Shown here in pieces: positions 1 to 41,600 of a DNA stretch of 41,600 nucleotides. Source of the stretch: an uncultured Pseudomonadota bacterium (lineage in GTDB: Bacteria; Myxococcota_A; Bradymonadia; Bradymonadales; Bradymonadaceae); contig CATLTV010000023.1 of NCBI GenBank assembly GCA_950059285.1, positions 1 to 41,600 on the forward strand. The letters are read 5' to 3'. The translations under genes and the position numbers were made by a program. Position 1 is the first letter of the stretch; each line of letters begins with the position of its first letter. The notes below the pieces were generated by a model, which saw only the letters and a list, made by a program, of their open reading frames with translations, was not told the DNA's origin and ran no database searches.

Positions 1-166
1 GCTGACCTTTTAAAAACCTGCGGTGCAGAGCGCTCAAGCCACTCATCTACCCATTCTTCAGATAACAACCTTTCCTTATTCAGGACGCTGTGCCTCTTCC
101 GAGCTCCTATTCACTTTTCAAAGAACTAAAATCTTTTTGTTTTCGACGTTGTTTCCAGCGCCGAGG
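1..166 (-). promoter_or_regulatory. rRNA operon leader (pre-16S) with boxA-like element
   Basis: Reading leftward on the minus strand, the DNA after the last tandem promoter carries AGTTCTTTGAAAAGTGAATA (minus strand, about 108-127). This resembles the boxA/leader element found ahead of 16S rRNA in many bacteria, where NusB/NusE-type antitermination complexes load. No ORF with a credible start covers this stretch. Together with the promoter array at 174-703 it indicates an rRNA operon transcribed leftward out of the window. The 16S gene itself is not visible, so this is an inference from leader and promoter design. Confidence 0.6.
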
Positions 167-173
167 GTCGACG

Positions 174-202
174 TTTATCGCTGACCCGTTTGAGTTTGTC
201 AA
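174..202 (-). promoter_or_regulatory. Promoter copy 5 (closest to the rRNA leader)
   Basis: Minus strand -35 TTGACA at 197-202, spacer of 17 bp, -10 GATAAA at 174-179, followed by CGTCGACC. A start site near 166 would give a leader containing the boxA-like element at about 108-127. The GC-rich discriminator is typical of promoters under stringent (ppGpp) control. Confidence 0.7.
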
Positions 203-294
203 GAGTTATTTTTGTTTTTTTTCAAAACCGAAACTCTCAATTTCACTCACCTTTTCAACTCGGCGGCGTGTGCTGCCTCGTTGAGGGGTCGGCG

Positions 295-323
295 TTTATC
301 GCCGAACCGCCTGGGCTTGTCAA
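295..323 (-). promoter_or_regulatory. Promoter copy 4 of the rrn-type array
   Basis: Minus strand -35 TTGACA at 318-323, spacer of 17 bp, -10 GATAAA at 295-300, then the discriminator CGCCGACC. The upstream A/T-rich element is at about 327-347. Confidence 0.7.
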
Positions 324-417
324 GAGTTGTTTTGAACTTTTTTATTCAGCTCGAAGCTCTTAACTTCACTCACCTTCTCAACTCAGCAACATTTAATGCC
401 TCGTTGATGGGTTGGCG

Positions 418-446
418 TTTATCGCCGAACCACTCAAGCTTGTCAA
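418..446 (-). promoter_or_regulatory. Promoter copy 3 of the rrn-type array
   Basis: Minus strand -35 TTGACA at 441-446, spacer of 17 bp, -10 GATAAA at 418-423, then a GC-rich discriminator. The upstream A/T-rich element is at about 450-475. Confidence 0.7.
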
Positions 447-539
447 GGTTTGTTTTGAACTTTTTTCAAAATTCAAATTTCTCAACGTCGCTTACCTTTT
501 CAACTCGGCGGCGTGTGCTGCCTCGTCGAAGGGTCGGCG

Positions 540-568
540 TTTATCGCTGACCCGTTTGAGTTTGTCAA
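540..568 (-). promoter_or_regulatory. Promoter copy 2 of the rrn-type array
   Basis: Minus strand -35 TTGACA at 563-568, spacer of 17 bp, -10 GATAAA at 540-545, followed by the GC-rich discriminator CGCCGACC. The A/T-rich inverted repeat at 573-594 is in the UP-element position. Confidence 0.7.
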
Positions 569-674
569 GGTTTGTTTTGAACTTTTTTCAAAACCCTTTT
601 TCTCACTCAAACCCTCAACGTCTCAAACCGCCAAAACTTGAATGTTTTGTTGTTCTCCCCGTCAAGGGATGGCG

Positions 675-703
675 TTTATGAGGGAGTGGCCATTTTTTGT
701 CAA
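675..703 (-). promoter_or_regulatory. Promoter copy 1 (most upstream) of the rrn-type array
   Basis: Minus strand -35 TTGACA at 698-703, spacer of 17 bp, -10 CATAAA at 675-680. The A/T-rich element at 706-732 directly upstream could act as an UP element. It lies 46 bp beyond the 3' end region of the LRR gene that ends at 750. Confidence 0.6.
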
Positions 704-749
704 CCGTGATTTTAAACTTTTTTCAAAATCACACACGATACACCTTCTC

Positions 750-2516
750 CTACCATGGATAACGCGTCTCATGACGCTCCACGCTAAACCTCTCAAGGCT
801 CTTGAACCATTGCGCCTGTTTCAGAGGCTCCACATCAGACAGGTTATAATTCATTAACAGGTCTAACTCACGTAATGACTCCCACCTCCCCTTTGCTATC
901 CACATAAGGTGATCATTGGTTAAATCCATCCCCTGTAACCTCAGCACTTTTAACCTCCCTATATAAGGTGTACGTAACAACGCCTTCACACCAACATCAC
1001 CAAGCCGACGCCCCGACAGGGTGAGCTCCTTCAACGCTTTTAAGTCTGCTTCAAAAAACACCTCAAAGTCTTCAGGTGTAAATTGACTATCTCTTACCTG
1101 TAAAACCTCCACATCATTCAGCGATATGGTGTCCCGAAATGCAGCAGCACTTAGATGGGAAAGATTATTTCTACTTAAAATCAAAGACTTAACGCCTTCA
1201 AACATAGAGGACATCAACATATGTGATGCAAGCTCGTCTGATATCTTACACCCTCCCAAGTTCAGAGACTTCAACCCTCTTAACCTGGTATTACGCAAGT
1301 ATGCCTCATGTGTAGAGGCTCCAAAGCCATTGCCAAAAAAACTCAGCGAGGTCAGGGACGCAAGCTTGTCGGATGAGAAAAGTGCTGTGGCACCCTCCTC
1401 CGCGATGCGATTGGCACCAAGATTCAAGGTATGTACTCCTGAGAGTACGTCAGACTTGGAGAGCGCCTCTACCCCTTCGTCTCCTATCTTGTTACTGCTC
1501 AAATCCAACAACTGTAGATCCCTCAGGTAAGGTGAGCTAGCCAGCGCTTTTGCGCCATCATCACCAAGCTGACACTGGGAGAGCGACAGATACATCAGGC
1601 GAGCACATCCTTTTGAGTTGGCAATCACATTGGCTCCGCTGACTCCTATGTTGGGGTTTGTGTCCAACATAAGCTGTTCAAGATGAGGCAGGTGATCGGA
1701 GTTGACCAGGGCCTGCACTCCCTTCGCGGATATTCTGCTGAAATTTGCAGACAATGACCTCACGTTCTGCATTGCAGCACAACCTGCCAATAACTCCAGC
1801 CCTGCATCCTCAAGAAACGTATCGCCACCTCGCCGTCCCATTGAGCTAAATGCGCTGGCACTTAGCTCAATTTCACGTAACGCTGGTGAGCAAAACTCCT
1901 CGAACAATACACCAAACCCCTCAAATCCAGGCTGGTTCTCCCCAATATGCAGCGTTTCTAATGCGTCAAATGTATGACCCGAACTCAACGCTTTGATATG
2001 TGCTGTACCTAACTCGCACTTTCTTAGCCCCAACCATGTGAGACGCTTTACATATGCACTCCTTGACAGCCGCTCAATGGCATCTACATCAAGACGATTA
2101 AATGAAACCCCTAACTCGATAAGATGACACAACTTTTCGTCATGACGACTCAGTAATTTCAGCCCCTCACTTCCCTCCCCATGGTGAGAGAAGTGCACGC
2201 CACCCAAGGAGTGCACATACTGGGAGTTGAGCACCTCCTGAAGCTCCTCCACCGCCTTCACCTCGAGGCGAAATCTCGCAAAAGGCGCAACACGAGCGGC
2301 GTTCATGAACGTTGTTGCAGATTTGAATGCCACCAAACAGCTCTCAAATTTCCTCTCATAATCAACAAGATACGGCACAACCTCAGATCTGAACCTCTCT
2401 TTATCCTCGCGACAACTCGCCTCAATAAGCTGCCACATGTGCTCGCGTTCCTCTCGTCGCCATGTCTCCCTGTGCACAAGGCTTCTGATCTCTGAAAACC
2501 TGTCGTCCTGTTTCAC
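750..2516 (-). CDS. Leucine-rich repeat protein, ribonuclease-inhibitor type
   Basis: The 588-residue product has no signal peptide. From about residue 140 to the end it is a run of leucine-rich repeats of the RNI type, for example LQLLDLSSNKIGDEGVEAL, with a period near 24-28 residues. The first ~120 residues are a charged helical region without repeats. LRR solenoids bind other proteins; no catalytic motif is visible, so the role is unknown. The start is GTG at 2516, with ACGAGG placed five bases upstream. No in-frame ATG precedes it. It ends next to the promoter array without a clear terminator. The protein at 18427-19992 has a loosely similar N-terminal region and may be a distant relative. 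Confidence 0.85.
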   Translation of the reverse strand: MKQDDRFSEIRSLVHRETWRREEREHMWQLIEASCREDKERFRSEVVPYLVDYERKFESCLVAFKSATTFMNAARVAPFARFRLEVKAVEELQEVLNSQYVHSLGGVHFSHHGEGSEGLKLLSRHDEKLCHLIELGVSFNRLDVDAIERLSRSAYVKRLTWLGLRKCELGTAHIKALSSGHTFDALETLHIGENQPGFEGFGVLFEEFCSPALREIELSASAFSSMGRRGGDTFLEDAGLELLAGCAAMQNVRSLSANFSRISAKGVQALVNSDHLPHLEQLMLDTNPNIGVSGANVIANSKGCARLMYLSLSQCQLGDDGAKALASSPYLRDLQLLDLSSNKIGDEGVEALSKSDVLSGVHTLNLGANRIAEEGATALFSSDKLASLTSLSFFGNGFGASTHEAYLRNTRLRGLKSLNLGGCKISDELASHMLMSSMFEGVKSLILSRNNLSHLSAAAFRDTISLNDVEVLQVRDSQFTPEDFEVFFEADLKALKELTLSGRRLGDVGVKALLRTPYIGRLKVLRLQGMDLTNDHLMWIAKGRWESLRELDLLMNYNLSDVEPLKQAQWFKSLERFSVERHETRYPW

Positions 2517-2679
2517 ATTGGCCTCGTTTCGCGTGATGTACTCTTTTCTTGCTCACTCACTACACCAGTTATCATCGCAAGATCAAAGAGTTGTTGTCAT
2601 GTGTCTTGATTTCTTTTAATCTCGATCACACCAAAACGTCCACGCATTCGGTTTTAACTTTTTACAGAGCTCACCATCC

Positions 2680-4518
2680 ATGAAGACACCACAAGCACTC
2701 CCTCTTAAAACTTTACTCATTCTCAGCCTCCTTACTGCATGTGGTCCTGGCGACACGGCATCCTCCGAGGGCAACAACTGGTCACTTGATGATAACAAAG
2801 CCACCATGGATATGGGCATGGATTCCGATCTTCCTGATGGGGGTCAGGGTGTAGAATCCGATATGCTTGAGGGCTCTGATATGCCGTTGTGTGGTAATGG
2901 TGTGGTGGACGATGGTGAAATTTGTGATGGCAACTGCCCTGAATCAAGCAGTGTTTGCCCTCCTCCGCCCGCAGATGCATGTACCATCTCAGTCTACAGC
3001 GGAAGCCCTGAAACATGTGATGCAACCTGCGAGTTTCTTCAGGAAACTCGCTGTACTGGCGATGATGGTTGCTGTCCAGAAGGCTGCACGTTTGAAGAGG
3101 ATTCGGACTGCTCCGAGCCTCCGCCCAACTGTGGAAACGGTATCATTGATGATGGAGAGACCTGTGATGGTGACTGCCCAGAAACTATCACTGATTGCAT
3201 TCCCTCCACTGCATGTGAGCTCACCGAGCTTCAAGGAAATGCTGACATGTGCACCTCAGAGTGTGTGCTCACAGTCATCGATACCTGCATCAGTGATGAT
3301 GGGTGCTGTCCACAAGGATGCACCTTTAATGAAGATTCGGACTGCGAACCGCCAGAGCCCGTATGTGGAAACGATATCATTGAGGGCAACGAAGCATGCG
3401 ATGGTGACTGCCCCATGACCGAGGCTGATTGCGATGATCAAAACGCATGTACAAATGATCTCATCGCTGGCGACGCGTCAATGTGTACCGCCATGTGCGG
3501 ATCAACTCCAGTCACAGCCTGCTCAAGTGGAGATGGATGCTGCCCACAAGGATGTGAAGGAATGGACTCCGATTGTGATGAGACAGACCTCTGCAACCAA
3601 TCGATTCCTACCGCTCCCCCTTATGGTCCTGCCTCCATCATCAACATGTTCGCGCTCGGTGATGCAAATACGGGCTTTGACATTGATAATGATGGCACTG
3701 TCAATAACTCGTTGGGCGGATTCATCGATACTTTTGGCTCAAACCTTGGCTTCTCACGTGCAAACTACAACCAGACCGTAGATCAACTCATTCAGTCTGG
3801 ACAACTCGCACTTCTCCTTGAACATGAATCACTTACAGGTCTAATTGGCCCGCAAACTTACACGATCAATGTGCTCAATGGCGCACCACGCTGCTTCGCT
3901 GCTCCCGATCCACAGGGAGGCAACTTCTATGATGTGGAAGCAGCAAGTTATACACCGCAGGGCGTGCCTCGCACTCAACTTGCGCCCTCAACCTTCTCAT
4001 CCATGAATCAAATCGCTGGCACGGCCACATCCACTTCAGAGTTCATCTTTGAATTCGATCTCGCAGGTGTGATCCTCAAACTCCCCGTCAAGGGATTGCG
4101 AATCACAGCCGATCTTAATCCTGTCCTTAGCTCACTTCCCTCCAAGGGCATTGCGTTGGCCAACGGTCTTCTTGGTGGCTACCTCGCGCTTGATGATATG
4201 TACTCCACCATCAATGACTTCGTGATCGCAGACTGTTCTTGTGTCTCGGGGCCAAATATGCCATTGATCAATGTAAATGGCTCAAACAGTACCTGTAATG
4301 GCGGATTCAACGCATCCTCATGTGGTGGAAGCCAGATCGATCAAGCATGTGCCACGGTAATTGATAACTGCTCCCTCTTGACGGGTCTCTTTGTCACCTT
4401 CACCGCAGATATCAACACACAAAACCCAGACACACCCTGTGGCAGTGATTGTGATGCGATCAGCGTTGGCTTTGACTTTACCGCTGCGGGTGCACGAATC
4501 CTGGAAGAAACACCATAA
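2680..4518 (+). CDS. Lipoprotein with Myxococcus-type cysteine-rich repeats
   Basis: The 612-residue product begins with a lipoprotein signal peptide ending in LLTAC, so it should be lipidated at about Cys21 and anchored in a membrane. An Asp/Met/Gly-rich linker (about residues 30-68) leads into three repeats starting CGNGVVDDGEICDG, CGNGIIDDGETCDG and CGNDIIEGNEACDG. These resemble the disulfide repeats common in myxobacterial surface proteins. Each is followed by a GDGCCP(E/Q)GC block. The C-terminal ~290 residues are a separate, less Cys-rich domain I do not recognise; it mentions no catalytic signature. It is convergent with the GTPase gene, and a 72-bp palindrome lies between them. Probably a surface or periplasmic adhesion or binding protein; function unknown. 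Confidence 0.85.
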   Translation: MKTPQALPLKTLLILSLLTACGPGDTASSEGNNWSLDDNKATMDMGMDSDLPDGGQGVESDMLEGSDMPLCGNGVVDDGEICDGNCPESSSVCPPPPADACTISVYSGSPETCDATCEFLQETRCTGDDGCCPEGCTFEEDSDCSEPPPNCGNGIIDDGETCDGDCPETITDCIPSTACELTELQGNADMCTSECVLTVIDTCISDDGCCPQGCTFNEDSDCEPPEPVCGNDIIEGNEACDGDCPMTEADCDDQNACTNDLIAGDASMCTAMCGSTPVTACSSGDGCCPQGCEGMDSDCDETDLCNQSIPTAPPYGPASIINMFALGDANTGFDIDNDGTVNNSLGGFIDTFGSNLGFSRANYNQTVDQLIQSGQLALLLEHESLTGLIGPQTYTINVLNGAPRCFAAPDPQGGNFYDVEAASYTPQGVPRTQLAPSTFSSMNQIAGTATSTSEFIFEFDLAGVILKLPVKGLRITADLNPVLSSLPSKGIALANGLLGGYLALDDMYSTINDFVIADCSCVSGPNMPLINVNGSNSTCNGGFNASSCGGSQIDQACATVIDNCSLLTGLFVTFTADINTQNPDTPCGSDCDAISVGFDFTAAGARILEETP

Positions 4519-4523
4519 TAAGA

Positions 4524-4595
4524 CGTTGAAAAAAGACGAGAAAGGGGCGGCAAATCGCTAGCGATTTGCCGCCCCTTTCTCGTCTTTTTTCAACG
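4524..4595. terminator. 72-bp perfect palindrome, bidirectional terminator (palindrome 1)
   Basis: Two 36-base arms pair without any mismatch or loop; the centre CTAG is at 4558-4561. A GC-rich core (GGGGCGGC) is flanked by A-tracts on the left and T-tracts on the right, so transcripts of either strand would form a hairpin followed by U-rich sequence. It sits between the convergent genes ending at 4518 and 4636. The same element recurs at 8571-8642. Confidence 0.85.
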
Positions 4596-4635
4596 CTATA
4601 AAAGCCACATTACGATACAAGTACGAACGCCACCG

Positions 4636-7600
4636 TCATGAAGAAAGAAGGTCATCCAACGCATCAAACTCATAACGCCACCTCACCTCCAGAGCCAGCA
4701 GATCAAGATCAGACTGTGCACGCGCGCAAAAACGTTGCGCGGCATCAAAGAAGGTTTCATACCATTGCTGTAACTCCTGTGCGAACCCCTCCTTGAGGCC
4801 AGGAATCAAGGGTCTGAGCATCCCCTTCCATATCTTCATATCCTCATCCTTGGCGCTCATCTTCACGATCTCATCAAGCACGTTGCCAGCCGCAGCATCG
4901 ATCTGACCGCGCGCGCGTGCCAATAGACGGCCATAAACGCGCTCCTCTAACAAGAGTTTGAGCACGCCAACCTCATCCTGAAAACCCTCCAGACGACGAC
5001 CCAACCCGCGCGCATCCTGCAACGCCATGGAGCTCAGCAGTGGACCCACCTTCTCGGCAAGCTCTGCCTCGATCACGCGCACATCATGCAGGACGCGATC
5101 GCGCGATACATGCAACAATGACTCAAAACGATCCTCGATCAGCTGCACCAAATAATCACGATCCTCCTCACCCAGCAGCATTCTCCTCGATACCCACGAT
5201 GAGGATGGATGCAGCGCTTCGTTGATCTCCTTGGTGATGGCGCGCCACATAAACTCAACGCCATCTTCAAGATCCATCAACTCAAAACCAGCCACACGTT
5301 TTGGGCGTCCTGTATGAAGCTCATCCACCCACAACGCAAGACTCTGCAAGACCTCATCCTGTCGGTCATACTCTGCGTGAAGCTCCCGTTTGTATGTTGA
5401 AACCTCTGTCAGCAACGCCTTCAGGTGACGCTGCCCCTCAATCGTCTTGATACGCCCTGCCTTCTGGACGATTTTTTGCTGCAAATGCTCCTGAAATGCA
5501 GTCAAGCCACTTTGATCAAGCTGTGTGTTCACCATCTCAATGAACGCAGGGTCATCCTGTTCCTCCACACTTGCCTGTTGCTTGAGACGGTGTGCCTGCT
5601 GCGCCTCCAACGCCGATACGGGATAACAGCCAGCAATGTAATCGCCAGCATTTTCAATCACATAATCCATCAAATGTGTCACATCATCTTCACGTGAACC
5701 ATATGCACCAAGGCGATCTATCTTGTTGATCAAAATAATCAACCTCTCGCTGCCTCCAGGGATGCTCTGAATCCGATCAAACTCGGACTGTGACAAGACC
5801 TGATTGGCATCCAGCACCCACAAGATCGCCTCGGCCTCCTCCAGCGCTGTCGTGGCCACATCTTCATGGCGGTCTTCAAGCGCGTTAAAGCCAGGTGTGT
5901 CCCAAAAATGAAGCGCTCTTAACTCAGGAAATGGTGCGAGGTACTGGAGGTGATCGATCGCCTCACCATTATCCTTCATCAGCCTCTTGGCCTCCTTGAA
6001 GGAGACCTCCACCGCCTCTTCCTCTCCTCGCCAAACCACCCTCGCAGCCTGTCTTGGACCATACTGAATAATGCCCGTGTGAGCCGTCGTGGGGAGTACA
6101 CCCATGGGTAAGATCTCTACTCCCATAAGGGCATTGATTAACGTGGATTTACCTGCGTTAAACTCACCCACAATTGCCACAGAAAGCGGCGCAGATAATG
6201 CTCCTGTAACACGCTGCACATCGGGCAAAAAACGACTCAAGCGCTGATCCGAGACAAACACACCTTGCAACGAACCCAGCACACGCTCAATCTTCAGGGG
6301 ATCATCCAGATCAGAGGGGAGATCAAGCTTTGGTTTAAGTCCCTGTAACGCAGACTCCTGAAGCTCATCAAAACGCGCATCAAAACGTGCGCGTACATCA
6401 TCAGGAACCTCCTGCAAACTCATCAGCGCGCGCGCATAATCTCTTGACGCAACCTCAACTTGAGCAAGTTCCATCGCGAGTTCTGCGCTCAGCTTCTGCT
6501 CTCGCCAACCGGGAGTTCCTGTCTCCATGTCGCGCTTTTTACTCCCCTCACGCAATGCTTCTTCAAGCACCTGACGTGCACCCGAGAAGTCGCCCAACAT
6601 CCTGCGTGCCTTGCCCTGCCCAAGCAATGCAGAACGCGTCAAGCTGTGGCCATGTAACGCCAACACCTTGCCAAACAACTCAAGTGCGCGTTGAGGTTGT
6701 TCAGCAAGCAACGCAAGCTCACCTGCGCCCAACAGCGCCTCACCATGGGCAGGATCTTGCACAAGCGCCTGTTCATAAGCCCTTGCTGCTACTGGCATTT
6801 CTCCGCGCTCCCTGGCGAGCAACGCACGAAGAACATGGAATGAGGCGCCAAGGGAGCTCTGGCTTAACTTGCTCTGTGCTTGCTCCAACAACTCACTGGC
6901 CAACTTGATATGCTCAAGACGTAACGCCAGCCGTGCGGCCCCCAGTAAGGCCTCTACCAGCTGGCTTGTTGTCACTTTGTTTCCACCAGCGTGCTCCACA
7001 GCGCGCTGATACGAAGACAGTGCCTCCTGATCTTCCTCAAGAGCCTCTGCAATACGCGCGTGCACAAGGTGAGCGTGGAGATCCTGAGAGGCGAGGATAT
7101 TAGCGTGGGACATCGCAGCCATCGCCTCCTGATACTGTCCTCGCTCGTACAGCGCTTCACCAAGAAGCAGACTGGCCTGCACATCTTTTTGCTGCAAACG
7201 CATCCCCTTCTTGAGCTCCTTGATCGCTTTGTCCGCGCGACCCGAACGCAAATACACTCGCCCCATGGCCTCATGAAGCTCTCCCTTGAACTCATCGGTC
7301 ATTGATGTGCCTGGCTCAAGCTGGAGGGCACGGAGCAAGTGATCCTGCGCCGCTCTCCACTCGTGGATCTGCTCAAACGCAAGCGCAGCCCAGTAATGGC
7401 TTTGTGGTTGCTCCTTGAGCTCGATCGCCCGACGCAGTTCACGCGCGGCCTCTTGCGGGTTACCTCTGTGGTAATGACACAACCCCCTTAAATGATGCAC
7501 CCTCGCCAATGGGGTCGCGGATTGAATTCTTGAGAGGATCGTCAATGCCTCCTCGTAATGTCCAAGCTCGTACTGCTGCACTGCACGTTGCAGCAGCGTG

Positions 7601-7686
7601 TGGACTTCATCCGAAATCCTGACCTCTTCAATGAAATCCCCAAAAATCCCACCCACACGCTCTGTGAATCGATCAAAAATACCCAC
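4636..7686 (-). CDS. TPR-repeat protein fused to a dynamin-like GTPase
   Basis: The product is 1016 residues from the GTG at 7686. This start has TGAGG eight bases upstream and gives MGIFDRF. The frame stays open upstream to another GTG at 7737. Residues about 30-430 are tetratricopeptide repeats, a protein-binding solenoid. A dynamin-family GTPase domain follows: P-loop GEFNAGKS at 507-514, a PTTAHT switch I segment, DTPGF at 596-600 and NKID at 654-657. The last ~300 residues are helical with no clear membrane segment. Bacterial dynamin-like proteins remodel membranes or act as nucleotide-dependent scaffolds. The fusion suggests TPR-mediated recruitment; the partner is unknown. It is divergent from ssb. 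Confidence 0.88.
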   Translation of the reverse strand: MGIFDRFTERVGGIFGDFIEEVRISDEVHTLLQRAVQQYELGHYEEALTILSRIQSATPLARVHHLRGLCHYHRGNPQEAARELRRAIELKEQPQSHYWAALAFEQIHEWRAAQDHLLRALQLEPGTSMTDEFKGELHEAMGRVYLRSGRADKAIKELKKGMRLQQKDVQASLLLGEALYERGQYQEAMAAMSHANILASQDLHAHLVHARIAEALEEDQEALSSYQRAVEHAGGNKVTTSQLVEALLGAARLALRLEHIKLASELLEQAQSKLSQSSLGASFHVLRALLARERGEMPVAARAYEQALVQDPAHGEALLGAGELALLAEQPQRALELFGKVLALHGHSLTRSALLGQGKARRMLGDFSGARQVLEEALREGSKKRDMETGTPGWREQKLSAELAMELAQVEVASRDYARALMSLQEVPDDVRARFDARFDELQESALQGLKPKLDLPSDLDDPLKIERVLGSLQGVFVSDQRLSRFLPDVQRVTGALSAPLSVAIVGEFNAGKSTLINALMGVEILPMGVLPTTAHTGIIQYGPRQAARVVWRGEEEAVEVSFKEAKRLMKDNGEAIDHLQYLAPFPELRALHFWDTPGFNALEDRHEDVATTALEEAEAILWVLDANQVLSQSEFDRIQSIPGGSERLIILINKIDRLGAYGSREDDVTHLMDYVIENAGDYIAGCYPVSALEAQQAHRLKQQASVEEQDDPAFIEMVNTQLDQSGLTAFQEHLQQKIVQKAGRIKTIEGQRHLKALLTEVSTYKRELHAEYDRQDEVLQSLALWVDELHTGRPKRVAGFELMDLEDGVEFMWRAITKEINEALHPSSSWVSRRMLLGEEDRDYLVQLIEDRFESLLHVSRDRVLHDVRVIEAELAEKVGPLLSSMALQDARGLGRRLEGFQDEVGVLKLLLEERVYGRLLARARGQIDAAAGNVLDEIVKMSAKDEDMKIWKGMLRPLIPGLKEGFAQELQQWYETFFDAAQRFCARAQSDLDLLALEVRWRYEFDALDDLLSS

Positions 7687-8073
7687 GGTCCAAACCTCAA
7701 ATGAAAAAGACACCAAAGACAATTCAACGTGGGGCACAGTATCAAACCCCCTCCAAAACTACCACGTCACAACACAAAACCTATAAAGATCAAGAAGATG
7801 ATATTAACCACATGAATGATCGTTTTACGAATAATTTAGCCGTTGTGTTCAGCCCCAAATTGATTAATATACACAGTATCGGAGCTGGTCAGTGATTGGC
7901 CCTGTTGTGATGACTTTGAGATGCATAGAAAATTGCCCTCGACACACAACACCAACATCGCGTGCTCCGACAACCATGTGGCACCTGGGGGTCCAGGTGT
8001 TGTGACCCAAGTTATTTTACTGTCTTGATAATATAAAAGAGCAAGATGGTCCTAAACCAAAAGGAGTACAATT
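7687..8073. other. Divergent intergenic region between GTPase and ssb
   Basis: No gene is visible here. It must hold the promoters of both flanking genes. A short inverted repeat, CACCTGG-N4-CCAGGTG, lies at 7982-7999, about 75 bp ahead of ssb, and could be an operator or a leader hairpin. A/T-rich DNA at about 8011-8037 is where I would place the ssb promoter, but no well-spaced hexamer pair is convincing. Confidence 0.4.
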
Positions 8074-8568
8074 ATGGCCAGTGTTAATAGAGTTATCGTA
8101 TTGGGAAACCTTGGTGCAGATCCTGAGTTGCGCTACACACAAAGTGGTGCTGCTGTGGCAAACCTTCGCGTCGCCACAAACGAGCGTTGGAAAGACAAGG
8201 ATGGCGGACAGCAAGAGCGCACAGAGTGGCACTCCATTGTGGTCTTCGGCCGTCAGGCTGAAAACTGCGAGAAGTACCTCAAAAAAGGTCGCTCCGTGTA
8301 TGTTGAAGGTCGTCTTCAGACCAACGAGTGGGAAGACAAGGATGGCAACAAGCGCTACACCACCGAAATCGTGGCTCAAACCGTCCAGTTCCTGAGCGGT
8401 GGCAGCGATGATGGCGGCGGATACAGTGGCGGTGGTGGCGGCTACAGCGGTGGCGGCGGTGGAAACCGTGGCGGTGGTCGCAGCAGCAGCGGCGGCGGTG
8501 GAAACCGTGGCGGTGGCGGCGGAAACAACTACGACCAATCCTTCGATGACGAAGACATCCCGTTCTAA
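8074..8568 (+). CDS. ssb: Single-stranded DNA-binding protein
   Basis: SSB coats single-stranded DNA during replication, repair and recombination and recruits partner proteins through its C-terminal tip. The 164-residue product has the OB fold at residues 1-110, beginning [20 protein letters not shown] and containing [21 protein letters not shown] glycine-rich linker of about 45 residues with repeated [10 protein letters not shown]-like units follows, then the conserved acidic tip DDEDIPF. An AGGAG ribosome site precedes the ATG. The gene stands alone and ends 2 bases before a 72-bp palindromic terminator. Identification is firm. Confidence 0.98.
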
Positions 8569-8570
8569 GC

Positions 8571-8642
8571 CATTGAAAAAAGACGAGAAAGGGGCGGCAA
8601 ATCGCTAGCGATTTGCCGCCCCTTTCTCGTCTTTTTTCAATG
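8571..8642. terminator. 72-bp perfect palindrome, second copy (palindrome 2)
   Basis: It is identical to the element at 4524-4595 over the inner 68 bases and is likewise mismatch-free. The only difference is the pair at the second outermost position, which is G-C there and A-T here. It separates the convergent ssb and WD40 genes, and the A- and T-tracts suit termination in both directions. Confidence 0.85.
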
Positions 8643-8653
8643 AAGACACAATG

Positions 8654-10819
8654 CTAACGGCCAAACTTCTCCACACCACGAAGCTTCTTGACCTGCTCAT
8701 CTGTACCAGACACAAGCTCACCATTATCAAGGCGATACTTGATCATGTCACATCCTGTGCGCACACATTCAAAGTGACCACTTCCATCATAAACAAGCCA
8801 GTTTACGTTGCCATCATGCTCATCGTAATACACCTCACGCGTACGGCCCGTGGGCAAGTGGATCAGCTTTAACCAACCCTGATACGAGATCGCGACCACA
8901 TCATCATGGGGAGAGAAGCTGATATGTTGTGCCTGGTAGTAATTCCCCTTGAGGGCGAGCAGCTCCTTGCCACTCTTCACATCCCAGATACGCACGGCTT
9001 CATCCCAACTTCCTGTCGCAAGTAGGCGAGCATCGGGTGAAAACGCAACCACATTCACAAGCTCATCGTGACCACTCAACGTCTGCACGATCTTCTCTTC
9101 AGTACGATCCCACACCTTGACGCTGTTATCTGCATCGCCCAACGCCACGAGAGAACCCTCATTGGCAAGGTCAATGTCACCACCAAAGGGTGGGATATCC
9201 TTGACCTTGACGCTCTTCATCAGGCCAGTCTCACCGCTCCAGAGCTTCAAGGAAAGCTGCGCTGCGCCACGGCCTGTACCCGTGGAGACAAGCGCGACCT
9301 GCTTTCCGCCATCAACAAAACCATCAACGCTCACATAGCCCGAAAACTTGGTCGCATTGAGCTTTTTACCACCTTCCAGATCCCACCAGACAAGCTGTGT
9401 GCCATCGCCACCATCGCCAGCGCTTTCGATGACAATTTGCTTTCCGTTTGGAGCAAAGCTCACACCACGAATCTCCCTGAGCCCTTCAACCTTGACGGTC
9501 TTGAATGGTTTCTCAAGCACCTTGCCCTTGATGGAAAACACTCGGAGCGTATCGCCAACAAAGGGCCTCAACACGACCATATCACCTGATGGAGAGAGCA
9601 AAAGCTCACCTTCTGGCGCTCCTTCTGTACCATTATCAATGTGGAATGAGGCAACAAGACCACCTTGCTTGATATCCCACACGCCCACGGCGCTCTTTGC
9701 ATCGGATGTCAGCACATACTTTCCATCTCTGGAGAACGCGGTCTGGAAGATGCGGGTGTCATTGGGTGCAAATGCCTTGAGTTCTTGCTTTGTATTCACA
9801 TCCGTGAGCGTCAACGCACGACGTCCGTGCATCATCTTCGCGCTATCAGGCATAAACACAACCTCGCCGCCGCCAGCGACATCTCCCTTGCTTGCGCCGT
9901 CCATGCCCCACAACTGCGTGACCTCCTCGGTCGTCGCAGTGGCCAGAGTTGCCCCATCAGGAGAGAACGCAAGACCTGTCACATTGCCTTTTGTTTTCAA
10001 TCGCTTGGATACACTCCTCTTGTCCATACTCCAGAGCTCAACCTCGGCACCCTTACCCTGATAGCTGACAGCAAACCACTTGAGGTCCTTTGAAACCGCG
10101 AGCGCTGAAGGGGTCTTGATCTTGTCCTTGAACGTGGCGAGCAGCTCACCTGTCTTGGCACCCCAAATTTTGATGGAGTCATCATAACCGCCTGTAATGA
10201 CCACGTCGCCATTGCCAGAAACAGCGATCGCACTCAAAGACGCCTCATGCCCTTGCGCAAGTTTTGTAGAGGTCCAGTCCTTGGTATTCCAGACCTCCAC
10301 GGTCCCCTCTGACACGCCCGCACCAGGCATCGCCTCACCGATAAGAACCTCGCCATTTTGAGCAAACACCACGGGGCCACTTCCCTTGAGCTCCTTGATG
10401 AGCTTGCCTGTATCAATGCTCCAGACCTTGATCGGGCCACCAATGTTACCTGCGGCCACAAGCTTACCATCGGGAGAGATGGACACGGAGTCCTCACTAT
10501 CAAGCGTGTGAAGCACAGCGCCGCTGTCCACATCCCACACCTTGACAAGACCATCAGAGAGACCTGATGCAGTCACCATGATCTTGCCATCAGCGCTGAT
10601 ATCAAGGTCAGTAACGTGACCACTATGGCCCGCCTGCAACGAGACGCCTGTCACCTTCTTTTTGCCCTTGAGCTTGATCTTCTCAAACCGAGGCTTTTCC
10701 AACGACGAGACTTTGACTGCCTGGGCGGAGGCGAGAGAACTTGCTCCCGCAAAACAAACCACACCACAAATGAGTCCAACAATCTTTGAGCGCACAACAC
10801 CCGTACTCAGCGTCTTCAA
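8654..10819 (-). CDS. Secreted WD40-repeat beta-propeller protein
   Basis: I place the start at TTG 10819, because AGGAG lies 7 bases upstream and the result is a clean signal peptide (hydrophobic KIVGLICGVVCFAGASSLASA, with cleavage after ASA). An in-frame ATG at 10852 lacks a ribosome site. The 721-residue product carries about twelve WD40-like units, for example HDELVNVVAFSPDARLLATG followed by VRIWD. That is enough for one large or two smaller propellers in the periplasm or outside the cell. WD40 propellers are scaffolds; no enzyme motif is seen. A 61-bp palindrome lies directly upstream, at 10861-10921, which leaves little room for a promoter. Confidence 0.85.
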   Translation of the reverse strand: MKTLSTGVVRSKIVGLICGVVCFAGASSLASAQAVKVSSLEKPRFEKIKLKGKKKVTGVSLQAGHSGHVTDLDISADGKIMVTASGLSDGLVKVWDVDSGAVLHTLDSEDSVSISPDGKLVAAGNIGGPIKVWSIDTGKLIKELKGSGPVVFAQNGEVLIGEAMPGAGVSEGTVEVWNTKDWTSTKLAQGHEASLSAIAVSGNGDVVITGGYDDSIKIWGAKTGELLATFKDKIKTPSALAVSKDLKWFAVSYQGKGAEVELWSMDKRSVSKRLKTKGNVTGLAFSPDGATLATATTEEVTQLWGMDGASKGDVAGGGEVVFMPDSAKMMHGRRALTLTDVNTKQELKAFAPNDTRIFQTAFSRDGKYVLTSDAKSAVGVWDIKQGGLVASFHIDNGTEGAPEGELLLSPSGDMVVLRPFVGDTLRVFSIKGKVLEKPFKTVKVEGLREIRGVSFAPNGKQIVIESAGDGGDGTQLVWWDLEGGKKLNATKFSGYVSVDGFVDGGKQVALVSTGTGRGAAQLSLKLWSGETGLMKSVKVKDIPPFGGDIDLANEGSLVALGDADNSVKVWDRTEEKIVQTLSGHDELVNVVAFSPDARLLATGSWDEAVRIWDVKSGKELLALKGNYYQAQHISFSPHDDVVAISYQGWLKLIHLPTGRTREVYYDEHDGNVNWLVYDGSGHFECVRTGCDMIKYRLDNGELVSGTDEQVKKLRGVEKFGR

Positions 10820-10860
10820 AATACATCTCCTTGATATGAAGTAAGCTTTCATTCATACCG

Positions 10861-10921
10861 AGGGGAGAACACAAAAAAGGCGCGGCCATGACATGGCCGC
10901 GCCTTTTTTGTGTTCTCCCCT
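10861..10921. terminator. 61-bp perfect palindrome (palindrome 3)
   Basis: Two 30-base arms surround a single central base at 10891. The arm reads, from outside in, GGGGAGAACAC, six A, then GGCGCGGCC. With T-tracts on both strands it is well formed as a terminator of the diguanylate cyclase gene that ends at 10990. It also sits only 42 bp ahead of the WD40 start. Confidence 0.8.
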
Positions 10922-10989
10922 TGGCGCGTTCATCTCTCAACGCGGCCATTCTGATCTATTTTAGGGTCGATCGTCAACTTGAGCGATTA

Positions 10990-12363
10990 TCAGTTCTCCT
11001 CTCCACACACCTGATTGCGCCCAAGGCTCTTGGCCAGATACAGCAACTCGTCGGCTCGACCCAACAAATGCTCCAGCTCTCCCTCATCCGTAACAACCCC
11101 CAAACTCGCGGACACAGCAATGGCGTCACCACTTGGTAGCTCCACAGGCTCTTCACAAATAGCGAGCCTGACACGCTCGGCGATATCCACAGCAAGAGAT
11201 GGCTTATCCACCTGAATTACCATCGCAAACTCCTCACCACCATAACGACCCACAATGTCACAATCGCGTAGTGTCACCTGGATGCGTTTCACAATTTCTC
11301 TGAGCACCTCATCACCACCTCCGTGACCATAGGTGTCATTGATGCTCTTGAAATGGTCGATATCTAACATGACCACGCTCCTGAGCGAGGTGTCTCCACT
11401 TGCCAGATCAAAAAATGTACGACGATTCAATGACCCCGTAAGCCCATCGTACATGGCAAGGTTCTTGATTTCATCAAGCTCCCTCCAACCATGAAGTGCC
11501 TTTTCAACTTGCTCCACAAACGCCATCACAACACCTGCATGGTGTGCCTGTTCACGACGATCAAACACACCTCGTAGCAGCAACACTGCAACACAAGCAC
11601 CATCCACACGAATGGGGAAGCCCATCACCATGCCACCATCTTGCAATGGCTGCACGCAAGGTTGCGTTGTGCGCGCCACGCCAAGACAGGCACTCTTGAT
11701 CCAAGGGTCCTTATCTGTACCCTCATCGCGTCCCCAACGGGTCACAAGATCCCAATCCTGGCAGCTATTTGGCTCAAGAACACATGCCTCTCCAAATGCA
11801 ATCAGGGATGCAATGCTTGACAGCAACGAGACAAAAATCGAGCGACGATCCACGGCATAATTCAGTTGCCTTGCCAACGCACCAAGCTTCTCTGCCACAT
11901 GGCGCTTCTCACGCTCCAAAAACAGAAGCTCCTCGATTTGATGTGCCATATCGAGAAGCTCAGCGCTCGCAGAACGAATTCTCATGAGGTCAGACAGTGG
12001 CGCCATGAGCTCGCCTGCCAGCAAATCCTCTTCTATCAACTCACTGTAGCCCACAATGGATTGCAATACCGTTCGCATCTGAGCGCTTAAAAACTTCCAA
12101 TATGCGTTCTCGCGATCCTCGGAAGCCACCAACACAGGTCGTGTCACTGTAGGCGTTTCATCAGTCTCCGTTTCCTCATACAACCCTTCATCTAGCCCAA
12201 ATACATCGTCATTCTCAGGCACCAGACGAATCGGTTTCACAGGACGAATCAGGACTGATACACTCTCCTCTCGACGAAATCTTACCACCCCACTTGTACG
12301 CGTATGCTCGCGTACAAAATCATCCATCATTTGCTCAAATTCTGCTGATTGCATGGGTGGCAT
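10990..12363 (-). CDS. GGDEF diguanylate cyclase with GAF-like sensor region
   Basis: It makes cyclic di-GMP from two GTP. I chose ATG 12363 (457 residues) because GAGGAGAG lies just ahead of it; longer versions have no ribosome site. Residues about 110-185 are a helical segment resembling a histidine-kinase dimerisation domain without an obvious phosphorylated His. A GAF-like domain follows at about 190-320. The GGDEF domain has the active-site motif GGEEF at 375-379 and an RDCD product-inhibition site (RxxD) at 366-369, five residues upstream as expected. No membrane segment is visible, so it is cytoplasmic. It is divergent from the lyase gene at 12502. Confidence 0.93.
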   Translation of the reverse strand: MPPMQSAEFEQMMDDFVREHTRTSGVVRFRREESVSVLIRPVKPIRLVPENDDVFGLDEGLYEETETDETPTVTRPVLVASEDRENAYWKFLSAQMRTVLQSIVGYSELIEEDLLAGELMAPLSDLMRIRSASAELLDMAHQIEELLFLEREKRHVAEKLGALARQLNYAVDRRSIFVSLLSSIASLIAFGEACVLEPNSCQDWDLVTRWGRDEGTDKDPWIKSACLGVARTTQPCVQPLQDGGMVMGFPIRVDGACVAVLLLRGVFDRREQAHHAGVVMAFVEQVEKALHGWRELDEIKNLAMYDGLTGSLNRRTFFDLASGDTSLRSVVMLDIDHFKSINDTYGHGGGDEVLREIVKRIQVTLRDCDIVGRYGGEEFAMVIQVDKPSLAVDIAERVRLAICEEPVELPSGDAIAVSASLGVVTDEGELEHLLGRADELLYLAKSLGRNQVCGEEN

Positions 12364-12411
12364 AATACTCTCCTCATCTCGCCAAAAATCGTGGGCCAGA
12401 ACACACGTACA

Positions 12412-12426
12412 TTGTTTAATAAACAA
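12412..12426. promoter_or_regulatory. Small palindrome in divergent promoter region, possible operator
   Basis: TTGTTTA-A-TAAACAA, two 7-base arms around one base, lies between the divergent diguanylate cyclase and pectate-lyase-like genes. The size and placement suit a dimeric regulator. No experimental or family link is known to me. Confidence 0.3.
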
Positions 12427-12501
12427 ATACTCTGACTGACATATCGCCACCCTTGAACTGTTAATTTAGCAAACAATCCCGATCATTTAGATAAACGTCT
12501 T

Positions 12502-13908
12502 ATGAAACACATGCTCAACACATCCCGCATTTTCAGAACATCCGCATGTTTACTGCTTGGTATCGTGCTGACAGGGTGTCAAAGCTGTGGATCAAAACCC
12601 TTGCCAAATCTTGATGATACCACGCGAGATTACTCGGGAATGCTTCCTGTGTTTCCTGGTGCTCAGGGGTTTGGCTCACACACCATAGCAGGACGTTATG
12701 GGCAGATTATTCATGTCACAAACCTGAACGCAGATGGGCCAGGAAGCTTGAAAGAAGCACTCCAAACCACAGGTCCTCGCCATGTCATCTTTGATATTTC
12801 TGGCGTTATCACCATCAAAGATAACATCCTGATTTCAGAGCCTTTTCTCACCGTTTCAGGACAAACCTCTCCTGATGAAGGCATCACCATCTTCGGCGCG
12901 GGCCTCACCATCTCCACCCACGATGTGCTCATCCAACATCTCCACGTCAGACCAGGCGGCGATCCTGATGGACCTGACTTTGAAGTCCGTGATGCCATCG
13001 AACTACGCGGCTCCGAAGACGACTCCTTTGAGGTGTACAATGTCGTCGTCGATCATTGCTCCATGTCATGGGGCGCTGATGAAACCTTTAGCACCTGGTA
13101 TCCAGGCGTACACGACGTCACCCTCTCCAACTCAATTGTAGGCGAATCTCTTGATGACGTGGGACACCCCAAAGGCAAACACTCCAAGGGCTTGCTTGTC
13201 GGCGACCACACACGTCGCTTCAGCATCCTCTCAAACCTGATCCTTCACAACGATGACCGCAACCCCCACGTCAAAGGCGATGCCACAGCACTAATCGCCA
13301 ATAACCTCGTCTACAACTATGGACGCTGGCCCCTGACCGTCTTCGATAACAAGCTCGACAAAAGCGGCCCCTCGCTTGTCTCCGCCATCAAAAATACATT
13401 TATTGCAGGCCCTGACTCCCCACCAGAACACAGCACCGTGCTCATCAGCAGAACCATGACCGATGGCACCGTCATTTATCTTGAAGATAATAAAGCCAAG
13501 GACACTGACCCCACCGATCCTTGCGCGCTTGCAACACTGGAAGACAACGACTCACAGTGCATCTCCTCTGAACCCAATGTCATGGTGTCCCCCCTGCAAC
13601 TCCTCCCCGTGGATGAGGTCGAAGAACACGTCCTGTCACACGTAGGCGCACTCCCAAATACACGTGATGCTATTGACACACGCCTGGTCAACGATGTCCA
13701 AACACGCTCAGGTAAGATCATCGATCATCACAGAGATGTCGGCGGCGCTCCCGTATATTCTTCAACAACAAGAGCTCTCTCACCACCTGACAATCCCCAT
13801 GATGATCCTGATCAAAACGGATACACAAACCTTGAAGAATGGATACACACATTCCCAAAACAAATCGAACACTTAGAGCGTAAGTCCATTCAAAGAAAAG
13901 CGAAGTAG
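12502..13908 (+). CDS. Pectate-lyase-like lipoprotein (right-handed beta-helix)
   Basis: The 468-residue product has a lipoprotein signal peptide with lipobox LTGC (Cys at about 26). Pectate lyases cleave polygalacturonate by beta-elimination. Family signs are GAQGFGSHTIAGR near the mature N-terminus, GSLKEAL, HVIFDISGVI, and DHCSMSWGADE at 184-194, which matches the conserved Asp-His-Cys-Ser...Trp-Gly-x-Asp-Glu region of PL1-type lyases. The C-terminal NGYTNLEEWIH segment is typical of secreted lyases in environmental bacteria. It probably acts at the cell surface on pectin or a similar polyuronate. The substrate cannot be fixed from sequence. It is convergent with the next gene, leaving a 20-bp gap. 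Confidence 0.82.
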   Translation: MKHMLNTSRIFRTSACLLLGIVLTGCQSCGSKPLPNLDDTTRDYSGMLPVFPGAQGFGSHTIAGRYGQIIHVTNLNADGPGSLKEALQTTGPRHVIFDISGVITIKDNILISEPFLTVSGQTSPDEGITIFGAGLTISTHDVLIQHLHVRPGGDPDGPDFEVRDAIELRGSEDDSFEVYNVVVDHCSMSWGADETFSTWYPGVHDVTLSNSIVGESLDDVGHPKGKHSKGLLVGDHTRRFSILSNLILHNDDRNPHVKGDATALIANNLVYNYGRWPLTVFDNKLDKSGPSLVSAIKNTFIAGPDSPPEHSTVLISRTMTDGTVIYLEDNKAKDTDPTDPCALATLEDNDSQCISSEPNVMVSPLQLLPVDEVEEHVLSHVGALPNTRDAIDTRLVNDVQTRSGKIIDHHRDVGGAPVYSSTTRALSPPDNPHDDPDQNGYTNLEEWIHTFPKQIEHLERKSIQRKAK

Positions 13909-13928
13909 ATTACACTCTAAACCTGTAT

Positions 13929-14555
13929 TCACACATCTATTTCGAGGCTGAATAATTCGTCAACATAACGCATGGCCGAATAAAAATAGTGCCTGTTACC
14001 CAGCTTGAAAATGCCAAGACGATGCTCCACCAGCGCCTCGCAAATCTTGAACAAATAGCGTGCAAGCTCAGCCTTTAAACGCGCACCATGATCAAAGGCT
14101 ATCCTCTTGGAGATCGATACCAGCGGCACATCCTGTGTGCGGTATCTGCATGACACAAACACGATGTCATTGCTCTTGTAGCGACACTCCATGCCATCGG
14201 GCCTCCCCTCCTCGGGCAGGTAATGCCTGAAAAAATACAGGATCCTGTCCACCAGATAATCCAGCGGCGGCTTATAGGTAAAGTAGGATGGATGAACCTC
14301 CCTGACTGGTACACGATTTACAGCAGGATACTCTACCATCAACTCCTTACAATACCTCTTGAAGTCACGCATGAACGGATCACCTGACACCTTGCTATTC
14401 CAGATCACCTGACCATCCTGAGCATAAAGCACAGCAAGACTCAATGCATGCAGATCAAGGCTATGAAATCCACCAATCCAATCTCGTGACCCCCACACGG
14501 AATCAAAGCCCATCGCCTCCAAAACCTCTACCTGACTTTCGTATAATAACTCCAT
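13929..14555 (-). CDS. Hypothetical protein
   Basis: The product is 208 residues from ATG 14555, chosen because GGAGGTG stands five bases upstream; an upstream ATG at 14609 has no such site. I recognise no domain. It has no signal peptide or membrane segment and is rich in aromatic residues (FRHYLPEEGRP, YKPPLDYLVDRILYFF). The opening MELLYESQVEVLEAMGFDSVWG and a later AVLYAQDGQVIWNS suggest a small globular alpha/beta fold. It is a stand-alone gene between convergent and divergent neighbours, so context gives no role. Confidence 0.7.
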   Translation of the reverse strand: MELLYESQVEVLEAMGFDSVWGSRDWIGGFHSLDLHALSLAVLYAQDGQVIWNSKVSGDPFMRDFKRYCKELMVEYPAVNRVPVREVHPSYFTYKPPLDYLVDRILYFFRHYLPEEGRPDGMECRYKSNDIVFVSCRYRTQDVPLVSISKRIAFDHGARLKAELARYLFKICEALVEHRLGIFKLGNRHYFYSAMRYVDELFSLEIDV

Positions 14556-14818
14556 CGTAGCACCTCCATCTGTAATGTACTGCGATGCCAAGCAACGATT
14601 TTTGCTCATTTATTCCAACATATTCTCATCTCTTTGCACCGTTGCCTCTGCGCCTACCCACAACCACGCCAAAGAACCCTTTGATATAAAATAAACCACT
14701 CACCCCATCACTTTCCTGATGATCTTCTATCGTCCATGACTCGAATCCTTTATCATCGTGTCGATACTAACCATGTCTGATTATTTCTTCAGCTCCCCTC
14801 ATCATGACGTTACAATAG

Positions 14819-16981
14819 ATGACTACACTTCCCATCCCGAACAACACGCTCGACTCATTTCACGCGCTCCCATCTTACCCCGCATCTCGTCAGGACTACG
14901 ACCACTGGAGCATGTGGGTCAGCGAACAGTTCTCACTCAAACGCATGCCCATGCTCTCCCTTGAGGATGAACAGGGCGATCCTCTTGATGCGCGCAACAA
15001 GCTTCATGTGGCCTGGCGAGCGATCATTGGTTACTGGGCAGGAGGAAAAGGTGTTGCGCCAGATGATGCGCCGTTAATCATGTATCACCTGCTCAAAAAC
15101 GCACATCAAGCGCCTCCTTTTGTGCTGCTTGCCGCGCGTAAACTCACCAGAGCAAGTCTTGAAGCAGGCGCGACCTCTTCAGATGCCCTATTCTTGCTCG
15201 CCACATTCGCGTGGCCTCTGCGAGATATCGATCCAGAGCTCTCCATGATGGCATGGCAGTATATCATTCATGCGCCCTGGCAATCCGATCCTCTGACTCA
15301 ACGCGATCTCATCATCGCGGTGCACCAACATGAAGCCTGGCGAGATCACCGTGGATTGATGGACCTGGTCGATGCACGGCATCAAGCGGGGTTGCTGGCG
15401 AGCACACGCAGCTTGCTTGAAGCAATCGCACTGGTGCAAACGCGCAAGGAACAGATCGAGCAGATTCAGTCCTATCGCGACTTTATCGGTGTGGAGCTCG
15501 TGCATGGCGCACATCGTGCGATCGTAAGGCTCGCACACCTCTATATTCAGGTCGAAGAAGATCAAGTCTACGCACGAGAAATCCTCAAACGTGCTGCGGA
15601 GTTAACACAGTCAAAGTCGCTCGTCACACACATTGAGCGACGTGCCTGGGATCGCCCTCTTGATGAGATCTACAAGTGGACCGAACACCTGGCGCATCCC
15701 CGACATCTTGATCACGAAATTCGTTTTGCGCTCAAACATCAACAACCTCACCACGCTCGCCGCATCGCCGAAGCTGTCATTATCCGCAAATACAAAAAGC
15801 TCTGGTATGGCTCGGCGATGGACAACTTACACGGTGCACTTGAACGCTTTGAGCGTGAGATCGAGGGCATTCCATCCGCTGATCCTATCAGTCGTCGTGC
15901 CGCCGAACACCTCGCTACACTCTATGTGAGGACACACCACGTCACACAACATGCACGATCTTTTGTACACTCGGTCGCTACCTCCATCGCATTCACGGGC
16001 AAAGGCGCTGAACTACACGATATCAAGGATGAGCTTGAGTACTTCTTCAATCGCTCTGATCCCTATCATGTGTTGCGTCATGAAGCCTCGCTGATCAACT
16101 CTCGTCGCAATGCTCTCAGTGATGATGAAAAGGCCGCCAGTGATGAGGTCCAGCGCTGGTTCTCGGACCGCTTTCGACAGGATCAACACACCACGCTCGA
16201 CAGGCTCGCAAAAATTATTGCTGCGCCCGTTGTAGATGCCACAAAATATGTGTCAGGGCTGCCTTATCTTGAAGACATTTGCGCCTCGTGTTTTCGTACC
16301 ATCATTGAGCGCTCCGATCGACTGGTGGGCGATCTCGAACCCATCGCACGTCGCGCCGCCGAGATCCGTTCTCAGTATGGCCATGGACTCAAATTGATTG
16401 AGTACGCGCGCGAGGTCACGCGTAAGGAAGTGATCGCAGCGTCACTCATCGCGGGATCAACAAGCTTTATGCCTCCTGGGTTGAGCTTGCTGACACACTC
16501 CACAGACCTTGGTTCAAGCCTACTTCTGGCATTTCGTGCGATCGCACGTATCGGCGCGGTGTTTGGTAAGGATCTCACACAACAGAACGGATTGCAGTTT
16601 TTGGCCGACTCCTTTGCGATTGGATTATCGAGTCAGGATGGAGAGGGCTTGCTCACATATTTGTCACGCGATCAGGAGCGTCTCCAGACCGCCATCACCA
16701 TTGGTGGCGTCGCCTACGGCTCCGCTCGCCTTGTGGAGTACCTCTGGATCGCCCCCAACGCCATGGGGAAACGCCCCTCGGAACAACTTGTGCGACACCT
16801 TGCGCGCGTCTGCGGTTTTGAACTTCAACATCAGGCCATCGTCAAGATCGTCCCCATGCTGGGCGCGCTCCTCTCGGGTATGAGCACCTATGCCTTCATG
16901 AATATGATCACCGAGGCAGCGATCCATGTCGCCGCTCGCGATGCCTTGCTTGTGCGAGCCCAGTCTTACGAACAGAGCTAA
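14819..16981 (+). CDS. EcsC-family-like protein with long helical N-terminal region
   Basis: The product is 720 residues. The first ~450 residues are helix-rich, with TPR/ARM-like stretches (for example DPLTQRDLIIAVHQHEAW). The C-terminal ~230 residues resemble EcsC-family proteins: a conserved small-residue segment GSTSFMPPGLSLLTHSTDLG, then helices with AFRAIARIGAVFGKDL. EcsC was named from a Bacillus ABC-transporter locus; its biochemical role is not established. No signal peptide is present. The next gene starts 16 bp after the stop, so the two are probably co-transcribed. The EcsC assignment rests on pattern recall and is moderate. Confidence 0.7.
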   Translation: MTTLPIPNNTLDSFHALPSYPASRQDYDHWSMWVSEQFSLKRMPMLSLEDEQGDPLDARNKLHVAWRAIIGYWAGGKGVAPDDAPLIMYHLLKNAHQAPPFVLLAARKLTRASLEAGATSSDALFLLATFAWPLRDIDPELSMMAWQYIIHAPWQSDPLTQRDLIIAVHQHEAWRDHRGLMDLVDARHQAGLLASTRSLLEAIALVQTRKEQIEQIQSYRDFIGVELVHGAHRAIVRLAHLYIQVEEDQVYAREILKRAAELTQSKSLVTHIERRAWDRPLDEIYKWTEHLAHPRHLDHEIRFALKHQQPHHARRIAEAVIIRKYKKLWYGSAMDNLHGALERFEREIEGIPSADPISRRAAEHLATLYVRTHHVTQHARSFVHSVATSIAFTGKGAELHDIKDELEYFFNRSDPYHVLRHEASLINSRRNALSDDEKAASDEVQRWFSDRFRQDQHTTLDRLAKIIAAPVVDATKYVSGLPYLEDICASCFRTIIERSDRLVGDLEPIARRAAEIRSQYGHGLKLIEYAREVTRKEVIAASLIAGSTSFMPPGLSLLTHSTDLGSSLLLAFRAIARIGAVFGKDLTQQNGLQFLADSFAIGLSSQDGEGLLTYLSRDQERLQTAITIGGVAYGSARLVEYLWIAPNAMGKRPSEQLVRHLARVCGFELQHQAIVKIVPMLGALLSGMSTYAFMNMITEAAIHVAARDALLVRAQSYEQS

Positions 16982-16997
16982 CTCTCAAGGAACTCCC

Positions 16998-17987
16998 ATG
17001 ACGCTTCGACTTACAGCACGGTGGTCATTCCTTGACCATCCCCCCACGCATTGCCACAGTTGCGATACGCGACTCATTCCCTATGTGCCACACTGCATCT
17101 CTTGCCATGAGCCGATCAAGAGCAGCGGGCAAAACCTTGCGTTGACCTCAACGCAAGAGCCACAAAAGGACGAAAAGGCGTGCCGAATCGCACACCTGAG
17201 CGATATTCACATTGGACAACAGGTCCCGAGCAGAAAGCTCATGCCGATGGCCACGTTTCGCATCTGGCTTGAACGATTCCAACGCTATGAGGTCGATCTC
17301 ATCGTACTCTCAGGCGACATTGTGGAACGTCCTGGTGACACGTATGGCATGACTCGCGCCAAGGCTTTGCTTGAAGATTGTGGCATCCCCTGGCTCATTG
17401 TGCCTGGAAACCACGACCTCCGAAGACCTGGGTATCCTGATGATTTCAATGATGTATTTGGCACATACCCACGCATTGAAACACACCACCACATCGACTT
17501 TATCCTGTTTGACTCCATGGCAGGACTTCCCCTTGAAGAGCGTGATGTCGCAGAACGTATGTATGGTGACTATGTGTGCTACACCGAAGGTCGCGTCGGT
17601 AAGAAACAACTCGACGCCATGAGCGCACAGCTCAAGGAACGCGATCCAAACAAACCACGCGCCATCGTGCTCCACCACCATGTCATGCGACAACACGCTG
17701 ACCTGATGCCTCTCACCCCAAAACAGGCGGGCATCACAGAAGACTTCTTTGGCACCATGAAAGCACTGATGGACGCCGATGAGATCTTCGACTGGGCACA
17801 ACAACATGGCGTCCTGACCATTTATCACGGGCATAAACACCAGTTCCAACAACCTGGTCTGCGTGATGGCAACATCCTTGTCCTGAATGCAGGATCATCC
17901 ACACTACGTGAAGGGAGCCAACGCGCTCGCTTTGTCGATTACCTCCCTGGTGAACGTGTGGTGACAAATCTGGAGTTGTTGTTATGA
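16998..17987 (+). CDS. Calcineurin-like metallophosphoesterase with N-terminal zinc ribbon
   Basis: I start at ATG 16998 (329 residues), which is preceded by AAGGA; the open frame begins further upstream inside the previous gene. Residues 19-36 form a CxxC-x10-CxxC zinc ribbon. The metallophosphoesterase core shows all family blocks: DIH at 69-71, GD at 106-107, GNHD at 137-140, an HHH motif at about 226-228 and GHKH at 278-281. These bind two metal ions and hydrolyse phosphodiesters, so 3',5'-cyclic nucleotides or nucleic acid ends are possible substrates. No signal peptide, so it is cytoplasmic. It is probably in an operon with the EcsC-like gene. Its last 7 bases lie inside a 70-bp palindrome. 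Confidence 0.9.
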   Translation: MTLRLTARWSFLDHPPTHCHSCDTRLIPYVPHCISCHEPIKSSGQNLALTSTQEPQKDEKACRIAHLSDIHIGQQVPSRKLMPMATFRIWLERFQRYEVDLIVLSGDIVERPGDTYGMTRAKALLEDCGIPWLIVPGNHDLRRPGYPDDFNDVFGTYPRIETHHHIDFILFDSMAGLPLEERDVAERMYGDYVCYTEGRVGKKQLDAMSAQLKERDPNKPRAIVLHHHVMRQHADLMPLTPKQAGITEDFFGTMKALMDADEIFDWAQQHGVLTIYHGHKHQFQQPGLRDGNILVLNAGSSTLREGSQRARFVDYLPGERVVTNLELLL

Positions 17988-18050
17988 ATCGCGGCCAGAG
18001 GGCGGCCTGTTGCGAAAGCAACAGGCCGCCCTCTGGCCGCGATTCATAAC
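17981..18050. terminator. 70-bp palindrome overlapping a stop codon (palindrome 4)
   Basis: Two perfect 33-base arms (17981-18013 and 18018-18050) close on a GAAA loop, a stable GNRA tetraloop on the plus strand. The left arm includes the final Leu codons and the TGA stop of the metallophosphoesterase. There is no T-tract within or after the stem on the plus strand, so it is not a standard intrinsic terminator. It could act as a 3'-end stabiliser or a U-less terminator. Confidence 0.6.
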
Positions 18051-18051
18051 C

Positions 18052-18096
18052 TCAAGAAAAAGAAAAGAGCGTGATGGTTTTGGGGCCATCACGCTC
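18052..18096 (-). terminator. Intrinsic terminator of the structured RNA
   Basis: Minus-strand stem of 11 perfect base pairs (GAGCGTGATGG with CCATCACGCTC) and an 8-base loop, followed directly by a T-rich run at 18066 down to 18052. It shows that transcription across 18280-18052 runs leftward. It lies back to back with the palindrome at 17981-18050. Confidence 0.85.
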
Positions 18097-18280
18097 TCCC
18101 GAGAGAGCACCCCAGTGAGGGTGCCCGCTCTGACGGGTCACGGTATATTTTGGAAGGCGACGCTTCCGGTGTGATAAAATCACTACGCCATGAAAGGAAA
18201 TGTTGATCGGGGGGACCGTGACCCTTGATCAATCATATTGTAGTGACTGGTAGGCCCTGCAAGGCAGGGATGCTTTAAAT
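18052..18280 (-). ncRNA. Structured RNA with predicted pseudoknot and intrinsic terminator
   Basis: No ORF explains this stretch, yet on the minus strand it is packed with helices. In transcription order these are CCCTGC/GCAGGG (18264-18269 with 18255-18260), a 7-bp helix (18240-18246 with 18180-18186) enclosing TTGATC/GATCAA (18227-18232 with 18203-18208), GGAAG/CTTCC (18163-18167 with 18152-18156), and GCACCC/GGGTGC (18119-18124 with 18107-18112). The loop of the TTGATC hairpin (18215-18224) is perfectly complementary over 10 bases to 18135-18144, forming a pseudoknot. It ends in an 11-bp GC-rich stem (18086-18096/18067-18077) followed by TTTTCTTTTT. It matches none of 6S RNA, tmRNA, SRP RNA or RNase P that I can recall. 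The 5' end is approximate. Confidence 0.72.
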
Positions 18281-18426
18281 ATGCTCACTCGAAACGAAAG
18301 GTAAAATCTATATTGTGTCATTGCATTTGCTGCCATCGACACGTTCTCATCAGCTCTTGATATTAAAACAACCGAGCATCAAACCTTTATTTCACTCGCA
18401 TAAAAATTTTCTACCCACACTGCAAT

Positions 18427-19992
18427 TCACGACTCCAACTCAATCTCCACAAAGCGCTCAAGATCCACCTTGAACTTTTTGTACGATGCCTTCTTCCATA
18501 TTTCTTCAGGTAACCCCATCAGCTCTGCACGTTTTCTGTGATGTTTGACCTGTGAAGGAGAACACTCCAGGAAATACTTCCATCCTGCCCTTCGAAACGG
18601 CTTTGGCACAGATTTGTCTCCAAGAAACTCCAACCACTCACGTGCGTTCTCCTCAAAACCCTCCATATCATCCCAGTTCATTTTACGTGCAAGCCCTTGA
18701 TGATCGCTGCTCGACCAGACTTCGAACGTCTCCAGACGCTCCGCAAACTCCGATTTTGCCAAACACCTGAAATTATGAAGTCCCATCATTCTACCAAGAC
18801 GTAGCGCATTTAAACCTGGATAGGCGTCCAAGCCCTGCTCTAACAAGCTTGCCAAAACCACGCCAGGCAGATCATGAAACACAAGCTCCTCCACTTTTGG
18901 TGCCCGTATAAGGTTCTGGTCATCATCTGCGAGCGTTTCCATCATCGCTTGCGCTGATACGCCATAGCCAAAATCCACCATTGTCTTATCAAGGGCCGAG
19001 GGCACAACATCAGGACTTAGTTTGCGCTCTAATTTCCCCCTCCAACGCTCAGCAGCAGGAGAGTCCCACTCAAAGCAAGAGTCACCATAATAGTCCTCAC
19101 CATTTAATCTAAGATCCCATACCTCAACGTTCTGTAAATACTCTGACTCGGTAAGCTTCTTCGCTTCAGCATCGGAAGCAACCACCATCACTCGCTTGAG
19201 ATTCAGCGATGCTTTTCGCATCGCCAATGCTTCAATCACATGGCTCATGCTGCCCGAATGCACACTTGAGAACCTCAAGTCCTGAAGGTTTTCTGACACC
19301 TCGTGCGACAAGAACTCCACTATTTTTGTCGAATACTCTGCGCCACTAAACCATCCAAATGCTTTGAGGTTGGGCACCTCTGCACTCCGCGCCATCAACA
19401 CCTCAAGCACAGAGTCTAACACCTCCGAATCGCGCTGCCCCCACAGATGAAAATCAAGATATTCCAGTGTGTTGCCACGCTCATCAATCATTGTATTGAG
19501 CATCCTAACAATGCCTGGATGGGTAGCCTTCCCCTCTCCCTCTGGCAAACTATGATCATAGAGATAGACCCCCTTGAATGCTGGCATCTTCCTCATCAGC
19601 TCCAACACAATAAAACTGGCGTATGCACAGTTATGTAGGTCCAACACGGTCAATTCACCCCATGGAACCTTGGACCAGTCCCCCTTGAGCTTATCCTTGA
19701 ATGCTTTTTTGGTAGATAAGCTCTCCGCACCCAGAGTCTCCACACCAACACTCAGGCTGTGATCTCTATAGTAACGATGCTCACGATACACGATGGGCCA
19801 TTTCACAACCTCACGATTGAAGTAATCAAGGTAACGCTCTTTAAACTCACCAAGACGACGCTCTTGCTTGAGCTGGTCTGCGTGTGATTCAAAAGCAGAA
19901 TGAAAATTATCCCAACCTTGCCTGGACCAATCATCCTTCTGAACAATCTCGCGAAGTTCCTCGAACGCTTGCTGCACACTATCTTCTGACAT
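18427..19992 (-). CDS. Leucine-rich-repeat-like protein
   Basis: The product is 521 residues from ATG 19992, which has GAGG six bases upstream. It is cytoplasmic by the absence of a signal peptide. An N-terminal charged region (about 100 residues) leads into irregular leucine-rich segments, such as WGELTVLDLHNCAYASFIVLELM and LNALRLGRMMGLHNFRCL, so it is probably an LRR solenoid with poorly conserved repeats. The N-terminal pattern F-E-L-R-x-I-V...W loosely resembles the LRR protein at 750-2516, suggesting a shared family. Function unknown. The structured RNA lies 150 bp downstream on the same strand, with no terminator between, so the RNA could also be the tail of this transcript. Confidence 0.75.
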   Translation of the reverse strand: MSEDSVQQAFEELREIVQKDDWSRQGWDNFHSAFESHADQLKQERRLGEFKERYLDYFNREVVKWPIVYREHRYYRDHSLSVGVETLGAESLSTKKAFKDKLKGDWSKVPWGELTVLDLHNCAYASFIVLELMRKMPAFKGVYLYDHSLPEGEGKATHPGIVRMLNTMIDERGNTLEYLDFHLWGQRDSEVLDSVLEVLMARSAEVPNLKAFGWFSGAEYSTKIVEFLSHEVSENLQDLRFSSVHSGSMSHVIEALAMRKASLNLKRVMVVASDAEAKKLTESEYLQNVEVWDLRLNGEDYYGDSCFEWDSPAAERWRGKLERKLSPDVVPSALDKTMVDFGYGVSAQAMMETLADDDQNLIRAPKVEELVFHDLPGVVLASLLEQGLDAYPGLNALRLGRMMGLHNFRCLAKSEFAERLETFEVWSSSDHQGLARKMNWDDMEGFEENAREWLEFLGDKSVPKPFRRAGWKYFLECSPSQVKHHRKRAELMGLPEEIWKKASYKKFKVDLERFVEIELES

Positions 19993-20091
19993 GCGTAACC
20001 TCATATATTTTAATGAAAAAGACTCACATTATGTAACTCAATATGTATGACGAAACCAAACGCCAGAGCGTCGCACAAAAAGCGTCCTGAC

Positions 20092-20158
20092 ACATCAACG
20101 GGCAAGGATGGGGCGAGTTTTGCTGCGCAAAGCTCGCCCCATCCTTGCCCGTTGATGT
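20092..20158. terminator. 67-bp palindrome behind hutF (palindrome 5)
   Basis: Arms of 32 bases with a single mismatch (20118/20132) close on a 3-base loop. It lies 6 bp after the hutF stop and so is in terminator position on the minus strand, but it lacks a long T-tract. Its core, AAGGATGGGGCGAG, is closely similar to that of the palindrome at 23658-23705. Confidence 0.6.
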
Positions 20159-20164
20159 CGTGCT

Positions 20165-21544
20165 CTACAGAACCTTCTTACCACCCACAAACACATCGCG
20201 AACAAGCCCAGGATGAGAGGCAAAAACAAGGTGTGACAACAGGCTCTCCCTGTCCACATTCCACATCGCGGGCTTGCTCAAGTCCACGGTCACAAAGTCG
20301 GCAAGGAAGCCCTCTCGAAGTTCGCCAAGATCCTGCCATCCCAGATCCTTTGCTCCATTGATGTTGCTCATTGGCCATAACACACGCGCCACATCATAAC
20401 GCTCCAACGTATCACCAAAGAACTTCTGCATGATCGCACGACTGGCCAACACATTGCGGCGCTCTTTCTGAAGTCGCTCGTGGTACTCCACCAGACGCAT
20501 CTCTTGCCACAGGTCAATCTCGGCGTGTGAATCACTCCCAAGGCTGATCCTCACGCCTCGCTCAAGTAGCTTTGTCGCAGGTAAAAAACCATCGCCAAGA
20601 TTGCGCTCTGTGGTGGGGCACGCACACACGCTACCACCACCAGTCTCAATCAACTCAAGCTCGCGGTCTGACAGATGTGTTGCATGTACAAACACAGGAG
20701 AGCACTCAAAAACACCAGCATCATCAAACACTTCCATTGGACGCTTGCCGTATTCTTGAAGGCTTTGCTCAATCTCCCCCTGCTGCTCACATGCGTGCGT
20801 ATGAAAGGGTGCATCATGTGTTTTTGCCCATGAAGAGAGGGCTTCAAACCACTTGAAAGGCACCGCTCGAATGCTGTGAGGCGCGACCCCAACCTTGACC
20901 AGAGGATCGCCCTGTACACGGTCAAACAATGACTGTTGCCAGAACAAACAACGCTCCAGATCAGGCGCGATAAACCTGCGCTGCTCTGATAACGCGGGCT
21001 TGCCATGACCTGCCCTGTGATACGCCACACGAAGCAATGAGATACGAATCCCCACATCTTTCGCCGCACGAATCACACGATGAGCAAGCTCATTGGGCTC
21101 GGGATAAGGCGTACCGCCTTGCTGATGATGAATGTAATGGAACTCACCAACACAGGTAATCCCTGCATGAAGCATCTCCAGAAAACATCGGCGAGTGACC
21201 TCTTCAAATGCAGGCGCATCAAATCCCAGCGCCAACGCATACATCGCCTCTCGCCAGGACCAGAAGTCCTCATCCTCACGATCGGGATGGAGCCATTCTG
21301 TTCGGCCACGAAGATCTCGCTGAAACGCATGACTGTGTGCATTCACACCACCTGGAGTCAACGCCACGTCGCCAAGATCAACCACGTTTGCAAGGCTCTC
21401 TCGGTCACGAATGATCTGATGATGATTCATGCTGCGATGCACCGCCACAATGCGATCATCACACACATCAAGCGCACCATGCTCCACCACATCCCCACCA
21501 GGCAACACCAAGTAGCGTGCCAAATAACGTATTACGCTCGACAT
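20165..21544 (-). CDS. hutF: Formimidoylglutamate deiminase
   Basis: HutF hydrolyses N-formimino-L-glutamate to N-formyl-L-glutamate and ammonia in the five-step histidine degradation pathway. The 459-residue product is a zinc amidohydrolase. It has the NAHSHAFQRDLRGRTE block with the HxH metal pair, FWSWREAMY, GEFHYIHHQ, the HTHACEQ metal and substrate region, FVHATHL, CPTTERNLGDGFLPA and the GSDSH catalytic Asp. These blocks follow the HutF order, whereas guanine deaminase or chlorohydrolase relatives differ in the TTERNLGDG segment. ATG 21544 is preceded by GTGAG; a TTG three bases upstream is less likely. No other hut gene is visible in the window. Confidence 0.92.
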   Translation of the reverse strand: MSSVIRYLARYLVLPGGDVVEHGALDVCDDRIVAVHRSMNHHQIIRDRESLANVVDLGDVALTPGGVNAHSHAFQRDLRGRTEWLHPDREDEDFWSWREAMYALALGFDAPAFEEVTRRCFLEMLHAGITCVGEFHYIHHQQGGTPYPEPNELAHRVIRAAKDVGIRISLLRVAYHRAGHGKPALSEQRRFIAPDLERCLFWQQSLFDRVQGDPLVKVGVAPHSIRAVPFKWFEALSSWAKTHDAPFHTHACEQQGEIEQSLQEYGKRPMEVFDDAGVFECSPVFVHATHLSDRELELIETGGGSVCACPTTERNLGDGFLPATKLLERGVRISLGSDSHAEIDLWQEMRLVEYHERLQKERRNVLASRAIMQKFFGDTLERYDVARVLWPMSNINGAKDLGWQDLGELREGFLADFVTVDLSKPAMWNVDRESLLSHLVFASHPGLVRDVFVGGKKVL

Positions 21545-21588
21545 CAATCACTCACCCATTGAAGGAACCAAAAGTTCAAAAGTTAGAA

Positions 21589-23487
21589 TCACTTCAACAC
21601 CGTACTGTAGACATTCCCCGCCTTGATTTTACCATCACGACTTTCGCCTGGAGCACCAATAAACAACTGGGAGTCAACCACATCAACTGCGCTCCCAAAG
21701 TGCCCATATTCCATGGGGTTGTTGGAGCGAATCGTGCGCACAAGCTCGTAGTCCCCACCATCAGGATGGAACAGGTACACATACACCACACCAGCCTGAA
21801 GTATCGGTTGTTGGTCGCCCTCCCATGGATGTGGTTCAAGTGGTGCCAGAGGATCGGCGATCACAAGGAAATCACCAGACCAAACCATGGACTGACCAAA
21901 GCCACCATCTTGAGCGGACTCTCCCGACATGGGGTCATAGATTTCAGCGCTATACTCCCAGGTTTGGCCGCCATCTTCTGACAAAAAGAGCTGAACAGCA
22001 TCCGATGGTTCCTGTGCATTGGGGGCCATTCTATTGCGAATACTTGCTGCAAATCTGTTGTTTGCCAGAGCAACATGTTCGCAGAACCTGCCATCACCTG
22101 AAGGGTCCTTCGCCGTCACTACCTCGGCACCAGACCAGCGCGCAGGTGGATCGATCAAACGCGCCACCGAGCAAACTCCTTGGTTATCTTTCCCTCCTGG
22201 CGAACCAAAGATGAGCTGTGTCTTGGTCACATCAAGCGAAGTTCCCATCAACTCATCATCCTCATTTCCATTGAAGCGGATCTCTTTGAGGATGGTCTGC
22301 GTCACCACACTGATCACATACAATGTCACAGCACCACGCCGTGTGGCGCTCTCAGGAGAGGAGATCGCAAACATATTGGTGGCTGCTGCGACCTGCTGGC
22401 CTGCGGTCTTGCCATCAATGGAGAGGGTCAAGCTCTTGCTCCACACATCATCCAACTCTACAAACGTGTGCACATCATTATCATAAGGGGCCTGTCGAGT
22501 GTCGAGCAGCTTGCCCACCATGGACAGACTAGATCCTGTAGCAGCCACATCATGACCCATACGATAGCCCTGGTACGCAAAACCCGTGTTGATATCTTGC
22601 CTGACATCCATCACGCGCATCCAGTCCACCTGATTCTCGGTCTTGTAGACGTACGCATTACCCAGATAGGTTGCCTGTGGACCTGGGGCACCAATCATCA
22701 GGTAACGCCCCTCACCAGCAATACTTTCGCCAAATCGCTCCTGAGCAAGCGTGCCCCCTGCAAAGTCCTCAAGCATGACGCAGCCACCACTCTCGCAGAA
22801 ACCTGCGCCACAGGTCTGGCAGTCAACCATGGAAGCACTCCCACCAACCACACACTCGGGCTGCGTATTTGGCACCATCCCACACTTGCCTTCGCACATC
22901 ATGGCCATCGCCGCGTCGGCGTCGCACTCACACATGCCCGAATCAGGATTGCAGACATCGCCATCAGGACAGAAGTCACACACCTGCATCGCACCACACC
23001 CGTTGGACATCCTGGCGCACATCACACTGGGGTCACACATCTTGGGGACACATTCAGTGCTACACGTGTTGCTATCAAGATCACAGGTTCCCTGAGCGCA
23101 TGTAGGTGAACATGTAATGTCTCGCACCTTGTTACAACGATCCGACACACTCAATGTGGTGGCACATCGTCCAAGCTGTTGGCAAAGCTCTTCGTCCGTC
23201 TCGCCTACACAGCCGCCACTATCAGGAGACATATCCGCGACGATCATATCGCCATCCTGTGTGTTCGCATCAGGCGTCATATCCAGAGGTTGATCAGAAA
23301 CCTCCCAGGAGCCATTACGACACACAAGACCAGTCGCGCTACTCCCCTCATTGACACACCCCTGGCCTGCCACTGGCTGAGCACCCGAGTCTGCAAAGTT
23401 ACATCCCGAAAGCGCACCCAAGGTCACACCACACAACGCCCACACTATACTCTTGCTCTTGATGCTCATCTTACCCACATCGCTCAT
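21589..23487 (-). CDS. Cys-rich lipoprotein with FG-GAP-like C-terminal domain
   Basis: The 632-residue product starts with a lipoprotein signal peptide (lipobox LSGC, Cys at about 29). The start may be ATG 23487 or the in-frame ATG six codons later. A D/M-rich linker follows, then a long Cys-rich region (about residues 90-240) with motifs such as CDLDSNTCS and CNPDSGMCEC. The C-terminal ~390 residues have FG-GAP/integrin-alpha-like repeats, for example ERFGESIAGEGRYLMIGAPG and GHFGSAVDVVDSQLFIGAPG, which build a beta-propeller. It is likely displayed on the cell surface for adhesion. It lies 44 bp upstream of hutF on the same strand, so the two could share a transcript, although their functions are unrelated. 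Confidence 0.85.
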   Translation of the reverse strand: MSDVGKMSIKSKSIVWALCGVTLGALSGCNFADSGAQPVAGQGCVNEGSSATGLVCRNGSWEVSDQPLDMTPDANTQDGDMIVADMSPDSGGCVGETDEELCQQLGRCATTLSVSDRCNKVRDITCSPTCAQGTCDLDSNTCSTECVPKMCDPSVMCARMSNGCGAMQVCDFCPDGDVCNPDSGMCECDADAAMAMMCEGKCGMVPNTQPECVVGGSASMVDCQTCGAGFCESGGCVMLEDFAGGTLAQERFGESIAGEGRYLMIGAPGPQATYLGNAYVYKTENQVDWMRVMDVRQDINTGFAYQGYRMGHDVAATGSSLSMVGKLLDTRQAPYDNDVHTFVELDDVWSKSLTLSIDGKTAGQQVAAATNMFAISSPESATRRGAVTLYVISVVTQTILKEIRFNGNEDDELMGTSLDVTKTQLIFGSPGGKDNQGVCSVARLIDPPARWSGAEVVTAKDPSGDGRFCEHVALANNRFAASIRNRMAPNAQEPSDAVQLFLSEDGGQTWEYSAEIYDPMSGESAQDGGFGQSMVWSGDFLVIADPLAPLEPHPWEGDQQPILQAGVVYVYLFHPDGGDYELVRTIRSNNPMEYGHFGSAVDVVDSQLFIGAPGESRDGKIKAGNVYSTVLK

Positions 23488-23657
23488 CTACGCACTTGTT
23501 TTAAAAACCTGGCCACAATCAGCCTGGATCCTCTCAAACATCAGAATGAAATACAAGACAGACGCACCCCAGACAGGTTCAAACACCTCAGCAGTCGGAA
23601 ATTACCCCAATGTGTATAGTACAATCACACGCGCCTTGCCCTTGGCTGTTTGCATGT

Positions 23658-23705
23658 GTCAAGATGGGGCGAATTTTTGCACGCAAAAATTCGCCCCATC
23701 TTGAC
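23658..23705. repeat. 48-bp perfect palindrome in a divergent promoter region (palindrome 6)
   Basis: Two perfect 23-base arms around a 2-base loop (23681-23682). Unlike the others it lies between two divergent genes (23487 minus, 23765 plus), where no transcript is expected to end. The core AAGATGGGGCGAA is a near copy of the core at 20092-20158. It could be an operator, a 5'-UTR hairpin of the plus gene, or a stray member of a dispersed repeat family. Confidence 0.6.
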
Positions 23706-23764
23706 GACCAACACCACGATAAAACACGGGCGCTCACCCGACTTTACACAAGGTAGAACACCAC

Positions 23765-24376
23765 ATGACACAATCACATACAGACATCCTCAAACTCGTG
23801 GACCAGGACCAGATCAACATGGACGCTCTGGAGCAAGCGCTTGATGAAGCCTCAGCAACCACTCGACTTGACTTCGTGCACGCGCTCACTCCCAAGCGTC
23901 AAAAGCGCCTCTTTGAAGCTGCGCAAGGACGCACTGTAACGCTTGATCAAATCGTGCCCCCCGGCACAGACTCTCTCACCGAGGTCATTCACGAAGGGCA
24001 AAACACCCTTCCTGCGTTCACTCACTTCCAGAAACGTTTTTGCATCCCAAGCGCAGACCACACCAACCAGAGCCGCACATCCCTGTGGGGCTACAACCAC
24101 CTCAACGTCGGTGCCATCACTGGCCCTGGCTACTTTGTCGCCTATGACGACACTGAATCAGGCGAAGTCGTCATTGATTACCGCGAGCTTCCACCAGAGA
24201 AACCCGAGGCGTGGCCAAAAATCATCAGTAACAAGAAGAAGCTTGGCATCTTTATTTACGCCGGGATGGTCGACCGCTTGCGACGTGTTTCAAGCCATGT
24301 CACCATAGGCAGAGCCTTCAAGAATAAACCCATGAACGCATGGTTTGCTCTTGTCAGACAGGATCACGCTTCTTGA
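23765..24376 (+). CDS. Hypothetical protein
   Basis: The 203-residue product is cytoplasmic and has no motif I can name. The N-terminal ~70 residues are helical (ILKLVDQDQINMDALEQALDEAS). The rest looks like a beta-rich globular domain with TSLWGYNHLNVGAITGPGYFVAYDD. The C-terminus is basic. Similar small proteins may be widespread in myxobacteria, but I cannot confirm that. The ribosome site is weak. It may head a transcript with the PEGA and AAA genes that follow, across a 110-bp gap. Confidence 0.72.
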   Translation: MTQSHTDILKLVDQDQINMDALEQALDEASATTRLDFVHALTPKRQKRLFEAAQGRTVTLDQIVPPGTDSLTEVIHEGQNTLPAFTHFQKRFCIPSADHTNQSRTSLWGYNHLNVGAITGPGYFVAYDDTESGEVVIDYRELPPEKPEAWPKIISNKKKLGIFIYAGMVDRLRRVSSHVTIGRAFKNKPMNAWFALVRQDHAS

Positions 24377-24486
24377 CATCATTGGTGGAACAATTTTATC
24401 CATCCCATGTGTTGTGTCTTGTGGTACAGCTGTCTACTCTCTTGACCTTTTCCATTCACTCGTTGTCCGCTCAGAGTTAAACCATC

Positions 24487-25404
24487 ATGTCCACTCACCA
24501 TCCTGTGAATCCTCAAACTCCCAAAAGACTCATCCCTCTTGTTGCCGTGAGCATCCTTTTGCTCGTTGCAAGCGCAGGTCTTATCCTGATGAGCCGAGGC
24601 GCAACTCAAGCACCTGAAGCCCCCTCAACACAGCACGAAGAGTCCGCCGAGTTTGTCCCTGCGATGGTGGAAGACACACCACCTCAAGACACCGAAGAAA
24701 CAAAAGAAAATCAAGAGGTTGCACAACAAGAGCAACCCCAGGAAGATCTCCCCACATTGCACGATGAAGAGGCACTCACCGATGAAGCTGTAGAGCTTGG
24801 TTACAAGATCGAAGAGATGCAACAGGGCGCAGGTGGCAAAAAAGACAAGCGTAAAACCTTGAAACCTGCCAACCTCATCGTCGTGGCAAACTTTGATGTC
24901 ACCGACGTCACCGTCAACGGCCTCCCCTACCCCGAGTACTTCGAGGACAAGGACGAACAGGGCATGGTCCTCCCCGCAGGTGGCCCTTACGATGTCAAGA
25001 TCGTCTACTCTGGCAAGGTCAAGTCACACACGCTCAGCTTCAAACCCTACGAGACACGCTATCTCGTGGCTGAAATTCCTGGCTATGCAGGCGTGAGCGC
25101 GCCTCCAAGCACACCTCCTCCTGCAAAACCACAGGCCGCAGCCAAGGCCGAAGAAAAGAAAGAAGAAGCTCAGGAAGAGAAGAACGAAGAAGCTGGCCGC
25201 ATCACAGTCTACGCCAAACCAAGGGGTGATATCCTCCTTGATGGTAAGGAAGCTGGACAACGCACTCCCAACACCATCGAAAGCCCCGATGGACGTCACG
25301 AAGTCCAGGTGCGCTATGAAGATGGCGAGGTCTCCGAGAAGAAGGTTGTCCGCGTGAGAAAGGGATCGCGCATCAAGCTCTTCTTCCGCCAAAAGAAGAA
25401 ATAA
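24487..25404 (+). CDS. Single-pass membrane protein with C-terminal PEGA domain
   Basis: The 305-residue product has a short cytoplasmic tail, one transmembrane helix at about 15-35, then an acidic Glu/Gln/Pro-rich linker. A first beta domain at about 120-200 contains NLIVVANFDVTDVTVNGLPY. After a Lys/Glu/Ala-rich segment comes a C-terminal PEGA-type domain at about 238-295 (GRITVYAKPRGDILLDGKEAG). PEGA domains are small surface-exposed beta domains found in bacterial and archaeal envelope proteins. The protein is probably anchored in the inner membrane with both beta domains in the periplasm. It is followed 45 bp later by the AAA ATPase. Confidence 0.82.
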   Translation: MSTHHPVNPQTPKRLIPLVAVSILLLVASAGLILMSRGATQAPEAPSTQHEESAEFVPAMVEDTPPQDTEETKENQEVAQQEQPQEDLPTLHDEEALTDEAVELGYKIEEMQQGAGGKKDKRKTLKPANLIVVANFDVTDVTVNGLPYPEYFEDKDEQGMVLPAGGPYDVKIVYSGKVKSHTLSFKPYETRYLVAEIPGYAGVSAPPSTPPPAKPQAAAKAEEKKEEAQEEKNEEAGRITVYAKPRGDILLDGKEAGQRTPNTIESPDGRHEVQVRYEDGEVSEKKVVRVRKGSRIKLFFRQKKK

Positions 25405-25449
25405 CCCCATCAATTCAAAAACTTAACCACTGCACGCCGAGAGCACTTC

Positions 25450-26928
25450 ATGTCGTCCTTCTCTGCTCAACTCCGCGCACTCTTGCGCGCGCCTTACGCC
25501 CTGCTTCACATTCAAACACATGAGGAGCTGCGTGCTGTGGACCTGATTCATCGCATCGCACAGGCCGATAAACGCCCCGTCTGGGAGTGGAGCAGCACAC
25601 AGGGCTTTGGCCCCGAGAGCGGCACGCTGCGCGGCGATCTCCGTGAGGCCCTTGAGCAAATCATCGACAGCGAACACGATGGCATCTTTGTCTTCAAGGA
25701 TGCCAACATCGAACTTGATGACCCCATCTTGCGACGACGCGTCAAGGAGATCGAGGTCATCTGCGCAAGCCGACACAAGAGCCTCGTCTTCATTGGCCCC
25801 AAACCACTCAAATATGTCGATCTCCAGAAGAGCCTCACCACGCTCGTCATGCCCTTGCCCAATCGTTCGGTCCTCCAACACACCGCTCAAAGCGTCTTCC
25901 AAAACTCCCTCGATACACCACTTCTGGAATCCGTCGTCAGTGGAGCGATGGGACTCACACAGCGTGAAGCCTGGCGAGCATTTCATCGCGTCGCACAGCA
26001 GCGCGCAGAGGCGCACAGGTTTAACAAGCCATACGACCTTGAGAGCTCAATTCTCGAAGAAAAACAACGTATTATCGGCGAAAACGACGCCCTTGAATTC
26101 CAACCACTCAAGGAAGGAATCAACGATGTGGGTGGATTGAACAACCTCAAAAAATGGCTCTCCGAACGCCAGAGCGCATTCACAGAAGAGGCCCGCACCT
26201 TCGGGCTCCCCGCGCCCAAAGGACTCCTCCTTGTTGGCGTCCAGGGCTGCGGTAAAAGCCTCACCGCAAAGGCCGTGGGCAAATACTGGGGGCTACCACT
26301 CCTGCGCCTTGATCTTGGACGCGTGTTTGAAGGACGACGCTCCCCCGAAGAAACTCTTCGAGAAGCGCTCCACACAAGCCAGGCACTTGCCCCTTGCGTC
26401 TTGTGGATTGATGAAATTGAGAAAGGTTTTGCGCAAGATTCCGACGGTCGCGCCACACGCGTTCTTGGTGGATTGCTCACATGGCTTCAGGAAAAATCTG
26501 ATCCCGTGTTCATGGTCGCCACCGCCAACCAGGTGGATGCGCTCCCACCCGAGCTATTGAGAAAGGGCCGCTTTGATGAGATCTTCTTTGTGGATCTACC
26601 TGACATTCACGACCGCAAGGAGATCCTCAAGATTCACCTCCAACGCCGCAAGCGCCAGCTTGGTGATGAGGCCATCGAAGACCTCGCAAGCCGTTGTGAA
26701 TACTTCTCGGGCGCTGAAATTGAACAGGTTGTCATCAGCGCTCTCTACATGGCTTTTGCTGCCAAGCGAGACGTCACCCCTGAAGATTTTGTGGAAGCCA
26801 CCCGCGAACTTGTCCCCCTCTACAAAACCTACGAGGAGCAAATCAAAGCGCTGCGTGACTGGGCGAACAATCGCGCTCGCCCGGCCGCATCAAAACGACG
26901 TGTACTCGACATGTTCAACAGAACTTAA
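25450..26928 (+). CDS. AAA family ATPase, Ycf46-like
   Basis: The 492-residue product has an N-terminal ~200-residue domain ([17 protein letters not shown]) typical of Ycf46/FtsH-related AAA proteins, followed by an AAA+ core. Motifs are Walker A GVQGCGKS at 263-270, Walker B LWIDE with DE at 321-322, a sensor-1 asparagine in VATANQ, and the [14 protein letters not shown] region with arginine fingers. There is no zinc-protease motif, so it is not FtsH itself. It should couple ATP hydrolysis to remodelling of a protein substrate that is unknown. It is likely co-transcribed with the PEGA protein. It ends 8 bp before a convergent gene. Confidence 0.9.
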
Positions 26929-26936
26929 ACGCAGAT

Positions 26937-28049
26937 CTAACTTGCAGCGAGCGCCCAACCAAGCTCGTCCTTGAGCGTATCAATCTCCTGATTCAACACA
27001 CGCTGATCTGCCGCGCCAAGCACGATGCCATGCTGACCAATGAAGGTCAGATCAATATCGTATGTGGTGTCATCTTCAGGACTTTTGCGCAAAAACACGT
27101 CAAGCTCAAGAGGCTCTTGCTGAATGGTAGAGCGGCCCATTCCATAAAAAAAGAGGTACACAAACAGGGGGATCACCAGCACAAAGAGAGGCACCAGCGC
27201 GAGGATAAAGCCCACGCTCCCGCGCTCAAAACGAATGCGGTTCTGATCCTCACGCACGCTCTTGTAGCCAAAGGATTCAAAGAGGTGGTGGATCTGATGG
27301 CGCAACGCCTGCTCCGACTTCACACCATGAACACGAATCTTACGCATGAAGACCGTACGCGTCGGATCGCAGAATGTCTCCGGGGTGCTCTCCACGTTCA
27401 TCAACTCGCCGTGCTTACGCCCGGCCAGCACAAGCGCTTGACTGGCCGAACCTGTCACAGGCTGTGTCGCGACCTCAGCAGCGCTGTCCTCAACGCTGAC
27501 ACCTCGCGCCACAATCATCTTACGATCAATGCGCACATCCTTGGCCTGCACCACACCCGAGTTTGACACCGAACCATCGGTCTGCCCTTCCTGCCTCTTG
27601 ATATGTGTACGAAACGAGGGCGGTGAGTTGGGGCGATGACCATGACCAAGCGACTCAGGAGCGTTCAGGGTCGTGGACTTTGGCGAAGATGAGCCTCGCA
27701 CAACAGCAGAGGTCAACGCATCTTCTCCCGATACAGATGTCACAGCTTTGGGCTGCTGTTCGGGCGCTGGTTCGGGCGGTGCTTCCTCGACAGGCGTTAC
27801 CTGCTGCTGCTTCCAGATAGGTATTGGCAGCTCGTCCTGATGCTCTGCGCCAGGTACGACATACTCCACGGCACCCGTTGAGCTGGCGAGCGGCTCCAGA
27901 ATGCCTGCATCCATGGCCTGATCCAGATAACCAGAGATTACATCATGTGGAAGCTTCAAGGAGTATCCAAGATAAGATGGGTTAAAGCGTGTTGCTCCTT
28001 CCTCATACACCATCCTCAAAAGATGCCACTCAAATTCCTCGTAGGTCAT
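26937..28049 (-). CDS. Hypothetical protein with one membrane hairpin and helical N-terminal domain
   Basis: The 370-residue product begins with a ~75-residue helical domain (YEEFEWHLLRMVYEEG), possibly a winged-helix-like fold. A disordered Pro/Glu/Ser-rich middle follows. The C-terminal third has a strongly hydrophobic stretch at about 280-305 (GFILALVPLFVLVIPLFVYL), flanked by beta-rich segments (FDPTRTVFMRKIRVHG-like region before, DDTTYDIDLTFIGQHGIVLG after). I do not recognise a family. It converges on the AAA gene with an 8-bp gap and no palindrome. Confidence 0.72.
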   Translation of the reverse strand: MTYEEFEWHLLRMVYEEGATRFNPSYLGYSLKLPHDVISGYLDQAMDAGILEPLASSTGAVEYVVPGAEHQDELPIPIWKQQQVTPVEEAPPEPAPEQQPKAVTSVSGEDALTSAVVRGSSSPKSTTLNAPESLGHGHRPNSPPSFRTHIKRQEGQTDGSVSNSGVVQAKDVRIDRKMIVARGVSVEDSAAEVATQPVTGSASQALVLAGRKHGELMNVESTPETFCDPTRTVFMRKIRVHGVKSEQALRHQIHHLFESFGYKSVREDQNRIRFERGSVGFILALVPLFVLVIPLFVYLFFYGMGRSTIQQEPLELDVFLRKSPEDDTTYDIDLTFIGQHGIVLGAADQRVLNQEIDTLKDELGWALAAS

Positions 28050-28217
28050 TTAACCACCTAAACTATGATAAATAGGGTACTATTCCAGGCGTGCGGCATG
28101 CAGCGCAACGACCTCACCAAGAAGAAACGTGTGAGCACCACCAACACATTCCCCCTCCAGTCTACGAAGTGTACCTTTCGCAATCAACCTTCTGGCACAC
28201 TTTTTGGTGAAGTCGTC

Positions 28218-28258
28218 TGGTCATAATCATCTTGTGCACTATAATTGTTCGTACAATT
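28218..28258 (+). promoter_or_regulatory. Candidate acs promoter with overlapping inverted repeat
   Basis: -35 TGGTCA at 28218-28223, a 16-bp spacer, and a perfect -10 TATAAT at 28240-28245. The inverted repeat AATTGT-N4-ACAATT (28243-28258) overlaps the -10 box and the likely start site, as an operator for a repressor would. The acetyl-CoA synthetase start codon is 42 bp further on. The rest of the 250-bp gap shows no gene. Confidence 0.55.
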
Positions 28259-28299
28259 ACGCTTAGTCGTCTCACATTAACCCCCAGACAGGTATTTTC

Positions 28300-30255
28300 A
28301 TGAGCCAAGATAAGATCACATCCATCCTCAAGGAAGATCGTAAATTTACGCCCCCCGAGAGCTTTGCTGCACAGGCAAACCTCACCCCTGAACTCTACAA
28401 AGCCCTCAAAGAAGAAGCCGATCGTGATTATGAAGGGTTTTGGGCTCGACTCGCCAAAGAAGAACTCGTCTGGGATAAAGAGTTTGACACCACACTTGAA
28501 TGGGAACCCCCCTTCGCCAAATGGTTTACAGGCGGCACCCTCAACATGAGCGTGCAATGTCTTGATCGCCACCTCAACACAGCCAACCACAACAAGGCTG
28601 CCATCGTGTGGGAAGGTGAACCAGGCGAGCAACGTACACTGACCTACGCGCAGCTTCACTCCGAGGTCTGTAAAGCAGCCAACGCGCTGGAATCACTTGG
28701 CATCAAAGCAGGCGATCGCGTCGCGCTCTACATGCCCATGATCCCCGAGCTTGCCATCTCCCTGCTCGCTTGCGCTCGCATCGGCGCCACACACAACGTC
28801 ATCTTTGGTGGCTTTAGCGCCAACGCGATCCGTGACCGCGTGGAAGACTCGGAATGCAAACTCGTCATCACCGCAGATGGTGGTTGGCGTCGCGGTAAAG
28901 TGCTCAAACTCAAAGAGAAAGTCGATGAAGCGCTCAACCAGGGCTGCCCCAGTGTGGAGCATGTCCTCTGTGTGAAACGTTGCGACAACCATGTCATCTG
29001 GAACGATGACCGCGACATCTGGTGGCATGACATCATGCCCAAACAAAAGACAAAACACACACCAGACTCGTTTGATGCCGAACATCCCCTGTTCATTCTT
29101 TACACTTCGGGAACCACAGGCTCACCCAAGGGTGTCGTCCACAGCACAGGCGGTTACGCGCTCTGGAGCAAAATCTCAGCCAAGTGGGTCTTTGATCTCA
29201 AACCTCAAGATATGTACTGGTGTACCGCTGATATTGGCTGGATTACAGGTCACAGCTACATCGTCTATGGCCCGCTTCAAAACGGTGCCACCACCCTCAT
29301 GTACGAAGGCGCGCCAAACTGGCCCGAAGCCGATCGCTTCTGGGACATGATCGAACGCCACCGCGTCTCTATCTTCTACACCGCCCCCACCGCCATCCGC
29401 GCCTTCATGAAATGGGGCGATGAACACCCTGAAGCACACGACCTCTCCTCCTTGCGCCTCCTTGGCACCGTCGGTGAACCCATCAACCCCGAAGCATGGA
29501 TGTGGTATCACGAAAAAATCGGTGACTCCTCCTGCCCCATCGTCGACACCTGGTGGCAAACCGAAACAGGCGGCATGATGCTCTCCCCTGTACCAGGCGT
29601 CACCACCACAACCCCTGGCTCGGCGACACACCCCCTCCCTGGTATTCAGGCTGCAATCTTTGACTCCGAAGGCAATGAAATGCCTCGTGGAGAAGGTGGC
29701 TTCCTTGTCATCACCAAGCCATGGCCAAGCATGCTTCGCACTGTCTACAAAAACCCAGAACGCTTTAAAAACGGCTACTTCGGACGCTTTGAAGGTGTCT
29801 ACTTTGCGGGTGATGGCGCACGTACAGATGATGACGGTAACTTCTGGATTCTTGGCCGTATTGATGATGTCATCAACGTCTCGGGACACCGTCTGAGCAC
29901 CATGGAAATCGAAAGCGCGCTGGTCAGCCACGACTTTGTCGCTGAAGCCGCTGTGGTCCCCCGTGAAGATGACCTCACTGGTCAGGCGATCGTCTGCTTT
30001 GTGACGCTCGAAGAAGGCGATGAAGGCGACGCTCTTCGCGCAGAGCTCTCTGCACACGTCGTCAAGGAGATCGGCTCACTAGCACGACCTGCTGCAATCC
30101 ACTTCACCGACGCACTCCCAAAAACCCGATCGGGTAAAATCATGCGACGCATCCTCGCCGATGTCGCCGCAGGCCGACAACCCGGTGATGTCACCACTCT
30201 TGAAGACTCCAGCGTCCTTGAGAAGCTGCGTACAATCGCCAACGAAACCGTGTAA
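28300..30255 (+). CDS. acs: Acetyl-CoA synthetase (AMP-forming)
   Basis: It joins acetate, ATP and CoA to give acetyl-CoA, AMP and pyrophosphate, via acetyl-AMP. The 651-residue length is normal. Key blocks are the P-loop-like [14 protein letters not shown] at 268-281, the substrate-pocket motif TWWQTETGG at 417-425, [17 protein letters not shown], and [11 protein letters not shown] with the catalytic Lys at 613, which in related enzymes is regulated by acetylation. The first ~100 residues hold the ACAS_N domain. The gene stands alone, with a promoter-like sequence upstream and palindrome 7 directly downstream. Confidence 0.97.
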
Positions 30256-30268
30256 TCTTATTACATAA

Positions 30269-30329
30269 AAGCACAAAAGAGGGCGCGATTTTAAATCTTC
30301 GATTTAAAATCGCGCCCTCTTTTGTGCTT
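30269..30329. terminator. 61-bp palindrome behind acs (palindrome 7)
   Basis: Perfect 29-base arms close on a TTC loop (30298-30300). The core is GAGGGCGCGATTTTAAATC, flanked by AAAA on the left and TTTT on the right, so it forms a good hairpin in either direction. It begins 14 bp after the acs stop. Confidence 0.82.
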
Positions 30330-30443
30330 CTACCTCACCCACAGTGAAAAACACTTGCCACCGCCCCTTTTGATCCAGTATGACCAACCAGACCAACATC
30401 ACTGAATTGTTGTATTTTTGTTTCATCAGACCAGGATAGCACC

Positions 30444-32255
30444 ATGCTTGATCGCTTTTACCTTACCTCGCGCGCAGCCTCTCTGACGCTCATGTTCTCG
30501 TTGACCCTGAGCGCATGTGGAGAGTCACAACCCTCGGACAACAACCAGGCTGAAGACAGCGCAGATGCAAGCTTCCAAATCGCATCGGGTAAGGCAGATG
30601 GCGTGGGCGGTCCTTCAGAATGCCAGGTCACCACATTGCTTGGCTTGTTGAATGGATCTCTTGGTCAGGCCGAGGCGCTCAAGGAAGCTGGTGTACATAC
30701 ACGCGCAGCAAACTCCATCGCCGCATACATTCTGGGCGTAGATGCCACCGCAGGCACCGCAGATGATGAACGCATTGACACCCTCCAGGAGCTCGACGAC
30801 GTCAAGTATGTTGGTCCCGTCGCCCTTGAACAGATGCTCGCCATTTCCGAGGTCGCTGACGCCACATGCGGCGCAGATATTGAAGCCGACGTCATCTTCA
30901 GCCCACAACCTCGCGACTCCACGCACCTTGTGCGCGTCGCGGATGCAATTGACAGGGCTGAACACTCGCTTGATATCGCCATGTACTCTTTTAGTAACAG
31001 CGACATCTTTAACGCCATTGAGTACGCCATCTCACGCGGTGTGAAAGTGCGCGTCATCTTTGAGCCTGCAAACGCAGACAAAAACGATCCTTCTGGCACC
31101 ATGTCCGCTCGCCTGGAAGACATCGGCGCTGATGTGCGTTACGTCAACAAGATCATGCACCACAAATTTGTCCTCATCGATGGCCCTCGCGAAGACCTCG
31201 CGGCGGCCTCAAGCGCAACCCTGATCAGCGGCTCGGCAAACTGGTCCAACTCGGCGGGCACACGCTACGATGAGAACACCGTCTTTATCAAAGGAAGTCA
31301 GGAACTTAACCTGAGATACCAGCGTGAATTCAACCTCCTCTGGAATCACTCACGTGACCTTGAATGGGGCACGCCCAAGGAGTGGATCAAGAGTGGCGTC
31401 ACCATTGAAGACAGTGACATCATCGATAGCCCCTTTGTCGACGCAGCCTTTACCTCGGCAAACTTCAAAACCAGGTTCTCCTCTCGCTACGGCGAGACCT
31501 TCTCGCGTGTACGTGGCCGCGATGAGATCGCAAACTTCATCATTCAACAGATTGAAGATGCCGAGACCTCTATCCTCGTGGCCTCTGGACACCTTCGCTC
31601 TCGCCCTGTCGCCGAGGCGCTCATCGCCAAACGACAGGCCAACCCAGATATGGAGATCAAGGTCTACCTCGATGGGCAGGAGTTCATCAGCGATTACTGG
31701 CATAACAAACAAGAACGCGAGCTTGCAGAGTGCGTCGATGAGGCCACCACAAGCACTCAAGCTGATAACTGTTATGACAAGGGCTTCTACTTTGGTTACG
31801 CCCTTGGTCTGGCGGGCATTGATGTGCGCTACAAAGCATACTCCTACCGCTGGCACTACAGAACCGCATCTCAGATGCACCACAAGTACCTCATCTTTGA
31901 CCGCGATACCGTCATCCAGGGCAGCTACAACCTCTCGGATAACGCAGAGCATAACACCATGGAGAACATGGCCCTCTACACAGGAGAGCCCTTCTCCGCG
32001 CTCACCACAAGCTACATCACCAACTTTGAGTCCATGTGGAACACAGGTCGCTCCGATGAGCTCTACACCGATCTCATGGAAGATGTGAACAACTCACCTT
32101 CAGGCACAGAGATCCCGATCGTCTTTGACTCCATGGCGCTGACCTGGGAAGAGTTTTCGACCTACAAAGACACCGTGCGTGACCGTTGTCCCGAGATTAA
32201 CTCCTCAGACTTCAGAGAAAATCCTGATAAACACTACACATGCACCATTCCTTAA
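30444..32255 (+). CDS. Phospholipase D-type endonuclease lipoprotein with HhH region
   Basis: The 603-residue product has a lipoprotein signal peptide (lipobox LSAC, Cys at about 27). Residues about 55-130 resemble a helix-hairpin-helix DNA-binding region (EAGVHTRAANSIAAYIL, DVKYVGPVALEQML). Two PLD domains follow with full HKD motifs: HHKFVLID (H239, K241, D246) with SGSANWSN downstream, and HHKYLIFD (H479, K481, D486) with GSYNLSDNAEHN. PLD enzymes hydrolyse phosphodiesters in phospholipids or nucleic acids. The HhH element and the single-chain pair of HKD motifs resemble secreted nucleases, so DNA is the likelier substrate. Cell-surface location inferred. Confidence 0.88.
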   Translation: MLDRFYLTSRAASLTLMFSLTLSACGESQPSDNNQAEDSADASFQIASGKADGVGGPSECQVTTLLGLLNGSLGQAEALKEAGVHTRAANSIAAYILGVDATAGTADDERIDTLQELDDVKYVGPVALEQMLAISEVADATCGADIEADVIFSPQPRDSTHLVRVADAIDRAEHSLDIAMYSFSNSDIFNAIEYAISRGVKVRVIFEPANADKNDPSGTMSARLEDIGADVRYVNKIMHHKFVLIDGPREDLAAASSATLISGSANWSNSAGTRYDENTVFIKGSQELNLRYQREFNLLWNHSRDLEWGTPKEWIKSGVTIEDSDIIDSPFVDAAFTSANFKTRFSSRYGETFSRVRGRDEIANFIIQQIEDAETSILVASGHLRSRPVAEALIAKRQANPDMEIKVYLDGQEFISDYWHNKQERELAECVDEATTSTQADNCYDKGFYFGYALGLAGIDVRYKAYSYRWHYRTASQMHHKYLIFDRDTVIQGSYNLSDNAEHNTMENMALYTGEPFSALTTSYITNFESMWNTGRSDELYTDLMEDVNNSPSGTEIPIVFDSMALTWEEFSTYKDTVRDRCPEINSSDFRENPDKHYTCTIP

Positions 32256-32265
32256 TAGTCAAAGA

Positions 32266-32315
32266 CGCATAAAAAGGGGCCTCGCTGCTTTGGCAGCGAG
32301 GCCCTTTTTTATGCG
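32266..32315. terminator. 50-bp palindrome behind the PLD gene (palindrome 8)
   Basis: Arms of 23 bases with one G-T pair (32276/32305) close on a TTTG loop. A GC-rich stem is followed by six T, a textbook intrinsic terminator on the plus strand. On the minus strand the opposite end also has five T. Confidence 0.9.
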
Positions 32316-32523
32316 CCTTTCATGACAAAAAGTAACACAATATTAAAAATCCTGCGTAGACTTTCAACATTATGTTACAAAAATCACGTCGACCTGAAAA
32401 ACAGCGCATAACAGGATTGACAAAAACTCATAGACGCACGCACTATCCGCCGCGTTGAGGCCGCCTCAAGTGAGGCTCATCATCCACACAGTCCCCCCTG
32501 TCCTGTCCATATTGGAGAGTACT

Positions 32524-32988
32524 ATGTACACAAGCATAAAAGACCTGGTTGACGCCCACATCAAGGCAGCCCAGAGCAACGACACCACACCACCCAACTC
32601 ACCTGCCACCACACGTGAGATTGAAGCCCTCTCAGCTCATATCGAAGCACCACTGCCTGATGAGTACATTGAGCTTCTGTCCCTCACCAACGGTTGGGTC
32701 GATCTTCAAGGCACCAACGATATACATGAGGTCACGCTCCTGTCCTGCGACGAGATCACCTCGGGCGCATACGACGAGGAGATCGAGGACATCGCGGATG
32801 ATGCCATGGAAGAGAGCGGCTACACAGGCGTCTTCCCCGTCATGTTTGTGCATGATGAAGATTCAGTCATCGTGCTTCTTGTGAAGGATGGCAAGGCATA
32901 CATGGCTGACGCGCACCTTGGCGCTCCCGACGAGCCCCAGCCCTTGCTGGAACTCCTCAATTACTACCTTGCTGCGGGTCAGCAATAG
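32524..32988 (+). CDS. SMI1/KNR4 (SUKH) family protein
   Basis: The 154-residue product starts at ATG 32524, nine bases after GGAGAG. The body has the SUKH fingerprint: EIEALSAHIEAPLPDEYIELLSLTNGW at the start, a central acidic helix, then FPVMFVHDEDSVIVLLVKDG. SUKH proteins in bacteria are often immunity proteins of contact-dependent toxins, but many are stand-alone with unknown roles. No toxin gene lies next to it, so an immunity function is not supported here. Cytoplasmic. Confidence 0.85.
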   Translation: MYTSIKDLVDAHIKAAQSNDTTPPNSPATTREIEALSAHIEAPLPDEYIELLSLTNGWVDLQGTNDIHEVTLLSCDEITSGAYDEEIEDIADDAMEESGYTGVFPVMFVHDEDSVIVLLVKDGKAYMADAHLGAPDEPQPLLELLNYYLAAGQQ

Positions 32989-33021
32989 TCCCCAAATTTA
33001 TGCGTATAAAAGCGATTGAGC

Positions 33022-34146
33022 TTACTTCTCGGCGAGTTCTTCCTGACACAATGGAAGCTCAGGAAGAACCTCCGAGAGCCTGAAGCGACCTACACCATCA
33101 GAGAGGTGTTCAGAGAGATTTTCCTCAAGTCGCTTCCGCCAAACATCCGTAAGTGCTTGAAAACGTTGCTGACATGACTCGTCAGGCTCGGGCAACTCAC
33201 GTGTACGAAGTGATGGCGGCATCAACACAGCGCGTGATTTCCACTCTCCCTTCTTCTGGCCTGTCTGCGCGCAACACACCTCTACATGACCCAGAACCTT
33301 GACCTCACCCGAGGCCCTCAGGTTGTTCTGAATCGCCACATCGCTTGCCTTCAGGCGCACATGACAGCCATTGATCGTCACCTCAGCGAGCGTATCATCC
33401 TGTGTGCACAGAAAGTCCTTGATGTGAGTGTCTAGCCAGGCCGCCATGGAGTCCTGCTCTGGTGGCGCAAGCAGCGCGTTCAGGAGCGGCTCATACAGGC
33501 GCATCGGTGCGATCATGTTCTGCAACAGGTTCTCCACGGGCTCTTCCTCATTCAAAGAAACGAGCGTCTCCATGATTGTGCGGCGAACGCGTGCGGCGAC
33601 ATGCTCATCAAGCTGCATATGAAGCACCTCCATGATGAAACATGGAAACAGCTCCTCAACATGCCTGATATGCTGCGTGCCATCTTGCTCCACAAGGAGA
33701 TCAAGACACACACGTACATAAGACACATCAGATCCTGCGGTCGCATCGAGCACTGCGTTTGCACGGCAACGCTGGCACTCAAAACGCAACTCACTCCGTG
33801 CAACCCCCACATACGCACCGTCAAGGTGTGTACCAAACTCCCGAGGCCATCCTTCTTCATGACCAGCCATGAGGAAAGCTCCGACCGTACCTGGAGAAAA
33901 TGTAGTGTGTTGGGGATTTGAAGTCTGCGCGCCAAGTTGGGCTGGAGGGATGGACATGGGCAAGCCGTCTTCTCTTGAGATTAGGGAGTCTTCGCTACAA
34001 AAACAACGTGAGTTAGGTTCAGTGGACACAGGCGGACCGAGCAGAGCGAAGGCACTGTGAAATGAGAGTGAGAGGCGATAAGGGGCGATCGGGATCGCCT
34101 GGAAAACGCATCTTCTTCTCCTCATTTCTTTCAGGGTAAGCTCCAC
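33022..34146 (-). CDS. Hypothetical protein
   Basis: The open frame gives 374 residues from 34146, but the true start may be ATG 33957 (MSIPPAQLG, 311 residues), since the first ~63 residues look like a read-through of upstream sequence (RRRRCVFQAIPIAPYRLS). Neither start has a strong ribosome site. A CxxC pair (FECQRCRAN) may bind zinc. A middle helical stretch contains LNEEEPVENLLQNMIAPMRLYEPLL. No named domain is recognised. It converges on the SUKH gene with a 33-bp gap and no hairpin. Confidence 0.6.
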   Translation of the reverse strand: MELTLKEMRRRRCVFQAIPIAPYRLSLSFHSAFALLGPPVSTEPNSRCFCSEDSLISREDGLPMSIPPAQLGAQTSNPQHTTFSPGTVGAFLMAGHEEGWPREFGTHLDGAYVGVARSELRFECQRCRANAVLDATAGSDVSYVRVCLDLLVEQDGTQHIRHVEELFPCFIMEVLHMQLDEHVAARVRRTIMETLVSLNEEEPVENLLQNMIAPMRLYEPLLNALLAPPEQDSMAAWLDTHIKDFLCTQDDTLAEVTINGCHVRLKASDVAIQNNLRASGEVKVLGHVEVCCAQTGQKKGEWKSRAVLMPPSLRTRELPEPDESCQQRFQALTDVWRKRLEENLSEHLSDGVGRFRLSEVLPELPLCQEELAEK

Positions 34147-34673
34147 AACGGGAGCTTATATCCTCTAAACCTAGCACCTGTAGTCTCTTAAACAACTCAA
34201 TTCACAAATTAAATTATTCAGAAACTACTCTAAAAACACACCACACATCTGTGCTCTCGTACCTGTGTGTCATGTGTTGTCGTACGGATGATGGCGCCAC
34301 CAAGATTCTGCAATCCTGACCACCATAAAGATCGCTTAACTAACAATGATGTAATTGAAAAATTCCAACAGTCAAGGATCTCCAAGAGCATGTCTCGGCA
34401 CGATCTCAACTTCCATTTACACCCAAGCCTACACAAAAACCTTTATCAGACAACCACTTAAGACCAATAAACCTCATTCTATCACGAAGTTCGATATTTT
34501 TAAATTTTTTTACCCATAGCGTGAAACATTCGGCAACACGGGTACTTCCACACTCCAATCCACGCTCTGGATTCAAGTTGAGCACACCATGTCACGATGT
34601 TACACTCGTGTGTGCAAAGATTTCACACCATTTGCTGTGAAAGACACGCAACCTACCCTATCAAGGAGCCCCC
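34147..34673. other. 527-bp intergenic region
   Basis: No gene with codon structure or a family match is visible. Short ORFs on both strands have no ribosome sites or recognisable products. A candidate promoter for the next gene lies at 34578-34606. The A/T-rich stretch at about 34480-34512 is unremarkable. Confidence 0.5.
34578..34606 (+). promoter_or_regulatory. Candidate promoter for the DUF1508-like gene
   Basis: TTGAGC at 34578-34583, a 17-bp spacer, and TACACT at 34601-34606. Each hexamer matches the sigma-70 consensus at four of six positions. It would give a leader of about 60 bases with an AAGGAG ribosome site just before the ATG. Confidence 0.35.
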
Positions 34674-35159
34674 ATGAAAACCTCACGCATTCTCCTCCAT
34701 GGCCTGCTGGGCCTGAGCTTCCTCGCCCCTGTGAATGCAGTTGCTCAACAGCAAGATACAGAGCAAGAGGAGAGAACTGTACTCAAGGATCTCAAGCTCC
34801 CAAAACTACGCACGAAGAAGAAAAAATCTGCACAACAGGTCGAGGAAGCCACCTTTAAAATCATCAAGGGGGATGGACGACTCTACTTCTCTCTTGTCGT
34901 GGGAGAAGATGTCTTGCTGCGCTCCCCAGGCTATGCCACTGAGCGCGCAGTCAATGAAGCCATTGACCAGGTCAAGGAGCGCATCCGACGCCTGCGCGAT
35001 ATGCCTCTTCGTCGCCTCAAAACAGGCGAATACTACTTTATCGTCACCACACAAAAAGACGATGTCCTCGCATCCTCCCCCCTTTATGCCTCCGCTGAAG
35101 AAGCGCGCACCATGAGAATCAGGCTCAAAGACGTCAAGGTTGCCTCTGACAAGACCTGA
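34674..35159 (+). CDS. Secreted DUF1508 (YegP-like) protein
   Basis: The 161-residue product has a cleavable signal peptide (residues 1-25, ending VNAVA). A basic patch (KTKKKKS-like, RTKKKKSAQQ) follows. Two halves resemble the YegP/DUF1508 repeat. The first is FKIIKGDGRLYFSLVVGEDVLLRS with PGYATERAVNEAI; the second is YYFIVTTQKDDVLASSPLYA. The repeat unit is a small beta-beta-beta-alpha fold of unknown function, normally cytoplasmic in E. coli YegP; here it is exported. Strong ribosome site AAGGAG. It converges on the EGF gene with a palindrome between. Confidence 0.75.
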   Translation: MKTSRILLHGLLGLSFLAPVNAVAQQQDTEQEERTVLKDLKLPKLRTKKKKSAQQVEEATFKIIKGDGRLYFSLVVGEDVLLRSPGYATERAVNEAIDQVKERIRRLRDMPLRRLKTGEYYFIVTTQKDDVLASSPLYASAEEARTMRIRLKDVKVASDKT

Positions 35160-35226
35160 TCAAACCAAATATGTACACACTCAGTTCAAATATATCGCTG
35201 ATTTGTAACAACAAGTAACAAATCAT

Positions 35227-35308
35227 GTAGACAGCCGACAGGAACGCGACAGGGCGGCCCATTGCTTCTGCAATGGGCCGCCCTGTCGCGTTCCTGTCGG
35301 CTGTCTAC
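35227..35308. terminator. 82-bp palindrome overlapping a stop codon (palindrome 9)
   Basis: Two perfect 39-base arms (35227-35265 and 35270-35308) close on a TTCT loop: the longest in the window. The right arm overlaps the TAG stop (35305-35307) of the EGF-type gene. The core contains ACAGGGCGGCCCATTGC but there is no T-tract on either side, so it cannot act as a usual intrinsic terminator. It separates convergent genes. Confidence 0.6.
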
Positions 35309-37833
35309 TCGTTAATCCCGCAAATCACCCAGCCCTGATTCACGACTTCATTGCCGCGATCTTGCCACGAGCCATACGGGCATTGTGGCCCTGCGCTCCC
35401 CTGCGCTGTCGACTCCAGCACCAGACGTTGTTGTGTGGTGTTGTCACCTGATGGCTCATGTGGCTTCTCTCCACGCATCAAAAGGTACATGTAGTTGCGG
35501 CCCACGCCATAAGGCATCTCATTGAGATCCAACGCACGACCAAAGCCCACGCCATCGGCCTCGACATCCTGCTCCCACAGATTATGCCCAAACGAGCTGT
35601 ATGCGGGATCATCAAAAGGGCAGCCCGAGTTTTTGTCCTGAGACCACGCAAATCCCCATGCAGACTCATCGCGAGGCACGCCAAATGTGGTGTAGTTCTC
35701 ACAACGTGTCGTGTCGAGGAAGCCACTACCATCGTAATCCCCGGGGTGAATGTACAGATCGGTCGTGCACAGGTTGCCTGCTGAGCCAATTGTACCGCTC
35801 GTCATGGGATAGCCCGACGAGGTATCACATTGTGGCGCAGGCGAACTGGAGAGCAATGAAGAGATCGTCTGGGGAGTTGGGCTCACATCATGGTAGGAGG
35901 CCCACTCCATGGATGGATAATGCACAAACGCAAGGTCCTTGATTGGCATCGTGTGGATCGCCTTGTTCTTGTAATCAAGATACGAGGATGTCACTGACCC
36001 CACATCGGCGGTGTTGGTCGTCCAGAGGTCGCGGTTGTTCCAGGTCCAGGTGTTCTGATTATCATCGCTCGTCGTGGCACCAAGCGTCCAGCCACCGCCA
36101 TCAAGGTTCATCCCGCACAACGCCACAAACCCTGGTGTGGGGCCAGCCGCACCATCAGGATCAATCCCAAACAGGCCCGTGGTCTGGGGTGTCGCGCTGT
36201 GCTCAAGGTACTCATAGCAATCGCGCGCAAGCTGGTTATTGCTCCATGTCGTGTACGCGCCGTTTGATTGCTGCTCGGTGGAACGGCAGAATGTGTTGTC
36301 ACGGTTGTTGATAAAGAACGAGCATGATTGACCGCTGCAACGCCCCTCCCAGTTTGTAATATCATCCTCCTGATCTTGCACAGGAAAGACGTTCACAATA
36401 TTGGGCGGCTCGCCGCCATTCCAGGCCATGATTGAGGACATATGCTCCTGGCTACGCGGCGTCACTATCTCCATGCCAAGCGCAGCACAGGTCGAGGCAT
36501 ACGCCTGCTGTGTGGTCTTGAGCGCGGTGCTATCAACACGGTGCAACGTGTACCCTGCGTTGTTGTCCGACACCATGTCGCAGTACACCTCAAGCTGTGT
36601 ACCGTTTTGCGTAAGTATCCAGTAATTCCCCGATGGACTTTGTGGATAGGCCGTAATGATCTCTGCACACGAGGCATAGGGCGTACAGCTCAAACCGTCA
36701 CCTGCCACACCATCAGGACAGGAGCACACAAAGCCACCCTCAGTGTTCTGGCAGGTCGCGAGCGCATCACATGGGTTTGTGGCACACTCATCAATGTCCA
36801 CGCACGCGCCACCCTGATCCACATAACCGCTTTCACACACACAGGAATACGCCCCCTCTGTGTTGACGCACACCTCATGCACGCCACAGCTTGCCGCACC
36901 AGGCGTGACACACTCATCAACGTCCTGACAGGTCACGCCATTGCCCACATATCCCGCATTGCACTCACACTGCTCCATGCCTTGCGCATCGGTCACACAG
37001 GTCGCCACATTCGAGCACATGTCACATGTACTCAAGGTCGGCTGACAGGTCACACCATCACCCATAAACCCTTGATTACACAAGCAATCATAGCCACCTT
37101 CGCGATTCACACAGGTCGCATTGGCGTCGCACAGGTTCACATTATCACACTCGTTGATATCAAGGCAGGTCACGCCATCGCCGCGATATCCAGGAGGACA
37201 CATGCACTGAAACACGGTCTCTCCTGCGCCACCAATGATCTCTGTACAGGTCGCCACATCAGCACATCGCTCACACGTCTTGCACCCCGGTCCAGTCACG
37301 CCATCTGCGGCGCAAAAATCATCAGGAATACAGAGCCCCTGAGAACAGCTAAACTCACCCTCACAGCTGCCTTCTCCACAGGTCACCACACATAATCCCG
37401 TGCCCTCATACGCCTCACATGAAGCGTCCAGACAATCGGCATCATCCATACATGTGGAGCCTCGTGTGCCTGGCATAACCTCACCCATATCCTCCATCAT
37501 ATCAGGCATATCCACGGTCATATCAGACATGTCAGAGGGGGGTGTCATGTCCATATCCTGATCGGGCATGTCCACTGTGGCATCCATGTTTGCATCCACA
37601 GCCATATCCATATCCATATCAACAGGGCCCAGCTTCATGTCGCCTGCTGCATCCACATCCACCAGATCCACATCAGGCAAGGCGTCAGGCCACATCCCCA
37701 GATCACCACCCTCATCCACGCGTACATCAGGTGGAATGTCAAAGCTGCATGACTGCATGGAAACCACAGCGAGCAGCACACTGCAAAGATGCAGAGCACG
37801 AGGGGAGAATGGATTCGGTGTGATGCTCTTCAT
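35305..37833 (-). CDS. EGF-repeat lipoprotein with fibrinogen-like C-terminal domain
   Basis: I start at ATG 37833 (842 residues), which gives a lipoprotein signal peptide (lipobox near MQSC); the frame is open further upstream. A long Asp/Met-rich stalk (DMDMDMAVDANMDATVDM type) follows. Then come Cys-rich EGF-like repeats, about five, several of calcium-binding type (DINECDNVNLCDANATCVN, DVDECVTPG, DIDECATNPCDALATCQN). The C-terminal ~400 residues include SCAEIITAYPQSPSGNYWI and an ALCGMNLDGGGWTLGATTSD segment that resemble fibrinogen/intelectin-type domains, which bind glycans in animals. Probably a cell-surface, calcium-dependent binding protein. Start choice is moderate. Confidence 0.85.
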   Translation of the reverse strand: MKSITPNPFSPRALHLCSVLLAVVSMQSCSFDIPPDVRVDEGGDLGMWPDALPDVDLVDVDAAGDMKLGPVDMDMDMAVDANMDATVDMPDQDMDMTPPSDMSDMTVDMPDMMEDMGEVMPGTRGSTCMDDADCLDASCEAYEGTGLCVVTCGEGSCEGEFSCSQGLCIPDDFCAADGVTGPGCKTCERCADVATCTEIIGGAGETVFQCMCPPGYRGDGVTCLDINECDNVNLCDANATCVNREGGYDCLCNQGFMGDGVTCQPTLSTCDMCSNVATCVTDAQGMEQCECNAGYVGNGVTCQDVDECVTPGAASCGVHEVCVNTEGAYSCVCESGYVDQGGACVDIDECATNPCDALATCQNTEGGFVCSCPDGVAGDGLSCTPYASCAEIITAYPQSPSGNYWILTQNGTQLEVYCDMVSDNNAGYTLHRVDSTALKTTQQAYASTCAALGMEIVTPRSQEHMSSIMAWNGGEPPNIVNVFPVQDQEDDITNWEGRCSGQSCSFFINNRDNTFCRSTEQQSNGAYTTWSNNQLARDCYEYLEHSATPQTTGLFGIDPDGAAGPTPGFVALCGMNLDGGGWTLGATTSDDNQNTWTWNNRDLWTTNTADVGSVTSSYLDYKNKAIHTMPIKDLAFVHYPSMEWASYHDVSPTPQTISSLLSSSPAPQCDTSSGYPMTSGTIGSAGNLCTTDLYIHPGDYDGSGFLDTTRCENYTTFGVPRDESAWGFAWSQDKNSGCPFDDPAYSSFGHNLWEQDVEADGVGFGRALDLNEMPYGVGRNYMYLLMRGEKPHEPSGDNTTQQRLVLESTAQGSAGPQCPYGSWQDRGNEVVNQGWVICGINE

Positions 37834-38026
37834 AAAACAACTCAGGGGTTCTCTGTTCTTTAAATGGGTGACTTCCCCCATAAACATAGCAAAAATCCTA
37901 TCACGAGAACAATCACCGTCACCACACTTCTTGCCCTTGATTATTGGATGGATGTCCGTAAACATTTATGACACATCGCGTCATCGTCTCCATGGCAAAA
38001 ACTCAACCCATTATCGCGGAGCATTC

Positions 38027-41000
38027 ATGTCAACCATTCAACCGATCTCCAATGTCCTGGCCGCAAACCGTGGCGAAATTGCAGTCCGCATTTTTCGCGC
38101 GTGTACAGAGCTTGGCCTTAAAACGACTGCCATTTATAGCTGGGAGGATCGACTCTCGATCCACCGCTATAAAGCAGACAGGGCGTATCAGATTGGTAAA
38201 AAAGGCGCACCTGTCGCATCCTATCTTGATCAGGAAGCACTCATCGCGCTGGCACTCAAACGTGGCGTGGATGCGATTCACCCTGGCTACGGATTCCTCT
38301 CTGAAAACGCGGACTTCGCTGCTCGCGTCATCGACGCTGGGCTGACATGGATTGGCCCATCACCCGAGACCATGCGCGCGCTTGGTGACAAGGTCAGCGC
38401 ACGTAAGGTCGCGCAAGAAGCAGGCGTCCCTGTGGTGCCTGGCTCCAATGGCGCCATCGAATCCGTGGAAGAGGCCAAGGCATTTGCCAAAACCTTTGGG
38501 TTCCCTGTGTTGCTCAAGGCCGCTCACGGCGGCGGCGGACGCGGTATGCGTGTCGTCAACTCCATGGACACACTGGGTGACGCCTTTGACTCCGCACAAC
38601 GCGAAGCACTCGCAGCATTTGGCTCTCCCGAGCTCTTTATCGAACGCTACCTCGACAAACCTCGCCATATTGAGGTCCAGATTCTTGGCGATCAGCATGG
38701 CAACATCGTACACCTCTTTGAGCGTGATTGCTCCGTGCAACGCCGCCACCAGAAGGTTGTCGAAATTGCGCCCGCCCCCGAACTTCCCGATGAAGTAAGA
38801 CAGAAACTCTATGATTACAGCCTGAGAATCGCCAAACATGTCAACTACTACAGCGCGGGCACTGTCGAGTTCCTCGTACAACCCAAAGCTGATTCAGACG
38901 AATACGAAATCTTCTTTATCGAGGTAAACACACGTATTCAGGTTGAGCACACCGTCACCGAGATGATCACAGGCCATGATCTCATCAAGGCAATGATCAG
39001 GGTCGCCGAGGGATATCGCTTGAGTGACAATGAGATAGGCATCTCATCACAGGAGGATATCTCGATTCATGGACAGGCGATTCAGGCTCGTATCACCACG
39101 GAAGATCCAGAGAACCAGTTCGCTCCAGACTCGGGCACAATCATCACCTACCGCTCCGCCGCAGGCTTTGGTATTCGCCTTGATGCAGGCGTTGGCGGTT
39201 CGGGTGCCGTGGTGCTGCCCTACTACGACTCCTTGCTCGTCAAGGTCTCTGCACATGGCCTGAATCTCCAGGATGCGGCCAACAAGCTCGACCGTTCTCT
39301 CGCTGAATTCCGTATCCGTGGCGTCAAGAGCAACATCCGCTTTCTTCAAAACGTGATCCGTCACCCAACCTTCCTCTCGGGCCAGACATGGACTCGATTT
39401 GTCGATGACACCCGAGAACTCTTTGAACTCAAGCCTCGTCAGGACCGTGGCAACAAGGCCCTGAAAGCCATCGGCGATATCATCATCAATGGACCTCCTG
39501 GTTCGCCCACCAAGCTCAAGCGCCCCGCGCCGCTCATTGAGCCAGAGCTTCCCGAAGTGCCCTACACTGCACCTCCTGAATCACCCGCGTACAAGGTCTT
39601 TCGTGAGCAGGGCGCGAGCGCGCTTTCAAAGTGGATTCTTGAACAAGATCAACTCCTTATCACAGACACCACCTTCCGCGACGCGCACCAGTCCTTGCTC
39701 GCTACACGTGTCAGAACACGCGACCTGCTTGATATCGCACCAGCCACTGCGCACGCCCTCCCTGAACTGTTCTCCTATGAGATGTGGGGTGGCGCGACCT
39801 TCGATGTCTGCATGCGTTTCCTTCAGGAAGATCCCTGGGAGCGACTCGCCATGCTCCGCGAAGAGATCCCTGGCTCTCTCTTCCAGATGCTCCTGCGCGG
39901 AGCAAACGCTGTGGGCTACAAAAACTACCCTGATAACGTCGTGCGCGCGTTCGTTCAGGAAGCCGCAACCTCGGGCATCGACGTCTTCCGTATCTTCGAT
40001 GCGCTCAACTACGTCCCCAACATGGAACTCGCCATTGAGGAGGTCAACAAACAGGGTAAAATCGCCGAAACATCAATCTGTTACACGGGCGACGTGCTCT
40101 CACCCAAAGAAGATAAATACACACTTCAATACTACATTGATCTGGCCAAAACTCTTGAAGCTCGCGGCGCCCATATCCTCAATATCAAGGACATGGCGGG
40201 CCTGCTCAAACCAGCCTCGGCCAGAGCGCTTATCAAGGCACTCAAGGATCACGTGGGTATCCCTGTGCACCTGCACACACACGACACCTCGGGCAACGGC
40301 GTGGCCATGTACCTCATGGCCAGCGAGGCAGGCGTAGACATCATCGACTGTGCGCTCTCCAGCATGGCGGGCCTCACAAGCCAGCCCTCCTTGAACGCAG
40401 TCGTTACAGCGCTTCAAAACGATCCTCGCCAACCCAAGCTCAGCGTCGAGGAGCTTCAGAAACTCAGCGATCACTGGGAGACCTTGCGTGAGATCTACTA
40501 CCCATTTGAGTCGGGTCTCAAAGCCAGCACCACCGATGTCTACGTGCATGAAATCCCTGGCGGTCAGTACTCAAACCTCAAACCTCGCGCCATTCAGCTT
40601 GGACTTGGGGACCGTTGGACCGAAATCAAGAAGACCTACCACGATGTCAACCAGGAGCTTGGTAACATCGTCAAGGTGACCCCTACCTCGAAGGTCGTCG
40701 CCGACTTCTCGATGTTCCTTGTACAAAACAACCTCAAAATCAGCGACATCTATGAGCGCCATGCCCAGGGCGAGTCACTCGACTTCCCGCAGTCCGTCAA
40801 GGACTTCTTTGGGGGTTATATTGGACAGCCTCATGGCGGCTTCCCCAAGGAGCTTCAGGAGATTGTCCTGCGTGGAGAGAAACCCCTCACCGAGCGCCCA
40901 GGAAAGACGCTTGATGATTACAACTGGGAAGCCTCCAACGAAGAGCTTGAGTTGCTGCTTGGTCGTCCTTGCTCCAACAGAGAGGCGATCTCATACGCAC

Positions 41001-41512
41001 TCTATCCCGCTGTATTTAAAGGCTTTGCACAGACAGTTCAGGAGTTTGGCGAATATCGCATCCTCGATACGGTGACCTTCCTGTATGGGCTGGAGCTTGG
41101 CGAAGAACGCGTCGTCACCATCGAAGATGGCAAGACCCTTGTGGTGAAGCTGACCGCCATTGGCGCCCCCAGCGAAGACGGCATCCGCAAGCTCTACTTC
41201 CAGCTCAATGGCCAGCCTCGCCAGATCGAGATTCAGGACAAGAGCGTGGAACTCTCCTCCTCATCTGCACGCCAAAAAGCGGATAAAACCAACCCTGAAC
41301 ATGTCGGAGCATCCATGCCTGGCAAGGTCCTTAATGTGCGCATGAGCGTGGGTGATGAAGTCTCCAAAGGTGATGTCATCGCCACAAGTGAAGCGATGAA
41401 GATGGAGACAACCATCACATCTCCTCACGATGGCACCATCCAACAGGTCCTCATCTCGGAAGGTGACCAGATTGGCGCAGGCGATCTGATCGCAGTCATC
41501 AAGAAAAGTTAG
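38027..41512 (+). CDS. pyc: Pyruvate carboxylase
   Basis: It converts pyruvate, bicarbonate and ATP to oxaloacetate, refilling the TCA cycle. The 1161-residue chain from ATG 38027 (with GCGGAG upstream) is a standard single-chain enzyme; the frame remains open far upstream, which is an antisense shadow of the EGF gene. Domains in order: biotin carboxylase (about 1-450; HGGGGRGMRVV at about 167, EVNTRIQVEH at about 299), carboxyltransferase (about 530-830; TFRDAHQSLLATRVRT), the conserved PYC_OADA region, and a C-terminal biotinyl domain with SEAMKME and the biotin-bearing Lys1125. A palindrome follows at the window's end. Confidence 0.97.
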   Translation: MSTIQPISNVLAANRGEIAVRIFRACTELGLKTTAIYSWEDRLSIHRYKADRAYQIGKKGAPVASYLDQEALIALALKRGVDAIHPGYGFLSENADFAARVIDAGLTWIGPSPETMRALGDKVSARKVAQEAGVPVVPGSNGAIESVEEAKAFAKTFGFPVLLKAAHGGGGRGMRVVNSMDTLGDAFDSAQREALAAFGSPELFIERYLDKPRHIEVQILGDQHGNIVHLFERDCSVQRRHQKVVEIAPAPELPDEVRQKLYDYSLRIAKHVNYYSAGTVEFLVQPKADSDEYEIFFIEVNTRIQVEHTVTEMITGHDLIKAMIRVAEGYRLSDNEIGISSQEDISIHGQAIQARITTEDPENQFAPDSGTIITYRSAAGFGIRLDAGVGGSGAVVLPYYDSLLVKVSAHGLNLQDAANKLDRSLAEFRIRGVKSNIRFLQNVIRHPTFLSGQTWTRFVDDTRELFELKPRQDRGNKALKAIGDIIINGPPGSPTKLKRPAPLIEPELPEVPYTAPPESPAYKVFREQGASALSKWILEQDQLLITDTTFRDAHQSLLATRVRTRDLLDIAPATAHALPELFSYEMWGGATFDVCMRFLQEDPWERLAMLREEIPGSLFQMLLRGANAVGYKNYPDNVVRAFVQEAATSGIDVFRIFDALNYVPNMELAIEEVNKQGKIAETSICYTGDVLSPKEDKYTLQYYIDLAKTLEARGAHILNIKDMAGLLKPASARALIKALKDHVGIPVHLHTHDTSGNGVAMYLMASEAGVDIIDCALSSMAGLTSQPSLNAVVTALQNDPRQPKLSVEELQKLSDHWETLREIYYPFESGLKASTTDVYVHEIPGGQYSNLKPRAIQLGLGDRWTEIKKTYHDVNQELGNIVKVTPTSKVVADFSMFLVQNNLKISDIYERHAQGESLDFPQSVKDFFGGYIGQPHGGFPKELQEIVLRGEKPLTERPGKTLDDYNWEASNEELELLLGRPCSNREAISYALYPAVFKGFAQTVQEFGEYRILDTVTFLYGLELGEERVVTIEDGKTLVVKLTAIGAPSEDGIRKLYFQLNGQPRQIEIQDKSVELSSSSARQKADKTNPEHVGASMPGKVLNVRMSVGDEVSKGDVIATSEAMKMETTITSPHDGTIQQVLISEGDQIGAGDLIAVIKKS

Positions 41513-41526
41513 TAGCTTCATACGCG

Positions 41527-41600
41527 TAAGCCAAAAAAGGGTGCGTTCAGGGGCCATTTGACATGTCAAATGGCCCCTGAACGCACCCTTTTTTGGCTTA
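41527..41600. terminator. Palindrome of at least 74 bp behind pyc (palindrome 10)
   Basis: Perfect 37-base arms without a loop (centre between 41563 and 41564) run to the last base of the window, so it may be longer. The arm reads AAGCCAAAAAAGGGTGCG inward from the left edge, so T-tracts flank the stem on both strands. It begins 15 bp after the stop. Confidence 0.85.

Follow-up and report, generated by a model that had tools for sequence, protein, structure and literature searches.

A structured, terminator-ended stretch between convergent genes as a candidate small RNA or mRNA tail

A 229-nt intergenic stretch on the minus strand of the window (the whole 41,600-nucleotide stretch of DNA that was analysed) is most prudently regarded as a candidate for an ordinary small RNA or an mRNA tail. 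We tentatively favor a small RNA that is intergenic, about 200-240 nt long, orphan and lineage-specific; that the stretch is instead the tail of the neighboring LRR-like mRNA is nearly as likely. A sequence-only reading had described an undescribed structured RNA with a pseudoknot and had suggested a regulatory RNA or an element of the LRR-like gene's transcript, the same two possibilities that we weigh first. Its description of the stretch as structured, terminator-ended and non-coding holds, and no Rfam match was found, but a pseudoknotted new class is unsupported, and we find no evidence for a new RNA class at this locus.

The locus and the proposed transcript limits

The region separates a metallophosphoesterase gene (16926-17987, plus strand) from a convergent LRR-like gene (18427-20004, minus strand). 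The convergent gap measures 439 bp here, while other convergent gaps in the window measure, e.g., 118 bp and 21 bp. The following features are referred to throughout.

18427-20004, minus strand: LRR-like gene, 525 aa, on the same strand as the candidate RNA and upstream of it
18271-18426, minus strand: AT-rich upstream stretch, 36.5% G+C versus 54% in the RNA
18280-18052, minus strand: candidate RNA stretch, intergenic
18255-18269, minus strand: helix P1 (CCCTGC / GCAGGG), from the fold; the 5' end is likely near
18180-18246, minus strand: candidate outer helix P2 (TCACTAC 18246-18240 / GTAGTGA 18186-18180)
18203-18232, minus strand: candidate hairpin P3 (TTGATC 18232-18227 / GATCAA 18208-18203), read from the sequence
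18215-18224, minus strand: 5' strand of the 10-bp helix, GGGTCACGGT, within the P3 loop if P3 forms
18187-18202, minus strand: CU-rich stretch CATTTCCTTTCATGGC, largely unpaired in the fold; possibly an antisense seed
18152-18167, minus strand: helix P5 (GGAAG-CGTCGC-CTTCC), from the fold
18135-18144, minus strand: 3' strand of the 10-bp helix, ACCGTGACCC, exact complement of the 5' strand
18105-18126, minus strand: helix P6, a 9-bp hairpin with a 4-nt loop, -15.8 kcal/mol
18063-18100, minus strand: strong intrinsic terminator, a 15-pair stem with its loop in CCCCAAAA, then the T-run TTTTCTTTTTC
17981-18050, plus strand: palindrome, perfect over 33 bp, with a GAAA loop; the left arm covers the stop codon of 16926-17987

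The strong terminator noted earlier is present: past the 15-pair stem at 18100-18063 the minus strand continues into a T-run, so that this strand is the right one. It is the sole terminator-like site listed for 17950-18450. The palindrome at 17981-18050 is probably the terminator of the convergent gene and lies outside the candidate RNA. In agreement with the earlier statement that the stretch holds no open reading frame, we found no convincing one. The minus-strand frames measure only 42 to 47 codons; two of them (43 and 47 codons) lie inside the candidate RNA without an evident ribosome site, and the third (42 codons) starts in the terminator and exits through the palindrome. Sigma-70-like sites in the AT-rich upstream stretch are weak (8/12 at best), and a minus-strand promoter search at a stricter threshold found none upstream of the candidate RNA.

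The LRR-like protein gave no match in Pfam or PADLOC searches. Among 19 genomes of the class it was found in its own genome only, with no match in the 18 others; that genome carries two distant paralogues (23-24% identity) in tandem on another contig (G000:C176:2793-6102).

The strand folds better than shuffled sequence

The predicted free energy of the 229-nt strand is -87 kcal/mol, compared with -59.3 +/- 4.1 for shuffles (z -6.8), and it beats 200 of 200 dinucleotide shuffles. Without the terminator the z score is -3.3. The earlier claim of a structured stretch is thus borne out, as is the exact complementarity on which it centered: minus-strand positions 18224-18215 and 18144-18135 are perfectly complementary over 10 nt. 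If P3 formed, its 18-nt loop would contain this 5' 10-mer and CCCCCC (18214-18209); P3 alone is worth -3.4 kcal/mol and is absent from the minimum free energy (MFE) structure. P2 competes with a 5' hairpin (18249-18230) and with P4.

Search for relatives

DNA searches in 39 genomes, and with BLAST in 57 genomes of the class, returned only the window itself beyond chance. From the single sequence we built two covariance models, of which R1 includes P2/P3 and R2 treats the 10-bp helix as nested; with both, the window was the sole real match among 39 relatives and among the phylum's 379 genomes searched. Homologues of the convergent metallophosphoesterase occur in 11 other genomes of the family. 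At the orthologous loci examined, the next gene follows close behind, R2 gives no match, and the intergenic region is not conserved. R2 likewise gave no match above chance at the LRR paralogues. No match to the RNA was obtained in phage and plasmid DNA, none to its exact 18-mers in viral contigs, and none in a genome-contig search with the neighbor protein.

Several weaker matches were judged to be chance or unrelated. Of the BLAST matches of the RNA in relatives (best E 0.003, in genome G017), the three examined at full length, in G017, G008 and G051, span only about 20 bases each and have surroundings that look coding; an R2 match in G035 (E 0.03) covers 73 nt of the 168-nt model with unrelated sequence. 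Five viral contigs with both 10-mers hold repeat arrays or unrelated sequence, and the other helices are absent. The P3-plus-P2 pattern occurs in at least 116 stretches of genome contigs, and among the matches listed the upstream P2 strand is always absent. Most numerous among these stretches is a group that shares one Prochlorococcus sequence, and R1 applied to 80 of the pattern loci gave no match.

The sequence-only reading had named a lack of conservation or covariation in relatives as the result that would count against it. No relative was found, and the claim gains no support; the refutation is only a weak one, because the sets searched contain no other genome of the genus, which makes the lack of homologues weak evidence against function.

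Tentatively favored: an independent small RNA

The tentatively favored reading, an independent small RNA, is supported by a terminator of its own, by the fold scores with and without that terminator, by a gap far above the other convergent gaps of the window, by the step in G+C content at 18271 (a pattern that an AT-rich promoter region ahead of a structured RNA would produce), and by a combined architecture that is rare in shuffled sequence. It is weakened by the lack of any homologue or covariation in the collections searched, of a good minus-strand promoter, and of a near-perfect translation-start target for the CU-rich stretch.

What the analysis shows is the complementarity, the stable fold, the terminator, and the absence of convincing coding sequence and of detectable relatives; for such an RNA we infer that it is transcribed, where it would start, that it may form a pseudoknot, and how it would act. 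Minus-strand transcription would begin at roughly 18271-18300 and end at the terminator. P1, the 10-bp helix, P5, P6 and the terminator could then form a stable scaffold that keeps two C- and CU-rich stretches single-stranded, CCCCCC and CATTTCCTTTC (18202-18192). Most likely, these unpaired stretches would base-pair with G-rich translation-start regions of other mRNAs. A genome scan with the complement of the CU-rich stretch returned six sites with 2 mismatches, a chance-level result, most of them inside open frames; since none lies at an evident ribosome site, we name no target.

C-rich loops occur in the base-pairing sRNAs OxyS, LhrC and RNAIII, where they can meet G-rich ribosome sites (PMC8383071). 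The candidate resembles these RNAs in being intergenic and terminator-ended and in having C- or CU-rich unpaired stretches, which may serve as seeds; unlike them, it gave neither a target in the genome scan nor relatives in the collections searched.

A possible structured 3' untranslated region

Possibly, the stretch instead belongs to the LRR-like gene, as its long and structured 3' UTR. Because this gene has no nearer terminator of its own, its mRNA would extend for about 330 nt, as far as the terminator (18100-18063), and the helices would either guard the end of the mRNA or give rise to a small RNA by processing. The two features share a strand, and the terminator is the only such site found past the LRR stop codon; in several other genes of the window, a long palindrome lies no more than about 10 nt from the stop codon, and the LRR-like gene has none there. 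Against this reading, a 330-nt tail is long for such a compact window, and the change in G+C content at 18271 points to the start of a new unit more than to one uninterrupted tail.

Structured RNAs derived from 3' UTRs are a known kind. The candidate is like them in lying downstream of a same-strand open reading frame and ending at the only terminator, but differs in starting about 150 nt past the stop codon, behind the AT-rich stretch.

Possible chance folding of an intergenic stretch

Somewhat less probable is that only the terminator matters and that the other helices reflect chance folding of a non-conserved intergenic stretch. Perfect helices of at least 10 bp arose in 7 of 1,000 shuffles of the 178-nt stretch. 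Scanned across a shuffled 41.6 kb, perfect 10-mer pairs at a spacing of 30-120 are expected about 4 times, and the real window holds 2; the 10-bp helix alone is therefore not significant, as this reading would have it. The reading is also consistent with the lack of conservation anywhere searched, with the closely following gene in those relatives examined that have the orthologous neighbor gene, and with the abundance of terminator-like palindromes in the window.

Two results argue against chance folding: the z score of -3.3 without the terminator, and the rarity of the joint architecture in shuffles. We defined the joint pattern as a hairpin of at least 6 bp with a loop of at most 22 nt and a 10-nt complement at most 100 nt downstream. 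By these criteria, which were fixed after seeing the pattern, it occurred 16 times in 200 shuffled strands; with a 7-bp outer helix added, again fixed afterwards, it occurred once in 200 (0.005 per strand). Because the pattern was defined after being seen, the rarity of the combined architecture is suggestive only.

Pseudoknot or nested helix

That the RNA is a new genus-restricted pseudoknotted small RNA is improbable. Under this proposal, the 10-bp loop helix together with P2 and P3 would compete with a nested fold, and the RNA may switch between two states. In the MFE structure the 10-bp helix is nested, crosses no other helix, and encloses P4 and P5; the MFE 5' hairpin, pairing 18249-18244 with 18235-18230, excludes P3. 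A pseudoknot requires P3, the pairing of 18232-18227 with 18208-18203, and P2 would favor it further.

P2 and P3 alone contribute -8.6 kcal/mol. For the competing nested fold, made up of the 5' hairpin, the 10-bp helix, P4 and P5, the total is -31.9 kcal/mol. From the 10-bp duplex energy of -18.8 and the usual pseudoknot penalty, a value from general knowledge rather than a computed one, the pseudoknotted form may be roughly estimated at about -28 to -30 kcal/mol, within error of the nested form. The perfect 10-bp pseudoknot described earlier is therefore not established, as the MFE structure nests the helix and the two folds are near-equal in energy. The 10-bp helix itself is robust, whichever its topology.

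RydC is an sRNA with a pseudoknot (PMC8383071), the arrangement proposed for the candidate; in the candidate, unlike RydC, the pseudoknot is one of two near-equal folds, and there is no Rfam match.

Known RNA families

No family in Rfam matched the whole window at gathering score, and at E <= 10 the region gave only implausible matches or ones driven by the neighboring palindrome, in keeping with the earlier impression that the RNA fits none of the common families. ARAGORN found neither tRNA nor tmRNA in the window. The 6S RNA (RF00013) covariance model gave no match in the region at E <= 10 and none in this genome at E <= 0.001; with no recognized 6S RNA, that place in the genome is formally open, yet this does not make the candidate a 6S RNA. 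6S RNA is similar in length and likewise stand-alone, but it is a single long bulged hairpin, and the candidate folds differently. Riboswitches and cis leaders lie 5' of a same-strand gene. The next gene past 18063 is the convergent metallophosphoesterase gene on the plus strand, and the absence of a minus-strand gene downstream rules out both a leader and a riboswitch.

A strongly diverged member of a known family (6S, tmRNA, Abi or type III antitoxin RNA, riboswitch) is thus very improbable: size and terminator are compatible with several families and the 6S place is open, but the Rfam results, the fold, the lack of a same-strand gene downstream, and an LRR-like neighbor that matches no defence or toxin family all stand against it.

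Other features of the window

The window holds about ten very long palindromes, perfect or nearly so. Their arms measure 23-39 nt, their loops no more than a few nt, and most have a GGGGCG-like core.

35227-35308: long palindrome
41527-41600: long palindrome, perfect over 74 bp
4524-4595: long palindrome
8571-8642: long palindrome
17981-18050: long palindrome, also listed above
10861-10921: long palindrome
30269-30329: long palindrome
20092-20158: long palindrome
23658-23705: long palindrome
32261-32320: long palindrome

Most have a stop codon no more than about 10 nt away, and they resemble oversized terminators that would often work in both directions. A BLAST search with one palindrome found further related copies elsewhere in the genome. 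The palindrome at 41527-41600 coincides exactly with the end of the contig (41600 bases), which suggests that the assembly broke at such palindromes.

Two further regions are rich in repeats or structure. Near the contig end, at positions 164-593, an apparently non-coding unit of 122-123 bp is repeated 3.5 times in tandem; the unit includes an inverted repeat (GGGTCGGCGTTTATCGCCGAACC) and a T-tract. The 527-bp intergenic region at 34147-34673, which is flanked by divergent genes, contains the hairpin-rich stretch ACACACCACACATCTGTGCTCTCGTACCTGTGTGTCATGTGTTGT, and its minus strand folds with a z score of about -8 (170 nt from 34171).

Significance

Long perfect complementarity in one genome is insufficient to claim a new RNA class. 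If transcribed, the candidate would be a small RNA of a single genome in a poorly studied, probably predatory bacterial class, and the general picture would be unchanged.
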